This document shows, piece by piece, positions 1-64,000 of a stretch of DNA of 64,000 nt. Location of the stretch: positions 124,001-188,000 of the forward strand of contig NZ_JACJPO010000066.1 of the NCBI RefSeq assembly GCF_014696105.1. The letters are read 5' to 3'. The position numbers were made by a program, and so were the translations under genes. The notes under the pieces are model-generated. The model was not told the DNA's origin and did no database searches. It worked only from the letters and a program-made list of their open reading frames with translations. The stretch comes from Microcoleus sp. FACHB-1515. Its GTDB lineage: Bacteria > Cyanobacteriota > Cyanobacteriia > Elainellales > Elainellaceae. Position 1 is the stretch's first letter. The number at the start of each line of letters is the position of its first letter.

Positions 1-199
1 ATTTGCCCTGCGTCGTCACAATCACGCCAGGTATCGCCGGATATTGCTCGAACAGTCGGGCTATCTCTCGACCATTGCAGGTCGATTCCACCTCAAACTG
101 ATGCAGTGTCAGGGCGGCGAGTGTCGAGTCAAGATTGAGCGGCTGACTGCTCGCTTCATCGGTCAGCGGTGGCAAGATGTTCGATCGCAGCGGTGGCAT
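1..199 (-). CDS. Cyanobacterial signalling protein, N-terminal part (cut by window edge)
   Basis: Read on the minus strand, an ORF opens with ATG at 199 and runs off the left edge, giving 66 residues. An in-frame stop (TAG) lies about 30 bases upstream of this ATG, with no other ATG, GTG or TTG between them, so the start is well fixed. The stretch with STCNGREIARLF followed by PAIPGVIVT resembles the N-terminal regulatory segment found ahead of histidine-kinase, diguanylate-cyclase or PP2C-type output domains in many cyanobacterial signalling proteins. This is family resemblance by eye; the output domain lies outside the window, so the enzyme class cannot be named. The overlapping plus-strand reading frame has no recognisable motif. 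The next gene, a protein kinase, is divergent and 394 bases away. Confidence 0.6.
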   Translation of the reverse strand, partial: MPPLRSNILPPLTDEASSQPLNLDSTLAALTLHQFEVESTCNGREIARLFEQYPAIPGVIVTTQGK

Positions 200-593
200 G
201 GGTATAGCAGTAACAAACCGATGCGGCTAGAATGCCCGCCTTGCGGCGATCGATACCGCTACGGCTCGTTCTGCTCAGTTGCGATCGTCAAACTGTTCAT
301 CCAATTCTTCATCAAAGGTAAAGTCAAAGCAGGGTTTGAAATCCCGCAATCATGAGCAGGGCTTCAACAAATCTTTACAAGACCGTAATATTACTGAAAG
401 CTCGATCGACGCAGCGTCTCGATCGTTGCGATCTTTTGCCAAACTGGTTGCAGCTCTCTGAAAACGACGGCTTTCGTTTTCCGCAGTGACAAAATTATCT
501 ACCGAATGTTAGAACTCAATGCGCGATCGTACTGGAAACGCCAGCCTCGCGCTAGTATTAGCCTAGGGTAATCAAATCTCCCTCTCCCTCTCC
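200..593. other. Intergenic region between divergent signalling genes
   Basis: No gene is recognised here. A short hairpin at 460-481 (GAAAACG paired with CGTTTTC) lacks a T run. A TAGTAT hexamer at 553-558 could be the -10 box of the kinase gene, followed by a pyrimidine-rich CTCCCT repeat just before the ATG. The region must hold both divergent promoters. Confidence 0.4.
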
Positions 594-1697
594 ATGCACG
601 GCTCTGTGGCAACGCTGTCATCTCTTCGGTCTTCGCCTCAGCATCAAACGCAGTTGGGTCAACTGTGCGGCTCAAAGCAGCTTTTTCGCGATCGCTACAA
701 GATCATCAAAGCGTTGGGTCGGGGTGGATTTGGTGTCACTTTCTTAGCTCGCGATGCTACGTTGCCCAGTGCGCCGCTGTGCGTCATCAAGCAGCTTTGT
801 CCAAAAGTTCACAATCCCGTAATTTTACAGAAAGCCTGCGAGCGGTTTGAGCGAGAAGCCAAAACGCTCAGTCAGCTTGGCAGCCACGCCCAAATTCCGC
901 AACTGCTTGACTACTTCCAGATGGACGGCGAGTTTTATCTGGTGCAGGAATATGTGCGCGGCTCAACCTTGGTTAAAGAAATCAAAAATCACGGTCCTCA
1001 GCCGGAATTTGCCGTCAAGCGCTTTTTGCGCGAAATTCTTCCGGTCGTAGACTACATTCACCAAAACCAAGTTATCCACCGCGACATCAAGCCGCCAAAC
1101 ATCATTCGCTGCCAGGATGACAATCGCCTCGTTCTCATTGATTTTGGAGCCGTCAAAGAGCAAATTGCCGAACTGGGCGAAGGCAGCCAGAAAGTACCGA
1201 CAACGCATTTTGTGGGCACAGTGGGCTTTGCTCCGCCCGAACAGCTTGCCCTGCGCCCGATCTATGCTAGCGACATCTATGCGATCGGTGTCACCTGCCT
1301 GTATTTGCTGACCGGACGCACACCGATGGAGTTTGACTATGATGCGGCGACGGGCGAAATCAACTGGCAAGACATGGTGCAGGTGAGCGACCACTTTGGC
1401 AAGATTTTGACAAAGATGATCAAGATTTCGCCGCGCGATCGCTACCAGTCGGTTGCCCAAGTGCAGCGTGCTCTCGACCTTGAAGCGCATCTAGACAATC
1501 TTGCAGACTGTATGCACACGACGCGCCATCGATCGATCGAAGACGAAAGTGCTGGTGATGGCTATGTGCCGCCGATTTCCCGCACCGCTTCGGCCATTCG
1601 CGATTGGCGTGAGCGCCTCGAACTGCGCCGCAAGCGGCAGGCCAACAAACCCGACGATTTTTCAACTCTATTTACCGCTGATTTTCTCGGCCACTAA
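594..1697 (+). CDS. Serine/threonine protein kinase (Hanks type)
   Basis: Predicted soluble protein kinase of 367 residues. The glycine loop GRGGFGVTF is at residues 42-50, the ATP-binding lysine is K66 (VIKQL), the catalytic loop HRDIKPPN is at 162-169, the metal-binding DFG at 183-185, and APPE at 213-216 takes the place of the usual APE. All key catalytic residues are present, so it should be active. No transmembrane segment or sensor domain follows; the C-terminal 70 residues are charged and rich in arginine. This compact form is one of many Spk-like kinases in cyanobacteria; the substrate is unknown. The N-terminal 30 residues are low complexity, so a later start is possible, but the ATG at 594 is the only good one before the kinase fold. 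It is monocistronic or shares a message with tsaC 82 bases downstream. Confidence 0.9.
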   Translation: MHGSVATLSSLRSSPQHQTQLGQLCGSKQLFRDRYKIIKALGRGGFGVTFLARDATLPSAPLCVIKQLCPKVHNPVILQKACERFEREAKTLSQLGSHAQIPQLLDYFQMDGEFYLVQEYVRGSTLVKEIKNHGPQPEFAVKRFLREILPVVDYIHQNQVIHRDIKPPNIIRCQDDNRLVLIDFGAVKEQIAELGEGSQKVPTTHFVGTVGFAPPEQLALRPIYASDIYAIGVTCLYLLTGRTPMEFDYDAATGEINWQDMVQVSDHFGKILTKMIKISPRDRYQSVAQVQRALDLEAHLDNLADCMHTTRHRSIEDESAGDGYVPPISRTASAIRDWRERLELRRKRQANKPDDFSTLFTADFLGH

Positions 1698-1779
1698 AGT
1701 TCGCTCGTCATTCGCTTAGTGAGCTTGCAGCAGTCGATCGCTTCTACAATCGTTGGCAGCGGTTTTTCGAGTTTGATTT

Positions 1780-2385
1780 ATGCCTCAAGTCACACTGGCT
1801 GAATGGATTGCGGCAGCGCAGCAGGGCGATAGTTTGCTGAGCTTTCCGACCGATACCGTTCCTGCCCTTGCCGTCCGACCCGATCGCGCTGAACTGATCT
1901 TTGCGGCGAAACAGCGCAGTCAGACCAAGCCGCTGATTTTAATGGGCGCAACGGCAAATGATCTGTGGCCGTTTGTGCAGCCGCTTGAACCCCAGTGGCA
2001 GCAAGCCGCCGATCGCTATTGGCCAGGAGCCGTGACGCTCGTTTTGCCTGCCAGCGATCGCCTGCCGCCCGCCATCAATCCTGCTGATCCCACCAGCGTT
2101 GGCCTGCGCGTTCCCAATCATCCGATCGCGCGGCATCTCTTGGCTCAAACGGGCGTCTTGGCAACCACCAGCGTCAATCGATCGGGCGAGCCTGCACTTC
2201 TTCATTTCGATCAGATCAATACTCAATTTCCCAATGTGAAAACGCTCCAACCGTCGGAAATCGATCGATTGGAGCGTTCTGGTTTTGATAATCCACCCCC
2301 CAGTGGACTTCCCTCAACCGTCGCTCAGTGGACGATCGAGGGCTGGAAAGTGCTTCGCCAGGGCAACATTGAGTTTAGGGGTTAG
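1780..2385 (+). CDS. tsaC: L-threonylcarbamoyladenylate synthase (Sua5/YrdC/YciO family)
   Basis: Cytosolic enzyme that makes threonylcarbamoyl-AMP from threonine, bicarbonate and ATP, the first step of the t6A37 modification of ANN-decoding tRNAs. The 201-residue protein is a stand-alone YrdC domain without the extra Sua5 domain. It begins with the family pattern SFPTDTVPALAV (about residues 21-32), continues with KQRSQTKPLILM, and has GLRVPNHP and a C-terminal PSTVAQW block; these line the nucleotide and threonine pocket in known members. The partner genes tsaB, tsaD and tsaE are not in the window. The start ATG at 1780 is at the family's normal position. The stop codon lies inside a hairpin shared with the convergent SLH gene. 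Confidence 0.88.
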   Translation: MPQVTLAEWIAAAQQGDSLLSFPTDTVPALAVRPDRAELIFAAKQRSQTKPLILMGATANDLWPFVQPLEPQWQQAADRYWPGAVTLVLPASDRLPPAINPADPTSVGLRVPNHPIARHLLAQTGVLATTSVNRSGEPALLHFDQINTQFPNVKTLQPSEIDRLERSGFDNPPPSGLPSTVAQWTIEGWKVLRQGNIEFRG

Positions 2386-2406
2386 ACTGGCTGGCTCCTA
2401 ACCCCT
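2377..2406. terminator. Hairpin between convergent tsaC and SLH gene
   Basis: Perfect 9-bp arms AGGGGTTAG (2377-2385) and CTAACCCCT (2398-2406) with a 12-base loop. The left arm contains the tsaC stop codon. There is no long T run, so termination strength is uncertain. Its position between two convergent stop codons fits a bidirectional terminator. Confidence 0.5.
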
Positions 2407-2419
2407 AACTTCTAACAGC

Positions 2420-3661
2420 CTATTGCAGCGTCAGCGGTGCGTTCAGCGTCAGGTCGAGGTCGTCATTCGGATTGATCACATACAGCGTGGCGCGTTCGCG
2501 TCCAAAGAAGATGCTCAGCAGGGTTCCGGCCACTGTGCCGCCCAAAACTTCTTCGGTGGCGATCGCATCATCGCCCGTTACGCCTGCGATCGCAGCGGCA
2601 GCAGCAGCACCGAGGGCAGCACCAGAAATGATCCGGCCTGCGTCTGCACCCCGACGAATCGTTTCAGTGGTCGTCACGATTTGCGAGGAAGCGTTGATGC
2701 TGAGGCGACGATTGTTGGTGAGCACGATTTCGCGAGCGAAGAACTGCACGCCACCATTGACAGGACGCAGTTCACCGACCACCTGACTGTTGACCGGGAT
2801 CAGAACCGTACCCGACTGCGAGACAACATCACGATCGATCGTCAGCGTCACCGGAACGGGTTCCGGTTCTTCGGGCGAGATGTAGATTTTGTCGGCATCA
2901 TCGGCATAGCGAATCGGGAGCACTGTGCCGCGTGGAATCTGAACGGTTTGCGGCTGAGTCGGCACGGCGACTTGACCAACGATGTAGGGCGACTCGACTG
3001 AGGCCACCTGTCCGGTGCTGACGAGCGCCTGATAGATAAAGGCGGCAACTTCAGCACGAGTCGCGCTGCGGTTGGGGCTGAGGAACTCCACGTTTGGATA
3101 GTTCACCACAATTTGCTTTTGCGTCGCGGCGGCAACGCCGTTCACGGCAAAGTTCGAGATCGAGCTGGCATCGCGATACACCGACAGAGCAGTGGTGGCC
3201 GAACCGTTCACCGCGTAGTTCAAGCCGCTGCTGAGTGACACAAGAACTTGTTCACGGGGAATGTTTTGATTCGGCTGAAACACATTGTTTGGGTAGCCGC
3301 TCAAAAATCCGGTTGTATAAGCTTCTTGAATGGCGCTGTATGCCCAGTAGTTGCTTGGCACATCGCGGAAGTTAATCGCGCTGCGGGTCGGGTTGCGATC
3401 GAACGCTTGCCGCACCATTGCCGCAAATTGTGCCCGCGTCACCGGATCATTCGGGCGGAACGATCCATCCGGGAAACCGCGAATCACACCGCGATCTGAG
3501 AGTTCGTCAATAAATTCTGCTGCCCAGTAGTTCGACTGCACGTCGGAAAAGGCGGTTTGGGCTTGGGCGGGTTGAGCAATCAGCGGCGCAACGGCTCCAG
3601 TTGTGATGCCAAGCGCCATCAGCAAGGCAGTCCCCGACTGCCAGGAATGCAAAGTAGCCAT
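2420..3661 (-). CDS. Secreted SLH-domain protein
   Basis: 413-residue exported protein. A signal peptide is clear: a basic start, a hydrophobic core LLMALGITTGAVAPLIA and a likely cleavage after AQA near residue 34. Two good S-layer-homology repeats follow (about 38-87 with FSDV..YWA and GFPDGSFRPN; about 98-147 with FRDVPSNYWA) and a weaker third one (about 161-212). SLH repeats usually hold proteins to the cell wall or periplasmic peptidoglycan. The C-terminal half has beta-rich sequence and a glycine/alanine-rich hydrophobic stretch around residues 340-365, reminiscent of a glycine-zipper. Cyanobacterial SLH proteins often carry an OprB porin barrel; none is obvious here, so it is a peptidoglycan-bound envelope protein of unknown role. 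TCTGGAG lies about 10 bases before the ATG. Confidence 0.85.
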   Translation of the reverse strand: MATLHSWQSGTALLMALGITTGAVAPLIAQPAQAQTAFSDVQSNYWAAEFIDELSDRGVIRGFPDGSFRPNDPVTRAQFAAMVRQAFDRNPTRSAINFRDVPSNYWAYSAIQEAYTTGFLSGYPNNVFQPNQNIPREQVLVSLSSGLNYAVNGSATTALSVYRDASSISNFAVNGVAAATQKQIVVNYPNVEFLSPNRSATRAEVAAFIYQALVSTGQVASVESPYIVGQVAVPTQPQTVQIPRGTVLPIRYADDADKIYISPEEPEPVPVTLTIDRDVVSQSGTVLIPVNSQVVGELRPVNGGVQFFAREIVLTNNRRLSINASSQIVTTTETIRRGADAGRIISGAALGAAAAAAIAGVTGDDAIATEEVLGGTVAGTLLSIFFGRERATLYVINPNDDLDLTLNAPLTLQ

Positions 3662-4006
3662 TTAACAAATTCTCCAGAAAAGGTTGCGTAATTTAACGTA
3701 GTGCTAAGTAATTTGACAAACCTGGCTGCGGTTAGTTCCTGCTCTGTGGAAAAAAGTCAAATTGCCGTTTTTCGACAGAAGCAGCGGAAAAAATGCCAGA
3801 TTTTACAAAATCTGCGATCGCATCTAACGTCTACCCTTCTTGTGACGGCAAGCGGAACCATAAAGTTTCAAGAATGTCAACCCCTGCTGAAGAACACAGC
3901 CAGTCAGCGATCGCACGAGCACCGCAAAAATTGATGCCAGCCTAAATTAGGGACGCAATCCGGTGTTGCAGTCCCCTTTGATTTCAGATTCAGCGATTTC
4001 TAGCCG
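3662..4006. other. Intergenic region upstream of the SLH gene
   Basis: Apart from the promoter at 3691-3719, no gene or RNA is recognised. A short plus-strand reading frame at 3701-3934 has no motif, atypical composition and no ribosome binding site, and is not called. Confidence 0.4.
3691..3719 (-). promoter_or_regulatory. Sigma-70-like promoter of the SLH gene
   Basis: On the minus strand TTGTCA (3719-3714) is separated by 17 bases from TTAAAT (3696-3691), about 30 bases before the ATG at 3661. Both boxes are close to consensus and the spacing is ideal. Confidence 0.5.
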
Positions 4007-4393
4007 TTACAGCTTGCGGTTTAAGAAGTTTTTGAGGCGCGTGCCAAGATCAGAAGCAGGTGGCGGTGTGGCAGGAACGGCTTGGGCTTCTAGCTTTTTC
4101 TGGCACTCTTGCGCGATCGCATCGTTGGGATTGAGCTTGAGCGCTTGCCGCAGGTTGACTTTGGCGAGGCTGACGAGTCCTTTGTCGAGGTGGATTTTTG
4201 CCAGCAGCGCGTGGTAGTCGCTCGTGGTGGGATCAGCTTCGATCGCTTCGCGCAGTTCTTGCACTGCCGTATTTGTGTTCCGCATTTTGAGACGATCGAT
4301 CGCCCGCTGGTAATGCCGTTGCGCTCGCTCTTTTGCGGCAGCAGAAACGCTTGTCAGCATGGGAGAAGCCTGACCGGGATCGACATTGGACAT
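4007..4393 (-). CDS. Tetratricopeptide-repeat protein
   Basis: 128-residue soluble protein starting at ATG 4393 (MSNVDPG); an open frame extends 34 codons upstream but those residues are arginine-rich and unlike coding sequence. Residues about 20-95 form two TPR units (AQRHYQRAIDRLKMRN.., ALLAKIHLDKG..LAKVNLRQALKLNPND). A flexible Pro/Ala linker precedes a short basic tail, LGTRLKNFLNRKL, that could be an amphipathic or membrane-touching helix. Small TPR proteins of this shape act as adaptors in cyanobacteria, including in photosystem assembly, but no specific partner can be read from the sequence. It is divergent from the LexA-box gene at 4689. Confidence 0.75.
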   Translation of the reverse strand: MSNVDPGQASPMLTSVSAAAKERAQRHYQRAIDRLKMRNTNTAVQELREAIEADPTTSDYHALLAKIHLDKGLVSLAKVNLRQALKLNPNDAIAQECQKKLEAQAVPATPPPASDLGTRLKNFLNRKL

Positions 4394-4654
4394 GGTAGAC
4401 AACCTGTAGCTAAGAGGACGAAGAAAGCGCAAATGCGGTGCCGCAGCCTCGACACCGCGACTAGATGCGCTACGAACAGGAACTCCAGATCGCAATCAAG
4501 GCGATCTCGAACACTCCACTCAATCTCCAGGGGGCTAGGGCTAGGATCAGTGAAGAGTTGATGAAGCTAAAAAGCGAAGCTTCACAGTTCCATCATATTG
4601 AGCAGAGTACACTCCCGTCATCCGTGTCCATCCAGCAGCTACTTTGGCGCATAC

Positions 4655-4668
4655 AGTACAATTGTTCT
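4655..4668. promoter_or_regulatory. LexA (SOS) box of cyanobacterial type
   Basis: AGTACAATTGTTCT fits the consensus described for cyanobacterial LexA, RGTAC-N3-D-GTWC-B, at every position. It ends 20 bases before the ATG of the small acidic gene at 4689, which is where a repressor would cover the promoter. It is the only full match I found in the window's intergenic DNA. Confidence 0.55.
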
Positions 4669-4688
4669 AGTTGTTCTAATCTCAGGTG

Positions 4689-4982
4689 ATGACTGACTAC
4701 ACGCCTTATCACGGTGCCAGCGAGTCGCTTCGCGATGAAGAGCGCATTTCGCTAAATGCTGAGGCATCCGAAGGCGAAAACTGGCTCGATGAGCAATCTG
4801 AAGAAGTTGATTTTTATGAAGCGCTCGATGAGGACTGGCTGATCGAAGATTTGAGCGATCGCGCCCAAGCTTACGAACAGTCGGACGCAGAAGTGCGATC
4901 GACCGATGTACCGTTCCCTGAACTGATCGAAGCCGCCATTCAGGTGATGCAGGCTGCCCAAGATGCCGGAATCGAGTTCTAG
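4689..4982 (+). CDS. Small, strongly acidic protein of unknown function
   Basis: 97-residue protein starting at ATG 4689; a GTG sits directly before it in frame. The composition is striking: long runs of Asp and Glu (NWLDEQSEEVDFYEALDED at about residues 32-50), almost no Lys, and a C-terminal hydrophobic helix FPELIEAAIQVMQAAQDAG. No Cys, no signal peptide, no membrane segment. I do not recognise the family. The LexA box just upstream suggests DNA-damage induction; together with the acidity this could fit a DNA-mimic or an inhibitor of a DNA-binding enzyme, but that is speculation. It is short, so the chance that it is not a gene is real; the conserved-looking C-terminal helix, HIP1-rich codon use and the operator argue for it. 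Confidence 0.6.
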   Translation: MTDYTPYHGASESLRDEERISLNAEASEGENWLDEQSEEVDFYEALDEDWLIEDLSDRAQAYEQSDAEVRSTDVPFPELIEAAIQVMQAAQDAGIEF

Positions 4983-5049
4983 GGTTTTGAGCTTGTTAGA
5001 CTGAAGGAAGGTAAAATTCTTCACAATCTCTTCACGCAAGACGCTTCTC

Positions 5050-6516
5050 ATGCCGCCAACCCTTTTGTCACAAGAACTGCCGACGCTGCAATACAGCCAG
5101 ACTCGCGATCGCTTCGATCAATCGTGGGAAGCACCGCTCGCGATTTTGCTGGGCTTGGGACGTGCAGCCGGAGCCGATCTGGTCGAATTTTTCCTAGAGC
5201 GCGTCAACTACATTAGCTGCTTGGCCGAAGACGACGCGATTACCAGCATTTCGCCCAGCCTCTCAACCGGAGCGGGAGTGCGCGTCTTCGTGGGCAAAGC
5301 CGACTGCTATGTCAGCACCAACGACCTTTCGTTCAACGGCCTCAAAGCCGCCCTGGAAAAAGCTTTGGCGATCATGGGTTTGCATTTGCCCGCCGCCAAT
5401 TCCTTTGTGCCGCCGATCAACCTGGAACTCTTGCGCGACTATGCCACCGTCCGCAATAAAGAAGTTTGGTTGCCGAACTGCACCTCGATGCGCGACATGA
5501 GCGACGTGCTGCTGAGCGCCACTGCGGAGCTGGGGCGCGTTGCCAATCACGTCCAGTCGCGCCGCGCTTCGTATTTTCGCGACTGGCAAGAAGTTTTGGT
5601 AGCGGCGAGTGACGGCACGTTTGCTCGCGATATCCGCCTCAATCAGTCGGTCGGCTATAACCTGCTGTGTGCTGATGGTGCAAATCGATCGAGCATCGGA
5701 GAACGCGCCGGAAACACCAGCGATCCCGCCTTTTTGACCACCTGGAACTACGAAAAATCCGCTCAGGGCATTGCCGAATCCGCAGGCAAAATGCTCACCG
5801 CCGATTATGTCGAGTCGGGAACCTATCCGATCGTGATGGCGAACCACTTTGGCGGCGTCATCTTCCACGAAGCCTGCGGGCATCTGCTGGAAACGACACA
5901 GATCGAGCGCAAAACCACGCCGTTCATGAATATGAAAGGCCAGAAGATCGCGCACGAAAATCTGACCGCCTGGGATGAAGGATTGAGCGATCGCGAGTTC
6001 GGCACGATCGACATGGATGACGAAGGAATGCCTGCTCAGCGCACGTTGCTGATTGAAAAAGGCATTTTGAAAAACTTCATTGCCGATCGCGCTGGCTCGA
6101 TGCGAACCGGACATCCGCGCACAGGCAGCGGACGCAGACAGGGCTACACCTTCGCCGCTGCCAGCCGGATGCGAAACACCTACATTGCTCCGGGCGAATA
6201 CAGCACGCAGCAGATTTTCGATTCGATCGACAAAGGCATCTACTGCAAAAAAATGGGCGGCGGCAGCGTTGGCGCAACCGGAGAATTCAACTTCGGGGTC
6301 GAAGAAGCCTACCTGATCGAAAATGGCAAGCTCACCAAACCGCTCAAAGGCGCAATCTTGATCGGGGAAGCCAAAGACGTGATGAACAAAATCTCGATGT
6401 CTTCCCAAGATCTGGGATTGGCAGCGGGCTTCTGCGGCTCGGTCAGCGGCAGCATCTACGTGACGGTTGGTCAGCCGCACATCAAGGTCGATTCGATTAC
6501 GGTCGGCGGACGCTAA
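5050..6516 (+). CDS. tldD: TldD/PmbA family metalloprotease
   Basis: 488-residue cytosolic zinc peptidase subunit. In E. coli TldD and TldE (PmbA) form a heterodimer that degrades unfolded peptides and matures microcin B17 and CcdA; TldD carries the catalytic site. Here the HExxxH motif is intact (H273, E274, H278 in HEACGHLLE), which marks this copy as the catalytic TldD rather than TldE. The N-terminal strand-rich region ([24 protein letters not shown]) and the C-terminal [24 protein letters not shown] block are classic for the family. The TldE partner is not within the window. Start at ATG 5050, 67 bases after the acidic gene. Full length for the family. Confidence 0.92.
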
Positions 6517-6568
6517 GCGCGATCGAGGGGAATTTGCAGTGCCAAGTTCCCCGCAAGACGACTGCTCC

Positions 6569-8008
6569 TTAAGAAAGTGGAAATCCAGCCGCCAGCAGCC
6601 ACGCAAAGAACAAGGCTGAACCGATCGCATACGCCCATGCATCGTTCAGCCAGCCTGCGACAATCGCCAACAGTCCCAAAATCGGCGGAAACAGCGGCAG
6701 CAGCAAGAACATAAAGCCAAGCTGCGGAATTAGGTAGACGGTTGCGCCAAAGCCAAGAATTAAAATTGCGCTTTGCGCCAGCCACCAGAGAATCCGCTTG
6801 CCCGTGCCGATCGACTGCTGCACCATCCCCGCCGCCAGAAACCAGGGAAAACAGGCAGCGGCGATCGGCAACCACACTTTCAGCCGACTGGGAATTAGCC
6901 ACCACTGAAGCCAAACCACCTGCGCCATTGCCCCAAACGCGATCCACAAAATCGCGAAGAGCGCCAGCCCGATCGCTACGCTTCGGCCTGTCGGACGCGA
7001 AACCTGCGCCAGCACTGTCAGCCAAGTGATCCCCGCAATCAGCAGCCAAACGCCGACCGCACCGCCAACCTGTACGCCGCCCAAACTTGCAAGTTCAATT
7101 CTTTGATTGAGTAGGGTAGCTGCGGAAATGGCCGCGATCGGCGCAACAAGCAGTCCCGCCCAACGCTGAAGCGGATTAATTTTCAGCGCAGGTAGGGGTG
7201 TGGCCGCGATCGGCGCGATCGCCGTCAGACCGAGCAGCCAGCCGAGCAGATGCAGCCCATACCAACCAATGCGGCGATCGACGTACTGACTCTCGGAAGT
7301 CCGGTTAAACGTCGCATCTAGCCAGCGCACAGCCGCCTGATGACTCACATCGCTAAACAAAATCGTGATGTGCTGCGCGTTCGGGATAACGATCAGTTCT
7401 CGTGCTGTGCCCGCTGCAAGGCTGGAATTTTCGTCGCCTGCTTGGGTGAGGAGTCGATCGGCATTTTGAATAAATCGCCCTTCACCGCTGCCAACCTGTA
7501 GCTGAAGATTGCGCGGAGCGGTCGGAGTGACGGCTGCACCTGTGGGAGAAATGGCGATCGTCGCCGCAAACTGCGCTGCATCTTGAACGCCAGCCGTCAT
7601 CACAATGCCGCTGCCCATCGAGTGACCCAGCAAAGCCAACTGAGCGCGATCGACTTCCGGCTGTTCTTGCAGCACTTGCAAAGCAGTTGCGAGATTGTTC
7701 TGCAACTCGTAGCGCTCTAGCCGAACCGGATTGGCACCATGTCCGTTAAAGTCCCACAGCATCACGGCGTAACCTGCTTTTGCCAGCACATGTGCATAGC
7801 CCAGCATCAACTGCTTTGAACCTGCAAAGCCATGTGCCACTAGAACTCCGGGCGCGGGCGAGACACGAGGCGCAACATAAAGGAGCGGTAAGGATTCACG
7901 ATCCAGCGACTTGATGATTAATCCGCTGCGGGCGGAGGCGATGCCGAGCCAGGAGGCGACGATCAGCACGATCGCCACCAAAATCAATCCCAAACGCTGC
8001 CGATTCAA
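6569..8008 (-). CDS. Alpha/beta hydrolase with a multi-pass membrane domain
   Basis: 479-residue protein made of two parts. After an N-terminal membrane anchor (about residues 7-24) comes an alpha/beta hydrolase: oxyanion HGFAGS at 59-64, the nucleophile elbow GHSMG with Ser130, and a candidate histidine in PNAQH near 214. Residues about 245-479 hold a chain of roughly six to seven hydrophobic segments (for example LLGWLLGLTAIAPIAA and FMFLLLPLFPPILGLLAIV). Such hydrolase-plus-membrane proteins occur in cyanobacteria and Firmicutes; the substrate is unknown, and lipid or ester hydrolysis at a membrane face is only inferred. It lies convergent to tldD, 52 bases from its stop, and upstream lies the CAAD gene's terminator. 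Confidence 0.78.
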   Translation of the reverse strand: MNRQRLGLILVAIVLIVASWLGIASARSGLIIKSLDRESLPLLYVAPRVSPAPGVLVAHGFAGSKQLMLGYAHVLAKAGYAVMLWDFNGHGANPVRLERYELQNNLATALQVLQEQPEVDRAQLALLGHSMGSGIVMTAGVQDAAQFAATIAISPTGAAVTPTAPRNLQLQVGSGEGRFIQNADRLLTQAGDENSSLAAGTARELIVIPNAQHITILFSDVSHQAAVRWLDATFNRTSESQYVDRRIGWYGLHLLGWLLGLTAIAPIAATPLPALKINPLQRWAGLLVAPIAAISAATLLNQRIELASLGGVQVGGAVGVWLLIAGITWLTVLAQVSRPTGRSVAIGLALFAILWIAFGAMAQVVWLQWWLIPSRLKVWLPIAAACFPWFLAAGMVQQSIGTGKRILWWLAQSAILILGFGATVYLIPQLGFMFLLLPLFPPILGLLAIVAGWLNDAWAYAIGSALFFAWLLAAGFPLS

Positions 8009-8068
8009 TCTTTCTGCTCCTGCTAGACAACCTCTCTTGATGATAGTCAGGTCGATCGAGATTCAATG

Positions 8069-8106
8069 AAAAAGCGCCCAGCAGAAAGTTATACCAGGCG
8101 CTTTCG
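8069..8106 (-). terminator. Rho-independent terminator after the CAAD gene
   Basis: On the minus strand GAAAGCGCC (8105-8097) pairs with GGCGCTTTT (8078-8070), with the T run at the end of the right arm. It lies 20-55 bases past the CAAD stop codon and before the hydrolase start. Confidence 0.7.
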
Positions 8107-8123
8107 AGGCAATCAAACCACAA

Positions 8124-8537
8124 CTAGCCGAGAATTTGCTGCTTGATGCGATTGACTTCTTGCGAGAGTTCTTGGCGCTTGCCGCTGGTGAGCAAATAGC
8201 GATTCACAAACCAAATCGAATAGCCCAAGCCAACCAGTTCAAACAGCGGCGACAACAGCGGAATGCCATTAATCGTGCCGATCAACGCGCTCAAAACGCG
8301 AATGCCAAGCAGAGCAACGATCAGCCAGCCGATCGCCGAAATCAGCGAGCCATTTTGATGGAAGAAACGACCGATGTATTCCGGCAAATCACTGATGATG
8401 TCCGTTGCGCTTTCGACGACTTTGCGCCAGGTTGCCATTTCAGAATTCTCGCTATCCACCGAAACGCGCACCTCAGCGGCGGGTTCGCTCACGACCAGTT
8501 CCGTACCAGATTCGTTGTTTGTCATTTGGGCAGTCAT
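8124..8537 (-). CDS. CAAD/CurT-type thylakoid membrane protein
   Basis: 137-residue protein with the CAAD domain, first described as an appendage of cyanobacterial aminoacyl-tRNA synthetases and shared with the thylakoid-curvature protein CURT1/CurT. The order is typical: an acidic soluble N terminus, an amphipathic helix (YIGRFFHQNG, about 54-63), two membrane helices (about 64-85 and 97-115) joined by a short loop with the family pattern PLFELVGLGYSIWFVNRYLL, and a basic C-terminal helix (KRQELSQEVNRIKQQILG). CurT bends thylakoid edges and supports photosystem II biogenesis; whether this is the main CurT or a paralogue cannot be told. GAGGTG lies 7 bases before ATG 8537. Hairpin terminators on both sides indicate a single-gene message. 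Confidence 0.85.
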   Translation of the reverse strand: MTAQMTNNESGTELVVSEPAAEVRVSVDSENSEMATWRKVVESATDIISDLPEYIGRFFHQNGSLISAIGWLIVALLGIRVLSALIGTINGIPLLSPLFELVGLGYSIWFVNRYLLTSGKRQELSQEVNRIKQQILG

Positions 8538-8572
8538 GTTAATTCACCTCTTAGATTTATAGTGGATTTTAA

Positions 8573-8617
8573 AAGAAGCTGACAATTTTGCTCGATCGAA
8601 TTGCTCAATTGTCAGCT
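8573..8617 (-). terminator. Rho-independent terminator after the 170-aa gene
   Basis: Perfect 10-bp arms: AGCTGACAAT (8617-8608 on the minus strand) and ATTGTCAGCT (8586-8577), followed by TCTTTT. It sits 14 bases past the stop of the 8631-9143 gene. Confidence 0.7.
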
Positions 8618-8630
8618 AGGTTCGATCCAA

Positions 8631-9143
8631 TTAGCGGCGACCGTGCAGCCACTTGGCCGCGATCGCGCCCATTACCGCGCCCACAACCGGATTGCTCAGA
8701 AACTTGAGAATGCCGGGCTGGTCGGCCAGCACATCCTGAAAGATGTCAGGGTGATTGTGATAGGTGAAAGCGGCAAGCTTGCTGACATCATCGGCGTTCA
8801 TGCGGCTGGCATGATGGGTCGAAAGACCAAGCTGTTTTTCCAGATCGCGCTCTTTCAAGCCACGCTTTTCAAGCTGTTTGAGAAATTCCCGGGCCACATC
8901 GTCGCGTTCGCGAGGACTGATTTGGGCGATCGCCTTTTGCAATTCCGGCTCCATTTGCTGAGTGGGAATGGTGTTCGGATGCAGATTGCGGCCAAAGATT
9001 CGTCGACGTTCTTCGCGGCTCGATCGCTGCGCGAAGTCATCAAAATTTTCGTAGTGCGTGTCTTCAGGTGCACCCAAAGATTCCACATTTCCCTTTGCCA
9101 AATCGTTCATAATCTGGCGTTTGTACTGGTCGCTACTAGACAT
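8631..9143 (-). CDS. Conserved cyanobacterial protein of unknown function
   Basis: 170 residues, soluble for most of its length. An Asp/Glu/Arg-rich helical N terminus (YENFDDFAQRSSREERRRIFG, about residues 31-50) is followed by a QISPRERDDVAREFLKQLEKRG segment, and the C terminus ends in a glycine/alanine hydrophobic stretch plus a basic tail (VVGAVMGAIAAKWLHGRR), which could be a single membrane helix or glycine zipper. I do not recognise a named domain. AGAGGTTGAAGAA precedes ATG 9143. It has its own terminator and lies between the CAAD gene and a lipoprotein gene on the same strand, so an envelope or stress role would fit, but this is inference only. Confidence 0.7.
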   Translation of the reverse strand: MSSSDQYKRQIMNDLAKGNVESLGAPEDTHYENFDDFAQRSSREERRRIFGRNLHPNTIPTQQMEPELQKAIAQISPRERDDVAREFLKQLEKRGLKERDLEKQLGLSTHHASRMNADDVSKLAAFTYHNHPDIFQDVLADQPGILKFLSNPVVGAVMGAIAAKWLHGRR

Positions 9144-9198
9144 TTCTTCAACCTCTATACAAATGTTTGATCAAGTGTTTGAAAAGCAATTTTTTAAG

Positions 9199-9642
9199 TT
9201 AGCTTTTCGGTGCTTCGTACTCGATTTGCTGCGTAGCGTTGCTGTATCGCGCGGTCAGAATCAAAGTTTTGTCTGGGGCGTACATCCGAACAGTGAGATC
9301 GCGATCGGGAAAGTTTTGGCGGAAGCTTTGCGCCACCGATCGAGCCAGCGATCGCACCTCAGTCGGCTTGACTTTGCGATCGATCACAACACCAACCTGA
9401 TTGCCGTCGCGCACATAGGCATCGGTCACCAAATCCTTGCTTGACTGCACCAGCCAATCACCATAAGCTTGTCCGGCGGGCGTTGTGCCGCGCTCAATTC
9501 CAGACGGTGTGCCGCCTAATCTCGGCTGCTCGATCACCGGAGTCGAAGCTTGTGTTGCGCCTGCACAGGCCGAAGTTGTCAGCAAAACAACGCCCAAGCA
9601 AAACGCAATAATGAGCCGACGAAACTGTTGAAAAAACTGCAT
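9199..9642 (-). CDS. Predicted lipoprotein
   Basis: 147-residue exported protein. The N terminus has the form of a lipoprotein signal: basic start (FRRL), hydrophobic stretch IIAFCLGVVLLTTSAC with the lipobox TSAC, lipidated Cys26. The mature part contains GDWLVQSSKDLVTDAYVRDGNQVGVV and a beta-strand region (LTVRMYAPDKTLILTARYS), probably a small alpha/beta fold resembling the YhcN/YlaJ sporulation-type lipoprotein or BON-like layout; this is not certain. A strong ribosome site GGGAGGATAAA stands directly before ATG 9642. Function unknown. Confidence 0.75.
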   Translation of the reverse strand: MQFFQQFRRLIIAFCLGVVLLTTSACAGATQASTPVIEQPRLGGTPSGIERGTTPAGQAYGDWLVQSSKDLVTDAYVRDGNQVGVVIDRKVKPTEVRSLARSVAQSFRQNFPDRDLTVRMYAPDKTLILTARYSNATQQIEYEAPKS

Positions 9643-10196
9643 TTTATCCTCCCAATTTGAAACATCTACAGCCCGATTTCATAGTGTTGCTCGCATCCGG
9701 GTGATGGTTCGATCGACCCACAGCCGCTTTATCGACTTCCGCGAGCAACGGTTCAAGTAAAATTACTTCTCTTACTTCATCCTGCGATTTCAAGAAAATT
9801 CCGACATTCTCCTTGCGATAGAGCTTTGTTAGACTCGGTTCTCTCTCTAGTTCAGGACATCTGCTGATTTCTCCAGGAAAAATTGCCTGCAACGAATGGT
9901 CTGTCGGCATTTGAGCGATCGCCCCGTTGGGGATCGCTGCTTTTGCGATCGGCAAGTCTGAAGCTAAAGCGCGTGTTTTACTTGAAAGCAGAATTGATAC
10001 AATCAGTAAGATTGATACAATAAGTTAAGAAGTGGTTGACGTGATTGCGCCGATTGCATAGCCGGGTGCATTCGATTTGTCTCGTTGGGATGGCGAAATT
10101 GCTTCGATCGATTCACTAGACTGCAACTTAAAGTCATAAAACCAATAAAGCCAAACTTTTTAGCCGCTTTAACTTGTGCTAATTCAACCTGCTCCT
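9643..10196. other. Long intergenic region between divergent genes
   Basis: 554 bases without a gene I can support. A minus-strand open frame (9644-9955) has no ribosome site and ends exactly in the Shine-Dalgarno sequence of the lipoprotein gene. The notable content is a tandem repeat at 9993-10029 (separate entry), ahead of the regulator gene. Confidence 0.4.
9993..10029. repeat. Tandem 18/19-bp repeat containing ATTGATACAAT, possible operator
   Basis: Two adjacent units, ATTGATACAATCAGTAAG (9993-10010) and ATTGATACAATAAGTTAAG (10011-10029), share their first 11 bases and most of the rest. They lie about 170 bases before the helix-turn-helix gene at 10197, so they may bind that protein or another regulator. 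Confidence 0.45.
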
Positions 10197-10694
10197 ATGA
10201 ATTCTCTCAAGCTTCGCCCTGAACAATGTTCTGCGTTCGGGCAGTTAGTTTTGCAATATTTGCAGAACAATCCACACACCAATATGAGCCAGCTTGCCAA
10301 GCAAGTCAGAATTACTCGCGCTGGCCTCGGCTGGATTTGTCTCAAGCGCAGCGGTCCTGATGAAGAAACGGCGAAGCGAATTGCACAGGTGATTGGAGCA
10401 GATTTAAGAGAAGTCGCGCGACTCGTTCATGAAAATAAGATCGAGAATTTATCAAACCTAAATCGCTTAAACTACACCACCCACATCAACGGCAAAGCAA
10501 TTACGCGATCGATTCCAATTGAAGATGCGATCGCCAGCTTAAATAGTGTCTATCACGCCTTTCAGCAAGCGATTCGCAGCGTTCCGCTGGCCGAAAAACC
10601 CTCGGATTTTCAGCTTTATAAACAGTCATTTGAAATCATTAAAGCGCAATTTCTCAAAGGCAAAAAGATCAGTAAATCAACGCCAGTCAACTAG
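10197..10694 (+). CDS. Helix-turn-helix (XRE-like) DNA-binding protein
   Basis: 165 residues from ATG 10197 (MNSLKLRPEQ); an in-frame GTG seven codons earlier is an alternative. Residues about 25-75 form a Cro/XRE-like HTH: LAKQVRITRAGLGWICLKRSGPDEETAKRIAQVIG, in which the QLAKQV helix, the turn, and the recognition helix can be traced. The C-terminal half (IEDAIASLNSVYHAFQQAIRSV) is helical and may be an oligomerisation or ligand region. I do not recognise a named subfamily. The tandem ATTGATACAAT repeat upstream suggests autoregulation. It stands alone, with 277 bases before the next gene. Confidence 0.68.
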   Translation: MNSLKLRPEQCSAFGQLVLQYLQNNPHTNMSQLAKQVRITRAGLGWICLKRSGPDEETAKRIAQVIGADLREVARLVHENKIENLSNLNRLNYTTHINGKAITRSIPIEDAIASLNSVYHAFQQAIRSVPLAEKPSDFQLYKQSFEIIKAQFLKGKKISKSTPVN

Positions 10695-10971
10695 CCTGCT
10701 GACAATAGAGAGTACCCGAAAGGGTGCTGTCGGTTCAGATTAAGCAAGGCCAAGATTGCAGCAGTTGCAGATTAGACAGGACTGAGGCAAAAGCCGTGTC
10801 AAGTTCCGGCTGAAAGCGCAAACGCATTCAAGTGGGTTGGTTCGACGGGCTTAGTCAGGTTCAACTGACTTGAGCTTTGAGCTTTGGAAATTCATTTCCT
10901 AATTGCTAATGCGTCAGTCCTGCTATAAACATAAACACTGCACGGTCACTCTCACTTCAACCTCTGAACCG

Positions 10972-11799
10972 ATGGAAATTTCAACCTTTGAACTGCTCGT
11001 TAAACCGATCGCTCCGCGCATTTTGGGCAACCCTGCGATCACCGCTGTAGCACGTCGCGTTGTCCAAGGCTACTTCCTAACGATTTCCAACCTCGACAGC
11101 AAAGATCTCACCTTTCGGCTGGAGTTTGTGCAAAGCAATCCGAATCCGGTTGATCCCGATCGCAGCCTGCTCAACAACGCCGACCTGATTTTTGACATTG
11201 CCGGAGCCAACAATCCGATTACGCTGACTGCTCTGCCTGCCAATCGTTTTCGTGGTTCGTTCCGTCTGCCCGCAGGCCAAACTGCTTCGGTGCAACTGCT
11301 GCCGCGCCTGACGCCTCCACTGCTGGCCGCAGCAGAACCGGATCTGGAAGTGCGTGGCTATGTGTCGCTGACGCTTCCGGCTCTGCGCCGTCCGACTCCG
11401 CCGTTTAGCTTGTTCACCGAGCCACAAAGCGATGCGCCAGTGAAGGTGCTGCTGAATCCTGAAGTGCGCGGCACGTTTCTCCCGAACAACTTCCCGACCG
11501 CTACCAATGGCGATTTTGACCAGATCAACTATCCCTTGGCGATCGCCAGCGGCAAAGGTTTGAACGAAATTGTGCCGGAACCCGGTGGCCCGATCATCAT
11601 CCGTCCGATCGATCTTGATCTGCTGGAGCCTGTGCGGAGAGGACTGCTGGAATCGCGCTTTGCCGAAGCTGACAATCTGGAGAAATCTCAAACGCTCGTG
11701 GAACTGATGGCACAGCTCGATCGCAGTCCTGAAAATTTGCAAGGCTTGAGCGATTTGCTCTCTAAACTGGATATTCCCGTTCAGGTGATGCCTGCATAG
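10972..11799 (+). CDS. Conserved hypothetical, beta-rich protein
   Basis: 275 residues from ATG 10972 (MEISTFELLVKPIAP); the frame is open 23 codons further upstream, but that part is Lys/His/Thr-rich and unlike the body. No signal peptide or membrane segment. The middle is strand-rich (YFLTISNLDSKDLTFRLEFV, then RFRGSFRLPAGQTASVQLLP), suggesting an immunoglobulin-like or jelly-roll fold. The C-terminal 70 residues are helical with LVELMAQLDRSPENLQGLSDLLSKLDIPV. I do not recognise the family. It is transcribed alone. Confidence 0.68.
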   Translation: MEISTFELLVKPIAPRILGNPAITAVARRVVQGYFLTISNLDSKDLTFRLEFVQSNPNPVDPDRSLLNNADLIFDIAGANNPITLTALPANRFRGSFRLPAGQTASVQLLPRLTPPLLAAAEPDLEVRGYVSLTLPALRRPTPPFSLFTEPQSDAPVKVLLNPEVRGTFLPNNFPTATNGDFDQINYPLAIASGKGLNEIVPEPGGPIIIRPIDLDLLEPVRRGLLESRFAEADNLEKSQTLVELMAQLDRSPENLQGLSDLLSKLDIPVQVMPA

Positions 11800-12165
11800 T
11801 TTAAGTTGGCGATCGCCGCCGTTTTAATTCATAGCAATTGAACAGATGGCGGATCGATCGTAGGGACATGGCAGTGCTATGTCCCTACAAACCTTGTATT
11901 TAGTATTAATTCAATTGGCGTTTAAGAAAATTTTTGTGTGGGGACGACGTGCATTTGACCGATCGCTAAATTCAATTTGGATCTGCGTCTCGCCTATCTA
12001 GATCGTTCTGTTTTGAACCACACTTTACTACTTTAAGTAAGATCGTTTTTCTGTTTCTCTGGGCGAGTAACAATGGAGGCAAAGCCGCGAAAGCGAGATT
12101 CATTCAATAGTTGAGCTGCGATTTGCGTCTCTTGGACTCGATCGCCGCCTTCCCCCTCGATCGCC
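11800..12165. other. Intergenic region with a dispersed palindrome
   Basis: 366 bases. Apart from the palindrome at 11860-11888, I see no RNA gene or convincing reading frame; a 13-codon ATG frame starting at 12073 is too short to judge. The promoter of the 12166 gene should lie here. Confidence 0.4.
11860..11888. repeat. Dispersed GTAGGG palindrome, copy 1
   Basis: Perfect 10-bp inverted repeat, GTAGGGACAT (11860-11869) and ATGTCCCTAC (11879-11888), with a 9-base loop. The same GTAGGG...CCCTAC pattern recurs at 22942 and 28308. Small intergenic palindromes like this are common in cyanobacterial genomes. Confidence 0.7.
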
Positions 12166-12372
12166 ATGAGTCAGCTTATCGTTCTTAAGTTTACGCAAGG
12201 CAATTTAGAGCAGGGTTTTCCAAACGCGATCGCTCAACTTTGGCAAGCTGATTCTACGACTCGAAACATTGTTCAATCTAAACAATCACAAAGTTTTGTG
12301 CGTAATCTTTACCAATTGCGGCAGAGTCTTAAAACTACTGGAACACTGGAAATAGAAGCCTTGAACGGCTGA
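12166..12372 (+). CDS. Short protein resembling the N terminus of cyanobacterial CHAT proteins
   Basis: 68 residues. The first 18, MSQLIVLKFTQGNLEQGFP, follow the pattern with which many cyanobacterial CHAT-domain (caspase-like) proteins begin: a LVxLKxxxGxxEQGF strand-turn ahead of the helical part (here LYQLRQSLKTTG). In those proteins several hundred residues follow; here the frame stops at 12372 and the next gene starts 33 bases later in another frame. It may be a truncated remnant, or a stand-alone small protein. It has an ATG start but no strong ribosome site. The identification rests on a short match, so confidence is limited. It lies ahead of the succinate-semialdehyde dehydrogenase gene on the same strand. 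Confidence 0.45.
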   Translation: MSQLIVLKFTQGNLEQGFPNAIAQLWQADSTTRNIVQSKQSQSFVRNLYQLRQSLKTTGTLEIEALNG

Positions 12373-12404
12373 ATTTATAGTTACGCAACAGGAGAGCAGG
12401 CGAA

Positions 12405-13784
12405 ATGGGTATCGCCACCGTCAATCCGGCGACCGGAGAGACGTTAAAAACCTTTGCGCCCTTGGCAACTGAGGAGATTGCAGCGAAGCTCGATCGATCG
12501 CAACACACCTTCGAGCAATATCGCCACACAAGTTTTGAGCAGCGATCGAATTGGCTGCACAAGGCGGCAGAAATTTTGGCAGCGAATAAAGCCGAATACG
12601 GCAAAATTATGACGCTGGAGGTCGGAAAGCCGATCGAAGCGGCGATCGCAGAAGTGGAAAAATCGGCCTGGGTCTGTCGCTACTATGCTGACCACGCTAA
12701 AGAATTCCTGGCCGATGTGGTGATTGGCACGGATGCGAGCCGCAGCTTTGTTCGCTATCAGCCCTTGGGCATTGTGCTGGCCGTGATGCCCTGGAATTTT
12801 CCGTTTTGGCAGGTGTTTCGCTTTGCTGCACCTGCGCTAATGGCCGGAAATGTCGGCTTGCTCAAGCACGCCTCCAACGTGCCGCAGTCCGCGCTGGCGA
12901 TCGAATCCATCCTCCTTGAAGCTGGATTTCCCGCAGGCGCATTTCAAACCTTGCTGATTGGCGCAAACCAAATTCCGCAGGTGATTGAGGACGATCGCGT
13001 CCGCGCTGCTACTTTGACCGGAAGCGAAGCCGCAGGCGCAAGTCTCGCTAGTGCTGCCGGAGCGCAAATCAAAAAAACCGTGCTGGAGTTGGGCGGCAGC
13101 GATCCGTTTATTGTGCTGGAAAGTGCAGATTTGAATGCGGCAGTTTCGACGGCAGTGACGGCGCGAATGATTAACAGCGGTCAGTCTTGCATCGCAGCGA
13201 AGCGGTTTATCGTGCAGGAATCGATCGCGAACGAATTCACATCAAAGCTGGTCGAGAGATATCGATCGCTCAAAGTTGGCGATCCGCTCGATCCCAATAT
13301 CCAAATTGGCCCCCTTTCCACGCCGGGAATTCGCACTGAACTTGATCAGCTTGTGCAGGCTTGCATCGAGCGAGGTGCAAAAGCGTTGATCGGTGGCAGT
13401 TTGAATGAATTACCGGAACATCTCAAGCAGGGCTACTACTATCCGCCGACGATTTTGGCTGAGATTCCACCGGGAACGCCTGCCGCAGATGAAGAGTTTT
13501 TTGGTCCTGTTGCGCTGCTGTTTCGCGTGCCGGATTTGGAAAGTGCGATCGCTCTGGCAAATCGCAGTCCGTTCGGCTTGGGATCAAGTGCTTGGACAAC
13601 CATTCCTGAAGAACAAAATCGTCTCATTCACGACATCGAAGCGGGCTGCGTTTTTATTAACAGCATGGTCAAATCTGATCCGCGCTTGCCGTTTGGCGGC
13701 ATTAAGCGATCGGGCTACGGACGTGAATTAGGAATTCAAGGCATCCACGAATTTGTCAATATCAAAACCGTTTGGGTGCAGTAG
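12405..13784 (+). CDS. gabD: Succinate-semialdehyde dehydrogenase (NAD(P)-dependent)
   Basis: 459-residue aldehyde dehydrogenase that oxidises succinic semialdehyde to succinate. The catalytic pair is intact: E228 in LELGGSDP and Cys262 in NSGQSCIA, 34 residues apart as is usual. The PWNFPFWQVFR segment and the C-terminal FGGIKRSGYGRELG block are typical of the SSADH branch. The protein is about 20-30 residues shorter at the N terminus than E. coli GabD, matching the cyanobacterial form. The gene for 2-oxoglutarate decarboxylase follows 66 bases downstream on the same strand; in Synechococcus sp. PCC 7002 the same two activities replace 2-oxoglutarate dehydrogenase and close the TCA cycle. 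The adjacency strongly supports this role. ACAGGAGAGCAGG lies just before the ATG at 12405. Confidence 0.92.
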   Translation: MGIATVNPATGETLKTFAPLATEEIAAKLDRSQHTFEQYRHTSFEQRSNWLHKAAEILAANKAEYGKIMTLEVGKPIEAAIAEVEKSAWVCRYYADHAKEFLADVVIGTDASRSFVRYQPLGIVLAVMPWNFPFWQVFRFAAPALMAGNVGLLKHASNVPQSALAIESILLEAGFPAGAFQTLLIGANQIPQVIEDDRVRAATLTGSEAAGASLASAAGAQIKKTVLELGGSDPFIVLESADLNAAVSTAVTARMINSGQSCIAAKRFIVQESIANEFTSKLVERYRSLKVGDPLDPNIQIGPLSTPGIRTELDQLVQACIERGAKALIGGSLNELPEHLKQGYYYPPTILAEIPPGTPAADEEFFGPVALLFRVPDLESAIALANRSPFGLGSSAWTTIPEEQNRLIHDIEAGCVFINSMVKSDPRLPFGGIKRSGYGRELGIQGIHEFVNIKTVWVQ

Positions 13785-13850
13785 TTTTCACGCGATTGGG
13801 AAAATACGCGATCGCTTCAAAGTGTTTCAATTTCAAGAGGAGTTTTCCAA

Positions 13851-15488
13851 GTGAATACCGCAGAATTGCTCGTTCGATGTCTGGAAAATGAAGGCGTCGA
13901 ATATGTGTTTGGCCTGCCCGGAGAAGAAAATCTTCAGGTGTTAGAAGCCTTAAAAAATTCGTCAATTCAATTCATCACAACGCGCCACGAACAGGGAGCC
14001 GCATTTATGGCCGATCTGTACGGGCGACTGACCGGAAAAGCCGGAGTTTGCTTGTCCACGTTGGGGCCAGGAGCAACCAATCTAATGACGGGCGTAGCAG
14101 ATGCAAATCTCGATCGCGCTCCTTTAGTTGCGATTACCGGACAGGTGGGAACCGATCGAATGCACATTGAATCGCATCAATATCTCGATTTGGTGGCAAT
14201 GTTTTCGCCTGTGACGAAGTGGAGTACGCAAATTGTTCGTCCCAGCAATACGCCAGAAATTGTACGGAAGGCCTTTAAGATCGCACAGACAGAAAAACCG
14301 GGAGCCGTTCACATCGATTTGCCGGAAAACATTGCGGCGATGCCTGCGATCGGTCAGCCGCTCCGCACGGATGCGCGTGAGAAAGTGTTCGCTTCATTTC
14401 ACAGCATCGATCGCGCAGCGATGGCAATTTCGGAAGCAAAAAATCCGCTTATTCTAGTTGGGAATGGCGCTTTACGTGGACGGGCGAGTGAAGCCGTCAC
14501 GCAGTTTGCCACGCAGTTGAATATTCCGGTTGTTAACACTTTTATGGGCAAAGGTGCGATTCCCTATACGCATCCGAACGCGCTGTGGGCAGTGGGTTTG
14601 CAGCAGCGCGACTACATTAGCTGCGGATTTGACAGCACGGATTTGGTGATTGCGATCGGCTATGACTTGATTGAATATTCACCAAAACGCTGGAATCCAG
14701 CGGGCAATTTGGCGATCGTTCACATTGATGAAACGCCTGCTGAAATTGACAGCAGCTATATCCCCTTGGCCGAAGTCATTGGTGATATTTCTGATTCGCT
14801 TGCCGAAATTTTGAGTCGATCGCGCCGTCAAAATCTGCCTGCACCCGCTGCCTTTGAGCTTCGCGACGACATCCGCCATGACTATGAAGAATATGCCAAC
14901 GATGACGGCTTTCCGATCAAGCCGCAAAAGCTAATTTACGATCTGCGGCAGGTATTGGGGTCAGAAGACATTTTGATTTCAGATGTGGGTGCTCATAAAA
15001 TGTGGATCGCGCGGCACTATCACTGCGATCGCCCCAACACCTGCATCATCTCGAATGGCTTTGCGGCAATGGGGATCGCGATTCCGGGTGCGATCGCGGC
15101 CAAGCTGGTTGCGCCCGATCGCAAAGTGGTCGCGGCCACAGGTGACGGCGGCTTCATGATGAACTGTCAAGAACTCGAAACCGCCCTGCGCTGCAAAACG
15201 CCGTTCGTAACGCTGATTTTCAACGATGGCGGCTATGGTCTGATCGAGTGGAAGCAAATCAACCACTATGGCGAATCCGCCTTTATCAAATTTGGCAATC
15301 CTGATTTTGTCAAGCTGGCGGAAAGTATGGGGCTGAAAGGCTACCGCGTTGAGTCGAGTACGGATTTTGTGCCGATGCTCAAAGATGCGCTGGCTCAAGA
15401 TGTGCCCGCCGTGATCGATTGTCCGGTCGATTATCGCGAGAATTTGAAGTTTTCGCAGCGATCGGGCGATCTCAGTTGTCCGCTCTAG
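13851..15488 (+). CDS. 2-oxoglutarate decarboxylase (ThDP-dependent, AlsS-like)
   Basis: 545-residue thiamine-diphosphate enzyme of the acetolactate-synthase-like family. The activating glutamate is E47 (TTRHEQGAAF) and the ThDP/Mg motif begins at G431 (GDGGFMMN ... NDGG). Because it directly follows an SSADH gene, as in Synechococcus sp. PCC 7002, it is best read as 2-oxoglutarate decarboxylase, making succinic semialdehyde and CO2, rather than a biosynthetic acetolactate synthase. Automated pipelines usually call it acetolactate synthase large subunit; no small regulatory subunit gene (ilvN) is nearby, which also argues against that. GTG start at 13851 with GAGGAG 8 bases upstream. Enzyme specificity inside this family cannot be proven from sequence, so acetolactate synthase or pyruvate decarboxylase remain possible. 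Confidence 0.82.
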   Translation: MNTAELLVRCLENEGVEYVFGLPGEENLQVLEALKNSSIQFITTRHEQGAAFMADLYGRLTGKAGVCLSTLGPGATNLMTGVADANLDRAPLVAITGQVGTDRMHIESHQYLDLVAMFSPVTKWSTQIVRPSNTPEIVRKAFKIAQTEKPGAVHIDLPENIAAMPAIGQPLRTDAREKVFASFHSIDRAAMAISEAKNPLILVGNGALRGRASEAVTQFATQLNIPVVNTFMGKGAIPYTHPNALWAVGLQQRDYISCGFDSTDLVIAIGYDLIEYSPKRWNPAGNLAIVHIDETPAEIDSSYIPLAEVIGDISDSLAEILSRSRRQNLPAPAAFELRDDIRHDYEEYANDDGFPIKPQKLIYDLRQVLGSEDILISDVGAHKMWIARHYHCDRPNTCIISNGFAAMGIAIPGAIAAKLVAPDRKVVAATGDGGFMMNCQELETALRCKTPFVTLIFNDGGYGLIEWKQINHYGESAFIKFGNPDFVKLAESMGLKGYRVESSTDFVPMLKDALAQDVPAVIDCPVDYRENLKFSQRSGDLSCPL

Positions 15489-15591
15489 TTCAAATGCGAT
15501 CGATTCTTCAAATCAAGAGTTTTCCAAACTGTCCGGAAGATGATTCAGAAACAAGAATCCCTTAAAAGGATGATTCCGAATCGATCGCACA

Positions 15592-16269
15592 ATGGAACCT
15601 GCTGCATCACAAACCGCTCGAATTGCCGCACTGACAAACGAAAATTTGTCAGCGGATGATGCGCTGCAAAAATTAATGGCGGGCAATCAACGATTCATCT
15701 ATGAGCGATCGAAAAGCCCCAATCAAACGCTGTCTCGACTGGATGAAGTGGTGCGAGAACAAAAGCCGTTTGCAACAATTTTGGGCTGCTCGGATTCTCG
15801 CGTTCCGATCGAAGTCATTTTTGATCAGGGCTTAGGCGATCTCTTTGTGATTCGCGTGGCAGGCAACATCGTCACGCCTACCGAACTCGCCAGCATTGAA
15901 TATGGTGCATCCGTTCTCAAAACGAGAATTCTGTTTGTTTTGGGTCACAAAAATTGTGGAGCCGTTAGCGCGACGTTGAAGGGCGGAAATTTATTAGGAC
16001 AGATGAACACTTTAATTGATTCGATTCAGCCTGCCGTTGATCGATCGCTTCAGCAACCCGGCGATCGCCTCGAAAATGCCATTCGCGAAAATGTGTTTTG
16101 GCAGATGGAACGGCTGAAGGAATCTTCGATCGTTTGTGACTTACTTCAACAGCAGCAAATTAAAATTATCGGTGGATATTTTGATTTAGAAACGGGCAAG
16201 GTTTCCATTTTTAATGTAATTACGAATCATCGATCGACTATTCAAGTCAATCATATTCATGCTTTTTAG
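15592..16269 (+). CDS. Beta-class carbonic anhydrase
   Basis: 225-residue zinc enzyme that interconverts CO2 and bicarbonate. The zinc ligands C66, H119 and C122 are all present (GCSDSR with D68-R70; LGHKNCGA), as is the dyad. It is of the short bacterial type, unlike the larger carboxysomal CcaA with its C-terminal extension, and no signal peptide is seen, so it is probably cytosolic. It follows the 2-oxoglutarate decarboxylase gene by about 100 bases on the same strand; the product CO2 of that enzyme would be a substrate, but a functional link is only suggested by position. Start at ATG 15592; the ribosome site is weak. Confidence 0.9.
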   Translation: MEPAASQTARIAALTNENLSADDALQKLMAGNQRFIYERSKSPNQTLSRLDEVVREQKPFATILGCSDSRVPIEVIFDQGLGDLFVIRVAGNIVTPTELASIEYGASVLKTRILFVLGHKNCGAVSATLKGGNLLGQMNTLIDSIQPAVDRSLQQPGDRLENAIRENVFWQMERLKESSIVCDLLQQQQIKIIGGYFDLETGKVSIFNVITNHRSTIQVNHIHAF

Positions 16270-16305
16270 TTTTTGCGATCGATCCGCTTATGCTTTCTTC
16301 TATGT

Positions 16306-17448
16306 ATGCTCTACCTCAAAATCATCAACATTGAAACAGGCGAGTTTCGCCACACCGTTCTCTCACCGGAATCTAACCCACAAAGTGAATGCCTAATCGG
16401 TCGCAGTTCGACTTGCGATCTGATGCTCAACAGCCCCGATGTCAGTCGCTTTCATGCCAAAATCATCTTTCAAAATCAACAGTATTTGCTCAACGATCTA
16501 CACAGCACCGATGGCCTCCGCATCAACAATCAAGAAGTAAATCTCAATGAAGATCGCGTTCTGCGAGAAGAAGACGCAATCTCGATTGGCAGCTTCATTC
16601 TTTGGATTGAGAAAGTTGAAGCGGGTTTGGCATTAAAAGCACCTGCGAAATCACCGCAAGTCTTGCGGTGTGTGCGAATTGTGGAGGAAGCGATCGATAC
16701 CAAAACTTTTAGCTTTTTGTTGGAACCTGCGATCGCTTTTCCCTATCAACCAGGTCAAGTCTTACCGATATCTGTCAAATCAGAAGATCAAATCTTTACC
16801 TATTTCTGCCCAATTTCTTCTTCACCAACTCGTCCGCTGCTCGATGTGACGCTAAAGCAAACCTTTGGCACAGATATCGCAAAAAGCTCAATCAATCGAT
16901 TGGCAAACTGGTTTTTTGAGTCGATGCAGGTCGGCAATGAACTTATTGATTTCACTAAGCCAAGCGGCAGCTTTACCTGTTTTCCTCATCCGCCTCAAAA
17001 AATCTTATTAACTTCGGCAGGAATTGGCATTGCGTCGATGATGTCGATGCTGAGATGGATTTATGATACGGCTGCGGATTGTGACGTGACGCTGCTGCAC
17101 AGTACGCGATCGCCCGACCACATTCCCTTTAAGCAAGAACTCGAATTGATGGCGATGCACCTGCCCAAATTTCGCCTCGTCATCACAACCACACAGCCTC
17201 AATTGACTTCATCTTGGCTGGGATTAACCGGAAGAATTACCGCAGATTTGCTCACCACCGTTGTACCGGATTTAGACGAGCGCACCGTTTATGTTGCGGG
17301 AGCGCCTGACTTTGTGCGATCGATCGAACAAATTCTCAAACAGCTTCATTTTCCACCGCAAAACTATCACAAAGAAACATTTGAAGCGCAAAGTTTGATT
17401 CAGCAGTTGAGCGATCGCGAGCTTGCGGAACGGTATCGCACGCTTTAA
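16306..17448 (+). CDS. FHA domain fused to a ferredoxin-reductase-like module
   Basis: 380 residues from ATG 16306 (MLYLKIIN); the frame is open from a TTG at 16273, and a second ATG at 16302 is in another frame. Residues about 1-100 are a forkhead-associated domain that binds phosphothreonine peptides (LIGRSSTCDLML, SRFHAKI, LHSTDGLRIN). Residues about 115-380 have the layout of the FNR/flavin-reductase family: PYQPGQV, an FAD-type barrel, and the nucleotide-binding TSAGIGIASMMSM. Two normally conserved motifs are eroded: the FAD motif RxYS reads YFCP before ISSSP, and the CGP motif reads AGAP. The C-terminal 2Fe-2S domain found in many relatives is missing. It may be a phospho-dependent redox sensor or scaffold rather than an efficient reductase. 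It follows the carbonic anhydrase closely on the same strand. Confidence 0.8.
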   Translation: MLYLKIINIETGEFRHTVLSPESNPQSECLIGRSSTCDLMLNSPDVSRFHAKIIFQNQQYLLNDLHSTDGLRINNQEVNLNEDRVLREEDAISIGSFILWIEKVEAGLALKAPAKSPQVLRCVRIVEEAIDTKTFSFLLEPAIAFPYQPGQVLPISVKSEDQIFTYFCPISSSPTRPLLDVTLKQTFGTDIAKSSINRLANWFFESMQVGNELIDFTKPSGSFTCFPHPPQKILLTSAGIGIASMMSMLRWIYDTAADCDVTLLHSTRSPDHIPFKQELELMAMHLPKFRLVITTTQPQLTSSWLGLTGRITADLLTTVVPDLDERTVYVAGAPDFVRSIEQILKQLHFPPQNYHKETFEAQSLIQQLSDRELAERYRTL

Positions 17449-17524
17449 TTTCGACCGGAGCGATCGCACATCCGGTAGAATAGCCTTTCAGACTTGCTGC
17501 TGTGGCTCTACACTTTCGCTGCTC

Positions 17525-18514
17525 ATGAATCAACTTAATAGCGCGGTCACGCTGTTTTTTAGCTTGCTGGTTGAGGCCATGCCCTTTTTGCTGCTGGGCG
17601 TGTTTTTTTCGAGTTTGCTGCTGCTGTTTGTCGATGAGCGCAAGCTGATTGCCGCCATGCCGCGCCATCCGCTGCTTGCCGCGTTTGCCGGAAGCTTGAT
17701 TGGCTTTTTGTTTCCCGTCTGCGAATGCGGCAATGTTCCGGTTGCGCGACGATTGATCGTTCAGGGTGCGCCAAGCTCAATGGCGATCGGTTTCCTCCTC
17801 GCTGCCCCAACCGTCAACCCAATCGTGTTTTGGGCAACCTGGACAGCATTCCGTGACCAGCCGGAAATGGTCTTTCTGCGCGTCGGCTTCTCACTGCTGA
17901 TTGCGACAATCATCGGTTGGGTGTTTAGTACGCAGGCAGATTTGAGGCCGCTGTTGCAGCCGTCGATCGCTCAATCCGTTCCCGTTGCCAACAAGCCAGA
18001 TCTCCTGCAATCGGGTACATTCCTGCTGGGTTCCGGTCAGCCGATGCGCTTTGATGCCAACGTGATTGCAGCGACGGCAGAAAATCCAGTGTTGTCGAAA
18101 CCGATCGGCGCAAGGCTGCAACTGATGTTTGACAACATGATTCAGGAATTGCGCGAACTCGGCGGCGTTCTCATTCTCGGCAGCGCGATCGCCGCGATCG
18201 TTCAGGTCGCCGCGCCTCGCGAGGTAATTTTGAGCTTGGGGCAAGGCGTGGTCACTTCGATCGTAGCGATGATGGTGCTTGCCGCTGTCGTCTCGATTTG
18301 CTCGACCGTTGATGCATTTTTCGCGCTCTCGTTCGCTTCCACGTTTACAAGCGGGTCGCTGCTGGCCTTTCTTGTGTTTGGGCCGATGATTGATCTGAAA
18401 AATATTGGCTTGCTGCTGACCGTTTTTCGGGGACGAGCGATCGCCTACATCTTCATCCTCGCCGCCCAGCTCACCTTTTTACTAACGCTGCTGATTAATC
18501 TCTACGGTGGCTGA
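17525..18514 (+). CDS. Permease of the DUF318/ArsP-like family
   Basis: 329 residues from ATG 17525 (MNQLNSAVTLFF); the frame is open upstream but those 34 residues are not hydrophobic and overlap the previous gene. About eight membrane segments can be traced, in two clusters separated by a soluble loop of about 80 residues (about 145-215). The family signature FPVCECGNVPVARRLI with neighbouring Cys residues is present (about residues 64-79), as is APTVNPIVFWATW. Relatives such as ArsP export trivalent organoarsenicals; others have unknown substrates. Cyanobacteria encode a conserved version of unknown role, which this most resembles. SRP RNA follows directly downstream. Confidence 0.8.
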   Translation: MNQLNSAVTLFFSLLVEAMPFLLLGVFFSSLLLLFVDERKLIAAMPRHPLLAAFAGSLIGFLFPVCECGNVPVARRLIVQGAPSSMAIGFLLAAPTVNPIVFWATWTAFRDQPEMVFLRVGFSLLIATIIGWVFSTQADLRPLLQPSIAQSVPVANKPDLLQSGTFLLGSGQPMRFDANVIAATAENPVLSKPIGARLQLMFDNMIQELRELGGVLILGSAIAAIVQVAAPREVILSLGQGVVTSIVAMMVLAAVVSICSTVDAFFALSFASTFTSGSLLAFLVFGPMIDLKNIGLLLTVFRGRAIAYIFILAAQLTFLLTLLINLYGG

Positions 18515-18515
18515 T

Positions 18516-18546
18516 TTGCCGTATGGCTGCTTTGTCGTGTTATGAT
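18516..18546 (+). promoter_or_regulatory. Likely promoter of the SRP RNA
   Basis: A TATGAT -10 box at 18541-18546 is seven bases before the first paired base of the SRP RNA. A TTGCCG -35-like hexamer is at 18516-18521; the 19-base spacing is longer than ideal. Confidence 0.45.
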
Positions 18547-18552
18547 GAGCAT

Positions 18553-18647
18553 GGCCTGGACTCATGCGATTACAACGCCCAAACCTTGTCAGGACCGGAA
18601 GGTAGCAGCAATACGGGACGCTTGTAATAGGCGTGAACTCCGGGCCG
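18553..18647 (+). ncRNA. ffs: Signal recognition particle RNA, small bacterial type (4.5S)
   Basis: About 95 nt. The diagnostic apical part GTCAGGACCGGAAGGTAGCAG (within 18588-18608), which binds Ffh, is intact with its GGAA tetraloop and the symmetric internal loop AGCAG on the 3' side. The closing helix GGCCTGGA (18553-18560) pairs fully with TCCGGGCC (18639-18646). A T-rich stretch follows, so the helix base may double as the terminator. The RNA partners Ffh to target membrane proteins co-translationally. The downstream phasin-like gene starts 90 bases later. Confidence 0.95.
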
Positions 18648-18736
18648 CTTTTTATGCGGGTGCGCTGCAAAAATCCGCTGGGCTGGGCAGTCAGGTCGAT
18701 CGTCTCCTATCCTGGAGAAAAAGCAAAGAATTGGGG

Positions 18737-19120
18737 ATGGTGCTTCACATGCCTGGTTTTGGAGATTTGGTGCAAAAAGCGTTTTATCTCGGTGTTGGGG
18801 TTGCGTCCTATGCCGGAGAAAAGGCGGGCGGGGCGATTAGCGAATTGCGATCGCAAGCGCAAAAATTGGCTGATGAAATGGTCGCTCGCGGCGAGATGAA
18901 CGCCGAAGAAGCCAAACGGTTTGTCAATGACATGGTGAATCGCGCTCAGCAGCAAACCGACACGCCGCCAAAAGCCGAAGCGCAAGAACGCCCTGCCGAA
19001 CCTCGCCGCATCGAAATTCTCTCTGACGACGAACCGACTTCGCAGTCCGATCCGACGGATGACCTCCGACAGCAGGTCTCCAAACTCCAAGAAGAACTTC
19101 GCCGTCTTCAAAACCCTTAG
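18737..19120 (+). CDS. Phasin-like coiled-coil protein
   Basis: 127 residues from ATG 18737 (MVLHMPGFGDLVQKA); upstream codons in the same frame run through the SRP RNA and are not coding. A second ATG at 18749 is an alternative start. The N-terminal FGDLVQKAFYLGVGVASYAGEKAGG (about 8-32) followed by LRSQAQKLADEMVARGEMNAEEAKRFVNDMV is the pattern of cyanobacterial phasin-family proteins, small helical proteins that coat polyhydroxyalkanoate granules in PHA-making bacteria. No PHA synthase gene is in the window, so granule binding is not shown. The C-terminal part is acidic and disordered, ending in a short coiled coil (DLRQQVSKLQEELRRLQ). Confidence 0.7.
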   Translation: MVLHMPGFGDLVQKAFYLGVGVASYAGEKAGGAISELRSQAQKLADEMVARGEMNAEEAKRFVNDMVNRAQQQTDTPPKAEAQERPAEPRRIEILSDDEPTSQSDPTDDLRQQVSKLQEELRRLQNP

Positions 19121-19138
19121 TTGAACTTACACACGCTC

Positions 19139-19573
19139 ATGGAAGGCTGGCAGCAGGACTGGTGGAAAATGTTGGAAACCGTTGCAGAAGAAATTGAACG
19201 TTTCGTTACGGATGTGGTCGAAGAGTTGGAAGCCGCCACAGACGCGCTGATCGGCTTCACTGAAGAAGTGGCTGAACAGGTGGAGCGATCGCTCACGCCC
19301 ACGTTTGACGAAGCCGACGACACGCTAGACGACTGGATCGATCCGCTGCTCGCCTTCCTCAACGGCATCGAAGCCACAATGGGCGAAGTGGTTTCTCCCG
19401 TCACGCACACGGTTGAACCAATGCTCAATCAGCATCCCGCTTGCGTTGGCTGTCGGCACTATCACGGTCAAAGCTACGGCGGCACAACGCTAGTTTGTGG
19501 AATGCATCCCTATGGCTGGGAAGATGAAAAATGCCCAGACTGGGAATCGACCTGGCCGCATTCCGAGAATTAA
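19139..19573 (+). CDS. Conserved cyanobacterial protein with a C-terminal Cys/His cluster
   Basis: 144 residues from ATG 19139 (MEGWQQDWWKML); an in-frame TTG at 19121 directly follows the previous stop codon and could also be used. The first 85 residues are acidic amphipathic helix (EEIERFVTDVVEELEAATDALIGF). The last 45 hold a conserved metal- or redox-type pattern: CVGCRHYHG, then LVCGMHPYGW and CPDWES, with Cys at CxxC plus two more. I know this arrangement from conserved cyanobacterial proteins without an assigned function; zinc or iron binding is plausible. It lies 18 bases past the phasin-like gene, so the two are probably co-transcribed, ending at the terminator at 19593. Confidence 0.75.
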   Translation: MEGWQQDWWKMLETVAEEIERFVTDVVEELEAATDALIGFTEEVAEQVERSLTPTFDEADDTLDDWIDPLLAFLNGIEATMGEVVSPVTHTVEPMLNQHPACVGCRHYHGQSYGGTTLVCGMHPYGWEDEKCPDWESTWPHSEN

Positions 19574-19592
19574 GCATTCTGGTGAAATCTAG

Positions 19593-19626
19593 AAAGCTTC
19601 CGATCGATTCGATTGGAAGCTTTTTT
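19593..19626 (+). terminator. Rho-independent terminator
   Basis: AAAGCTTCC (19593-19601) pairs with GGAAGCTTT (19615-19623), loop of 13 bases, T run 19621-19626. It ends the 18.7-19.6 kb operon and may also serve the convergent futC, whose stop is at 19651. Confidence 0.8.
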
Positions 19627-19650
19627 GTCAAAAGGAGCGCTCAACGCAAA

Positions 19651-20712
19651 TCAGTTTAGAAAAACCCGCACCGCCTGCGGCGACACGCTTAGCCGGACAG
19701 TTGTTCCGATCGCCAAATTCAGCGGCGATCGCACCTGCAAAAGCTGACCGGACAGGTGCAAAAAGTAGCGATAGTCGCGGCCTAGAAACTGGCGATCGCG
19801 CACTGTTGCGCTGCCTGCTTCGTCCGCTGCAAGCTGAATGTCTTCTTGCCGAATCATCAGATCGGCAGCTTCAGCCGGGCGGGATGCCGGAACGACAAAC
19901 GCGCCGATCTCCGTTTGCCACGCTTGATTTTGCCAGCGGGCGGGCAGAAAATTTGCCTGCGTCACAAACTCGGCCACAAAGCGAGTGGCAGGTTCGCGGT
20001 AAATCTGTTCGGGCGTGTCAATCTGCGCGATCTGTCCGTCCTGCATGACGGCGACGCGATCGCACAAGGCCAGCGCCTCCTCCTGATCGTGCGTGACAAA
20101 AACCGCTGTTGTGTGTGTCGCTTTGAGAATGTCGCGAATTTCCTGCCGCAGCCGCAGCCGCACCTGCACATCCAGATTGCTCAAGGGTTCATCGAGCAGC
20201 AGTAATTTGGGACGCGGCGCGATCGCTCGTGCCAAAGCGACGCGCTGCTGCTGCCCGCCCGACAGTTCATGCGGGTAGGCGTTCGCCTTACTTTCCAGGT
20301 GAATCAAAGCGAGGGCAGACTGAACCGCCGCAACCGTAGAACCACCTGAAAGACCGAACGCGATATTTTCCGCGACGGTCAGATGCGGAAACAAAGCGAA
20401 ATCTTGAAACACCATGCCGATCGATCGCTGTTCGGGCGGAATCGATCGGGTCGAGTCGGCCACGATACGATCGGCAAGCTGAATCTGCCCACTCTGGGGC
20501 TGCTCAAATCCAGCAATCAACCGCAGCAACGTGGTTTTGCCGCAGCCGGATGGCCCCAGCAGTCCCAAAATTTCACCCGAATGCAGCGCAAACGAAACCT
20601 CAAAAACGCCGAGTTTGGGAACCGAAGTGCGCGATGCCGTTCCGGGACGCCACGAGTGGCGATCGAACTGTTTGGACACTTGATCCAGATGCAAAATCGG
20701 CAGCGTCGTCAT
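19651..20712 (-). CDS. futC: Ferric iron ABC transporter, ATPase subunit
   Basis: 353-residue ATPase of the FbpC/FutC/PotA type. Walker A is GPSGCGKTT (53-61), the ABC signature LSGGQQQR sits near 150, Walker B is LLLLDEPLSNLD, and the switch region reads THDQEEAL. A C-terminal extension of about 120 residues forms a TOBE-like regulatory domain. An insertion at residues 15-35 (RHSWRPGTASRTS) lies between the first two strands. It powers uptake of ferric iron together with FutB (divergent gene at 20793) and a FutA binding protein (23018-24073). A spermidine or sulfate transporter ATPase would look similar, so the assignment rests on the neighbours. ATG at 20712. Confidence 0.88.
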   Translation of the reverse strand: MTTLPILHLDQVSKQFDRHSWRPGTASRTSVPKLGVFEVSFALHSGEILGLLGPSGCGKTTLLRLIAGFEQPQSGQIQLADRIVADSTRSIPPEQRSIGMVFQDFALFPHLTVAENIAFGLSGGSTVAAVQSALALIHLESKANAYPHELSGGQQQRVALARAIAPRPKLLLLDEPLSNLDVQVRLRLRQEIRDILKATHTTAVFVTHDQEEALALCDRVAVMQDGQIAQIDTPEQIYREPATRFVAEFVTQANFLPARWQNQAWQTEIGAFVVPASRPAEAADLMIRQEDIQLAADEAGSATVRDRQFLGRDYRYFLHLSGQLLQVRSPLNLAIGTTVRLSVSPQAVRVFLN

Positions 20713-20746
20713 GCGAATTACTTGCGTTTAGCCGCAAAAAAGCTTA

Positions 20747-20763
20747 TTGCTATAAATCAGCAA
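20747..20763. promoter_or_regulatory. Small inverted repeat in the futC/futB divergent promoter region
   Basis: TTGCT (20747-20751) and AGCAA (20759-20763) flank ATAAATC. The gap between the two start codons is only about 80 bases, so a single regulator could control both. It does not match a Fur box well; the call is tentative. Confidence 0.22.
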
Positions 20764-20792
20764 CAATCATACCGCGATCGCCCTCGAAAATC

Positions 20793-22451
20793 TTGAAAGC
20801 AATTCGCATCAACCCCAAACCCGGTTTGTCCGGCTGGACGCTGCTCGTGGGCGGATTGGCCGCGCTCGTCGCTGTTCCAGTTCTCGTCGTTTTGGGCAGC
20901 GTGTTTCAAACCTCAAGCGATTTGTGGGGACATTTGGCCGCGACGGTTTTGCCCCGCTACATCGCAAACTCATTTGGACTGATGATCGGCGTTGGGCTGG
21001 GCGTGGCGATCGTCGGGGTGGGAACGGCGTGGCTGGTAACGATGTGTCGCTTTCCCGGCAGTTGGATTTTAGAATGGGCGTTGCTGCTTCCCCTTGCGGC
21101 TCCGGCCTACCTGCTGGCCTACACCTATACCGAACTGCTTGACTACTATGGCATCGTGCAGCGATCGCTCCGCGCGGCCTTCGGCTGGCGCACGGCAATG
21201 GACTACTGGTTTCCCGATGTGCGATCGATCGGCGGGGCGATCGTGCTGCTGACCTTGGTGCTGTATCCGTATGTCTACCTGCTGGTGCGAACCGCGCTGA
21301 TCGAGCAGTCGGTTTGCACCCTGGAAGCCAGTCGCGTTTTGGGCTGCAATCCCTGGCGCAGTTTTTGGCGCGTCGCGCTGCCTCTGGCGCGTCCCTCTGT
21401 CGCCGCCGGAGTCGCGCTTGCCCTCATGGAAACCTTGAGCGACTACGGAACCGTGCAGTATTTCGGCGTCGATACCTTCACAACGGGCATCTACCGTACC
21501 TGGTTTGGCATGGGCGAACGCACGACGGCGGCTCAACTCGCCGCACTGCTGATGCTGTTTGTGCTGGCGCTGATTTTGATTGAGCAGTGGTTTCGCCGTC
21601 AGCAGCGCTACTACCAAGCGGGTTCTCAGCAGCCCCGATCGCACTACGTCCTGCAAGGCTGGCGAGCCACGATCGCCCAAATTGCCTGCGTTCTGCCGCT
21701 CCTGCTAGGTTTTGTCCTGCCTGCGGGTTTGCTGCTGCAAATGACGATCGATCGCGGCTTGGGCAACACGCGCTTTTGGGAATTTGCCCGCAACAGTTTG
21801 ATTTTGGCAATCCTGACGGCGGCGATCGGTGTGGCGATCGCCTTGCTGATGGCTTATGGGTTGCGCTTGCGTCCGAGTCGATCGATGCTGCTGTCCGTCC
21901 GCGTGGCCGCGTTGGGCTATGCGATTCCCGGATCGGTGATTGCGGTTGGCGTTCTCGTGCCGCTGGGTCGATTTGACAATGCGATCGATGCCTGGATGGA
22001 ATCGACCTTTGGCATTTCGACCGGACTGCTGCTCAGCGGCACGATCGCCGCCTTAATTTTTGCGTATCTGGTGCGGTTTTTGGCCGTTTCGCTGGGAGCA
22101 GTGGAAGCAAGTTTGGGACGCATTAAGCCGAGTTTGGATGATGCAGCGCGATCGCTCGGCCACAATTCCAGACAAACGCTGATCCGCGTTCATGCGCCGC
22201 TGATGCGGAGTGGACTGCTGACGGCGGCGATTCTCGTGTTTGTGGACGTGATGAAAGAGCTTCCGGCCACGCTGATCGTCCGCCCGTTCAACTTTGATAC
22301 GCTGGCTGTGCGCGTCTATCAGCTTGCCTCAGATGAACGACTGGCCGAAGCCGCCGCGCCCGCCTTGGCGATCGTCCTGGTTGGCCTGCTGCCCGTGCTG
22401 CTTCTAAGCTGGCAACTGCAATCTCGCGACGTTGATCCTTCCCGACTATGA
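20793..22451 (+). CDS. futB: Ferric iron ABC transporter, fused permease subunit
   Basis: 552-residue inner-membrane permease of the FbpB/FutB type with two homologous halves of about six membrane segments each (about 12-245 and 275-545). Each half has a binding-protein-dependent transport (EAA) loop: EASRVLGCNPWRSFWRVALPLARPS in the first, and ARSLGHNSRQTLIRVHAPLMR in the second. TTG at 20793 is the best start: residues directly after it (LKAIRINPKPGLSG) lead into the first membrane helix, and upstream codons overlap futC and are not hydrophobic. It passes ferric iron across the membrane using FutC. The last 4 bases overlap the start of the pentapeptide lipoprotein gene (ATGA), indicating translational coupling. 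Confidence 0.88.
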   Translation: MKAIRINPKPGLSGWTLLVGGLAALVAVPVLVVLGSVFQTSSDLWGHLAATVLPRYIANSFGLMIGVGLGVAIVGVGTAWLVTMCRFPGSWILEWALLLPLAAPAYLLAYTYTELLDYYGIVQRSLRAAFGWRTAMDYWFPDVRSIGGAIVLLTLVLYPYVYLLVRTALIEQSVCTLEASRVLGCNPWRSFWRVALPLARPSVAAGVALALMETLSDYGTVQYFGVDTFTTGIYRTWFGMGERTTAAQLAALLMLFVLALILIEQWFRRQQRYYQAGSQQPRSHYVLQGWRATIAQIACVLPLLLGFVLPAGLLLQMTIDRGLGNTRFWEFARNSLILAILTAAIGVAIALLMAYGLRLRPSRSMLLSVRVAALGYAIPGSVIAVGVLVPLGRFDNAIDAWMESTFGISTGLLLSGTIAALIFAYLVRFLAVSLGAVEASLGRIKPSLDDAARSLGHNSRQTLIRVHAPLMRSGLLTAAILVFVDVMKELPATLIVRPFNFDTLAVRVYQLASDERLAEAAAPALAIVLVGLLPVLLLSWQLQSRDVDPSRL

Positions 22452-22945
22452 ATTTAAGAAAGAATTTGACGAAATTCTCGATCGCCTTGACCCTTGCCCT
22501 GCTGTGGAGTTGCGCCAAACCCGCTCCGCAAGAACAACTGCTCGAAACCAAAAACTGCCTTGACTGCGACTTGGCAGAAGTACAACTGGCACAGGCCGAT
22601 TTGAGCGAAGCACGGCTGAATCGATCGAATCTGCAAAACGCCAACCTCAATCAGGCCAATCTCAGCCGCGCTCTGCTTGACAGCGCCAACCTCAGCGGCG
22701 CAAATTTGGCGGAAGCGAATCTCAGTGCTGCTGCGCTGTCTGCGGCCAATCTCAACGGTGCCGATTTGACCAAAGCGAATCTGGAAGGTGCATTCTTACG
22801 CAATGCCGACCTCACAAACGCTAATCTTACGGGCGCAAATCTCCGCAACAGCGATCTGAGCAACGCCAACCTCGACGGCGCAAAGCTAGAAGGCGCAAAT
22901 TTGCAGGGGGCAATTATGCCCGATGCCAAAATTCAGCCGCAGTAG
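22448..22945 (+). CDS. Pentapeptide-repeat lipoprotein
   Basis: 165 residues. A lipoprotein signal (LTLALLWSC, lipidated Cys22) is followed by a CLDCDL segment and then about 20 pentapeptide repeats of the A(D/N)Lxx type from residue 40 to 158 (for example ANLNQ ANLSR ALLDS ANLSG). These fold into a right-handed quadrilateral beta-helix. Pentapeptide proteins are very numerous in cyanobacteria; most functions are unknown. What stands out is the context: the ATG overlaps the futB stop by 4 bases, so it should be made together with the iron permease and may assist it at the periplasmic side. That role is inferred from coupling only. The stop codon lies inside a GTAGGG palindrome. Confidence 0.85.
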   Translation: MNLRKNLTKFSIALTLALLWSCAKPAPQEQLLETKNCLDCDLAEVQLAQADLSEARLNRSNLQNANLNQANLSRALLDSANLSGANLAEANLSAAALSAANLNGADLTKANLEGAFLRNADLTNANLTGANLRNSDLSNANLDGAKLEGANLQGAIMPDAKIQPQ

Positions 22946-22964
22946 GGGCGGGGCGTATCCCTAC
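22942..22964. repeat. Dispersed GTAGGG palindrome, copy 2 (overlaps a stop codon)
   Basis: GTAGGGG (22942-22948) pairs with TCCCTAC (22958-22964), with one G-T pair. The TAG at 22943-22945 is the stop codon of the pentapeptide gene. It belongs to the family at 11860 and 28308. Confidence 0.55.
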
Positions 22965-23017
22965 GCAGCCCGTAGCAATCAAGGCGCGATCGAGACCAGC
23001 CCGATCGCGCCATTCGC

Positions 23018-24073
23018 TTAAGCCCAGCCTGCCCGATCCATGATTTGCAGCGCTTCGGGATTGTTGCGGCCAAACACGGCAGCGTTAAGTTCATCTTCGC
23101 GGAACTGTCCCAAGCTCTGCACCACCGAATCAACAGGCGTACCCGGAACAACCGGATATTCGTTGTTGCCCTTGGCAAAAATTTCCTGCGCTTCCTGACT
23201 GACCATGTGTTCGAGGAACTGAATCGCCGCCGCTTTGTTCGGAGCCGTTCTTAAAACGCCGCCGCCGCTGATGTTGATGTGTGTGCCGCGATCGCGCTGA
23301 TTGGGGAAGAACGCGCCGACCTGCTGCGCGATCGATCGATCTTCGGGATTTTCCGACTTCATCAGTCGCGCCAGATAGTAAGTGTTGGTGAGGGCAATGT
23401 CGCCCAGTCCGGCTGCGATCGCTTGGATTTGAGCGGTGTCGTTGCCTTCGGGCGGACGCGCAAAGTTTGCCACCACGCCCCGCGCCCATTCTTCGGTTTC
23501 CTGTGCGCCCCGTGCAGCCAAAATCGAACCTGTCAGCGATTGGTTGTAGACATGGGTGGACGATCGCACCAGCAGCCGTCCGCGCCACTTGGGATCGGCC
23601 AAATCTTCATAGGTCGATAGCTCAGACGGATTCACGCGGTCTTTGCTGTACATAATCACTCGCGCCCGCTTCGACAAACCGAACCAGTGTCCATCCGGGT
23701 CGCGCAGATTCGCAGGCACGGCAGCGGTGAGGATTTGTGAAGAAACTGGCTCTAGCAAATTGTCTTGCTGTGCCCGCCAGAGCCGACCTGCATCTACGGT
23801 GATGAACACATCTGCCGGACTGTTTGTCCCTTCGCTTTTAATCCGCTCGATCAGCTGATCGGCTTCGGCCTCCACCAGGTTGACGCGCACACCTGTCCGC
23901 TCGGTGAAGCTTTGATAGAGCGCATCATCCGTGTCGTAGTGTCGCGCCGAATAAAGATTGAGTTGTCCGCCAGTAGACTGCGCTCTAACCGCGCTGGGGC
24001 GGCTGAACTGATGAGCAGCGATCGCTGCCATTGCCGCACCAGAACTGATGAATACGCGCCGAGACATCTTCAT
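23018..24073 (-). CDS. futA: Ferric iron ABC transporter, substrate-binding protein
   Basis: 351-residue periplasmic protein of the FbpA/FutA family. The N terminus carries a twin-arginine signal (MSRRVFISSGAAMAAIAA) with a likely cleavage after VRAQ near residue 31; Tat export is known for Synechocystis FutA2, which folds before export. The mature part shows the family landmarks NLYSARHYDTDDALYQSF and, near 200-215, GLGDIALTNTYYLARL, which contains the two Tyr ligands typical of FbpA-type iron binding. It is convergent with, not co-transcribed with, futB and its lipoprotein, and has its own upstream region. Start ATG 24073 or 24067. Confidence 0.92.
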   Translation of the reverse strand: MKMSRRVFISSGAAMAAIAAHQFSRPSAVRAQSTGGQLNLYSARHYDTDDALYQSFTERTGVRVNLVEAEADQLIERIKSEGTNSPADVFITVDAGRLWRAQQDNLLEPVSSQILTAAVPANLRDPDGHWFGLSKRARVIMYSKDRVNPSELSTYEDLADPKWRGRLLVRSSTHVYNQSLTGSILAARGAQETEEWARGVVANFARPPEGNDTAQIQAIAAGLGDIALTNTYYLARLMKSENPEDRSIAQQVGAFFPNQRDRGTHINISGGGVLRTAPNKAAAIQFLEHMVSQEAQEIFAKGNNEYPVVPGTPVDSVVQSLGQFREDELNAAVFGRNNPEALQIMDRAGWA

Positions 24074-24160
24074 GTGACATTGCTCCTAACGATGGCCACT
24101 GCAAAATCGGCGAGTGCTGTGGAAACAATCGCCCTAATTTAATTCAAAAGTATTGTACAT

Positions 24161-24181
24161 TAATGCAAGTGATTCTTAATT
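24161..24181. promoter_or_regulatory. Possible Fur box upstream of futA
   Basis: On the minus strand, AATTAAGAATCACTTGCATT resembles a degenerate Fur box (AGAATCA followed by TGCATT), about 90 bases before the futA ATG. An iron transporter gene is expected to be under FurA. Fur boxes are AT-rich and easy to match by chance, so this is a weak call. Confidence 0.3.
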
Positions 24182-24323
24182 AGCTTTGAGTGCTTTTGCG
24201 ATCGTCCAATTCTGTTTATCCTCAGAACTAGAACTTCTCTGCTCAAAAACCAAAAGCATCTGAGCAGCAGTTCGCGGTTTCGGTCATTTTTGGCACTAAT
24301 AGCAGGAATTTTCAGTAGTCGCG

Positions 24324-25100
24324 TTGAAATCCACCTTGAAAAACTTGCCCGCTCCCCTGCGATTGCTGATCCGTCCTTGGTTTGCCGTCTCGCTCGTCCT
24401 GCACGGCATCTTGATTTATATGCCCATTCCCACGTCAGAATCGATCGAACAGATCAGCATCACCGAGCTTCCTTCGCCCGCTGCAATTCCAACCCCCACG
24501 CCGTCCGTTACGCTCACGCCTGCTGCCTTGCCGTCACCCCCGCCCACCCCGAAACCTGTCGCTTCGCCGCTCGATCGTCCATCTGCGCCACTGGTGATTC
24601 CCACAGCGCGTCGCACTTCGATCGCCACGCCCACCGCTGCCCCCACCTTACAGCCCACGCCGACCCCAACCCCGATCGCTAGCTCTCCTCCAATCGCTAG
24701 CCCCAGCCCGACGCCGACTCCTGCTCCTAGCCCAACTCCCATACCATCGCCATCGCCATCGCCATCGCCATCGCCTAGCCCGACCTCGACCCCCAGTTCT
24801 GAAGTGCCGCTGGTTGAAGGAGCGATCGCAGGCTGTCTGGGATCAGATCAGTGCTGGGAAACGCCGGATACGCAGTGGCGATCGATCGCCCGCAATCTTC
24901 AGCAAACTCTGCGCGATCAAGGGTATGAACTCACCGAAATTCCGCTGGCCGATGACACCGGACGACGAGTTTATCGCTTATCCAAACCAGGCGAACCTCC
25001 TCGATATCTCAACTTGGTTTCAACCTTGCAGGGAACCCGATATCTCTTCACCGAAGCGCAAATGACGCCTGAAGAATTAAATCAAGCTGCTGGACTTTGA
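24324..25100 (+). CDS. Membrane-anchored proline-rich protein (TonB-like layout)
   Basis: 258 residues. One membrane segment near the N terminus (about residues 13-33, LLIRPWFAVSLVLHGILIY), then a Pro/Ser/Thr-rich spacer of about 120 residues (about 45-165) including a PSPSPSPSPS run, then a C-terminal domain of about 85 residues (GCLGSDQCWETPDTQW..., with two Cys). This N-in anchor, proline spacer and small C-terminal domain are like TonB, and the gene follows the iron transport genes, so it may energise or bind an outer-membrane receptor. The canonical TonB C-terminal motif is not visible, so this stays a suggestion. A TTG start at 24324 is needed to include the membrane helix; the first in-frame ATG would remove it. 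A 6-bp microsatellite encodes part of the spacer. Confidence 0.68.
   Translation: MKSTLKNLPAPLRLLIRPWFAVSLVLHGILIYMPIPTSESIEQISITELPSPAAIPTPTPSVTLTPAALPSPPPTPKPVASPLDRPSAPLVIPTARRTSIATPTAAPTLQPTPTPTPIASSPPIASPSPTPTPAPSPTPIPSPSPSPSPSPSPTSTPSSEVPLVEGAIAGCLGSDQCWETPDTQWRSIARNLQQTLRDQGYELTEIPLADDTGRRVYRLSKPGEPPRYLNLVSTLQGTRYLFTEAQMTPEELNQAAGL
24744..24773. repeat. Hexanucleotide microsatellite (CCATCG x5) inside a coding region
   Basis: Five perfect copies of CCATCG, each encoding Pro-Ser, in the spacer of the proline-rich protein. Copy number changes would keep the frame and vary spacer length by two residues. Confidence 0.85.
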
Positions 25101-25127
25101 AATTAAATGCTTCAAAATCAGGTTGAT

Positions 25128-27386
25128 TTAACGTCGCGGTTTGCGTCCAAATTTTGTTTGAAGATCGGCGATCGAAGCGTCTTTCGGCTGCGGTTTTGAT
25201 CGGGTTGGAGGTGCAGCATTTGCCGATCGCATCGATAAGCTAATTCGCTTTAGTTTTTCGTCAACTTCTAAGACGCGCACTTTCACAACCTGCCCGACTT
25301 TGACAATTTGTTTTGGGTCACTGACAAAGCGATCGGCCAGTTGCGACACATGCACCAATCCATCTTGATGCACGCCAATATCCACAAATGCGCCAAAATT
25401 CGCCACATTGGTAATGATACCTTCAAGCTCCATTCCAACTTTGAGATCAGCAATTTCCTGAATTCCAGCATCAAACGTGGCATAGCGAAATTCAGCTCGC
25501 GGATCGCGTCCAGGCTTTTCCAATTCGCTCACAATATCGCGCAAAGTTGGTTCACCAATTGCGTCTGTAACGTAGCGACGCAAATCGATTTTTTTGAAGC
25601 GATCGGACTGCGAAATCTCGCTGAGCGAAATCTGCAAATCTTGAGCGATCGCCTGCACAATACCGTAACTTTCCGGATGAACTGCCGTATTGTCTAACGG
25701 ATTTTTGCCGTCGCGAATTCGCAAAAATCCGGCTGCCTGCTCAAACGCTTTTGCGCCAAGCTTTGGAACTTTCAGCAGCTCTTGGCGATCGCGAAATGCC
25801 CCATTTTGATTGCGATAAGTGACAATATTATTTGCAACGCTGGCATTTAATCCGGATACAAACGTCAGCAGTTCTTTCGATGCCGTATTCAGGTCAACGC
25901 CGACAAAATTGACGCAGCTTTCTACCGTTTCTTCCAGCTTTTTCTTCAGCAGCTTTTGATCGACATCATGCTGATATTGTCCAACGCCGATCGATTTTGG
26001 ATCAATTTTCACCAGTTCTGCTAGCGGATCTTGCAATCTCCGTCCGATGCTGATTGCCCCGCGAATCGTCACATCAAGATTCGGAAATTCTGCGATCGCC
26101 ACTGGACTTGCAGAATAAACCGACGCGCCCGCTTCGTTCACCGTCACGCGAATCGGTGGACATTCAATTCCCGTCAGCGCTTCGGTGACAAACGCTTCGG
26201 TTTCGCGTCCGGCTGTGCCGTTGCCGATCGCAATGAGTTCGATGTGATGGTTGCCCAAGAGCGATCGCAACGTTTTTGCTGCCTGTTCGCGCTGTGCCGT
26301 TGATTGATGCGGATAGATCGTTTGATGCTCCAGAAACTTTCCGGTTTCGCTGATCACAACGACTTTGCATCCAGTGCGAAAACCCGGATCGATCGCCAAC
26401 GTCGGCTTCATGCCTGCCGGAGCCGCCAGCAGCAAATCGCGCAAATTTGCTTCGAACGTGGCGATCGATTCAGCATCCGCCCAAGTTTTTTTCTCGGCAA
26501 CGATCGCACTCGTCAGCGACGGCTTCAGCAAACGGCCAAACGCATCTTTGAGCATGTCGCGATAAAACGCTCGCAGCGCAGGTGCTTTCGTGCGAATCTG
26601 GCTGGCCTCCAGTTCCGTCAAGATTGCCGCCTCGTCAAATTCCAGCGCGAACGCAAGCACGCCCTCCGCCTCACCGCGCAGCAGCGCGAGAAAATTGTGC
26701 GGCGCGATCGCACTCACCTTCGATCGATAATTCCGATACATTTCAAATTTCGTGCTGCCTTCAGGAAAATCCTTTTTGATTTGCGCGGCAAACACGCCCG
26801 ATCGCGTCAGCAAGTCGCGTAGGTGCGATCGCAGGTCGGCCTGTTCTGCCACCGCTTCGGCCAAAATATCCGCCGCGCCTTTGAGCGCTTCCTCAACGGT
26901 TGTCACGCTTTCGGACAGATATTTTTGCGCTTCCGGCTCGATCCGTTCCGGATCAGCGAAGCTGGCCGCCACCTGTGCAACCTGCGGGCGATTTTGTGCC
27001 CGCAGCCAGTCGGCCAGTGGTTCCAGTCCTTTTTCGCGAGCGATCGTGGCGCGAGTGCGACGTTTGGGACGAAACGGCAGGTACAAATCTTCCAGTTCGT
27101 TTTTTTGCTGAGCGGCTTCGATTTTGGCCTTCAGGTCGTCAGTGAGTTTGCCTTGCTCCGCGATCGACTGCAAGATCACGGTTTTGCGAGCGGCCAGTTC
27201 CGTTAAATATGCGTGGCGATCGGCCAAGTCACGCAACTGCACTTCGGTCATTTCACCAGTTCGCTCTTTGCGATAGCGAGCGATGAAGGGAACCGTCGCG
27301 CCTTCTGCAAGGAGTGCCAGCGCATTTTGCACCTGAGCGAGACGCAGGTTGAGTTCTTGAGCGAGCAGAATTTCGAGGCTGGACAT
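25128..27386 (-). CDS. tex: RNA-binding transcription accessory protein Tex
   Basis: 752 residues, full length. Tex binds nucleic acids and affects transcription; it is a broadly conserved, mostly non-essential cytosolic protein. The order is N-terminal helical region with PFIARYRKERTGEMTEVQL (about 33-52), a YqgF/RNase-H-like domain (LAIDPGFRTGCKVVVIS, around 330), helix-hairpin-helix motifs (NTASKELLTFVSGLNASVANNIV), and a C-terminal S1 RNA-binding domain (about 650-718, ITNVANFGAFVDIGVHQDGLVHVS). ATG 27386 is at the expected place (MSSLEILLAQELNLRL). Transcribed alone and convergent to the proline-rich gene. Confidence 0.95.
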   Translation of the reverse strand: MSSLEILLAQELNLRLAQVQNALALLAEGATVPFIARYRKERTGEMTEVQLRDLADRHAYLTELAARKTVILQSIAEQGKLTDDLKAKIEAAQQKNELEDLYLPFRPKRRTRATIAREKGLEPLADWLRAQNRPQVAQVAASFADPERIEPEAQKYLSESVTTVEEALKGAADILAEAVAEQADLRSHLRDLLTRSGVFAAQIKKDFPEGSTKFEMYRNYRSKVSAIAPHNFLALLRGEAEGVLAFALEFDEAAILTELEASQIRTKAPALRAFYRDMLKDAFGRLLKPSLTSAIVAEKKTWADAESIATFEANLRDLLLAAPAGMKPTLAIDPGFRTGCKVVVISETGKFLEHQTIYPHQSTAQREQAAKTLRSLLGNHHIELIAIGNGTAGRETEAFVTEALTGIECPPIRVTVNEAGASVYSASPVAIAEFPNLDVTIRGAISIGRRLQDPLAELVKIDPKSIGVGQYQHDVDQKLLKKKLEETVESCVNFVGVDLNTASKELLTFVSGLNASVANNIVTYRNQNGAFRDRQELLKVPKLGAKAFEQAAGFLRIRDGKNPLDNTAVHPESYGIVQAIAQDLQISLSEISQSDRFKKIDLRRYVTDAIGEPTLRDIVSELEKPGRDPRAEFRYATFDAGIQEIADLKVGMELEGIITNVANFGAFVDIGVHQDGLVHVSQLADRFVSDPKQIVKVGQVVKVRVLEVDEKLKRISLSMRSANAAPPTRSKPQPKDASIADLQTKFGRKPRR

Positions 27387-27574
27387 GGCAGGCGATCGAG
27401 CAACAAATCATTTTCCACTATAGGCGGATGGCGGGAGGAGGCAGTTGAGAAACTGTCCTACAGCATCCGAAGTCTTGTAAAGCAGGATTGATGTCTTTTC
27501 ATAGGACAGCGGACTGGTGATGTCAAACAGGCTCTCCAGTTCGGAACCTGAATCTTTTGTTTTGTGTGTTCCCT

Positions 27575-28276
27575 ATGAAAATCGCTTACGTTTTAATTCC
27601 CAGCATCGTTGCAGTTTCTGCCGCAGTTGGAGCCGCGATCGCCACCGTCCATCAGTCCGCGCCGGACGTTCGACCGACGCCCACACCGATCACCACGCCC
27701 TCAACGCCCACGCCTTCGACTGCTCCGATCGCGTCCCCGACTCCTTCAACGCCCGCACCTGAGCGTCCCGCACCTGCACCTGAGCGTCCCGCAGCGGAAC
27801 CCACACCAGAACCGCTCAGCCGTCGATCGCCCGTGACGATTGATGGAATTGGGCCAGTGCGCGTGGGAATGACCGTTGCTCAGGCTGAAGCAGCGGCAGG
27901 CATTCCGATTCGATCGGCAGGCGATAGCGGCAACGAAAGCTGTAGCTACTTTGAGCCACAAGGCATCGACGGCTTGTCATTTATGGTGACGGAAGGTCGG
28001 ATTTCTCGCGTGGATGTGATACGCGGCAGTTCGATCGCCACCTTGAGCGGTGCGGGCATCGGCAATACCGAAGCAGAAATCGAAGCGATCTATCCCGGTC
28101 AAATCGAAGTGTCGCCGCATGAATATGTTCCGGGCGGGCACTATCTCATGTTTGTGCCAAACGATGCTGCCGATCGCAACTACCGCCTCGTGTTTGAAAC
28201 TGATGAAAACGGCGTTGTGACGCAGTTTCGATCGGGCAAGCTTTCAGAAGTCACCTGGGTTGAGGGCTGTGCCTAA
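27575..28276 (+). CDS. Secreted protein with proline-rich linker and a repeat-like C-terminal domain
   Basis: 233 residues from ATG 27575 (MKIAYVLIPSIVAV). A signal peptide or uncleaved anchor covers residues 1-25, then a Pro/Thr/Glu linker of about 60 residues with a near-perfect 18-bp tandem repeat (encoding PAPERP twice). The C-terminal 140 residues begin ITIDGIGPVRVGMT-like: VTIDGIGPVRVGMTVAQAEA, the start pattern of small secreted BamE/SmpA-like folds in cyanobacteria, and include one Cys pair candidate (SCSYF and the C-terminal EGCA). Function unknown; an envelope role is likely. Confidence 0.72.
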   Translation: MKIAYVLIPSIVAVSAAVGAAIATVHQSAPDVRPTPTPITTPSTPTPSTAPIASPTPSTPAPERPAPAPERPAAEPTPEPLSRRSPVTIDGIGPVRVGMTVAQAEAAAGIPIRSAGDSGNESCSYFEPQGIDGLSFMVTEGRISRVDVIRGSSIATLSGAGIGNTEAEIEAIYPGQIEVSPHEYVPGGHYLMFVPNDAADRNYRLVFETDENGVVTQFRSGKLSEVTWVEGCA

Positions 28277-28307
28277 TCCAGCAGGTGAAATTTCATGAAA
28301 ATCTCGC

Positions 28308-28335
28308 GTAGGGGCATGACCTGTCATGCCCCTAC
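28308..28335. repeat. Dispersed GTAGGG palindrome, copy 3
   Basis: 13-bp perfect arms GTAGGGGCATGAC (28308-28320) and GTCATGCCCCTAC (28323-28335) with a 2-base centre. It is the longest of the three related palindromes and lies between two convergent genes, so it could also act as a terminator hairpin, though no T run follows. Confidence 0.75.
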
Positions 28336-28362
28336 CCATTTGTTTCACAGCGTCGATCGCCT

Positions 28363-28725
28363 TCAGCGCAAACCCGACTGCGATTTTGCGACCACCGCAC
28401 CGTTTTCAAAGGTGACGGTGATGCGGCTACCGTCTGGGTTTTGCCAAAGGTAAAGGGCAGTGGCAGGAGCCTCTGGAACTTCAGCACGGCTGATTTCTTC
28501 ACCCGATCGCCCCAGCAGCAAACTCACCTGCGCGATCGTCAAGCCAGGATGAATTTGTTCAAACTCGCTCAGCGTCATCAACTGACTGGCGAGTTGGATG
28601 GCTTGCTGCTCAGCAGGCGAGTGAGTTTTGAGGTTGAAGTAGCTGGGCACAGCGGCAGCGATGACAGTGACCGCAATTAACACGGCTGCACCAGTGAGTG
28701 AACTCGATCGCGCTTGCGAAATCAT
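28363..28725 (-). CDS. Small membrane-anchored protein with a BamE/SmpA-like segment
   Basis: 120 residues from ATG 28725 (MISQARSSSLTG); codons upstream in frame lack coding character. A hydrophobic segment at about 12-30 (AAVLIAVTVIAAAVPSYF) is a signal or anchor. The mature part contains LSEFEQIHPGLTIAQVSLLLGRSGEEIS, a pattern resembling the helix-turn region of SmpA/BamE-like domains, then LYLWQNPDGSRITVTFENGAVVAKSQ, matching the paired strands. Convergent with another small secreted protein of comparable fold (27575-28276); they may be distant paralogues. Function not known. Confidence 0.68.
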   Translation of the reverse strand: MISQARSSSLTGAAVLIAVTVIAAAVPSYFNLKTHSPAEQQAIQLASQLMTLSEFEQIHPGLTIAQVSLLLGRSGEEISRAEVPEAPATALYLWQNPDGSRITVTFENGAVVAKSQSGLR

Positions 28726-28901
28726 GAGTCTAAATTTAATCAAAAATTCATAGCCTAGCCTGCCAAATTGCAGATGCAGCATGGATCAGGGGAATTTGGG
28801 AACTTGGTTAAAGAAGCAATTGCCAAATTTCCGTAAATTCTCAAGCACTTCGTAAACGGGTTTGATAGGCTGGAAGCGATCGCCCCCGAAATTACTTGCC
28901 T

Positions 28902-29882
28902 GTGAATACTCCGCGTGTCCTTTGCTTTGGTGAAATTCTGTTCGATCTCATCTCTGACCAGCCTGGATGCCCGCTCGAAGCGGTCACGTCTTGGACACAC
29001 TATCCCGGTGGTGCGCCTGCTAATGTTGCCTGTGCGCTGGTAAAGCTGGGCACAAGTGCGGGCTTTGTTGGCTGCGTCGGGGAAGATGCGCCTGGAAAAG
29101 AGCTGGTTGATTTGCTGCAATCAAGCGGCGTAGACACCAGCGGAATTCAGCGACACGCCACCGCTCCAACGCGAGAAATTTACGTGGTCAGAACGGCAGA
29201 AGGCGATCGCATCTTTGCCGGATTTGGCGATCGAAACACGGCGGAATTTGCCGACACGCGCTTGCAGGCGAAAGTGCTGCCCGTCGATCAATTTGCTAAT
29301 GCCGATTACCTCGTACTGGGAACGCTAGAGCTTGCCTATCCCGATACTCGGCAGGCGATCGAGCGGGCGATCGAACTGGCCGATCAGCATCTCGTTAAGC
29401 TGTTTGTGGATGTCAACTGGCGACCTGTCTTCTGGTCGGATGAAGAAGCCGCCCGCCGCACGATTCAAGAATTCGTCAAGCGCGTGGATTTCCTTAAGCT
29501 TTCAGCGGAAGAAGCCGAATGGCTGTTTGACACGCAAGATCCGGGCGTGATCGCACATCGTCTGGGTAGTGTGGAAGGCGTTTTGGTGACGGATGGCGAT
29601 CGCGGCTGTGCTTATGCCTTGGGCGGCAATGAAGGCAAACTGCCCGCCTTCAAGGTCGAAGTCGAAGATACGACGGGCGCGGGCGATAGCTTTGTGGCAG
29701 GCGTGGTGCATCAGCTTTGTCAGCAGGGCTTGCAGGCGATGCGCGATCGATCGGTCGCGGAAAAAGTCGTCGCCTATGCCAGCGCAGTCGGAGCGTTGAC
29801 GACCCTTCGACCCGGAGCGATCGCCGCTCAGCCAACCGCAGTGGAAGTTGAAGCGTTTCTCCATCTCCACTATGGGCACTGA
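28902..29882 (+). CDS. Sugar kinase of the PfkB/ribokinase family (fructokinase-like)
   Basis: 326 residues from GTG 28902 (VNTPRVLCFGE); a TTG two codons earlier is also possible. ATP-dependent phosphorylation of a free sugar, most likely fructose. The N-terminal GGAPANVACALVKLG (about 38-52) and the C-terminal DTTGAGDSFVAGV with catalytic Asp (about 256-268) are the two PfkB signatures. The internal EILFDLI and NWRPVFWSD features match bacterial and cyanobacterial fructokinases. In cyanobacteria fructokinase works after sucrose cleavage by invertase or sucrose synthase, none of which is in the window. The stop overlaps the start of the CYTH gene by 11 bases. Confidence 0.85.
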   Translation: MNTPRVLCFGEILFDLISDQPGCPLEAVTSWTHYPGGAPANVACALVKLGTSAGFVGCVGEDAPGKELVDLLQSSGVDTSGIQRHATAPTREIYVVRTAEGDRIFAGFGDRNTAEFADTRLQAKVLPVDQFANADYLVLGTLELAYPDTRQAIERAIELADQHLVKLFVDVNWRPVFWSDEEAARRTIQEFVKRVDFLKLSAEEAEWLFDTQDPGVIAHRLGSVEGVLVTDGDRGCAYALGGNEGKLPAFKVEVEDTTGAGDSFVAGVVHQLCQQGLQAMRDRSVAEKVVAYASAVGALTTLRPGAIAAQPTAVEVEAFLHLHYGH

Positions 29883-30360
29883 AATCGAGCGCAAGTTTTT
29901 GGTTTCCGGCGACGAGTGGCGATCGCTCGGTACGCCCGTCCGCTATCGGCAAGGCTATTTGACCGCAGACGAACGGCGATCGGTGCGAATCCGCGTGGCA
30001 GGCGGTGGCTTCGCCTCCTCCGGGCAGGGGTTCATCACGATCAAAGGATCAACCGAGGGCATCGCTCGCGCCGAATACGAATACGAAATTCCACTCACGG
30101 ATGCAGAAGCCTTGCTCGATCGACTGTGCGATCCGCCACTGATTGAAAAAACGCGCACCAAAATTCCCCTGGATGGCGTCGTGTGGGAAGTTGATGAATT
30201 TTTCGGCGCAAACCAAGGCTTGATCATCGCGGAAGTGGAACTGAGAGACGCCAATCAAGCGATCGATCTGCCCGACTGGATCGGCGAGGAAGTCTCCACC
30301 GACCCGCGCTACTACAATTCCAATCTGGCAAGACATCCGTTTACTGAATGGTCTACTTGA
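29872..30360 (+). CDS. CYTH domain (triphosphate tunnel metalloenzyme) protein
   Basis: 162 residues. The opening GTEIERKFLV provides the ExExK motif that coordinates metal and triphosphate in the CYTH tunnel; further lysines and arginines line it (RRSVRIRVAG, FITIKG, KTRTKIP), and EVDEF and EVEL supply the acidic side. Members hydrolyse inorganic triphosphate (as reported for TTM proteins) or nucleoside triphosphates or form cAMP; the short bacterial form usually acts as tripolyphosphatase. Start ATG 29872 overlaps the sugar kinase gene by 11 bases, so the two are translationally coupled. Its stop overlaps the convergent cytochrome gene by 8 bases. Confidence 0.88.
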   Translation: MGTEIERKFLVSGDEWRSLGTPVRYRQGYLTADERRSVRIRVAGGGFASSGQGFITIKGSTEGIARAEYEYEIPLTDAEALLDRLCDPPLIEKTRTKIPLDGVVWEVDEFFGANQGLIIAEVELRDANQAIDLPDWIGEEVSTDPRYYNSNLARHPFTEWST

Positions 30361-31057
30361 AAGCCGAAATCACCCAGGCGGCGATGATGCTGAGAATTAC
30401 TGAAATTTCCAGCAGTTTTAACCCTGAAGTGGGGCGCAGCCATTGAGCGATCGCCCGCCAACTCATTTGCTGACGCCACTGCTTCACCTGCTGCGGCCAA
30501 AACTTCGGACTGTCGCGATCGCGCCATTTCCAATCCACAATCGACAGCAACAGCGGAACGCCGCCCACCTTGACGCTCATCAGCAGATGCAGGGCGATCG
30601 ATCCCAGCAGGATCACCCAGGAAATCAAATGCGCGTAATACCAAGCGTGATTCAGTTCGCCTCGCGGTAGCCACTCGCTGCTCATCATCTTGCCGGAATA
30701 CAGCGCAAACGCGAGGGCAACGATCGCAAAGGTATTGCCGATTCGATGCAGCGTCATCCACCAAATCGGCGTTCCCACCTTGCCCAGCTTGGCGATCGAA
30801 TCTGGCTGAACTAAGCGCTGCTGTCCACGCTGAAACGAATACAGCACAAACAGCGGAAAAACCAGCAGCGTGTAGAGTCCAAACGTGCCGTGAATGCCTT
30901 CAATTTCAGGAAAATGTGGTAGAGGAATTTTGCCCCAGCGTCCGTCGTAGGTGTCGTATGTCCAATAAGCGGTGAGGATAGCGGCGATCGCAAACAGTCC
31001 GGTCAGTCCATGCAGCAGGCGCAACAACAGCGGCTGATAGGGCGCAGATGATTTCAT
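30353..31057 (-). CDS. Cytochrome b561-like membrane protein
   Basis: 234 residues with about five membrane helices (about 10-28, 57-77, 100-122, 140-162, 215-232). Histidines at the positions expected for two b-type hemes are seen: LLHGLTG (about 15), GIHGTFG (about 55), LHRIGNTFA (about 103) and HLISW..IALHLLMSVKVGG (about 143-162). This is the pattern of the Ni-hydrogenase cytochrome b / cytochrome b561 superfamily (PF01292-type), which transfers electrons between quinones and partner proteins. No hydrogenase or dehydrogenase partner is adjacent, so the electron donor is unknown. ATG at 31057. Confidence 0.78.
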   Translation of the reverse strand: MKSSAPYQPLLLRLLHGLTGLFAIAAILTAYWTYDTYDGRWGKIPLPHFPEIEGIHGTFGLYTLLVFPLFVLYSFQRGQQRLVQPDSIAKLGKVGTPIWWMTLHRIGNTFAIVALAFALYSGKMMSSEWLPRGELNHAWYYAHLISWVILLGSIALHLLMSVKVGGVPLLLSIVDWKWRDRDSPKFWPQQVKQWRQQMSWRAIAQWLRPTSGLKLLEISVILSIIAAWVISAFK

Positions 31058-31142
31058 AAGATAGAGTGAAATCTATAGAACGAACAAAATCTAAAGATTT
31101 ATTACAATATGGCAAATTCTGAAGCTGTTGCGCTAGAGGCAA

Positions 31143-31385
31143 TTAGACGACTTGGAAAGATTGTCCTAGTGGAATGAAGTCAGAAGTTTCTTGACGCTTG
31201 AGTTTCGATCGAATTTCCTCAAACCGTCTCACCGTTTCCTGAGAATACAGCCGCTCACCGCACTCTAAACAAACTTCAGCCTGCACTTTGACGACAGCCA
31301 TGTGAATACCGCCATAAAGCAACTTCTGCACTTCTTTCTCGACCATTTTGCCGCCGCAGATCGGACATTCGGGAAATGGCATCAT
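31143..31385 (-). CDS. YgiT-type zinc-finger protein, antitoxin-like
   Basis: 80 residues. It holds two CxxC motifs of a YgiT/MqsA N-terminal zinc finger: CPICGGKM (about 8-15) and CLECGERLYS (about 39-48), then a helix (VRRFEEIRSKLK). In the E. coli MqsRA pair this region binds the toxin; here the DNA-binding HTH domain of MqsA is missing. It starts 2 bases after the stop of the DUF4258 gene, so the two form a minimal operon as often seen for such pairs in cyanobacteria. Antitoxin activity is inferred from family and context. Confidence 0.85.
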   Translation of the reverse strand: MMPFPECPICGGKMVEKEVQKLLYGGIHMAVVKVQAEVCLECGERLYSQETVRRFEEIRSKLKRQETSDFIPLGQSFQVV

Positions 31386-31387
31386 GG

Positions 31388-31696
31388 CTAAAATCTTCTG
31401 ATACGCCAGTTAATCCATCGGGCAGGATCGGGACGATACACCGTAATCAGCACAGCCCACTGGTTCTGACTATTGTATGCCCAAACGCTGTGAACTGGGT
31501 TTGCGTTAGCCGTTTTACCAAACACAAGGCAGCGCGGCGGACATTCCTCCGGGTAGCTTTCAATAATTTCACCTCGAAAAACCGAGAAGAAAATTTCATC
31601 TAGCGTCAGTTCGTCGTCTTCCGCAGCATCAACGGCATGATCGGTAATGCGGATTTGATCTGTCTCGATGGCCTGAATGATGTCGTCAATGTCCAT
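31388..31696 (-). CDS. DUF4258 protein, toxin-like partner
   Basis: 102 residues. The DUF4258 pattern is intact: RITDHAVD near the N terminus, GEIIESYPEECPPRCLVFG in the middle and ITVYRPDPARW near the C terminus; the His and Arg residues are the conserved ones. Members of this family resemble RelE/HigB-type fold proteins and are typically paired with YgiT-type zinc-finger proteins, as here. It is encoded first in a two-gene minus-strand operon. Whether the pair is a true toxin-antitoxin module is unproven. Confidence 0.82.
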   Translation of the reverse strand: MDIDDIIQAIETDQIRITDHAVDAAEDDELTLDEIFFSVFRGEIIESYPEECPPRCLVFGKTANANPVHSVWAYNSQNQWAVLITVYRPDPARWINWRIRRF

Positions 31697-31809
31697 TTAG
31701 TGTCAATGATCGCGCAGCTAGGTTTGCTTGGAATGGCGATCGCCCCCATGCAGAAAAGCAATGGCTAGGTGATCGCCTCAAAAACTTGCAGTTCTCAATC
31801 GTCTGCCAT

Positions 31810-32160
31810 CTATTCGCTCTCCCAGTCTGCGATCGAACAACCGTCGAGTGAATCAGGATGCGACTCGCACTGCAAAGTCGATCGCTCTTTTTTCAAACGC
31901 TGTTTTTCGGGCTGTGGCGTCTTCGGGTCGTTGAGCTTTTCCTCAATCTCGGATAGCCGATCGAGTGATCGGTATGGCTCCTCGGCTCGGTCTGCCCGCA
32001 CAGCGTCCCAAGCATCTTCGTCTTCCTCGCTCTGTTCATCTTGATTTCGAGTTGTTGACAAATTTGGGTTGATCGGCCAACATAATGATTGACAGTCAAT
32101 CAACAAACGTAGGGTCAGGGTTAAAGTCATCGATCGAGCATCAAAAACTGATTGACTCAC
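31810..32160 (-). CDS. Small hypothetical protein, acidic
   Basis: 116 residues from a GTG at 32160 (VSQSVFDARSMTLTL), chosen because GGAG lies 10 bases upstream. The C-terminal 70 residues are charged and helical (RADRAEEPYRSLDRLSEIEEKLNDP, then PEKQRLKKERSTLQC) with three Cys or so (LQCESHPDSLDGCS). I do not recognise a family. It has a strong hairpin in its leader (32196-32235). Upstream in-frame codons to 32304 are probably not translated. Confidence 0.5.
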   Translation of the reverse strand: MSQSVFDARSMTLTLTLRLLIDCQSLCWPINPNLSTTRNQDEQSEEDEDAWDAVRADRAEEPYRSLDRLSEIEEKLNDPKTPQPEKQRLKKERSTLQCESHPDSLDGCSIADWESE

Positions 32161-32195
32161 GGTGAGTAATCTCCTTACAAAAAACAAATTGCCTG

Positions 32196-32235
32196 ATTCC
32201 TGTGCGGCTAGCTTGAGACCCTGCCGCACAGGAAT
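32196..32235. other. Strong hairpin in the leader of the small acidic gene / ubiD divergent region
   Basis: Perfect 12-bp arms ATTCCTGTGCGG (32196-32207) and CCGCACAGGAAT (32224-32235), 16-base loop. Read leftwards on the minus strand, a run of six T (GTTTTTTG) follows about 13 bases after the stem and comes just before the ribosome site. This could be a leader attenuator or a regulator's binding site. Confidence 0.5.
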
Positions 32236-32346
32236 TCTGCGTATACTAGCATAGGATTGACCAGAAATATACCAAGTTTTTCTGCGTGAAGCGTTCAGCC
32301 TCAATCTGCCGTCATAATGAGAGAAGACGCTTTACATAGATTTACG

Positions 32347-33855
32347 ATGGCGAGAGATTTGCGGGGATTCCTCAGACAGGTTGAGCAGCGCGGGCAACTG
32401 CGACGGATTCAAGCGCTGGTCGATCCCGACCTGGAAGTGGCGGAAATCTCGAATCGGATGTTGCAGCAGGGCGGACCTGCCTTGCTGTTTGAAAACGTGA
32501 AAGGGTCGCCCTATCCGATCGCCGTCAACACGATGGGCACGGTCGAGCGGATCTGCTGGGCGATGAACATGGAGCGGCCTGAAGAACTGGAAACGCTGGG
32601 CAAAAAGCTGGGAATGCTTCAGCAACCGAAGCCCCCGAAAAAGATCGGGCAGGCGATCGAGTTTGGCAAAGTCCTCTTCGACGTGGTGAAAGCGAAGCCG
32701 CAGCGCGATCTGTTGCCGCCTTGCCATCAGGTCGTCGTGCGCGAAGACGAATTGGACTTGAATCAGATCCCGATGATTCGTCCGTATCCCGGTGACGCGG
32801 GCAAGATTATCACATTGGGATTGGTGATTACGAAAGACTGCGAGACGGGAACGCCCAATGTCGGCGTCTATCGGCTTCAGTTGCAGTCGAATAAAACGAT
32901 GACGGTTCACTGGCTGTCGGTGCGCGGCGGGGCGAGGCATTTGCGGAAGGCCACTGAGCGCGGGAAAAAGTTGGAGGTGGCGATCGCGCTGGGTGTCGAT
33001 CCGCTGATCATCATGGCCGCCGCCACGCCGATTCCAGTTGATCTGTCCGAATGGCTGTTTGCTGGACTGTATGGCGGTTCGGGCGTGAATTTGGCGAAGT
33101 GCAAAACCGTTGATCTTGAAGTGCCTGCGGATTCCGAATTTGTTCTGGAAGGCACGATTACTCCCGGTGAAGTGCTTCCTGATGGGCCGTTTGGAGATCA
33201 CATGGGCTATTACGGCGGCGTCGAAGATTCGCCTTTGATTCGCTTTCACTGCATGACGCATCGGCGCGACCCGATCTATCTAACGACGTTCAGCGGGCGT
33301 CCACCAAAGGAAGAAGCGATGATGGCGATCGCCCTCAACCGCATCTACACGCCGATTTTGCGCCAGCAAGTCTCGGAAATTGTTGATTTCTTTTTGCCGA
33401 TGGAGGCGTTGAGCTACAAGGCGGCGATTATTTCGATCGATAAAGCCTATCCCGGACAAGCTCGCCGCGCTGCGCTCGCCTTTTGGAGTGCGTTGCCGCA
33501 GTTCACCTACACCAAATTTGTGATCGTTGTGGATAAGTCGATCAACATTCGCGATCCGCGTCAAGTTGTCTGGGCGATTACCTCAAAGGTTGATCCCGTC
33601 CGCGATGTGTTCATTCTGCCGGAAACGCCGTTCGACACGTTGGATTTTGCTAGCGAAAAAATCGGTTTGGGCGGACGCATGGGCATCGACGCAACCACGA
33701 AAATTCCACCCGAAACCGATCACGAGTGGGGTGCGCCGCTGGAATCGGATGCAGATACGGCGAGGATGGTCGATCGACGCTGGGCAGAATATGGACTTGC
33801 AGATCTTAAGGCTGGCGAAGTCGATCCAAATCTGTTTGGCTACGATATGCGCTAA
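32347..33855 (+). CDS. ubiD: UbiD-family decarboxylase (polyprenyl-4-hydroxybenzoate-type)
   Basis: 502 residues from ATG 32347 (MARDLRGFLRQVEQRG). UbiD enzymes use prenylated FMN made by UbiX to decarboxylate aromatic or alkenoic acids; in cyanobacteria UbiD is assigned to plastoquinone synthesis from 4-hydroxybenzoate. Family landmarks are N-terminal LRRIQALVDPDLEVAEIS, the E-rich active-site region (EDELDLNQIPMIRPYPGDAG and GTITPGEVLPDGPFGDHMGYYGG, around 275-300), and the conserved PKEEAMM. Full length. UbiX is not in this window. The stop codon overlaps the convergent coiled-coil gene. Confidence 0.9.
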   Translation: MARDLRGFLRQVEQRGQLRRIQALVDPDLEVAEISNRMLQQGGPALLFENVKGSPYPIAVNTMGTVERICWAMNMERPEELETLGKKLGMLQQPKPPKKIGQAIEFGKVLFDVVKAKPQRDLLPPCHQVVVREDELDLNQIPMIRPYPGDAGKIITLGLVITKDCETGTPNVGVYRLQLQSNKTMTVHWLSVRGGARHLRKATERGKKLEVAIALGVDPLIIMAAATPIPVDLSEWLFAGLYGGSGVNLAKCKTVDLEVPADSEFVLEGTITPGEVLPDGPFGDHMGYYGGVEDSPLIRFHCMTHRRDPIYLTTFSGRPPKEEAMMAIALNRIYTPILRQQVSEIVDFFLPMEALSYKAAIISIDKAYPGQARRAALAFWSALPQFTYTKFVIVVDKSINIRDPRQVVWAITSKVDPVRDVFILPETPFDTLDFASEKIGLGGRMGIDATTKIPPETDHEWGAPLESDADTARMVDRRWAEYGLADLKAGEVDPNLFGYDMR

Positions 33856-34265
33856 CGAGAAGTTGGGAGTTGTTTGGGTGAGGTAAGTAGCCGAGTTGAG
33901 TCAAGTAGCTTAGTTAAAGTGCTTTGCTTGCTTTGCACGATCTTTAAAATTTGCCTCGCGGTTTCTAGCCCAGTGCCCAGATCAGCTCCTGTCTTCTCTA
34001 TTTTTTTGGAAAATTCAATTAATCCATCAATTTGTTCAGTCAACGATGTAAGCCAGTCTTTAGTTACTGTTTGCCCATTTTCAAGTAGCTCTAGGCGCTT
34101 CATAATCTCACTCAACTGCTCTAGTTGCTGAATGTGCGCCTTCAGTAGATTGCTGTGAAGCGATTTTTTGCGATCGCGATCGCGCAACATCACAACCACA
34201 GCTACCACACAAAACAATGACAGGAGCATATTGATAGCGAGCCAAACCCAAAGAGTAGATTCCAT
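33852..34265 (-). CDS. Membrane-anchored coiled-coil protein of unknown function
   Basis: 137 residues. An N-terminal membrane helix (about 5-26, LWVWLAINMLLSLFCVVAVVVM) is followed by RDRDRKK and about 90 residues of heptad-patterned helix (IQQLEQLSEIMKRLELLENG, LIEFSKKIEKTG). Topology is probably N-out with a cytosolic coiled coil. I do not recognise a family. Its 3' end overlaps the convergent ubiD stop by 4 bases. Confidence 0.6.
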   Translation of the reverse strand: MESTLWVWLAINMLLSLFCVVAVVVMLRDRDRKKSLHSNLLKAHIQQLEQLSEIMKRLELLENGQTVTKDWLTSLTEQIDGLIEFSKKIEKTGADLGTGLETARQILKIVQSKQSTLTKLLDSTRLLTSPKQLPTSR

Positions 34266-34400
34266 TGCAACTGAGACAAGAAGGGGATTAAATTCATTAT
34301 TCCCGCTTCGTTTTACATAGCAGCATCAGTAGCGTAAAGGTTTGCTCAAACGGCGCGAAGTTGCAATGAAGCTGAGTTGATAGAATGAACTGATCGCCCG

Positions 34401-34982
34401 TTAATCTTGCTGAAAGATGCGATCGATCGAACTTTCCCAAGCCGGAACCACATCTGATTCAATTCGACTTTCGCCTGTAAATAGCGTGTCTTCATACTGA
34501 CCATCCACCCATTTACAAACCGTCACTTGCCGAGTTTCAGGATCAACAATCCAATATTCTTGAATGCCTCTGGCGGCATATTCGGTACGCTTGTGGCGAT
34601 AGTCGCGGGCACGATTGGTTGCACCGGGAGAAACGACTTCAATTACCAGAGCGGGCGGCGGCATTTCGCGGGTAATGGTGGCGCGAGTTGTGCCGTTCAA
34701 TGCGGCCTTTGATTCTTCAGTATGAACGATCAGATCGGGGATGCGGCATCTCGATCGCCGTCCAGTGACTTCAATTTCGGTGTCTTTGTAAGCAATCAGC
34801 AGAATGGGAAAATGCTTGAGCAGTTCTGCAAACAATCGCTTTGCAATATTGTTGTTCGCATCACTTTCAGGCGGCATTTCAACTAATTCTCCATCAACCA
34901 GTTCGTAGCGAATGTCTGTGCCGTCGTCGAAAGCGAGAAATTCCTCAAAGGTCAGCAGTTTTTTGGCAGTAGTTTGGCTCAT
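34401..34982 (-). CDS. Uma2-family restriction-like endonuclease
   Basis: 193 residues from ATG 34982 ([18 protein letters not shown]). Uma2 (DUF820) proteins have a PD-(D/E)xK nuclease fold and are expanded to dozens of copies in cyanobacteria; the biological role is not settled. Landmarks: [15 protein letters not shown] (about 27-42), [11 protein letters not shown] (PD of the active site, about 81-91), [39 protein letters not shown] (the ExV and K motifs, about 111-150). Active-site residues appear intact. Stands alone. Confidence 0.88.
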
Positions 34983-35110
34983 CGTCCTCACCTTGGCGCT
35001 ACAGCAATTTTAGCGATCGCGATCTTGATTCCACAAAAATTGCCCTGCGCGGCATGGATGCGATCGACACAGCGCAAGGCTAATTTTGGATTTGGATAAC
35101 ATTGGACGGC

Positions 35111-35659
35111 TTAAACCGTTTTGATGTCGGTTTCTTTTTCAGCGAGAAGCTGTTCAATTTTGCTGCTGTATTTGTCCGTCAGCTTTTGAATTTTGTCTTG
35201 CAGATCGCGGGCTTGATCTTCTGGCAGTTCACCGCCTTTTTCCTGCTTGCGAACCGCATCGACCGCATCGCGACGAATATTGCGAATTGAGACTTTGCCT
35301 TCTTCGGCAAATTTGGCGGCGAGCTTAACAAATTCTTTGCGGCGATCGGCAGTCAAAGGCGGAATGTTCAGGCGAATAATCGAGCCGTCGTTGTTGGGCG
35401 TCAGGCCGACATCCGAAAGCGAAATCGCCTTTTCGATTTGGTTGAGCGTGTTGCGATCGAACGGCTGAATCGTGATCGTGCTGGCGTCGGGTGTGCTGAT
35501 GCTGGCGAGCGATTTGAGCGGCGTTGGTGTGCCGTAATATTCGACCGTAATTCGATCGAGAATTGAGGCATTGGCGCGGCCTGTCCGAATCGTGTTGAAC
35601 GATCGCTGCGTGGCTTCAACTGCCTTTTGCATGTGGTCTTCAACGTCAGGTAATTTCAC
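35111..35659 (-). CDS. frr: Ribosome recycling factor
   Basis: 182 residues. RRF releases ribosomes from mRNA after termination together with EF-G. The three-helix bundle pattern is complete: [34 protein letters not shown] near the N terminus and [30 protein letters not shown] in the C-terminal half. The start is a GTG at 35659 ([14 protein letters not shown]), with GGAGG 5 bases upstream; earlier codons lie inside pyrH. The reading frame overlaps the pyrH stop by 14 bases, so the two are co-translated. A classic pyrH-frr pair without rpsB-tsf. Confidence 0.95.
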
Positions 35660-36374
35660 AAGATCCTCCAACAATCGTTCCAATCGATTCTCCCATCACG
35701 GCGCGGCGAATGTTGCCCTTAACCGACAGATCAAACACAATGATGGGGATATTGTTATCTTTGCACAGCGCGATCGCCGTGCCATCCATCACGCGGAGGT
35801 CTTGCGCCAAAACATAGCTGTAGGTGAGTGACTGGAAGCGCTTGGCGTTTGGATTTTTCTTCGGGTCAGAGTCATACACGCCGTCTACTTTCGTTGCCTT
35901 AAAGACGACTTCGGCGTTGATTTCCGCTGCTCTGAGCGCGGCAGTCGTATCGGTCGTGAAAAACGGATTGCCCGATCCGGCACCAAAAATCACGACGCGG
36001 CCTTTTTCCAAGTGGCGGATGGCGCGACGACGGATGTACGGTTCCGCGACTTCTTGCATTTCGATCGCCGTCAACACTCTGGTCGGCACTTCAATTTGCT
36101 CAAGCGCGTCTTGCAGCGTCATTGCATTCATCACCGTCGCGATCATGCCGATGTAGTCAGCCGTTGCCCGATCCATGCCTGCGGCTGCGCCTTTGACGCC
36201 GCGAAAAATGTTGCCACCGCCCACGACGATCGCCACTTCAACGCCTTCCGCAACTAAACCCGCAACTTCCTGGGCGATTTCTTGAACGATCGCCGGATCA
36301 ATTCCGTAGGACAACTCGCCCATCAGGGCTTCACCGCTCAGCTTGAGTAAAACCCGTCGGTACGCCATTCCCAT
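35646..36374 (-). CDS. pyrH: UMP kinase
   Basis: 242 residues from ATG 36374 ([19 protein letters not shown]). Phosphorylates UMP to UDP with ATP for pyrimidine nucleotide synthesis; hexameric and cytosolic. Family motifs: [10 protein letters not shown] (about 53-62), the [20 protein letters not shown] region (about 74-93), [11 protein letters not shown]-like [15 protein letters not shown] (about 131-145) and the C-terminal GTIVGG. The UTP/GTP regulation seen in other bacterial PyrH may apply. First gene of the pyrH-frr operon. Confidence 0.95.
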
Positions 36375-36456
36375 ATTTGTGACAATTTTTGAACTCAAAT
36401 TGATTCCAAATTAAGCTACCGATCCCTGTTTTGTCTATGGTTACGAGTAGTTTTAC

Positions 36457-36996
36457 TCATTGACGCCATTTCACTGAGCAGCCGATCGCACTGGTAGAAG
36501 GCGATGCGATCGCTTCTCCCTTGAGCAATTGGGCGATCGCATCGCGCAAATAGGACGAGCGAACGGCCTGCGGATCTTGAGCGCTGTCATCGATCGAGCC
36601 GCTGTATTGCAAAACACCTTGGCGATCGAGCAGATAAACTTCTGGCGTTCGAGAAGCACCAAAGCTTTGCGCCACGTCTTGCGTCACATCCCGCAAATAC
36701 GGAAAGTTCAATCCATTTTCCTGAGCAAACACCTTCATCTTCTCGAAGCTGTCTTCGGGATAGGTTTTGTCGTCGTTGGCGTTGATGCCGATCAGCGTCA
36801 CGCCCTGATCGACAAAATCCGCCTGAATCTGCTTGAGGCGATCGAGATACATCCGCACATACGGACAGTGATTGCACATAAAAATCACGGCCACTGCCCG
36901 ATGATTTTCGAGATAGCGAGCCAAATGATGAACGGTGCCATCAGTGGCGGGCAGTTCAAAATCTGGAGCGTAGCTGCCGATCGCAGTTCCAGTCAT
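36457..36996 (-). CDS. Thioredoxin-fold (AhpC/TSA-like) protein
   Basis: 179 residues, cytosolic. The active-site region FMCNHCPYVRMY supplies Cys41 and Cys44 in a CxxC. It is the CNHCPYV type of redoxin, seen in thioredoxin-family proteins and related to peroxiredoxins, also with NGLNFPYLRDVTQDVAQSFGASRTPEVYLLDRQG. Probable thiol-disulfide reductase or thiol peroxidase; the true substrate is unknown. A third Cys lies near the C terminus (IGCSVKW). Followed upstream by a MITE-like repeat at 37042-37172. Confidence 0.85.
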   Translation of the reverse strand: MTGTAIGSYAPDFELPATDGTVHHLARYLENHRAVAVIFMCNHCPYVRMYLDRLKQIQADFVDQGVTLIGINANDDKTYPEDSFEKMKVFAQENGLNFPYLRDVTQDVAQSFGASRTPEVYLLDRQGVLQYSGSIDDSAQDPQAVRSSYLRDAIAQLLKGEAIASPSTSAIGCSVKWRQ

Positions 36997-37041
36997 AGCA
37001 TTGAGGAGGTGTCGGGTATTGGGAGTTAGCGAAAGCTGGAG

Positions 37042-37172
37042 GCTAGGGTGTGTTTGAAGACCTTCTGGTTGTGTGATTTTCTGGCAGAGATCCCCCCTGA
37101 ATCCCCCTTAACAAGGGGAACTTTGAGCGATGGTTTGGCTCCCTCCTTTTTTATGGGGTGGGGCAGGATCGA
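37042..37172 (-). repeat. MITE-like repeat, copy 2 (truncated, one end only)
   Basis: It begins CTAGGGTGTGTTTGAAGACC and runs through TGGTTTGGCTCCCTCC and TTTTTTATGGGGTGGGG to about 37172. It aligns along its length with the reverse complement of 62313-62460, including the unusual CTCCCTCC-TTTTTTATGGGG block. The far terminal repeat is missing here. No coding capacity. Confidence 0.7.
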
Positions 37173-37197
37173 TGGCTGTTAAAACTCACCCCAACCC

Positions 37198-38112
37198 CTA
37201 ATCTCTCGTAATCCAGTTTTGCGCGATCGCTTGATATCCAATTAATTTATAAACCAACTTGGCAGCGGTAAATTCAGAGACGACCGAATCGGCAATCGGG
37301 GCAAGCTCCATCACGTCGCAGCCGATCACGTGATGGCGATCGAAGACTTTTTTCAGGAAGGTCATTAGGGCATACCAGTTGAGTCCGCCTGGTTCTGGTG
37401 TGCCGACACCCGGCATCAAAGTGGGATCGATGCCGTCGAGGTCGATCGTAAAGAAAACGTTGCGAGTGGAAATGCTGGCAACCGCGCGATCGATCCAACC
37501 GGGATCGGCGGCAATTTCACGAGCGCGAAAGACGGTTAGATTTTTTTCCTTGATCAAATCCGCTTCTTCTTTGCAAATGCTGCGGATGCCGATTTGCACC
37601 GTCGGAATTTCCATATCGACCACGCGCCGCATGATGCAGGCGTGATTGTGAATCGAGCCTTCATATTCGTGCCGCAGGTCGCCGTGTGCGTCAATTTGCA
37701 CAACGGTAAACGGTTCGCCTCCGCGATAGGCAGCAACGAGTCCGGTTGTGATGCTGTGTTCACCGCCGAGTCCGATCACAAATTTGCCGTCTGCAATCAG
37801 CTTGGCGACGGTTTTTTGAGTCACATCGAGCATTTCTTCAGCAGCAACCGATCGCCCGTTGCGCGTGTCCGCGATCGATTCGTGCGTGTAAATGCCGACA
37901 GGCCACACTTCTCGATCGAGTTCTTCGTCGTAATACTCGACCTGCTGAGAGGCGTCGAGAATCGCGGCAGGGCCGTTTTCGCAGCCGCGTCGGTAGGTCG
38001 TCGTCGCTTCGTAAGGAATCGGCAAGATGACGACGCGAGCCGTTGCGTAGTCAGTGGCAACATCCGCACCCAGAAACGGCAAATCGGCCAAAGCAGTAGA
38101 AGTCAGCATCAT
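37198..38112 (-). CDS. speB: Agmatinase/ureohydrolase family protein
   Basis: 304 residues from ATG 38112 (a second ATG is next to it). Manganese enzyme of the arginase/agmatinase family: GGEHSI (about 116-121), DAHGDLRHEYEG (about 137-148) and DLDGIDPTLMPGVGTPEPGG (about 216-235) supply the binuclear Mn ligands. Agmatine hydrolysis gives putrescine and urea. Cyanobacterial relatives include enzymes of other specificity (a guanidine hydrolase is known in Synechocystis), so the substrate is not fixed by sequence. It lies between the truncated MITE and gcvH. Confidence 0.85.
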   Translation of the reverse strand: MMLTSTALADLPFLGADVATDYATARVVILPIPYEATTTYRRGCENGPAAILDASQQVEYYDEELDREVWPVGIYTHESIADTRNGRSVAAEEMLDVTQKTVAKLIADGKFVIGLGGEHSITTGLVAAYRGGEPFTVVQIDAHGDLRHEYEGSIHNHACIMRRVVDMEIPTVQIGIRSICKEEADLIKEKNLTVFRAREIAADPGWIDRAVASISTRNVFFTIDLDGIDPTLMPGVGTPEPGGLNWYALMTFLKKVFDRHHVIGCDVMELAPIADSVVSEFTAAKLVYKLIGYQAIAQNWITRD

Positions 38113-38194
38113 CAATCGCCCGGAAGGAACACTCGATCTTGACACAAGAACGGGGCGATCGACACAGCGGCCATGCTACACCGTTCCCAAAGCG

Positions 38195-38584
38195 CTATTC
38201 GCCTTCGACTTTTTCGCGATACTCGTCAGCCGACATTGCTTCCTCAAGCTGTTCGGGCGCGTTTACACGCACCTTGATCAGCCAGCCTTGACCATAAGGA
38301 TCTTCGGCCAACTGTTCGGGCGCGTCTAGAATCGGGTCGTTGCGATCGACGATCGTGCCCGAAACAGGTGCGTTCAAATTCTCCACTGCTTTAACCGATT
38401 CAACCGTACCAAAAGTTTCGCCCTTTTCGATGCCGTCGCCGACTTCGGGCAGTTCCAAAAACACAATGTCGCCAAGCTGATCAACGGCAAAAGCAGTAAT
38501 GCCGATCGTGGCAATGTCGCCTTCGAGTCCGGCGTATTCGTGCGTATCGAGATATTTCAAATTGCTGGGATATTCAAAAGCCAT
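38195..38584 (-). CDS. gcvH: Glycine cleavage system H protein
   Basis: 129 residues from ATG 38584 ([17 protein letters not shown]). Lipoyl carrier that shuttles the aminomethyl group between GcvP and GcvT in glycine cleavage, important for photorespiration in cyanobacteria. The lipoyl lysine lies in [10 protein letters not shown] at about residue 64, with GDIVFLELP before it. gcvT follows upstream on the same strand, 78 bases away. gcvP is not in the window, unlike the usual gcvT-gcvH-gcvP arrangement. Confidence 0.95.
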
Positions 38585-38662
38585 TGGTTGAATCCTTTTG
38601 GTGCTGAGGTAAATTATTTCGCAAAATGCGGGCGATCGCACAGCTTGTGGAGCGGGATGGCG

Positions 38663-39781
38663 CTATTTCGACATCGGGGAAACCGCCGCTTCTGCTCGAT
38701 AAAATGGCTTCTTCACGACGATCGCCGGATGCGCTTTGCCGCGAATCTCGACTTCGATCGCCTGCCCAACTTTCGAGAATTCCGTCGGAACGTAAGCCAG
38801 CGCGATCGCCTGATTCAAAGTGGGCGAAAGCGTTCCGCTTGTGATTTTTCCGATCGCTTTGCCTTCGTGCAGAACCGGATAATCGTGCCGAGCAATGTTG
38901 CGCCCCTGCATTTGCAGCCCGACTAGACGACGTGAAACACCTCGCTGTTTTTGCTGCTCCAAAATCGATCGCCCGATGAAGTCGCCTTTGCTCTCCAGAT
39001 GCACCAGCCAGCCTAGTCCAGCTTCCAGCGGCGTTGTGGTTTCGTCAATGTCTTGACCATAGAGCGCCATTGCTGCTTCCAGCCGCAGCGTGTCTCGTGC
39101 GCCCAGTCCGCAAGGCGTGACGCCGGATGTGGAGAGCGATCGCCACAGTTCAAGCCCAACATCGGGATCAAGCATGATCTCAAAGCCATCTTCGCCTGTG
39201 TATCCCGTCCGGGCAAAAAAGCTGGGCGAACCGAGCAAATTTGCTTCCAGATGGCCGAAGCGGGGAATCGCAGTTAAATCGGCCTCGACCAGTGGAGCGA
39301 GGGTGGCGATCGAATTCCTTCCCTGCACGGCAATTAGCACTTTGCGAGCCGAAAGATCGGTGAATTCGCGTTCGTCAAACTGCTGAAGCAGCCATGTTTT
39401 ATTTTTGGCGATCGTAGAAGCATTGGCGATGATGAAAATCCGCTCCGCACCTGCTGTTTCGCCCTGATGATAAATGATGAGATCGTCAATAATGCCGCCG
39501 TCAGGATTGAGGAAAACGGTGTACTGAGCCATTCCGGGCTGAAGACGATCGAGATCGGAGGGCACAAGCTTTTGGAGGCGATCGATCACTCGCGTTCCCT
39601 GCAAGGCAAACTTGCCCATGTGCGAAATGTCGAACATGCCAACCTGCTGACGGACGGCTTGATGTTCTCGACTGATCCCCGCGAACTGCACGGGCATCTC
39701 CCATCCGGAAAAGGGAACGAGTCTGGCGGATTCTCGATAAATCGAATAGAGCGGCGTTCGCAACAGGTCAGAATTCACCAC
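38663..39781 (-). CDS. gcvT: Aminomethyltransferase (glycine cleavage T protein)
   Basis: 372 residues from GTG 39781 (VVNSDLLRTPLY); the frame is open to a TTG at 39799, but GAGG at 39797-39794 overlaps it and serves the GTG instead. Transfers the methylene group from GcvH-bound lipoate to tetrahydrofolate, releasing ammonia. Landmarks: MFDISHMGKFALQG (about 48-61), ARDTLRLEAAMALYGQDIDETTTPLEAGL (about 225-253) and the C-terminal GKITSGTLSPTLNQAIALAYV. A candidate promoter at 39815-39844 would place the message start after the TTG start codon, supporting the GTG choice. Confidence 0.92.
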   Translation of the reverse strand: MVNSDLLRTPLYSIYRESARLVPFSGWEMPVQFAGISREHQAVRQQVGMFDISHMGKFALQGTRVIDRLQKLVPSDLDRLQPGMAQYTVFLNPDGGIIDDLIIYHQGETAGAERIFIIANASTIAKNKTWLLQQFDEREFTDLSARKVLIAVQGRNSIATLAPLVEADLTAIPRFGHLEANLLGSPSFFARTGYTGEDGFEIMLDPDVGLELWRSLSTSGVTPCGLGARDTLRLEAAMALYGQDIDETTTPLEAGLGWLVHLESKGDFIGRSILEQQKQRGVSRRLVGLQMQGRNIARHDYPVLHEGKAIGKITSGTLSPTLNQAIALAYVPTEFSKVGQAIEVEIRGKAHPAIVVKKPFYRAEAAVSPMSK

Positions 39782-39814
39782 GATCGCAAAGTTCCTCAAA
39801 GCACTGTTTCGATC

Positions 39815-39844
39815 CTATAACGGGTGTCGGAGATCAAGTGTCAA
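39815..39844 (-). promoter_or_regulatory. Candidate promoter of gcvT-gcvH
   Basis: On the minus strand TTGACA (39844-39839) and TTATAG (39820-39815) are 18 bases apart. The expected start of transcription (about 39808) leaves about 27 bases to the GTG start at 39781. No glycine riboswitch pattern is seen upstream. Confidence 0.4.
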
Positions 39845-39939
39845 GTGTTGACATAGGGAGCGATCGCAGCATTCCAAACTCGCTCTAGCTCCTAATTCCT
39901 AACCCCTAAAATAGAAGAGTCTTTTCGCTCCGCTCCCTC

Positions 39940-40656
39940 GTGCCTCGTAAATCCGCTATCCAGCAGCGTGCCCTGGAAATTTTGGTGCGCCTCAAACGCC
40001 TCTACCCGGAAGCGCCCTGTACGCTGAACTATGAAACGCCTGTTCAGCTTTTGGTTGCCACAATTCTTTCGGCTCAGTGTACCGATGAGCGGGTGAATAA
40101 GGTGACGCCTGCTTTGTTCGATCGATTCCCTGACGCACCTGCGCTTGCTGGAGCCGAACTGGAAGAACTGGAAAATTTGATTCGATCGACGGGCTTCTAC
40201 CGCAACAAAGCCAAAAACATTCAGGCCGCCTGTTCGCGCATCATGACGGAGTTTGGCGGCGAAGTGCCGAAGCGGATGGAAGACCTCCTGACGCTTCCCG
40301 GTGTCGCTCGCAAAACAGCCAATGTCGTGCTGGCTCATGCTTTCGACATTCATGCAGGCGTCACGGTCGATACGCACGTTAAACGGCTGAGCAATCGCTT
40401 GGGCATGACGAAACACGCTGATCCGGTTCGCATCGAGCGCGATCTAATGAAGCTCCTCCCGCAGCCGGACTGGGAAAACTGGTCGATTCGGATTATTTAT
40501 CACGGTCGCGCCGTCTGCATGGCGCGAAATCCGGCTTGCGATCGCTGTGCCTTGGCCGACTTGTGCCCCTCAGTGGATTTAACCAAAGTCACGCCGCCGA
40601 TCGTGCCTGTGCGGATGGATGAAATTGCGGCGACGGCATTGGGTGATCGAACCTGA
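39940..40656 (+). CDS. nth: Endonuclease III (DNA glycosylase/AP lyase)
   Basis: 238 residues from GTG 39940 (VPRKSAIQQRALEILVRL). Base-excision repair enzyme removing oxidised pyrimidines. The helix-hairpin-helix with catalytic Lys is LPGVARKTANVVLAHAF (about 122-138), the catalytic Asp is in VDTHVKRL, and the C-terminal 4Fe-4S motif C-x6-C-x2-C-x5-C (CMARNPACDRCALADLC) is complete. About 20 residues longer at both ends than E. coli Nth. The next gene starts 62 bases downstream. Confidence 0.95.
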   Translation: MPRKSAIQQRALEILVRLKRLYPEAPCTLNYETPVQLLVATILSAQCTDERVNKVTPALFDRFPDAPALAGAELEELENLIRSTGFYRNKAKNIQAACSRIMTEFGGEVPKRMEDLLTLPGVARKTANVVLAHAFDIHAGVTVDTHVKRLSNRLGMTKHADPVRIERDLMKLLPQPDWENWSIRIIYHGRAVCMARNPACDRCALADLCPSVDLTKVTPPIVPVRMDEIAATALGDRT

Positions 40657-40717
40657 AGCGCGATCGCCATTTGCACGGCGCTATAGTACATTAGACTTCT
40701 TTGCGCCGCCGTTTTCC

Positions 40718-42289
40718 ATGCCTTCTTCCGCGATCGAAGCTCCCACGCTGCGACCCTATCAGCAGCAGTTGATTAAAGATTTGTACGTCAAGCTCGGACA
40801 GGGCTATCGGCGCGTGGCGATCATTGCCGGAACCGGAGCGGGCAAAACCGTGATCGGCGGCAAAATCTGCGCGGATACTGCGGCGCGTGGCTTGCGGCTA
40901 ATGTTTTTGGTGCATTTGGATGTCCTCGTCGGACAGACGCATCAAAAGATGGAAGCGTTTGGCTTGCGCTGCGGCTTCATCAAATCCGGCTGGAAAGAAG
41001 ACCCGGACGCGCCGATTCAAATCGCCAGCATTCAAACGATGGAAAAGCGATCGTGGTGGCGCGACTGGCCTGCCAACGTCGTCTTTTTTGACGAAGGCCA
41101 CACCACCGTTTTCAGCCAAATCGGGCAGGAAATCATCTACGAAACGCATTCCAAAGCCGTGCATCTGGCAATGACTGCGACGCCGTATCGACTGGGACGC
41201 GAGCAATTGGGCGATCACATGGAAACCTTTGTCGCCTCTCCAATTCCTGCTGAGCTTCAGCGGATGGGCTATCTTGCGCCGATGCAGTATTACGGCGTGC
41301 CCAAGGATTCGCAAATCAAGCTGGATGACGTGCGGACGGTGGCCGGAGATTTTGACGATCGCGACCTGAAGAACGCTTGCGATCGCCCGGAACTTGTGCA
41401 GCGAATTGTCGAAGAATGGCAGCGGTTGACACCGGGAAAGCGGACGATCGCCTTTTGTGTCGATGTCGAACATGCCCGCCATGTCGCCGCCGCCTTTCGC
41501 GAAGCAGGCGTTCCCTCAGACGTGGTGGACGGCAGCACACCAATTAAGGAACGACAGCGCAAATATCGCGATTTGGGAACAGGAAAACTGCTGGTGCTGA
41601 CTTCCTGCAACGTGATCAGCATCGGCTTTGATGAACCGAGCGTCGAGGTTGGCTTGCTGTTGCGGCCTACGCAGTCGAAAGCGCTGCACTATCAGCAGGT
41701 CGGCAGACTACTCAGGATTTCGCCCCAGACCGGAAAAACATGCGGCATCATTCTCGATCAGGCAAACAATTTGCTCAGGCTCGGCTTTCCCGAAGACATC
41801 CAGTTTTACAATTTGCCGACCAGCCGCGAACCCGGAGACGCGCCGCCCCCCGCCAAAAAGCAATGTCCACAGTGCGATCGCCTCGTCTGGGGCTTTGTGA
41901 TGACCTGTCCAAGCTGCGGCTATGCCTGGGAAACGATCGCGCCTGTCCACAGCGGAGAACTGGTGGAAGTCTACAGCGAAGAACTGTTGCGGCAAATTGA
42001 ACGCCGCAAAATGTACGATTTCTACCGTACTCAACGCCAAAAAACTTATCGCGAAGGTGCTGCACCCAACTGGACAAAAAGCGCTTTTTTCAAAGAATTT
42101 GGCAGCTTTCCCGAAGCAGGCTGGAACTTTGGTGCAATTTTTGGCGACAATCCGACTGACGCGGAAAAAATAGCCTATCGCGATTATTTGGTGCGCGTTG
42201 CGAAGCAATATGGCAAGTCGATCGCCTGGGTAATCGAAGAATTTCAGGAAGAATTTGGCTCGGAAAATTGGCAAACATTCTTTCAATGA
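40718..42289 (+). CDS. SF2 DNA/RNA helicase with C-terminal zinc ribbon
   Basis: 523 residues from ATG 40718 (MPSSAIEAPTLRPYQQQLIKDL); upstream in-frame codons overlap nth and are not coding. Superfamily 2, SSL2/RecG-like: RPYQ Q-motif, Walker A AGTGAGKT with K43, motif II DEGH at residue 125, motif III TATPYR, motifs V-VI SIGFDEPSVEVGLLLRPTQS and QQVGRLLR. A zinc ribbon CPQCDRL...CPSCGY (about 386-408) and a helical tail of about 110 residues follow. Cyanobacteria carry this protein as a DEAD/DEAH-box helicase of unknown role; DNA repair is suggested only by the nth neighbour. Confidence 0.85.
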   Translation: MPSSAIEAPTLRPYQQQLIKDLYVKLGQGYRRVAIIAGTGAGKTVIGGKICADTAARGLRLMFLVHLDVLVGQTHQKMEAFGLRCGFIKSGWKEDPDAPIQIASIQTMEKRSWWRDWPANVVFFDEGHTTVFSQIGQEIIYETHSKAVHLAMTATPYRLGREQLGDHMETFVASPIPAELQRMGYLAPMQYYGVPKDSQIKLDDVRTVAGDFDDRDLKNACDRPELVQRIVEEWQRLTPGKRTIAFCVDVEHARHVAAAFREAGVPSDVVDGSTPIKERQRKYRDLGTGKLLVLTSCNVISIGFDEPSVEVGLLLRPTQSKALHYQQVGRLLRISPQTGKTCGIILDQANNLLRLGFPEDIQFYNLPTSREPGDAPPPAKKQCPQCDRLVWGFVMTCPSCGYAWETIAPVHSGELVEVYSEELLRQIERRKMYDFYRTQRQKTYREGAAPNWTKSAFFKEFGSFPEAGWNFGAIFGDNPTDAEKIAYRDYLVRVAKQYGKSIAWVIEEFQEEFGSENWQTFFQ

Positions 42290-42433
42290 ATCATCTGGAA
42301 AATTGCCTGCTGCATCGGTAGACAGGATTTGATCCAAATGAAGAAAACCCAGAGCGTTCCACTGTGAAGCGATCGATCTGGTTTTTAATCGAAATAAGCA
42401 AATTAGAAAAAATGGCATCGATCGAGGCGCAAG

Positions 42434-44827
42434 ATGGCTCGTTGGCGAAAAATTAATTGGCTGATCGGGCTGATGTTGGCTCTCGCCTTGGGGCTGAGTC
42501 GAGGGTCGATCGCCACTCCGGTCTACAGTGCCGACTATCAGCCGATCGCGCAGTGGATTGGCCGCTTGATTTTGCCCACCTCTAGCCAACAAGCGAGTTT
42601 TCCGGGCGATTGGGTGTGGCTGGAAGTGCAACACGCGCCCATTGCCGACCTGAACGGCCAAACCGTCCGCCTCACCTGGAATTCGCAGCCCGACACGCAA
42701 GCCTATCTCGAAGCGGTGACGCGGAATGTCCGGTTCACAACGGCGACGATCGACAGCCAAAAGCGCGGCAACGTTCATCCCGATCGGCTAAACGGACGCA
42801 ACCAAGTCGGCGCACTGCAATCGCTGGCCGGAGCGAGGCCAGAAGACTCGGTGACGGTGATGCTCGATCGCCCGCAGGTCGAAGCGGAATCGGGCAACGT
42901 GATCCTCAGGCTCGATCGCGACCCGATTCAGGTGACAGGTCAGTTTTATGGACTGGTGAAGCTGCTGGAGCCTGTCGATCGAAAGCCGCTGCCTGCTGCC
43001 TGTCCGGGCGATCCGCCTTGCCCCAGCCAATTTTTTCGCGTCCAGCATTTTCGTGCCAGTTCCGGTGCGTTTGACGGGGCGATCGAAACGATCAAGCTTC
43101 CCCAGTTACCTGCGGATCACAACGGCATTTTTCCCTCGACCAATCGCGACATCACAAAATCTCCAGCGGGACAAGCGGGCTGGTACATTTTTGGCGCGAA
43201 AGATCAATCGGGTCTGTTTGTCGTCGAATCGATCGAGCCGCGATCGCTCGTTCAGCTTGATCCCGATCGCGTGATCATCGGCGACGCCAGCCTCAGCTAT
43301 GCCCGCAATTCGCTCTGGGCAGATTTGACGAAGGGCACGGTGCAAACGACGCTGCTCGACCCGACGGCAACGAGCGAGGACGAAGCCCGATCGCGCTGGC
43401 AGGAAGGCGATCGCGCTTTGGTCTTGCACGTCTTTGGCGGCATTGGCGGCGAAAAGGCCGAGCCGCTGGGCGTCCCAAACACGATTACCGGACATTTTGC
43501 GTTTGGATCGGGGCGAATCGATCGCGACCCGCTCTCAAACCAGTTGCGCTGGAGAATTGAATATGAGCAGGTTTACGCCCACAATCCCAACGGCATCGTT
43601 TCGGGTTCAACTTTGTGGCAAAACTACATGGGCAACCTCGATCGCGGCTGGCTCGGCACGCGCCCCGTTGCCGATATTTTGATTCGCTTTGATCCGGTTT
43701 TGGAAGATTACGACTTTGATGGCGTCCGCTTTTCGCCCCTGTCTGAATTTTTGCTGCAACTGCGAATCATGATGGCTCGCTATCGCGTCGGAGACGGCAC
43801 AGGCAGCGCCACCGTCACGCCCGCGACCTCGTGCATTCAAGATTCGAGTCAGGCGTTGTTTGTGGCGATCGCTCGTCTCAAGCAGCAGGCCAGCGATCCC
43901 CGCATTCAAGCTTGGCTAGCCGCGCATCCTGACGACGAGCAGACGCAGCGGTTTGAAAAACTCGTGGCCTTTGGCAAAGCGATCGAGGCCGACCTGCAAC
44001 CGCTGGGCATTGTCCGCGCTGATTGGGACAGTGCCAGAGAACAGGCGGCGATCGCAGGCGTGGAAGACCAGCCGTTCCGCGATCCCAGCATTTGGGCAGG
44101 CTTGACGACCTGGCGGACGCTGACGCCCCGACAGGCACAAGACGAACTCGCGATCCAGTTTCTTCGCCGTAATGCTGCCCTGTGGATTTTTCGGACGAAT
44201 CAGGTCGGCGGTTGGGACGGCAGCATTGCACCGCTGGCTCCCACTGCTCTGCTCGGTGAAATTACGATCCCCAACACGCAAATCTCACCTGCCACGACGC
44301 TGCTCAATCGCCTTCTCGCATCGCTCTCGCTTCCCAACTGGCGCGACATCTCGATCGTCGCGGCAAGTCTGGGAATTTATGCGGCGATCGCCATCCCGAT
44401 CGGTCTCCGCCATCGCCTGTTGCGCCTCGAATCTGCGGATCTGAATTCGATCGAAATTGGCCTGCTGAGCCTGCGCGTTCTGTTCACTCCCGCTTTGTTT
44501 GAAGAATTGCTGTTTCGCGTCCTTTTCCTGCCGCACCCCAGCACAATTATTCAAGAAGCGAACTGGTGGCTGTGGGGAATTGCCAGCTTGATCGTGTTTG
44601 TCCTCTACCATCCGCTCAACGCCAAAACGCTGTACCGCGCAGGTGCATCCACGTTTAGCAATCCGACATTTTTAGCACTGGCTGGACTGCTGGGGATCGT
44701 TTGCACGATCGCTTATCGCCTGACGGGATCGCTATTCGTAATCGTCGTGATTCACTGGGCGATCGTTGTGCTTTGGCTGCTGTATTTTGGCGGTTTATCC
44801 AGACTACAAAAACCAGTTCATTCCTAG
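42434..44827 (+). CDS. Very large CPBP-family intramembrane protease with periplasmic N-terminal region
   Basis: 797 residues. An N-terminal signal anchor (about 8-25) is followed by about 600 residues of soluble, strand-rich sequence with no domain I recognise (two Cys in AACPGDPPCPSQ). The last 180 residues have six or so membrane helices with the CPBP (CAAX/Rce1-like) glutamic protease motif: EExxxR at E690-E691 and R695 (FEELLFRVLFLP), and the later YHPLNAK and HWAIVVLW histidines. CPBP proteases in cyanobacteria and plants process prenyl or membrane proteins. Such a large extracytoplasmic region in front is unusual and suggests substrate recognition or a carbohydrate or protein-binding role. 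ATG 42434. Confidence 0.72.
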   Translation: MARWRKINWLIGLMLALALGLSRGSIATPVYSADYQPIAQWIGRLILPTSSQQASFPGDWVWLEVQHAPIADLNGQTVRLTWNSQPDTQAYLEAVTRNVRFTTATIDSQKRGNVHPDRLNGRNQVGALQSLAGARPEDSVTVMLDRPQVEAESGNVILRLDRDPIQVTGQFYGLVKLLEPVDRKPLPAACPGDPPCPSQFFRVQHFRASSGAFDGAIETIKLPQLPADHNGIFPSTNRDITKSPAGQAGWYIFGAKDQSGLFVVESIEPRSLVQLDPDRVIIGDASLSYARNSLWADLTKGTVQTTLLDPTATSEDEARSRWQEGDRALVLHVFGGIGGEKAEPLGVPNTITGHFAFGSGRIDRDPLSNQLRWRIEYEQVYAHNPNGIVSGSTLWQNYMGNLDRGWLGTRPVADILIRFDPVLEDYDFDGVRFSPLSEFLLQLRIMMARYRVGDGTGSATVTPATSCIQDSSQALFVAIARLKQQASDPRIQAWLAAHPDDEQTQRFEKLVAFGKAIEADLQPLGIVRADWDSAREQAAIAGVEDQPFRDPSIWAGLTTWRTLTPRQAQDELAIQFLRRNAALWIFRTNQVGGWDGSIAPLAPTALLGEITIPNTQISPATTLLNRLLASLSLPNWRDISIVAASLGIYAAIAIPIGLRHRLLRLESADLNSIEIGLLSLRVLFTPALFEELLFRVLFLPHPSTIIQEANWWLWGIASLIVFVLYHPLNAKTLYRAGASTFSNPTFLALAGLLGIVCTIAYRLTGSLFVIVVIHWAIVVLWLLYFGGLSRLQKPVHS

Positions 44828-44830
44828 GAA

Positions 44831-45499
44831 TTAGCGATCGATCACCAGCATTTGATTTCCGCCAATTTGAAATTCATAGGGAACAATTTGCAGCTTGGCG
44901 CGAAAAGAATTGAGAACGGTTTCAAGGTGAATCGATCGCGCTCCAGACGCATTCAAAATCGGAAAAATTCGCACCTGTTTGGCAATACGCAGCAATTCTT
45001 CGATCGACTGGAGATGAAATTCGATCGGCAGCAAGTCCGAATAGGTCAACAGCAAGTGACTACACAAAGCGAGATCAAATCGATCATCAGCAAACGGCAA
45101 ATTTGGTAGTTCGGCAACAACATAGCGATTCTCAGATAGCCCGATCGACAGATCTTGAATAAATCTTCGCATTGCAGCCAGCCGTACCTGTCCGAGTTGT
45201 TGTGGTGAAGCGATCCGATCGTCCCAAACATAGCTCGATCGATTGGCTTCGATTTTTGTCAGCAGCGATCGCCAAGTTGCTTCAACTCGCTGCTCAATTT
45301 CTGCGGCTGAAAACTGATAGAGCGGATCGCAAGAAACGATCGAATAGCCTTGCTCAGTCATTTCAGCATTAAAGCTAGCAGGGCCGCCGCCACAGTCGAG
45401 AATTTTGCTCGATCGATCTACCAAATGCAAATCAAACATCCGCTGATATTCCTCGGCATTGCGTCCCCAAGGCACGATCGATTTCAGTTGAATTCCCAT
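44831..45499 (-). CDS. SAM-dependent methyltransferase-like protein
   Basis: 222 residues, cytosolic. The Rossmann-type class I layout is visible: SSKILDCGGGPASFNAEM (motif I, about residues 30-47), YSIVSCDPLYQFS (motif II), and DDRFDLALCSHLLLTYSDL (motif IV, about 137-155). The motif I GGGxA replaces the common GxGxG. I cannot say what is methylated. It is convergent with the CPBP gene 3 bases apart, and sits downstream of the sod terminator. Confidence 0.78.
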   Translation of the reverse strand: MGIQLKSIVPWGRNAEEYQRMFDLHLVDRSSKILDCGGGPASFNAEMTEQGYSIVSCDPLYQFSAAEIEQRVEATWRSLLTKIEANRSSYVWDDRIASPQQLGQVRLAAMRRFIQDLSIGLSENRYVVAELPNLPFADDRFDLALCSHLLLTYSDLLPIEFHLQSIEELLRIAKQVRIFPILNASGARSIHLETVLNSFRAKLQIVPYEFQIGGNQMLVIDR

Positions 45500-45525
45500 A
45501 ACGACTTTTCTTGAATTTATAATAC

Positions 45526-45557
45526 AAAACCCAACCAGTATCGAACAACTGGCTGGG
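45526..45557 (-). terminator. Rho-independent terminator after the superoxide dismutase gene
   Basis: On the minus strand CCCAGCCAGT (45557-45548) pairs with ACTGGTTGGG (45539-45530), one G-T pair, 8-base loop, followed by TTTTG. It is 50 bases past the sod stop and before the methyltransferase ATG. Confidence 0.75.
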
Positions 45558-45607
45558 CTGAAATTGCCTAGGTTAGGTTAGCGTTGAACTGCTTTTTGCG
45601 CGATCGA

Positions 45608-46225
45608 TTACGCTGCGCGGGCTTGCTCTAGTCGGCGGTTGACTTCTTCCCAGTTCACCACGTTCCACCAAGCATTCAGGTAGTCAGCGCGGCGATTTTG
45701 GTACTTCAAATAGTAGGCATGTTCCCAAACGTCGTTGCCCATGATCGGCTTTTGGCCTGCGGTGATCGGGCTGTCTTGATTCGGCGTTGCCGTCACTTGG
45801 AACTTGCCGTCTTGATCAAGCACGAGCCAAGCCCAACCGCTGCCAAACTGCTTCAGGCCAGCGTCGTTGAAGCGCTGCTTGAAGTTGTTGAAGTCGCCAA
45901 AGGTTTCGGAAATCACTTGGGCGATCGCGCCAGTCGGTTCACCGCCTGCATTCGGAGCCATGATTTGCCAGAACATCGTGTGGTTGACGTGACCACCGCC
46001 GTTATTGCGAACGGCTCCGCGCACATCTTCGGGAATTTGGTTGAAATCGCGGATCAAATCTTCAGCGCTGCGGCCTTGCAGTTCAGAATACTTCTCAAGA
46101 GCGGCATTGAGGTTGTTGACGTAGGCAGCGTGGTGTTTGTCGTGGTGAAGCTGCATCGTCTGGGCGTCAATGTACGGTTCGAGAGCAGCGTAGTCGTAAG
46201 GAAGCGGGGCTAATGTCTGAGCCAT
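45608..46225 (-). CDS. sodA: Superoxide dismutase, predicted manganese type
   Basis: 205 residues from ATG 46225 ([19 protein letters not shown]). Converts superoxide to oxygen and hydrogen peroxide. Metal ligands: His in MQLHHDKHH (about 26-32), His in NHTMFW (about 82), Asp and His in LVLDQD... / [11 protein letters not shown] (about 168-172). The residues that separate metal types favour manganese: NNGGGHVNH (Gly in the position used by Mn-SOD) and the Gln in TPNQDSP, where Fe-SOD has its Gln elsewhere. No signal peptide, so cytosolic or, less likely, membrane-associated as in some filamentous cyanobacteria. Followed by its own terminator. Confidence 0.9.
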
Positions 46226-46497
46226 ATTTGTCAAACTCGGAATGACTTCAATAATCTAAATGTAGTCAGTATGAGTTTGAAATTCAAGTCCTTTTGCTAG
46301 TTATTCTCAAAAATTTTGGTTGTAATCACCGAACTGCATCGATCGGGGATTGGGACTCGATCGCAACTTCAAGCCGCGATAGCCAATGCGATCGATTGAA
46401 ATTCAAGCTCGGTTGCGGCTGCCCAATCCACAAAGCACACTTATCTGGCGGCTTGGCGATGTCCAATTCGATCGCGCTACTTTGAATGCATCAGCAA

Positions 46498-46854
46498 CTA
46501 TGGCAAGGGCAAATGTTCGATTCGGTCTTGAAACTCCTGATCGAATGCTGCCAGGGCAATGAGAATTAATTCCTCAAGATTTCTGCCAATGCTGAGATTC
46601 GCATTCAGAATGAGGATTCCGGGTATATGGCGATCGGAAGCTAAATGCTCAGCCAAATGAACAGGCATACTGCTTCGGTTATTAGTAACGAGTACAAAAT
46701 CGTTCTGCTCGCACCACTCTAAAACTTTTGGATCAAGGGTTCCTTTGGGTGGTGCACCTGCCTCACCAATGATCATGTCTTCTAGCTGAGAAACTTGTTG
46801 AAGCAGTTGAATTTTGTAGGCTCGATCGACATTTTCATCCAGCAGAAACTTCAT
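46498..46854 (-). CDS. DUF5615 PIN-like protein (toxin candidate)
   Basis: 118 residues from ATG 46854 (MKFLLDENVDRAYKIQLL). The opening LLDEN and later VLVTNNRSSMPVH have the acidic and basic residues typical of DUF5615, a truncated PIN-like nuclease family that is usually encoded next to a DUF433 protein. The predicted role is an RNase toxin of a VapBC-like pair. It starts 20 bases inside the DUF433 gene, an overlap typical of toxin-antitoxin operons. Confidence 0.83.
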   Translation of the reverse strand: MKFLLDENVDRAYKIQLLQQVSQLEDMIIGEAGAPPKGTLDPKVLEWCEQNDFVLVTNNRSSMPVHLAEHLASDRHIPGILILNANLSIGRNLEELILIALAAFDQEFQDRIEHLPLP

Positions 46855-47185
46855 CATGCTCCGACTTCATTGCCGCTTGCTCTGCTTTAAACTGGCGCAA
46901 TCGTAAGGCAGCAGGTGAAGGATTTAGCCGTTGTACTTCTCGTCTCTTTCGATTATTTTCTTGCCACTCATTTAGGTATTGAGTCATCACTTCCTGATTG
47001 TGCAGGTAGTAGAGGATTGTAGCGTAGACTTGCTCCAATGTCAGTGTGGAGTAAGACTGAGCAATTTCTTCGGGCGATCGCTTCCAATACAAAAAATCAT
47101 GCAGAATCGTTTCAATCCCCACTCTGGGTCCTTTGAGTCGAATATCGTTTTCTGCAAAAAAGTCAAAATAGTCTTCCAGGTGCAT
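46835..47185 (-). CDS. DUF433-type protein, antitoxin candidate
   Basis: 116 residues from ATG 47185 (MHLEDYFDFFAENDIRLKG). The helical DUF433 pattern is clear: DIRLKGPRVGIETILHDFLYWKRSPEEIAQSYSTLTLEQVYATILYYL, normally a winged-helix-like antitoxin that pairs with DUF5615 toxins. The extended C terminus (KRREVQRLNPSPAALRLRQFKAEQ) is more basic than usual. It is the middle gene of a three-gene minus-strand operon, between the HEAT-like gene and DUF5615. Confidence 0.85.
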   Translation of the reverse strand: MHLEDYFDFFAENDIRLKGPRVGIETILHDFLYWKRSPEEIAQSYSTLTLEQVYATILYYLHNQEVMTQYLNEWQENNRKRREVQRLNPSPAALRLRQFKAEQAAMKSEHDEVSAG

Positions 47186-47200
47186 CAATTTCCTCCAGTC

Positions 47201-47599
47201 TTACTTGTCTTCATGCTTGTTTGCTAAATTCCATTTCAAATAATGATTTATATCTTTAATTGCATCTTCAATGCGCCAACGAAATTCAATTTGATCGCGA
47301 AGTTCACGAAGCAGAATTGGCTTAACCAGGTGTTTTTCTAAGCGTTGCTTTGTGCGTGCAATGTATGCAAGTCCTAAACAGGCGTTGGCACGAACCGCAG
47401 GATCGGAGTGTTCAGCTAGACCTAAACATACACCCTGCGCGTATTTCCAATTTGGGCAATGCTCACCCAATGCCAATGGCAGGATGAGAAGTTCTTGAAT
47501 TGAGCCGTGACGCAATACTTCTTCAATCTGCTTGCGATCGGCAAACAAGGGAAGCGGGCGGTAAATTCGCAAGGGCGAATCTGATTTAGAACGACTCAT
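47201..47599 (-). CDS. HEAT-repeat-like protein at the head of a toxin-antitoxin operon
   Basis: 132 residues, soluble. Two alpha-hairpins can be recognised (EVLRHGSIQELLILPLALGE, then QGVCLGLAEHSDPAVRANACLGLAYIARTKQRLE) followed by ALKDIN-like IEDAIKDINHYLKW. I have seen this type among small cyanobacterial HEAT-domain proteins with no function assigned. Its stop is 15 bases before the DUF433 start, so it belongs to the same transcript. Whether it is a third component or a passenger is unknown. Confidence 0.65.
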   Translation of the reverse strand: MSRSKSDSPLRIYRPLPLFADRKQIEEVLRHGSIQELLILPLALGEHCPNWKYAQGVCLGLAEHSDPAVRANACLGLAYIARTKQRLEKHLVKPILLRELRDQIEFRWRIEDAIKDINHYLKWNLANKHEDK

Positions 47600-47777
47600 C
47601 GACTGAAAAGATGAAATGTTATTGCCACTCTATCAATCATTTCAAAACAACACTTCTTCCCAGATCACAACTTGGGATTGAATTCCCGATCGCCGCCCCA
47701 CGATCGCCCAAACCCGCGCTACACTGGAAACCGCAAGGACGACTGCTTCTTGCGACTGCCGCATCTTTTCTGTGGAA

Positions 47778-47801
47778 GTGGGTCGATCGCCCGCTTTTTT
47801 T
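47778..47801 (+). terminator. Terminator hairpin in the rimP-nusA leader (possible attenuator)
   Basis: GTGGGT (47778-47783) pairs with GCCCGC (47789-47794), two G-T pairs and a 5-base loop, followed by seven T (47795-47801). It lies 51 bases before the rimP ATG on the plus strand. No plus-strand gene lies within 250 bases upstream, so it must act in the leader of rimP-nusA, unless the leader starts after it. Confidence 0.55.
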
Positions 47802-47851
47802 ATTGTCTGTGTTTCCTCAGATGCGGCGCTTCACTGTTGGGAAGATTGCTT

Positions 47852-48313
47852 ATGTCTCATCCCCTGATCCCCCAGATTCTTGATCTGGCCGCTCCCGTTG
47901 CCGATTCGCTTGGCCTAGAAGTGGTCGGAGCCGTGTTTCACACCAACCAAAATCCTCCGGTTTTGCGGGTTGACATTCGCAATCACACGCAAGATACGGG
48001 ATTGGAAGACTGCGAACGCATGAGTCAGGCGCTAGAGGTTGCCTTGGACGAAGCGGATTTCATTCCGGATGCTTACGTGCTGGAAATTTCCAGTCCGGGC
48101 ATTTCGCGGACGTTGACGACCGATCGCGAATTCATTTCGTTCAAAGGGTTTCCCGTCACCGTGACGACGACGGAACCGCACGACGGGCAAAAAAAGCGAT
48201 CGGGCAATTTGATTCGCCGTGATGACAAAGCCGTGTATCTCAGTCTCAAAGGTCGATCGATCGCGATTCCCCGCAACGTGATTGCTTCCGTTCAATTGGA
48301 CGATCGCCAATAG
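47852..48313 (+). CDS. rimP: Ribosome maturation factor RimP
   Basis: 153 residues from ATG 47852 (MSHPLIPQILDLAAP). Assists assembly of the 30S subunit. The two-domain pattern is complete: N-terminal ADSLGLEVVGAVFHTNQNPPVLRVDI..TGLEDCERMSQALEVALDE (residues about 17-63) with ISSPGISRTLTTDREF in the middle, and a C-terminal SH3-like barrel (GNLIRRDDKAVYLSLKG). nusA starts 64 bases downstream, the usual order. Confidence 0.95.
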   Translation: MSHPLIPQILDLAAPVADSLGLEVVGAVFHTNQNPPVLRVDIRNHTQDTGLEDCERMSQALEVALDEADFIPDAYVLEISSPGISRTLTTDREFISFKGFPVTVTTTEPHDGQKKRSGNLIRRDDKAVYLSLKGRSIAIPRNVIASVQLDDRQ

Positions 48314-48377
48314 GTTCGCTGCAACGCTCGTTTTCTACCCTCACACCCCAAACCGAATATCTACGGAGGTTCCCCCC

Positions 48378-49706
48378 ATGTCGCTCGTCAGCCTACCCGG
48401 TTTGCAAGACATGATCGACAGCATTAGCCGTGAGCGCAATTTGCCGAAACACGCGGTTCAGTCGGCATTGCGCGAAGCTTTGCTGAAAGGATATGAACGC
48501 TATCGCCGCACCCATCGCGCTGATGCTCCCAATTTTGACGAAGAGTATTTCAACAATTTTGAGGTCGAACTGGACGTGGAAGATGAAGGCTTTCGCGTGT
48601 TGGCGACCAAATCGATCGTCGAGGCGGTTGACAATCCCGACCATCAAATTTCGCTGCAAGAAGTCCAGGAAGTCGCAGACGAAGCGCAGCTAGGCGATAC
48701 GGTTGTGCTGGACGTGACGCCGGATCAGCGCGATTTTGGCCGGATGGCGGCGATTCAAACCAAGCAGGTTTTGGCGCAAAAGCTGCGCGACCAGCAGCGC
48801 AAACTGATTCAAGAAGAATTTCAGGAATTGGAAGGAACGGTTTTGCAAGGGCGCGTCGTGCGATTTGAGCGGCAGTCGGTGATTATGGCGGTTGTCAGCG
48901 GTTTTGGTCAGCCGGAAGTGGAAGCGGAACTGCTCAAGCGCGACCAGCTACCGAACGATAACTATCGTGCCAATGCCACGTTTAAGGTGTTTCTCAAGCG
49001 CGTTTCCGAAGGCGCACATCGCGGTCCGCAACTGCTGGTTTCGCGGGCAGATGCCGGATTGGTGGTGGATTTGTTTGCGACTGAAGTGCCGGAAATTGAA
49101 GACGAAATTGTGCGGATTGTCGCCGTTGCGCGTGAAGCAAATCCGCCGTCGCGATCCGTTGGCCCCCGCACCAAAATCGCCGTTGATACCTTAGAGCGCG
49201 ACGTTGATCCGGTCGGAGCCTGCATTGGCGCACGGGGATCGCGCATTCAAGTTGTGGTGAACGAACTGCGCGGCGAAAAGATTGACGTGATTCGCTGGTC
49301 GCCCGATCCGGCCACCTACATCGCCAATGCGCTGAGTCCGGCGAGAGTGGATGAAGTGCGCTTGGTGAATCCTGAAGAGCGACAGGCGCATGTGCTGGTT
49401 CCAGACGATCAGTTGAGTTTGGCGATCGGCAAAGAAGGCCAAAACGTCCGCCTCGCGGCTCGGTTGACAGGCTGGAAAATTGACATCAAAGACTCGGCCA
49501 AATACGACTATGAAGCCGAAAACCGCAAGATCGCGGAACTGGCAGAAGAACGTCGTCGCGCTCAGGAAGCTGCGGATGCGGAAGCCGAAGCTGAAGAATA
49601 CGAAGAGTACGACGACGACGAGGAGTTTGAGGAAGAGGAAGCCGATCGCCCCAGTGCGGATGGATTTGGGGATGCGATCGGAGATGCCCTGCGTCGGCCT
49701 GAATAA
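48378..49706 (+). CDS. nusA: Transcription termination/antitermination factor NusA
   Basis: 442 residues from ATG 48378, preceded by GGAGGT 11 bases away. NusA binds RNA polymerase and modulates pausing and termination. Order: N-terminal polymerase-binding domain (MIDSISRERNLPKHAVQSALREALLKGYERYRR), S1 domain (GTVLQGRVVRFERQSVIMAV), two KH domains (RVVAVAREANPPSRS region and GACIGARGSRIQVVVNELRGEKIDVIRWS). A short acidic tail (EAEAEEYEEYDDDEEFEEEE) replaces the C-terminal repeats of proteobacteria, as usual for cyanobacteria. ylxR and infB, which usually follow, are absent; trmFO follows instead. Confidence 0.93.
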   Translation: MSLVSLPGLQDMIDSISRERNLPKHAVQSALREALLKGYERYRRTHRADAPNFDEEYFNNFEVELDVEDEGFRVLATKSIVEAVDNPDHQISLQEVQEVADEAQLGDTVVLDVTPDQRDFGRMAAIQTKQVLAQKLRDQQRKLIQEEFQELEGTVLQGRVVRFERQSVIMAVVSGFGQPEVEAELLKRDQLPNDNYRANATFKVFLKRVSEGAHRGPQLLVSRADAGLVVDLFATEVPEIEDEIVRIVAVAREANPPSRSVGPRTKIAVDTLERDVDPVGACIGARGSRIQVVVNELRGEKIDVIRWSPDPATYIANALSPARVDEVRLVNPEERQAHVLVPDDQLSLAIGKEGQNVRLAARLTGWKIDIKDSAKYDYEAENRKIAELAEERRRAQEAADAEAEAEEYEEYDDDEEFEEEEADRPSADGFGDAIGDALRRPE

Positions 49707-49726
49707 TCAAAAGATGCCGGATCGCT

Positions 49727-49827
49727 GGTGTCGGCAGTGAAAGCGCTGCTCAATGAGGAGAAACGACAGAGGCAGGACTGTACAACGGTGTTGGCTCGCT
49801 TCCCTCCGACTTCTTTCTGCCGACACC
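49727..49827. other. Long-range inverted repeat between nusA and trmFO
   Basis: Perfect 11-bp arms GGTGTCGGCAG (49727-49737) and CTGCCGACACC (49817-49827), separated by 79 bases; with mismatches the pairing extends outwards (GCTGG and CCAGC nearby). A 100-nt RNA closed by such a helix could be a structured leader, a processing site or an unnamed small RNA. I do not recognise a family. Confidence 0.4.
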
Positions 49828-49873
49828 GAACACCCAGCTTGTACCCTGAAAGAAGTGATGTGGCGCGATCGAC

Positions 49874-51241
49874 ATGAACAAATCCATTCCAGTGCAGGTG
49901 ATTGGCGGCGGTTTAGCCGGAACTGAAGCGGCTTGGCAGATTGCTCAGGCGGGAGTTCCGGTTGTGCTGCATGAGATGCGTCCGCACTGCACGAGTCCCG
50001 CGCATCACACCGAGCATTTGGCCGAACTGGTGTGCAGCAATTCGTTTGGGGCGCAATCGAGCGATCGCGCTTCTGGCCTGCTGCATGAGGAACTGCGGCG
50101 GCTGGGATCGATCGTGATTGCCAAAGCAGATGAGCATTCTGTGCCTGCGGGTGGTGCGCTGGCGGTCGATCGCGCTGTTTTCAGCCGTGACTTAACGAAA
50201 ACGCTGGCAAACCATCCGCTGATCGAACTGCGACGCGACGAAGTGCCGCAACTGCCGACCGAAGGCGTCGTCGTGCTGACGACTGGCCCGCTGACCAGTT
50301 CCGCCTTGGCCGAAGATCTGCGGAAGCTGACGGGAATGGAATATCTCAGCTTTTTTGATGCGGCCAGCCCGATCGTCGAGGGTGAATCGATCGATCGCGA
50401 TATCGCCTTTCTCGCCTCTCGGTACGATCGCGGTGAAGCCGCCTATCTAAACTGTCCGATGAGTCGGGATCAATATCTCGAATTTTGGCAGGCGTTGCGT
50501 GAAGCGGAGCAGGCAGAACTGAAAGCGTTCGATCGCGAGTCGGCCAAGTTTTTTGAAGCTTGTTTGCCGATCGAGGAAATGGCGCGGCGCGGCGAAGACA
50601 CGATGCGCTACGGCCCGTTGAAGCCAGTTGGCCTGTTTGACGCTCGACTCGGTGATTTTCGCGATCCCGCCAATCGCGACAAGCGGCCTTACGCAGTTGT
50701 GCAGTTGCGGCAGGAAGATAAGGCAGGGCAGCTTTGGAATCTGGTGGGCTTTCAAACCAATTTGCGCTGGGGCGAACAAAAGCGCGTTTTTCGCTTGATC
50801 CCCGGTTTGGAGAATGCCGAATTTGTCCGCATGGGCGTGATGCACCGCAACACGTTTCTGAACGCACCGGAACTGTTGCACTCGACGCTGCAATTCAAGT
50901 CGCGATCGACCCTTTTCGCTGCCGGACAGCTCGTTGGAACCGAGGGCTACACGGCAGCGGCAGCAGGCGGCTGGCTGGCTGGAACCAATGCCGCACGGCT
51001 CATTCTCGATCGCCCACCCGTCGCGCTGCCTGTTACAACGATGCTTGGCGCACTGATTGACTTCATCAGCACGGCAGAGCCGAAACATTTTCAGCCGATG
51101 CCGCCCAATTTCGGCATTTTGCCCGAACTGCCGCAGCGCATTCGCAACAAGCGCGATCGCTACGGCCAATATCGCGATCGCGCCCTTGCTGATCTGAAAA
51201 GCTGGCTGACTCAGCACAATCCTGTGGCGATCGGAGCTTAA
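49874..51241 (+). CDS. trmFO: Methylenetetrahydrofolate-tRNA-(uracil-5-)-methyltransferase TrmFO
   Basis: 455 residues. FAD-dependent enzyme that makes ribothymidine at U54 of tRNA using methylenetetrahydrofolate. The FAD motif [16 protein letters not shown] opens the protein (residues about 9-24), followed by LHEMRP and the family landmark [36 protein letters not shown] (about 42-77). The other FAD-binding region, [29 protein letters not shown], is at about 350-378. The nucleophilic Cys candidates include the one in VCSNS and in YLNCPM. Long form typical of cyanobacteria and Gram-positives (often named Gid). Confidence 0.95.
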
Positions 51242-51294
51242 CGCTCAACCGCTATCATCAAAGTCAGGAGAAGTTGATTTTAGGTAGCTGTGCT

Positions 51295-51507
51295 ATGGGT
51301 GACGCAAAACGACGCAAAGAAACACTGGGAGATAAATACGGCCAGGAAGCAACCATCTTGCCCTGGCTGCCGATTACCAAAACTCAAGCCCAACAGTTTG
51401 TCGAGCTGAGCACAAAGGGCGCCTGGGTGGGAATCGGCCTGCTGGTCGCCTATTGGGTGACGGTACGGTTCATCGGCCCTTCCTTGGGCTGGTGGCAGGT
51501 TCAGTAA
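51295..51507 (+). CDS. DUF2839 small membrane protein
   Basis: 70 residues from ATG 51295 (MGDAKRRKETLGDKYGQE). A basic N terminus is followed by one membrane helix (AWVGIGLLVAYWVTVRFI). This pattern is the DUF2839 family, restricted to cyanobacteria and some plastid-bearing organisms; no function is known. The first residues, GDAKRRKETLGDKYG, are the strongly conserved part. It is followed by a terminator, so probably transcribed from its own promoter or read through from trmFO, 54 bases upstream. Confidence 0.85.
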   Translation: MGDAKRRKETLGDKYGQEATILPWLPITKTQAQQFVELSTKGAWVGIGLLVAYWVTVRFIGPSLGWWQVQ

Positions 51508-51534
51508 TCGTTCAGGATCTTCATAAATTCCGTT

Positions 51535-51567
51535 AAAGGAGTCGATCGAATCGATCGACTCCTTTTT
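51535..51567 (+). terminator. Rho-independent terminator after DUF2839
   Basis: AAAGGAGTCGATCG (51535-51548) pairs with CGATCGACTCCTTT (51552-51565), 3-base loop, T run to 51567. The arms use HIP1-like GATCG sequence. Confidence 0.88.
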
Positions 51568-52015
51568 AATTCGGCGATCCCGCCAGTGAGATTTGTGAAG
51601 TTGTGCTTAATCATACAGATTTTTTTGGCTACTCCGTTTTCTAAAGATGTAGTAAAGTAGCCGGAATGAGGCGATCGCGATTGGAAGAGATAGTTAAGTT
51701 TCACCCATTTTGGCAGTTTTCGCTTAGACTGCGATCGGGCGCTATCTACTTCTTTGTACGGATGCAGCTTTTACGGCTGAGATTGATACTTCGGCTAGAA
51801 CAGAAGGTCTGAACTTCGGTGGGAACCCGCTTCACTCGCGTTTATTGCTTGTAACCCATTAAAAGCCGTTTTATTTCGCTTTATCACGACTTAACTCCAG
51901 GCGATGACTAAGCAGTTTTGGGTAGTGTTACTTAAAGGCTCTACCGCTTCAGGCACAAATCTTAAGAAAACCTTTAGAAAGGTTTAGAATGTAGTGTGGG
52001 GATAGGAGGTCAAGT
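51568..52015. other. Long intergenic/leader region before DUF1815
   Basis: 448 bases without a gene. At its 3' end lies the operator-like palindrome at 51968-51985. The central part (51780-51850) contains TACTTCGG and AACTTCGG segments but no riboswitch I can name. A TPP-like GGCTGAGA at 51774 was considered and rejected. Confidence 0.4.
51962..51990 (+). promoter_or_regulatory. Promoter with embedded palindrome upstream of DUF1815
   Basis: TTAAGA (51962-51967) and TAGAAT (51985-51990) are 17 bases apart and could form a promoter. The spacer is filled by the palindrome AAACCTTT-AG-AAAGGTTT (51968-51985), which is where a repressor or MerR-like activator would bind. The DUF1815 start codon is 26 bases further on. 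Confidence 0.4.
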
Positions 52016-52390
52016 GTGTTTTTAAGACTTGCAGACCAGCATCGTCAATTTGTGCAAGACCTGGTAATGAATCTTCAGGCGCTCGCCTTGGTGCTAGAGC
52101 GTCGGGGCTACCTGGCGTCTTGCTACACCTGTGGCGGTCAGATGAACAGCGCGTCGTTTATGGTGAGTTTGGGTAACGACCATCTCATTCGCTTTTTGGT
52201 GTCAGATTACGGGATCACCTGGACGGAGATGCGAGACGATCGCGAACTGATGAAGCTCGAAGGAGCCGAAGCCATCAGCCAGCTTCAAGAGCTTGCCAAC
52301 CTGGTGAAATACCAAACCAAGCCATCTGAGTGCAGCCCAACGCTGGCACGTCCCGACCGCAAACCCGCTTCCAACATCGGCACAATCTAG
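52016..52390 (+). CDS. DUF1815 conserved cyanobacterial protein
   Basis: 124 residues from GTG 52016, with AGGAGG 6-7 bases upstream. The first 95 residues (FLRLADQHRQFVQDLVMNLQ... YTCGGQMNSASFMVSLGNDHLIRFLVSDYGITWTEMRDDRELMKLEGAEAISQL) match the DUF1815 pattern that is conserved across cyanobacteria. The two Cys in the YLASCYTCGG segment are a CxxC and may bind metal or be redox-active. The C-terminal 30 residues are variable. Function unknown; the regulated-looking promoter suggests condition-dependent expression. Confidence 0.88.
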   Translation: MFLRLADQHRQFVQDLVMNLQALALVLERRGYLASCYTCGGQMNSASFMVSLGNDHLIRFLVSDYGITWTEMRDDRELMKLEGAEAISQLQELANLVKYQTKPSECSPTLARPDRKPASNIGTI

Positions 52391-52470
52391 AGGTGCGATC
52401 GCTTCCTTCTGCCCGTCAGCCAGGTTAACTTCTGGTTAAATGGAAGGAATCGAATGGTTCAAGTAGCAAC

Positions 52471-52935
52471 ATGTCCGAAATTTCGCTGCCGATCGATTGG
52501 CAGCATGTCTTGTTACGCCTGGTTCTCGCGATCGTGGTCGGCGGCTTGATCGGATTAGAGCGCCAACTCGATCGCAAACCTGCCGGACTGCGAACGCACA
52601 TGCTGGTGAGCCTGGGAGCCGCCATCTTCGTGCTTTCTGGGTTGAGCGGTAGCGCGATCGATTCTGGGGATCACACTCGCGTCATTCAGGGGATCACGAC
52701 GGGCGTTGGCTTTTTGGGAGCCGGAGAGATCATTTCACGCACCGATCGCCGCAAAGTTCAAGTGCGCGGCTTGACTTCGGCAGCAGCGATTTGGGTGTCG
52801 GCAGCGTTGGGCGTGGCGATCGGCGCAGGGCTGTGGTTTATCGGCGTTACGGGGGGACTGCTGACGCTGTTTGTGCTGTGGGGCGTGAAGCAGATTGAAG
52901 AGCGATCGAAGCTCGACAATGATACCGATTCATAG
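52471..52935 (+). CDS. MgtC/SapB family membrane protein
   Basis: 154 residues with four to five membrane helices. The MgtC signature is clear: VGGLIGLERQLDRKPAGLRTHMLVSLGAAIFVL (about 23-55) and GVGFLGAGEIISR (about 78-91). Salmonella MgtC supports growth in low magnesium and inhibits the F1Fo ATP synthase; the role in cyanobacteria is open. The extra C-terminal cytosolic domain of pathogen MgtC is absent, making this the SapB-like minimal form. It lies 80 bases past DUF1815 on the same strand. Confidence 0.85.
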   Translation: MSEISLPIDWQHVLLRLVLAIVVGGLIGLERQLDRKPAGLRTHMLVSLGAAIFVLSGLSGSAIDSGDHTRVIQGITTGVGFLGAGEIISRTDRRKVQVRGLTSAAAIWVSAALGVAIGAGLWFIGVTGGLLTLFVLWGVKQIEERSKLDNDTDS

Positions 52936-52952
52936 CGGGCGCAGCAAAACCG

Positions 52953-53753
52953 CTACACCTGCAAAAACAGGTCATACATTGACAGCAAAATTTCCACCAC
53001 AATCAAAATCACCACGTACCACTCGACGCGCAAACCCGTATTGTGCTGAAGCAGATCCAGCACGGTTTCCGCCGTCCGCGAAATTAAATCCAGCTTGCGT
53101 TCTAGGGCAAGGTGGCGATCGCGAATTTCATATTCATCGTCCAAACGGCGATACAGCCGCTCCAGCGTGGGCGAATCCCACAGCAGTTCCGGCTTATCGC
53201 TAATTTCCACCCGACCGATAATTTTGTGTTGAATTGATAGGCTCAAGCCCAACTGCCGCAACAGTTCTTTGCCCTGCCGTTCGCGGTTTGTGCTAGTTTG
53301 CAGGCTGGCAGCAAACGGCTCAATCTGGTCAAACACTTTCGCAGTTCCGGCTTCGTAGTGCGCCAGAACAACGCTTTTTGCCAGCACATCCGCGACGATC
53401 TGCAAACATTCGACGCTAAACGCTTGAATCCAGATCATGCCGTTTTCGACGCGCCCCGCTCCGGCAGGCTCAAGCTGAAGCACGACTTCTTCGGTTTCGC
53501 GCTTGGCAAACGGATCGAGAACCAGCGGCTCAAGCTGTAACAAAAATGACGCTTCTTCGATCGGCTCTAGGCCAAACAGCACAACTGCCCCATAGCGAAA
53601 CAGAACCGCACAGCCGCGATCGCCCGCCGAAACCACTAGCGGCATAGTTGCTAAGCTATCGGTCGTCTCCAGTGCCGCCAGATTCAGCCGCTCCCCTAGA
53701 AATATCGCTCGCCCTTTAACGCTTTCTTTTTCCGCAAAAAGAATTTTCTCCAT
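52953..53753 (-). CDS. RMD1/DUF155 family protein
   Basis: 266 residues from ATG 53753 (MEKILFAEKESVKGRAIF); ATG 53768 is an alternative. The DUF155 (RMD1/RETARDED ROOT-like) pattern is visible: VLFRYGAVVLFGLEPIEEASFL (about 55-76), IWIQAFSVECLQIVADVLAKSVVLAHYE, RLYRRLDDEYEIRDRHLALERKLDLISRTAETVLDLLQ (about 188-225), then one C-terminal membrane helix (about 242-260). In eukaryotes members are mitochondrial or sporulation related; the bacterial function is unknown. Convergent to MgtC, 18 bases apart. Confidence 0.85.
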   Translation of the reverse strand: MEKILFAEKESVKGRAIFLGERLNLAALETTDSLATMPLVVSAGDRGCAVLFRYGAVVLFGLEPIEEASFLLQLEPLVLDPFAKRETEEVVLQLEPAGAGRVENGMIWIQAFSVECLQIVADVLAKSVVLAHYEAGTAKVFDQIEPFAASLQTSTNRERQGKELLRQLGLSLSIQHKIIGRVEISDKPELLWDSPTLERLYRRLDDEYEIRDRHLALERKLDLISRTAETVLDLLQHNTGLRVEWYVVILIVVEILLSMYDLFLQV

Positions 53754-53882
53754 ATCTCGATTATGCATGTTGGCTAGAGGATGCAGGCACACAAGATATC
53801 GCGTTCGACAAATTTGTTCTGTGGATAGATGCAGTGAAGGAATCGATCGTGCAAGCTCAAAATTAGGAATTCATCAACAGCA

Positions 53883-54719
53883 ATGGCACAAACCACAGAC
53901 TGGGTAGAACGGCTCGCACGATTTGGTTATGCTGCAAAAGGAATTGTGTACGGCATCGTTGGCGTTCTAGCAGTGCAGGCGGCAGTCAGTGCGGGCGGCC
54001 AAACAACCGATACACAAGGCGCACTGAATACGATCGCCGCTCAGCCATTTGGTCAAATTCTGCTGGCGTTGGTGGCGATCGGGCTAATCGAATACGTGCT
54101 GTGGCGGGTTGTTCAAGCGATCTACGATCCCGAAGGCAAAGGCAAAGATGCAAAAGGCATTGCTCAGCGACTTGGCTACCTGCTCAATGGTGCAGTTTAT
54201 ACTGGATTGGCCTTGAGTGCGCTCAAGTTAACGATGGGAGGGTCAGCAGGCAGCAGCAACGGGCAGCAAGACGCTACCGCGCAACTGCTGGCGCAACCGT
54301 TTGGCCAATGGTTGGTTGGCCTGATTGGAGCGGGCGTCATTGGTATTGGCTTCTATCAATTCTATGAAGCGTATAAAGCCAGCTTTCGCAAGCGGCTCAA
54401 CCTCAATCAAATGAGCGATACAGAGCGCACTTGGGCAACTCGCGTTGGACGCTTTGGACTCGCAGCACGTGGCCTTGTTCTCACGCTGACCGGACTATTT
54501 TTGATACAGGCGGCGCGGCAAAGCGATCCTAACCAAGTGCAAGGACTGGACGGAGCGCTGCAAACGCTGGCGCAGCAGCCGCAGGGAGCATGGCTGCTCG
54601 GTCTAGTCGCGTTGGGATTGGTGGCTTACGGAATTCATATGCTGGTGCAAGCCCGTTATGGCAAAATCAATGCACCCGCGATCGACAACCCGATCGATCC
54701 GCTTGCTCGGTCGCGATAA
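53883..54719 (+). CDS. DUF1206 membrane protein with three internal repeats
   Basis: 278 residues. Three copies of a unit of two membrane helices each: about 7-75 (VERLARFGYAAKGIVYGIVGVLAVQAA), about 90-165, and about 180-260 (VGRFGLAARGLVLTLTGLFLIQAA), giving six helices. The pattern ARFGYxAKGxVY...G and AxQPFGxxLLxxVAxGL defines DUF1206, a family of bacterial and cyanobacterial membrane proteins with no assigned role. Complete here. A hairpin at 54834-54856 follows between this gene and the next. Confidence 0.88.
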   Translation: MAQTTDWVERLARFGYAAKGIVYGIVGVLAVQAAVSAGGQTTDTQGALNTIAAQPFGQILLALVAIGLIEYVLWRVVQAIYDPEGKGKDAKGIAQRLGYLLNGAVYTGLALSALKLTMGGSAGSSNGQQDATAQLLAQPFGQWLVGLIGAGVIGIGFYQFYEAYKASFRKRLNLNQMSDTERTWATRVGRFGLAARGLVLTLTGLFLIQAARQSDPNQVQGLDGALQTLAQQPQGAWLLGLVALGLVAYGIHMLVQARYGKINAPAIDNPIDPLARSR

Positions 54720-54833
54720 ATACTTTGGAGTAAAGTAAGATTGCTGAATTGTGCGATCGCTGTTTAACCGCACCGTACTTCTACGGCTGATCGAACCAAC
54801 TTCAACATGAGACACTGCCATCGGGGATCGCAG

Positions 54834-54856
54834 TGCATTATCTTAGAAATAATGCA
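54834..54856. promoter_or_regulatory. Operator-like palindrome upstream of the sensor kinase gene
   Basis: TGCATTAT (54834-54841) and ATAATGCA (54849-54856) are perfect 8-bp arms with 7 bases between them. They lie about 55 bases before the kinase ATG, where a transcription factor could bind; the AT-rich arms and lack of T run argue against a terminator. Confidence 0.4.
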
Positions 54857-54909
54857 TCTCCGTCGCCTGTTGGTTTTTGTCACCTCTTGCATAATGAGCC
54901 GCTCGCGTA

Positions 54910-57834
54910 ATGGAATCGCTACCGCAGTCCGCAATGCTCACTCAAGAAGTGTTGCTTCACCGCATTGCTAATCGCATTCGTCAATCTTTAGAACTTCGAG
55001 AAATTTTAGCTGCGACGGTTGCCGAGGTGCGGTCTTACCTGGGAACCGATCGCGTCAAGGTTTACCAGTTCGCCCCCGATGGTCACGGCGTTGTCATCGC
55101 TGAATCGATCCAAGCAGGCCGCTTGCCCTCGCTGCTGGGTCTGAATTTTCCTGCCGATGATATTCCGCTCTATGCCCGCGAACTGTTTGTCCGATCGCGC
55201 CAGCGTTCGATCGTCAACTTGGAAGCGGCTGAAATTGGCCTCAGTCCAATGGAGCTTGAAGAAACCGGAGAACCGTTGCGATCGCAGCCAATTCGCTATC
55301 GTCCGGTTGATCCTTGCCACGTTGAATATCTGACGGCGATGGGAGTTAAGTCCTCGGTTGTCGTGCCGATCGTGCTGGCAAACTCGGAAACCGGAACGCA
55401 CAAGCCGCCCGCCCTCGACGTGAATGCACAGCTTTGGGGCTTGCTGGTTTCGCACCATTCGGAATCGCGTCAAGTCACTGACCAAGAGTTGCAGTTTATT
55501 CAGTCGGTCGTTGACCAGATGGCGATCGCCATTTCACAATCGATTTTGCTTCAGCGCGTCCGCGATCAAGCCCAGCAAGAAGCCCACATCAACCACGTTA
55601 CCGCCCTGCTCTACACCACGCCCACCGTTCAGCTTCAGGCCGCACTCGAAGCCGCAGTTGAAGCATTTGCCGGATCAGGCGGCAGGCTATATCTACTGGC
55701 AAACGAACCGACGCAGGCGATCGAGCTTTATACCTGTGGCGACCAGCCGCAGCATCTTGACCAGGCGACAAAACGCCCGATCGAAGAAAATTTGCTGTGG
55801 CAAAACTATCTCAAATCTGCTCTTCCTTCGCACTCAGCCGAAGCAGTTCGGCCTTGGTCAGTCGAATGGATGCGATCGGTTTATGCGCTGACTCCGGTGT
55901 TGGATGCGACTGATCCGGATTTATCCCTGTGGGCAATCAGCGATATCTACAAAGAGCCGCTGTTGCGCGTTATGGCTCCGTTCTTTCAAGACAGCAAAAT
56001 TCGCGGAATGCTGATTTTGCCGCTCACTTATGGAACAGAAGTGGTTGGCTGTCTGACGGTGTTTCGGGACGAGGTCAATACCGAAATTCTTTGGGCGGGC
56101 GCACATGACCCGGATACACGGCAGATGATGGCGCGGCAGTCGTTTGAAGTGTGGCGACAGTTGAAGAGCGGACAGGCACAGCAGTGGACAGAAGCGGAAC
56201 TGAAGCTGGCAAAAGCTTTTGGCGAACGCTTCTCGATGGCCGTGAAGCAATATCGCCTCTATCAGCAGGTGCAAGGGCTGAACAGCAATCTTGAGCATCA
56301 GGTAGAAGAGCGCACAGCGCAATTGCAGCAATCAAACTTGGAACTTCAGCGATCGACCCTGGAACTTCAGCAATCAGTCGATCACCAGCAGGCACTCGCC
56401 CGCATCATTGCAAAAATCCGCGCCTCACTCGAACTCGATGCGATCTTCAAAGCGGCGGCGACTGAAGTGCAAGAACTGCTCAGCGCCGATCGCGTTGTGA
56501 TCTACCGCTTTGATCCCGAAGCAGGCGACGGCAGCGGTGAAGTCGTTTCTGAAGCAGTTTTGTCTGAATTTCCGTCGATTCTCAATGCCAAGCTGTCAGA
56601 ATGCTGCATGGGCAAATCGCGGCTGATCGCCTACGCCAAAGGAAATGTGCGGGCGATCGACGACCTACATCAAGCTGGGCTGACCGAGTGTCACGTGCAG
56701 ATGTTGGCGCAGTTTCAGGTCAAGGCCGATTTGATTGTGCCGCTGCTGGTGGGCGATCGGCTGTGGGGCTTGCTGTGCGTTCATCAATGTACGACCACGC
56801 GCCACTGGCAGCAGCGCGAAATCGAATTTACGCAGCAGGTGGCGGCTCAAATTGGCGTTGCCCTTCAGCACGCGGTTTTGCTGGGGCGGACTCGGCAGCA
56901 GGCCAAGCAGCTCAGCGAGGCGATCGAACATCTCCAGCGGACGCAAACGCACCTGATTCAAAGCGAAAAAATGTCGAGCTTGGGTCAGTTAGTCGCGGGT
57001 GTGGCGCACGAAATCAACAATCCGGTCAGCTTCATTTACGGCAATCTCAGCCATGTCAGCAGCTACACGCGATCGCTCCTGAAGCTGATCGAGCTTTATC
57101 AGCAGCACTACCCAGAACCGAACGCAGAAATTCAGCACTATGCCGAAGAAGCCGACCTGGAATTTGTCGCCTCGGATCTGCCGCATCTGCTCGCCTCGCT
57201 GGAAGTCGGAGCCGATCGCATCCGCGAAATTGTTCTGAGCCTCCGCAATTTCTCGCGCCTCGATCAAGCTCGAATGAAGCCTGTGGACATCCACGAAGGG
57301 CTAGACAACACGCTGATGATTTTGCAGCACCGCATCAAGGCTGATTCGTCGCACACCGAAATTGCGATCGTCAAGCAGTACAGCAATCTACCGCTGGTCG
57401 AATGCAGCGCCGGACAGCTAAATCAAGTGTTTATGAATCTGCTCAGCAATGCGATCGATTCGCTGCGCGACACGCAAGACCAGCAGCGCGAAGCCGGATT
57501 GCCGCAGATGCAGGGCAAAATTACGGTTCGGACAGAAGCGATCGATCCCGATCACGCCCAAATCGTCATTCAAGACAACGGCAACGGCATTCCCGCCAGC
57601 ATTCAGCATCGCCTGTTCGACCCGTTCTTTACCACGAAACCCGTCGGCAAAGGAACAGGACTCGGCTTGTCGATCAGCTACCAGATTGTAGAACAGCACG
57701 GCGGCAAGCTCGAATGTATTTCCCATCCCGGTCAGGGCGCAGCATTCGTCATTCGACTGCCGATCGAGCAGCGCAAGTCCGAGGCCATACAGCAAGGAAC
57801 CATTCAGCCAAGCGGCGATCCTGCTGTCGCGTAA
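54910..57834 (+). CDS. Multi-GAF histidine kinase with phytochrome/cyanobacteriochrome-type GAF domains
   Basis: 974-residue soluble sensor kinase. GAF1 (about 20-210) has the phytochrome-like FPADDIPLYARELF and PCHVEYL, so Cys136-His137 occupy the bilin attachment position. GAF2 (about 225-460) is degenerate. A coiled coil (about 465-500, LEHQVEERTAQLQQSNLELQ) leads to GAF3 (about 505-670), in which ECHVQML gives Cys594-His595, the cyanobacteriochrome position. The kinase has His700 in VAHEINNPVSF, N box NQVFMNLLSNAIDSL, DNGNGIP, FDPFFTTK and GKGTGLGLSIS, all intact. No PHY domain, so a red-light photosensor of knotless kind or a redox/ligand sensor is possible. No response regulator is encoded next to it. 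Confidence 0.88.
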   Translation: MESLPQSAMLTQEVLLHRIANRIRQSLELREILAATVAEVRSYLGTDRVKVYQFAPDGHGVVIAESIQAGRLPSLLGLNFPADDIPLYARELFVRSRQRSIVNLEAAEIGLSPMELEETGEPLRSQPIRYRPVDPCHVEYLTAMGVKSSVVVPIVLANSETGTHKPPALDVNAQLWGLLVSHHSESRQVTDQELQFIQSVVDQMAIAISQSILLQRVRDQAQQEAHINHVTALLYTTPTVQLQAALEAAVEAFAGSGGRLYLLANEPTQAIELYTCGDQPQHLDQATKRPIEENLLWQNYLKSALPSHSAEAVRPWSVEWMRSVYALTPVLDATDPDLSLWAISDIYKEPLLRVMAPFFQDSKIRGMLILPLTYGTEVVGCLTVFRDEVNTEILWAGAHDPDTRQMMARQSFEVWRQLKSGQAQQWTEAELKLAKAFGERFSMAVKQYRLYQQVQGLNSNLEHQVEERTAQLQQSNLELQRSTLELQQSVDHQQALARIIAKIRASLELDAIFKAAATEVQELLSADRVVIYRFDPEAGDGSGEVVSEAVLSEFPSILNAKLSECCMGKSRLIAYAKGNVRAIDDLHQAGLTECHVQMLAQFQVKADLIVPLLVGDRLWGLLCVHQCTTTRHWQQREIEFTQQVAAQIGVALQHAVLLGRTRQQAKQLSEAIEHLQRTQTHLIQSEKMSSLGQLVAGVAHEINNPVSFIYGNLSHVSSYTRSLLKLIELYQQHYPEPNAEIQHYAEEADLEFVASDLPHLLASLEVGADRIREIVLSLRNFSRLDQARMKPVDIHEGLDNTLMILQHRIKADSSHTEIAIVKQYSNLPLVECSAGQLNQVFMNLLSNAIDSLRDTQDQQREAGLPQMQGKITVRTEAIDPDHAQIVIQDNGNGIPASIQHRLFDPFFTTKPVGKGTGLGLSISYQIVEQHGGKLECISHPGQGAAFVIRLPIEQRKSEAIQQGTIQPSGDPAVA

Positions 57835-57848
57835 TTACCCAATAGGCA

Positions 57849-58847
57849 TTAGCCCCACTGGAAGATTGCGGCTCCCCAAGTTAGACCTGCACCAAAGCCG
57901 GAAGCGGCGATCATTTCGCCTGCCTTGATTTTTCCTGCCCGGACACTTTCATCCAGTGCGAGGGGAATCGAGGCGGCATCGGTATTGCCGTAGTCGGCCA
58001 TGTTGCTAATGACTTTTTCCGGCGGAACGCCTAACCGATCGGCAACCGAGTCGAGGATGCGCTGATTGGCTTGATGGAGCAGCAGCCAGTCGATTTGGTT
58101 GATGGTGAGGTTCGATCGATGCAGCGCTTTCTCGATCACTTCTGGGACGCGCTTAACCGCAAACCGATAGACTTCCTGACCGTTCATTGTGATCGGCTGA
58201 AACTTGCCTTGCGCGACCGTCACGCCTTCTGTCAGCGTCAGCGGTTCCGGCTGGTAGGCCAAGTTGAGCAGATGATTTTGCGTGCCGTCGCTGCGGAGTT
58301 CAAAGCCCAAGAGTCGATCGCGCTCGGATGCCTGCATGACGATCGCTCCGGCTCCATCGCCAAACAGAACGCAGGTGCGGCGATCGTTCCAATCCACCCA
58401 GCGCGACAAAATATCTGCGCCGATCAGCAGCACGTTTCGATACGCTCCGGTGCGGATGAACTGCGCGGCTGTCACCAGTCCGAACATGAAGCCGGAACAG
58501 GCTGCGGTGAGATCGAACGCGACGGCTTTGAGCGCACCGATTTCCGCTTGGACTTGGCAGGCGCTTCCGAACAGATCGTCAGGACTGGAAGTTGCCAGCA
58601 GAATTAGATCGATGTCCAGCGGGTCGATTCCGGCCATCTCGATCGCATTTCGGGCAGCGGCGGCGGCCAGCGATCGCAACGATTCATCTGCGCTTGCAAG
58701 GTGGCGGCGGCGAATTCCCGTCCGCGAAGCGATCCACTCGTCAGAAGTTTCGACAAACTGGCTGAGCGCATCGTTATCGATACAGACAGCGGGTGTGGCT
58801 GAGCCGCTGCCGATGATGGCAACGCCAGAAGGAAAAGATTGGTGCAT
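57849..58847 (-). CDS. fabH: Beta-ketoacyl-ACP synthase III
   Basis: 332 residues from ATG 58847 ([19 protein letters not shown]); a long upstream frame inside plsX is not used. Catalyses the first condensation in fatty-acid synthesis, acetyl-CoA with malonyl-ACP. Catalytic Cys lies in [13 protein letters not shown] (about residue 120), His in LLHQANQRI (about 250) and Asn in [14 protein letters not shown] (about 283), the complete triad. Its ATG overlaps the plsX stop (TAATG), so it is translationally coupled to plsX. fabD and fabG, which often follow, are not here; the convergent kinase gene ends 14 bases away. Confidence 0.95.
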
Positions 58848-59893
58848 TAGGACTGATTGGGTTCGGCATCGATCGCGCCTGCCGAGACTTTTTTGTATTG
58901 AGATTGAATTCGATCGAGAACTTCGTGATCGACGGCTTCTTTCGCCATCCGAATCGCGTTGAAGATCGAGGGAGCTTGAGAACTGCCGTGACTGATGACG
59001 CAAATTCCGGACACGCCCAGCAGCAAACCGCCGCCGTGTTCCGCGTGATCCATTCGCTGCTTGATGCGACGCAGATTCGGCTTCAGGAGTGCGGTTCCAA
59101 TTTGGCCGTTTAAGCCTTGCGGCAGTTCTTCGCGCAAAATTTGCAGCGCGACTTCTCCGACCGCTTCGGCAAACTTGAGCAGGACGTTTCCGACGAAACC
59201 GTCACAGACGATCACATCAAACTGGCCTTTGAGGACATCGCGGCCTTCGGCGTTTCCGGCGAAGTTGAGGCGATCGTTTTTCTGGAGCAGTTCGTGCGCC
59301 CGTAAAGCCAAATCGTTTCCTTTGGTGTCTTCCTCGCCAATGTTAAGCAGACCAACTTGCGGCTTGTCAGTGCCCAGCACGTACTGGGAATAGACCGATC
59401 CCATAACGGCAAACTGTTCGAGGAATTTCGGGCGACAATCGACGTTTGCGCCGACATCCAAAATCAAAACGGGCTTTCCGGCGATCAAGGTGGGAAGAAC
59501 GGCTCCGATCGCTGGCCTGTCAATTCCCTTCAGCCGTCCGAGTCGGAGTAAGGCGGCTGCCATTGCCGCGCCTGAATGTCCGGCAGAAACGACGGCATCG
59601 GCTCGCTTTTGCTTGACCAGATCCATCGCGACGTTGATCGACGCTTTGGGTTTGCGCTTGATGCCGCTGAGCGGTTCTTCGTGCATTTCGATCGTGCCTT
59701 CAGACGGCACAACTTCTAGCTGATGCGAAGTCGTGTGCTGCTTGAGCGATGCTTCGATCTGCTGCGGATCGCCCACCAGCAACACATCCACGCCCAGTTC
59801 GGCCTGCGCTCGCAGCGCTCCAACCACAATTTCGGCAGGCGCGTGATCGCCGCCCATCGCATCGATCGCAATTCTGGCTCGACTTGATCCCAT
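58847..59893 (-). CDS. plsX: Phosphate acyltransferase PlsX
   Basis: 348 residues. Makes acyl-phosphate from acyl-ACP, the donor for PlsY in phospholipid synthesis. [19 protein letters not shown] at the N terminus (about 8-26), [14 protein letters not shown] (about 100-113) and [19 protein letters not shown] (about 222-240) are PlsX signatures. Full length. It follows rpaB by 57 bases on the same strand and overlaps fabH by one base. The order rpaB-plsX-fabH beside a divergent radA is conserved in cyanobacteria. Confidence 0.95.
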
Positions 59894-59950
59894 GACGCAG
59901 TTGATAGAAACCTCAAAAATTCTATCAGATGGTTCCTCCCCTCACTCCGC

Positions 59951-60679
59951 CTATTCTTCTCCCGGTTCGACAATTCGCTGAAACAGATAGCCCGTGCCGC
60001 GAGCGGTGAGGATCAGTTCGGGGTTGCTCGGATCGTCTTCGAGCTTGGCGCGGAGGCGCGAGATGTGGACATCCACAACGCGAGTATCGACGTGACGTTC
60101 CGGCGTGTAGCCCCAGACTTCTTGTAGAATTTCCGATCGCGAAAACGGTTCGCCCGATCGACCCACCAGCAGTTCCAAAAGGCTAAACTCCATGCCCGTC
60201 AAGCGAATCCGCTCATCGCCTTTGTAAACCTGACGCTTGTTGGTGTCGATGCGAATGTTGTTGATTTGGATGACGCCGGAACTGGGAATGCCGGATGCGC
60301 CCACTTTATCGACACGACGCAGAACCGATCGGATGCGGGCTTCCAGCTCTTTCGGGGAGAAGGGCTTGACGACGTAATCGTCTGCGCCAAGTTCAAGGCC
60401 AGTGATGCGATCGGCCACGTCGCCCAAGGCGGTGAGCATGATGATCGGCACGTCCGATTCTTTGCGGAGTTCTTGGCAGACGCCGTAGCCGTCCAGCTTC
60501 GGCATCATCACGTCCAGCACGACCAGATCGGGATCGGCGTTGCGGAAGGTGTCGAGGGCTTCTTCGCCGTCGGCAGCGGTGACAACATCGTAGCCAATCA
60601 TCGAAAGGCGCGTTTCAAGGATGCGGCGGATGCTGGCTTCGTCGTCTACAACCAGAATTTTTTCTTTGTGATTTTCCAA
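59951..60679 (-). CDS. rpaB: OmpR-type response regulator RpaB
   Basis: 242 residues. The receiver domain (about 8-125) has the acidic pocket VDDE, the phosphoacceptor Asp56 (LVVLDVMMPKLDGYG) and Lys in VKPFSPKELEARI; a winged-helix DNA-binding domain follows (about 140-232, FSLLELLVGRSGEPFSRSEILQEVWGY). The length and sequence are those of cyanobacterial RpaB (Ycf27), an essential regulator of high-light and photosystem genes controlled by kinase NblS, not OmpR itself. It is divergent from radA, with no overlap. The start ATG 60679 (MENHKEKILVVDDE) is the standard one. Confidence 0.93.
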   Translation of the reverse strand: MENHKEKILVVDDEASIRRILETRLSMIGYDVVTAADGEEALDTFRNADPDLVVLDVMMPKLDGYGVCQELRKESDVPIIMLTALGDVADRITGLELGADDYVVKPFSPKELEARIRSVLRRVDKVGASGIPSSGVIQINNIRIDTNKRQVYKGDERIRLTGMEFSLLELLVGRSGEPFSRSEILQEVWGYTPERHVDTRVVDVHISRLRAKLEDDPSNPELILTARGTGYLFQRIVEPGEE

Positions 60680-60848
60680 TTTACTTAACGCTCCTTAAGG
60701 GTATTTCTCGGTTGATTAATTTTTCACACCTTATCATTAAGATAGTACCTCATATAAATTTCATCAGAACGCTAGAAATCCCGTTGTTGTTGCATTTCAG
60801 GGTTTCTTAAGATTCATTCAACTAGGCGAAAATTCGTCAAAGAAAGTA

Positions 60849-62282
60849 ATGCCAAAATTACGATCGCTTTACGTCTGTAATGAATGTGGAACCGAAACTC
60901 CGCAGTATTTCGGAAAGTGTCCTTCTTGTGGCAGTTGGAATTCGATGGTTGAACAAGTTGCCACCTCCACAACCGCCAATCGCACCAGCACTTTAACCGC
61001 CACTCGATCGACCTCCAAACGCGCCAAATCCACTCCACCACAACCTTTAAGCGCCCTTACCCTTCCACAGCTTGAAGATCATCCGCTGACGCGAGTTCCA
61101 TCGGGTTACAGTGAACTCGATCGGGTTTTGGGCGGCGGCATCGTTCCCGGTTCACTCGTGCTGATCGGTGGCGATCCCGGTATCGGTAAATCCACGTTGC
61201 TGCTGCAAGTTGCCAACCGTCTTTCGCAGCAATATCGAATGCTCTACGCTTGTGCCGAAGAATCCGGGCAACAGGTGAAATTGCGAGCACAGCGGCTAGG
61301 TGTCGGTGCAGATGCAGCACCAGAGGCGATCGAGCGACCTCCACAAGCCGATCTTTACCTCCTGCCCGAAACCAACCTCGAAGTCATCTTGCAAGAACTC
61401 GAATCGCTGCGTCCGCAAGTCGCCGTGATCGACAGTATCCAGGCGATCTATCTGCCGTCACTCAATTCTGCTCCCGGTTCGGTTTCTCAGGTGCGCGAGT
61501 GTACAACGGCTTTGATGCAGCTTGCCAAGCGCGAACATATCACGCTGTTCATCGTCGGACACGTGACCAAGGAAGGCGCGATCGCAGGTCCGAAAGTCCT
61601 CGAACACTTGGTCGATACGGTTTTGTATTTTGAGGGCGATCGATTTGCCAGCCATCGACTGCTGCGATCGGTGAAAAACCGCTTCGGCGCAACGCACGAA
61701 ATCGGCGTGTTTGAAATGGTCGGTCAGGGCTTGGTGGAAGTCACAAATCCCTCGGAACTGTTCTTGGGCAACCGAGACGAACAGAGTCCAGGAACGGCCA
61801 CGATCGTTGCCTGCGAAGGCACACGCCCCTTGGTCGTAGAACTGCAAGCCTTGGTGAGTCCGACGAGCTACAGTTCGCCGCGTCGATCGACGACGGGATT
61901 GGAATACAATCGCCTCCTGCAAATCTTGGCCGTTCTTGAAAAGCGCGTCGGCATTCCCTTGTCCAAGCTGGATGCTTACGTTGCTTCATCCGGCGGCTTA
62001 AATGTCGGAGAGCCTGCGGCAGATTTGGGCGTGGCCGTTGCAGTGGCGGCAAGTTTTCGCGATCGCGTCGTTGATCCCGGCATCGTCTTGATTGGCGAAG
62101 TCGGTTTGGGCGGACAGGTTCGCGCCGTGCCGCAGATGGAGTTGCGCCTGAAGGAAGCGGCGAAATTGGGCTTCAAGAAAGCGATCGTGCCCGCCAGCCA
62201 AACCTACGCAGACGTGGGAATGGAAATTATCCCGGTTGCCCGCGTGGTGGATGCGATCGGAGCTGCTTTAGCCGCCCGCTAG
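60849..62282 (+). CDS. radA: DNA repair protein RadA
   Basis: 477 residues. RadA is a RecA-like ATPase and helicase acting in recombination branch migration. A C4 zinc finger has Cys10, Cys13, Cys24 and Cys27 (YVCNECG...GKCPSCG). Walker A GGDPGIGKST is near 105, and the RadA-specific KNRFG motif near 278 (SVKNRFGATHE). The C-terminal Lon-protease-like domain ends with AVPQMELRLKEAAKLGFKKAIVPA. A Ser/Thr/Pro linker of about 40 residues follows the zinc finger. Divergent from rpaB. No LexA box seen in the intergenic DNA. Confidence 0.95.
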   Translation: MPKLRSLYVCNECGTETPQYFGKCPSCGSWNSMVEQVATSTTANRTSTLTATRSTSKRAKSTPPQPLSALTLPQLEDHPLTRVPSGYSELDRVLGGGIVPGSLVLIGGDPGIGKSTLLLQVANRLSQQYRMLYACAEESGQQVKLRAQRLGVGADAAPEAIERPPQADLYLLPETNLEVILQELESLRPQVAVIDSIQAIYLPSLNSAPGSVSQVRECTTALMQLAKREHITLFIVGHVTKEGAIAGPKVLEHLVDTVLYFEGDRFASHRLLRSVKNRFGATHEIGVFEMVGQGLVEVTNPSELFLGNRDEQSPGTATIVACEGTRPLVVELQALVSPTSYSSPRRSTTGLEYNRLLQILAVLEKRVGIPLSKLDAYVASSGGLNVGEPAADLGVAVAVAASFRDRVVDPGIVLIGEVGLGGQVRAVPQMELRLKEAAKLGFKKAIVPASQTYADVGMEIIPVARVVDAIGAALAAR

Positions 62283-62312
62283 TTTCTTCCTGCTCAGGCT
62301 TAGCCGACACCC

Positions 62313-62460
62313 CTAGGCTGTGTTTGAAAACCCTCTGATCCTCCCTCACCCCATAAAAAAGGAGGGAGCCGAACCGCTCCTCAAAGTCCGGGTTCTCAAG
62401 GGGACAGGGGGATCTCCACGAGGCGTTGCAATCACGAGAAGCTTTTCAAACACGCCCTAG
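62313..62460 (+). mobile_element. MITE-like element, copy 1 (both terminal repeats)
   Basis: About 148 bp, bounded by CTAGGCTGTGTTTGAAAA (62313-62330) and, inverted, CTTTTCAAACACGCCCTAG (62442-62460), giving imperfect terminal repeats of about 17 bp. The inside is GC-rich, holding the CTCCCTC and ATAAAAAAGGAGGGAGCC stem. No coding frame. The CTAG at each end may be target-site duplication. The reverse complement aligns with 37042-37172. Confidence 0.75.
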
Positions 62461-62485
62461 ACCTGAGCAATTTTGATTTGGAAAT

Positions 62486-62764
62486 TTATTTGCTGTAGTA
62501 AAACGCGATTTCTTTTTCTTTTAGTGGAGCAAAGTCGGCATCGCGCAGCATTTGATTCAGTTCATCTTGCGGAATGTGCTTTGCGCCAATGCGGACAATG
62601 CGCGATCGCATCGTATTCGACACGCCGCTGCGCTGCCGTCCGGCTTCGAGTCCCATCACTTTGTTGTAGAGGTCGAGTTTGGCGGCGGGAATCGGAGAGC
62701 CGTCAAAGTCGATGCCTTCGGCAATGGCGCGATCGATCGCGTCTGCCCCGGTGGTGTCTGCCAT
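62486..62764 (-). CDS. DUF4090 cyanobacterial protein
   Basis: 92 residues from ATG 62764 (MADTTGADAIDRAIAEGID). The highly conserved GIDFDGSPIPAAKLDLYNKVMGLE and QRSGVSNTMRSRIVRIGAKHIPQ segments identify DUF4090, a cyanobacteria-specific family of unknown function. The upstream frame to 63085 lies in non-coding DNA before gnd. The protein is a soluble, basic, helical molecule. It is divergent from gnd, with about 250 bases between the two. Confidence 0.85.
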   Translation of the reverse strand: MADTTGADAIDRAIAEGIDFDGSPIPAAKLDLYNKVMGLEAGRQRSGVSNTMRSRIVRIGAKHIPQDELNQMLRDADFAPLKEKEIAFYYSK

Positions 62765-63014
62765 AATTGCTGAAATTTTGTCGCGATTGTTACGCCAGCA
62801 TTCTATCAAAGCAGCGATCCCAACAGCGGCATAAAGAAAACCTTTGAGCCAGACCCGAATCGAAAAAAGTTGACTAGTCTGGAAGTCAAAACCTTTTGCG
62901 AAAGATAGATTTTTTCTCCAAAAAGGTTTGCTACCTATGGCAGGAGGTATAGGAAAAATCGTTCCCCGCCCATCGACACACAAACAAAAACTCAACACCA
63001 ACGGATAGGGAAAT

Positions 63015-64000
63015 ATGGCACAAAGTTTTGGTTTAATCGGCTTGGCAGTGATGGGTGAAAACCTCGCGCTCAACGTCGAACGCAACGGCTTTCCGATCTC
63101 GGTCTACAATCGATCGCGTGACAAAACCGATGCATTTATCTCCACCCGCGCGAAAGATAAGAACGTCGTCGCCACGTATTCGCTCGAAGAATTAGTCCAA
63201 TCACTAGAGCGTCCGCGCAAAATTTTGATCATGGTCAAGGCGGGTGCGCCCGTTGATGCCGTCATGAATCAACTTAAGCCGCTGCTCGAAGAAGGCGACA
63301 TGATCATCGACGGCGGCAACTCGCTGTTCACCGATACCGATCGCCGCGTCGCCGAAATGGAATCGACCGGATTGCGCTTCATCGGCATGGGCGTCAGCGG
63401 TGGCGAGGAAGGTGCGCTGAACGGTCCCAGCCTCATGCCCGGAGGAACCGAAGCCGCCTATCGCGAAATCGAACCGATCGTCACCAAGATCGCCGCTCAG
63501 GTCGATGATGGTCCCTGTGTCACCTACATTGGCCCCAGCGGGGCAGGCCATTACGTCAAAATGGTTCACAACGGCATTGAGTACGGCGACATGCAGCTTA
63601 TTGCAGAAGCCTACGATCTGCTCAAGAACGTGATTGGCTGTAGCGATCGCGAACTGCACGAAATTTTTTCTGAGTGGAACACAACGGACGAACTCAATTC
63701 GTTCCTGATCGAAATTACCGCTGACATCTTCAGCCGCATCGATCCGGACACGAATCAGCCGCTTGTTGAACTGATTCTCGACGCTGCCGGACAAAAAGGC
63801 ACGGGTCGCTGGACGATCGCCAGTGCGCTCGAACTCGGCGTTGCCACTCCGACGATGACAGCGGCGGTGACAGCGCGGATTATGTCGTCCTACAAGGCAG
63901 AACGGGTCGCCGCTTCCAAAATTTTGGAAGGTCCCTCAATCAAATTCGACGGCGACAAAAAAGCGTTCATCAACATGGTGCGCGATGCGCTCTACTGCTC
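63015..64000 (+). CDS. gnd: 6-phosphogluconate dehydrogenase (3' end beyond window)
   Basis: 328 residues visible from ATG 63015 before the window ends; the full protein is about 470-480. Oxidative pentose phosphate pathway enzyme converting 6-phosphogluconate to ribulose 5-phosphate with NADPH and CO2. The NADP-binding start GLIGLAVMGENLALNVERNG (about 6-25), GVSGGEEGALNGPSLMPGG (about 128-146) and the catalytic Lys-Asn stretch GAGHYVKMVHNGIEYGDMQ (about 178-196) are intact. In cyanobacteria it supplies NADPH in the dark. Confidence 0.93.
   Translation, partial: MAQSFGLIGLAVMGENLALNVERNGFPISVYNRSRDKTDAFISTRAKDKNVVATYSLEELVQSLERPRKILIMVKAGAPVDAVMNQLKPLLEEGDMIIDGGNSLFTDTDRRVAEMESTGLRFIGMGVSGGEEGALNGPSLMPGGTEAAYREIEPIVTKIAAQVDDGPCVTYIGPSGAGHYVKMVHNGIEYGDMQLIAEAYDLLKNVIGCSDRELHEIFSEWNTTDELNSFLIEITADIFSRIDPDTNQPLVELILDAAGQKGTGRWTIASALELGVATPTMTAAVTARIMSSYKAERVAASKILEGPSIKFDGDKKAFINMVRDALYC

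Follow-up and report, generated by a model that had tools for sequence, protein, structure and literature searches.

A candidate LexA-regulated gene encoding a small, very acidic orphan protein in Microcoleus sp. FACHB-1515

Near one end of the window, by which we mean the whole 64,000-nucleotide stretch of DNA that was analysed, a short gene for a very acidic protein lies between a divergent gene for a TPR protein and a gene for a TldD-type metallopeptidase, and a sequence resembling the LexA boxes of cyanobacteria precedes its start codon. The features of this locus are the following.

4010 to 4393, minus strand: divergent upstream gene for a TPR protein (Pfam TPR)
4655 to 4668, plus strand: putative LexA box, AGTACAATTGTTCT, almost a perfect palindrome, with 6 of 7 base pairs matching
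4657 to 4662, plus strand: TACAAT, a possible -10 element inside the box, inferred by reading the sequence
4689 to 4982, plus strand: gene for the 97-aa, very acidic orphan protein, recognised by its ORF, its homologues and its dN/dS
4997 to 5002, plus strand: TAGACT, the probable -10 of tldD's own promoter, inferred from the GYTAVACT motif upstream of tldD
5050 to 6516, plus strand: downstream gene for a tldD-type metallopeptidase (Pfam PmbA_TldD domains)

The acidic open reading frame begins with an ATG at 4689, and its stop codon ends at 4982. The 97-residue product contains 28 aspartates and glutamates as against 4 lysines and arginines, has a pI of 4.05 and carries a net charge of -24.4 at pH 7. 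This amounts to -0.25 charges per residue, compared with -0.17 for the most acidic of the 65 non-overlapping ORFs of at least 90 amino acids in the window, a set to which the acidic ORF itself does not belong, having probably been displaced by an overlapping antisense ORF that is slightly longer. The acidic residues occur in both halves of the protein (16 in residues 1-48 and 12 in residues 49-97). Pfam and NCBIfam each gave no family at E<=1, so that the description in the initial annotation, a 97-residue, very acidic protein of no recognised family, is borne out. A sequence search of solved structures returned a single match with a best E of 0.67, which we take to be due to chance. Among the three members of the protein family (the window protein and the two homologues described below), none matched the anti-phage defence collection of PADLOC, and one, which is not the window protein, matched PHROGs at E 0.12 only. 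No membrane-spanning stretch is evident by eye, and a search of an open literature library gave nothing on the protein.

In the comparison with the relative of the same genus, the acidic frame has a dN/dS of 0.26, the lowest of all six frames, which indicates that the protein is selected; by this measure, the reading frame is under purifying selection. Selection on it is weaker than on tldD, its dN/dS being about five times the value of 0.05 for that gene. The antisense ORF at 4752-5051 and the remaining frames were considered as coding candidates and rejected (dN/dS of 0.34, 0.95 and 1.77 for antisense frames, and of 1.41 and 1.44 for the other sense frames). An AlphaFold2 model built from a two-row alignment is of low confidence (pLDDT 63.5, pTM 0.24); it places helices at residues 48-69 and 77-92 and neither helix nor strand before residue 48.

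The box at 4655-4668 ends 20 nt ahead of the ATG, and a scan of the sequence confirmed both the motif and this spacing as the initial annotation had given them. It is the sole match to AGTACNNNNGTTCT in the 64-kb window, even when one mismatch is allowed; since 1.1 such matches with one mismatch are expected by chance, the bare pattern is not significant there. More information comes from a scoring matrix built from 48 published cyanobacterial LexA sites, as listed in a table of PMC3091678. On this matrix the box scores 18.2 bits, which would place it in about the upper third of the published sites, and the second-best place in the window reaches 10.5 bits. Sites scoring this high are expected about 0.24 times per genome, a rough figure that derives from one match in 24 Mb of simulated sequence. 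None of three consensus patterns is enriched in the 5.8-Mb home genome when compared with its reversed control: AGTACNNNNGTTCT occurs 4 times versus 7, RGTACNNNDGTWCB 36 times versus 59, and RGTACNNNNGTTCY 13 times versus 22. With respect to the promoter, a convincing -35 element to go with TACAAT was not found, and a promoter scan of positions 4400-5100 did not report TACAAT; its one promoter-like site lies on the minus strand, with none over the box.

Homologues of the acidic protein are few. A protein search of 98 genomes, among them the home genome, found them in three, and a profile search over a class-wide sample of 388 genomes gave eight matches at E<=0.1 in total, of which three are convincing and come from the same three genomes. 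The five further matches (E 0.009-0.08) were not accepted, being partial, located in longer frames and in one case interrupted by an internal stop. Besides the home genome (G000), the carriers are a relative of the same genus (G001), whose protein is 78% identical, and a member of the same family (G002) with 39-42% identity. A search of genome contigs returned one match, which is the same-genus relative, and no homologues were found among viral contigs, plasmids or phages, the phage search having been made with the distant homologue as its sole query. Within the order, the profile search detected the gene in 3 of 36 genomes; in the other 33, some of which are incomplete assemblies, it was not found, and it thus does not belong to the core SOS genes.

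All three proteins share a pI of 4.05, with charges of -24, -22 and -15, the last being that of the distant homologue. They have 28 invariant positions, 12 in residues 1-48 and 16 in residues 49-97, among them W32, W50, Y62, F76, P75 and P77, and identity to the distant homologue is spread evenly over the two halves (14 of 36 and 18 of 47 aligned positions).

The identical 14-mer precedes each of the three homologues, in two genera, at 20, 22 and 24 nt ahead of the ATG, so that the conservation of the box upstream of homologous genes, which the initial annotation had named as a check, is found in every case. In G002, the acidic gene sits at a different locus, and the upstream DNA otherwise aligns poorly. 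By simple arithmetic, the chance that the box would recur within 60 bp before the distant homologue is about 1e-4 for the ten defined bases and about 5e-7 for all 14 bases on two strands. As far as sequence can tell, then, the pattern alone proves little, and it is the conservation in relatives that makes the site credible.

The exact 14-mer AGTACAATTGTTCT also occurs elsewhere in the class. The 388 sampled genomes contain 53 such sites, distributed over 47 genomes, compared with 2 for the reversed control. Sixteen of them precede genes of SOS type (ssb in seven cases, lexA-family genes in seven, uvrA and photolyase in one each), four precede a sigma-factor gene, four a YCII gene and three the acidic gene. 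Ten sites lie inside long ORFs by our reading (16 were flagged mechanically), and the remaining 16 stand before mixed or unnamed genes or have no clear gene following. For representatives, the gene name comes from a profile match (SSB, photolyase, LexA, sigma-70, asparaginase II, YCII, UvrA), and the others were assigned by eye. The base next to the box differs between contexts: in 35 promoter sites selected by hand, with 8 of less clear context left out, a T precedes the box in 30 and an A follows it in 23, versus 1 of 10 and 0 of 10 in the intragenic sites. The window site has an A after the box and a C before it, the sole C among the 35.

Several of these sites deserve a comment of their own. 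Four intragenic matches (L145, L146, L158, L177) share one stretch of asparaginase II-like genes and were set aside as a coding coincidence; this stretch (identified by Pfam for L145 and by LQYNCSGKHAG in L146) can mislead motif scans. In four genera of the family, the exact box stands shortly ahead of a sigma-factor gene (L123, L125, L127 and L128, in G010, G011, G028 and G004). The one such gene tested has the Pfam domain Sigma70_r1_2, and we take all four to belong to group 2; DNA damage might in this way be coupled to sigma-factor switching. The YCII-domain genes behind an exact box (L075/L129 in G002, L156 and L171 in G086, L180 in G104) have a divergent ECF-type sigma gene opposite in three of four loci, with DUF6596 in the one tested, and L156 lies near a contig edge. 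Furthermore, in G026 and G031 (L119, L120), the exact box is found 27 nt ahead of a 73-aa acidic ORF with a pI of 4.8-4.9, for which the one representative searched against Pfam gave no match; this is possibly another small SOS protein.

The home genome has three LexA-family genes above the family cut-off, two in tandem on contig C39 and a divergent one on contig C17. All three have kept the Ala-Gly dyad, the GDSM serine and the TTLK lysine; the dyad, serine and lysine are the residues of the LexA autocleavage site, with established roles. In all ten family genomes examined, a GGTAC-type box is present in the promoter of the canonical lexA. The home version, GGTACAAGCGTTCT, scores just 7.0 on the matrix of published sites, which shows that this matrix does not fully describe the sites of the home genome. 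A box of 13.7 bits (AGTACGTCTGTATG) lies about 184 nt ahead of the in-frame start of recA, and six of the seven genomes read have a recA box of at least 12 bits. Furthermore, uvrA has a box of 12.3 bits (AGTACAGACGTTCT), and two ssb genes have boxes of 16.5 and 18.6 bits, the ssb copy on C39 falling under the family cut-off (39.5 versus 53.95 bits). Given these boxes before lexA, recA, uvrA and two ssb genes, together with the intact LexA cleavage site, LexA has the appearance of a classical SOS repressor here. The remark in the initial annotation that LexA may not control the classical SOS genes therefore finds no support in this organism, and no link to redox control was found.

Some further observations were made on LexA genes and LexA-type sites in the home genome. 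In the tandem pair (G000:C39:66852-68214; L039, L045), which is also present in G001, the 250 bp read upstream show a box before the first gene only. The divergent copy (L082:2130-2747, L089; relatives L081, L124, L172, L174, L179) has an intact cleavage site, and its operator and its protein both differ from those of its relatives, as if the two had changed together. A LexA-type box, AGTACATTTGTTC(C/T), is shared by the home genome (L083, G000:C54:26523-26536) and G001 (L064, G001:C356:2478-2491), where it separates two divergently oriented genes, one for NdhM and one for a DUF4230 protein; these were identified by Pfam for the home copy and by eye for G001. The box could connect LexA with the NDH-1 complex. 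Another LexA-type match, AGTACATTTGTTCT, is a strong one and is situated between the 3' ends of convergent ORFs (L005/L088, G000:C3:121937-121950), and no convincing gene start was found downstream of AGTACATTTGTTCT at this locus.

The reading that we favour, and consider likely, is that the acidic gene is a lineage-restricted member of the predicted LexA (SOS) regulon, that it would be induced by DNA damage and that its product would modulate a partner. LexA control, which the initial annotation had proposed, is the part of this prediction that is well supported by comparison, given the box before all three homologues and the exact 14-mer before ssb, lexA, uvrA and photolyase genes elsewhere. 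Mechanistically, LexA bound at 4655-4668 would keep the gene off. The TACAAT inside the box is a fair -10, so that the bound repressor would block the promoter; transcription would then start near 4669, leaving a leader of about 20 nt. Upon DNA damage, activated RecA would stimulate the self-cleavage of LexA, and the 97-aa protein would be made together with RecA, UvrA and Ssb. It may be pictured as a soluble protein of small size that would bind and modulate a partner in the damage response, be it in repair, replication or division; its acidic N-terminal half would be unstructured, and its C-terminal part would form two helices. This last step is guesswork based on the composition and a weak model; we favour it because lineage-specific SOS effectors that modulate a partner are common and because the invariant W, Y, F and P residues would fit a binding surface.

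Several other explanations of the box have to be weighed against this. If it were a chance match and the acidic gene not regulated by LexA, the lack of enrichment of all three patterns in the home genome and the narrow spread of the gene would be easily understood, but the calculated rarity of a recurrence before the distant homologue and the 53 exact sites versus 2 control sites across the class speak against it and make it highly improbable. The box might also control a unit of the acidic gene and tldD, its purpose being the damage control of the TldD peptidase, for which the acidic protein might then be a substrate. The two genes are separated by 67 nt with no terminator-like site found between them, and their order is kept in G001. 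However, the spacer in G001 measures 142 nt, and in G002 the acidic gene has its box at another place, with tldD on a different contig. Moreover, among 13 tldD loci that were read upstream, two carry the acidic gene, and all 11 that lack it next to tldD are without a box (ten of these were read over 1500 bp and one, L141, over 560 bp). Ten of the 11 show, by eye, a -10-like GYTAVACT before tldD, which is also seen in the window at 4995-5002. Hence we regard the two-gene unit as very unlikely, and on these comparisons tldD is probably not part of the LexA unit. The TPR gene on the other side is not conserved beside the acidic gene, a different gene being found there in the same-genus relative. 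A more serious competitor, though still an unlikely one, is that the box before the acidic gene is served mainly by the divergent LexA paralogue (G000 C17:9629-10246) and belongs to a circuit separate from that of canonical LexA. Among 36 genomes in the order, G000, G002 and G027 yielded this paralogue, at 390-418 bits as against 191 for the next best, so that two of the three carriers of the acidic gene have it; the exact 14-mer lies 28 nt ahead of its ATG in G002 and G027 and 28-29 nt before look-alikes in G200, G133 and G081. In the home genome, however, the promoter of the paralogue, as read by eye, has AGTTCATTTGTTCT instead, located on the opposite strand, and the protein has diverged to 49% identity with the G002 copy. 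G001 has the acidic gene and no detected paralogue, its assembly being 82% complete. Furthermore, the exact 14-mer precedes sigma-factor genes in G004, G010, G011 and G028, genomes of the order in which the paralogue was not detected; the paralogue search covered the order, to which the genomes with the box ahead of ssb do not belong. Because of these four sigma-factor sites in genomes without the C17 type, canonical LexA is the simpler choice.

As to what the protein does, the initial annotation put forward the idea of a DNA mimic; as such, it would occupy a DNA-binding protein after damage. The common pI of all three homologues and the presence of acidic residues in both halves of the window protein agree with this, but the charge drops to -15 in the distant homologue, neither a solved structure nor a Pfam family could be linked to the protein by sequence, and the invariant tryptophans, tyrosine, phenylalanine and prolines suit a protein-binding surface as well. 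Nor does the even identity to the distant homologue let any part stand out as the working one. The AlphaFold2 model is too weak to judge whether charges are spaced as in DNA, and a conserved C-terminal core was dropped as an argument against mimicry, identity, invariant positions and acidic residues all being spread over both halves. On balance, we find mimicry rather improbable. More far-reaching would be the proposal that a few Leptolyngbya-like cyanobacteria, and they alone, possess an SOS effector of a new type that is made only once LexA, or a second LexA-like repressor for which the operator differs, has been cleaved, and whose acidic surface and helical part block or redirect a DNA-bound partner. 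We consider this quite unlikely; if true, the effector would be a damage checkpoint unlike SulA, YneA or DinI.

The modulator under LexA control that we favour can be compared with systems already described. In Nostoc sp. PCC 7120, the LexA regulon comprises lexA, recA, uvrA, ssb and others (PMC3091678). The window box fits the form AGTAC-N4-GTTCT and is one base off the predicted Nostoc uvrA site, AGTACTATTGTTCT; the acidic protein is none of the members that the consulted sections of that paper name. The proximity of the box to the ATG and the boxes of the home genome before the same SOS genes are further points of likeness. In contrast to the known members, the product is an orphan, convincingly found in 3 of 388 genomes. 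Exact copies of the box before ssb, lexA, uvrA, photolyase and two kinds of sigma factor speak for a LexA-SOS circuit of the classical kind in these families, and the acidic gene would be a damage-inducible candidate in a group for which LexA has often been credited with other roles.

Lineage-specific SOS effectors are known from other bacteria: SulA, YneA and SosA are division inhibitors, and DinI and PsiB modulate RecA. The acidic protein resembles them in being small, narrowly distributed and encoded behind a LexA box, and in falling outside the families of repair enzymes. It differs from SulA, DinI and PsiB, which are represented in Pfam, in having no Pfam match at E<=1, and from YneA, which has a single membrane segment, in showing no such segment by eye. 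Acidic DNA mimics include Ocr, ArdA and the cyanobacterial nuclease inhibitor NuiA, all of them small and strongly negative as is the protein described here; unlike these, it matches no family, and a folded, DNA-like array of charges is beyond the reach of the weak model. For this orphan protein, the logic of expression can be guessed at ahead of the function, and its gene is, in comparison with these known systems, a new candidate for the SOS regulon with an orphan product rather than a new kind of system.
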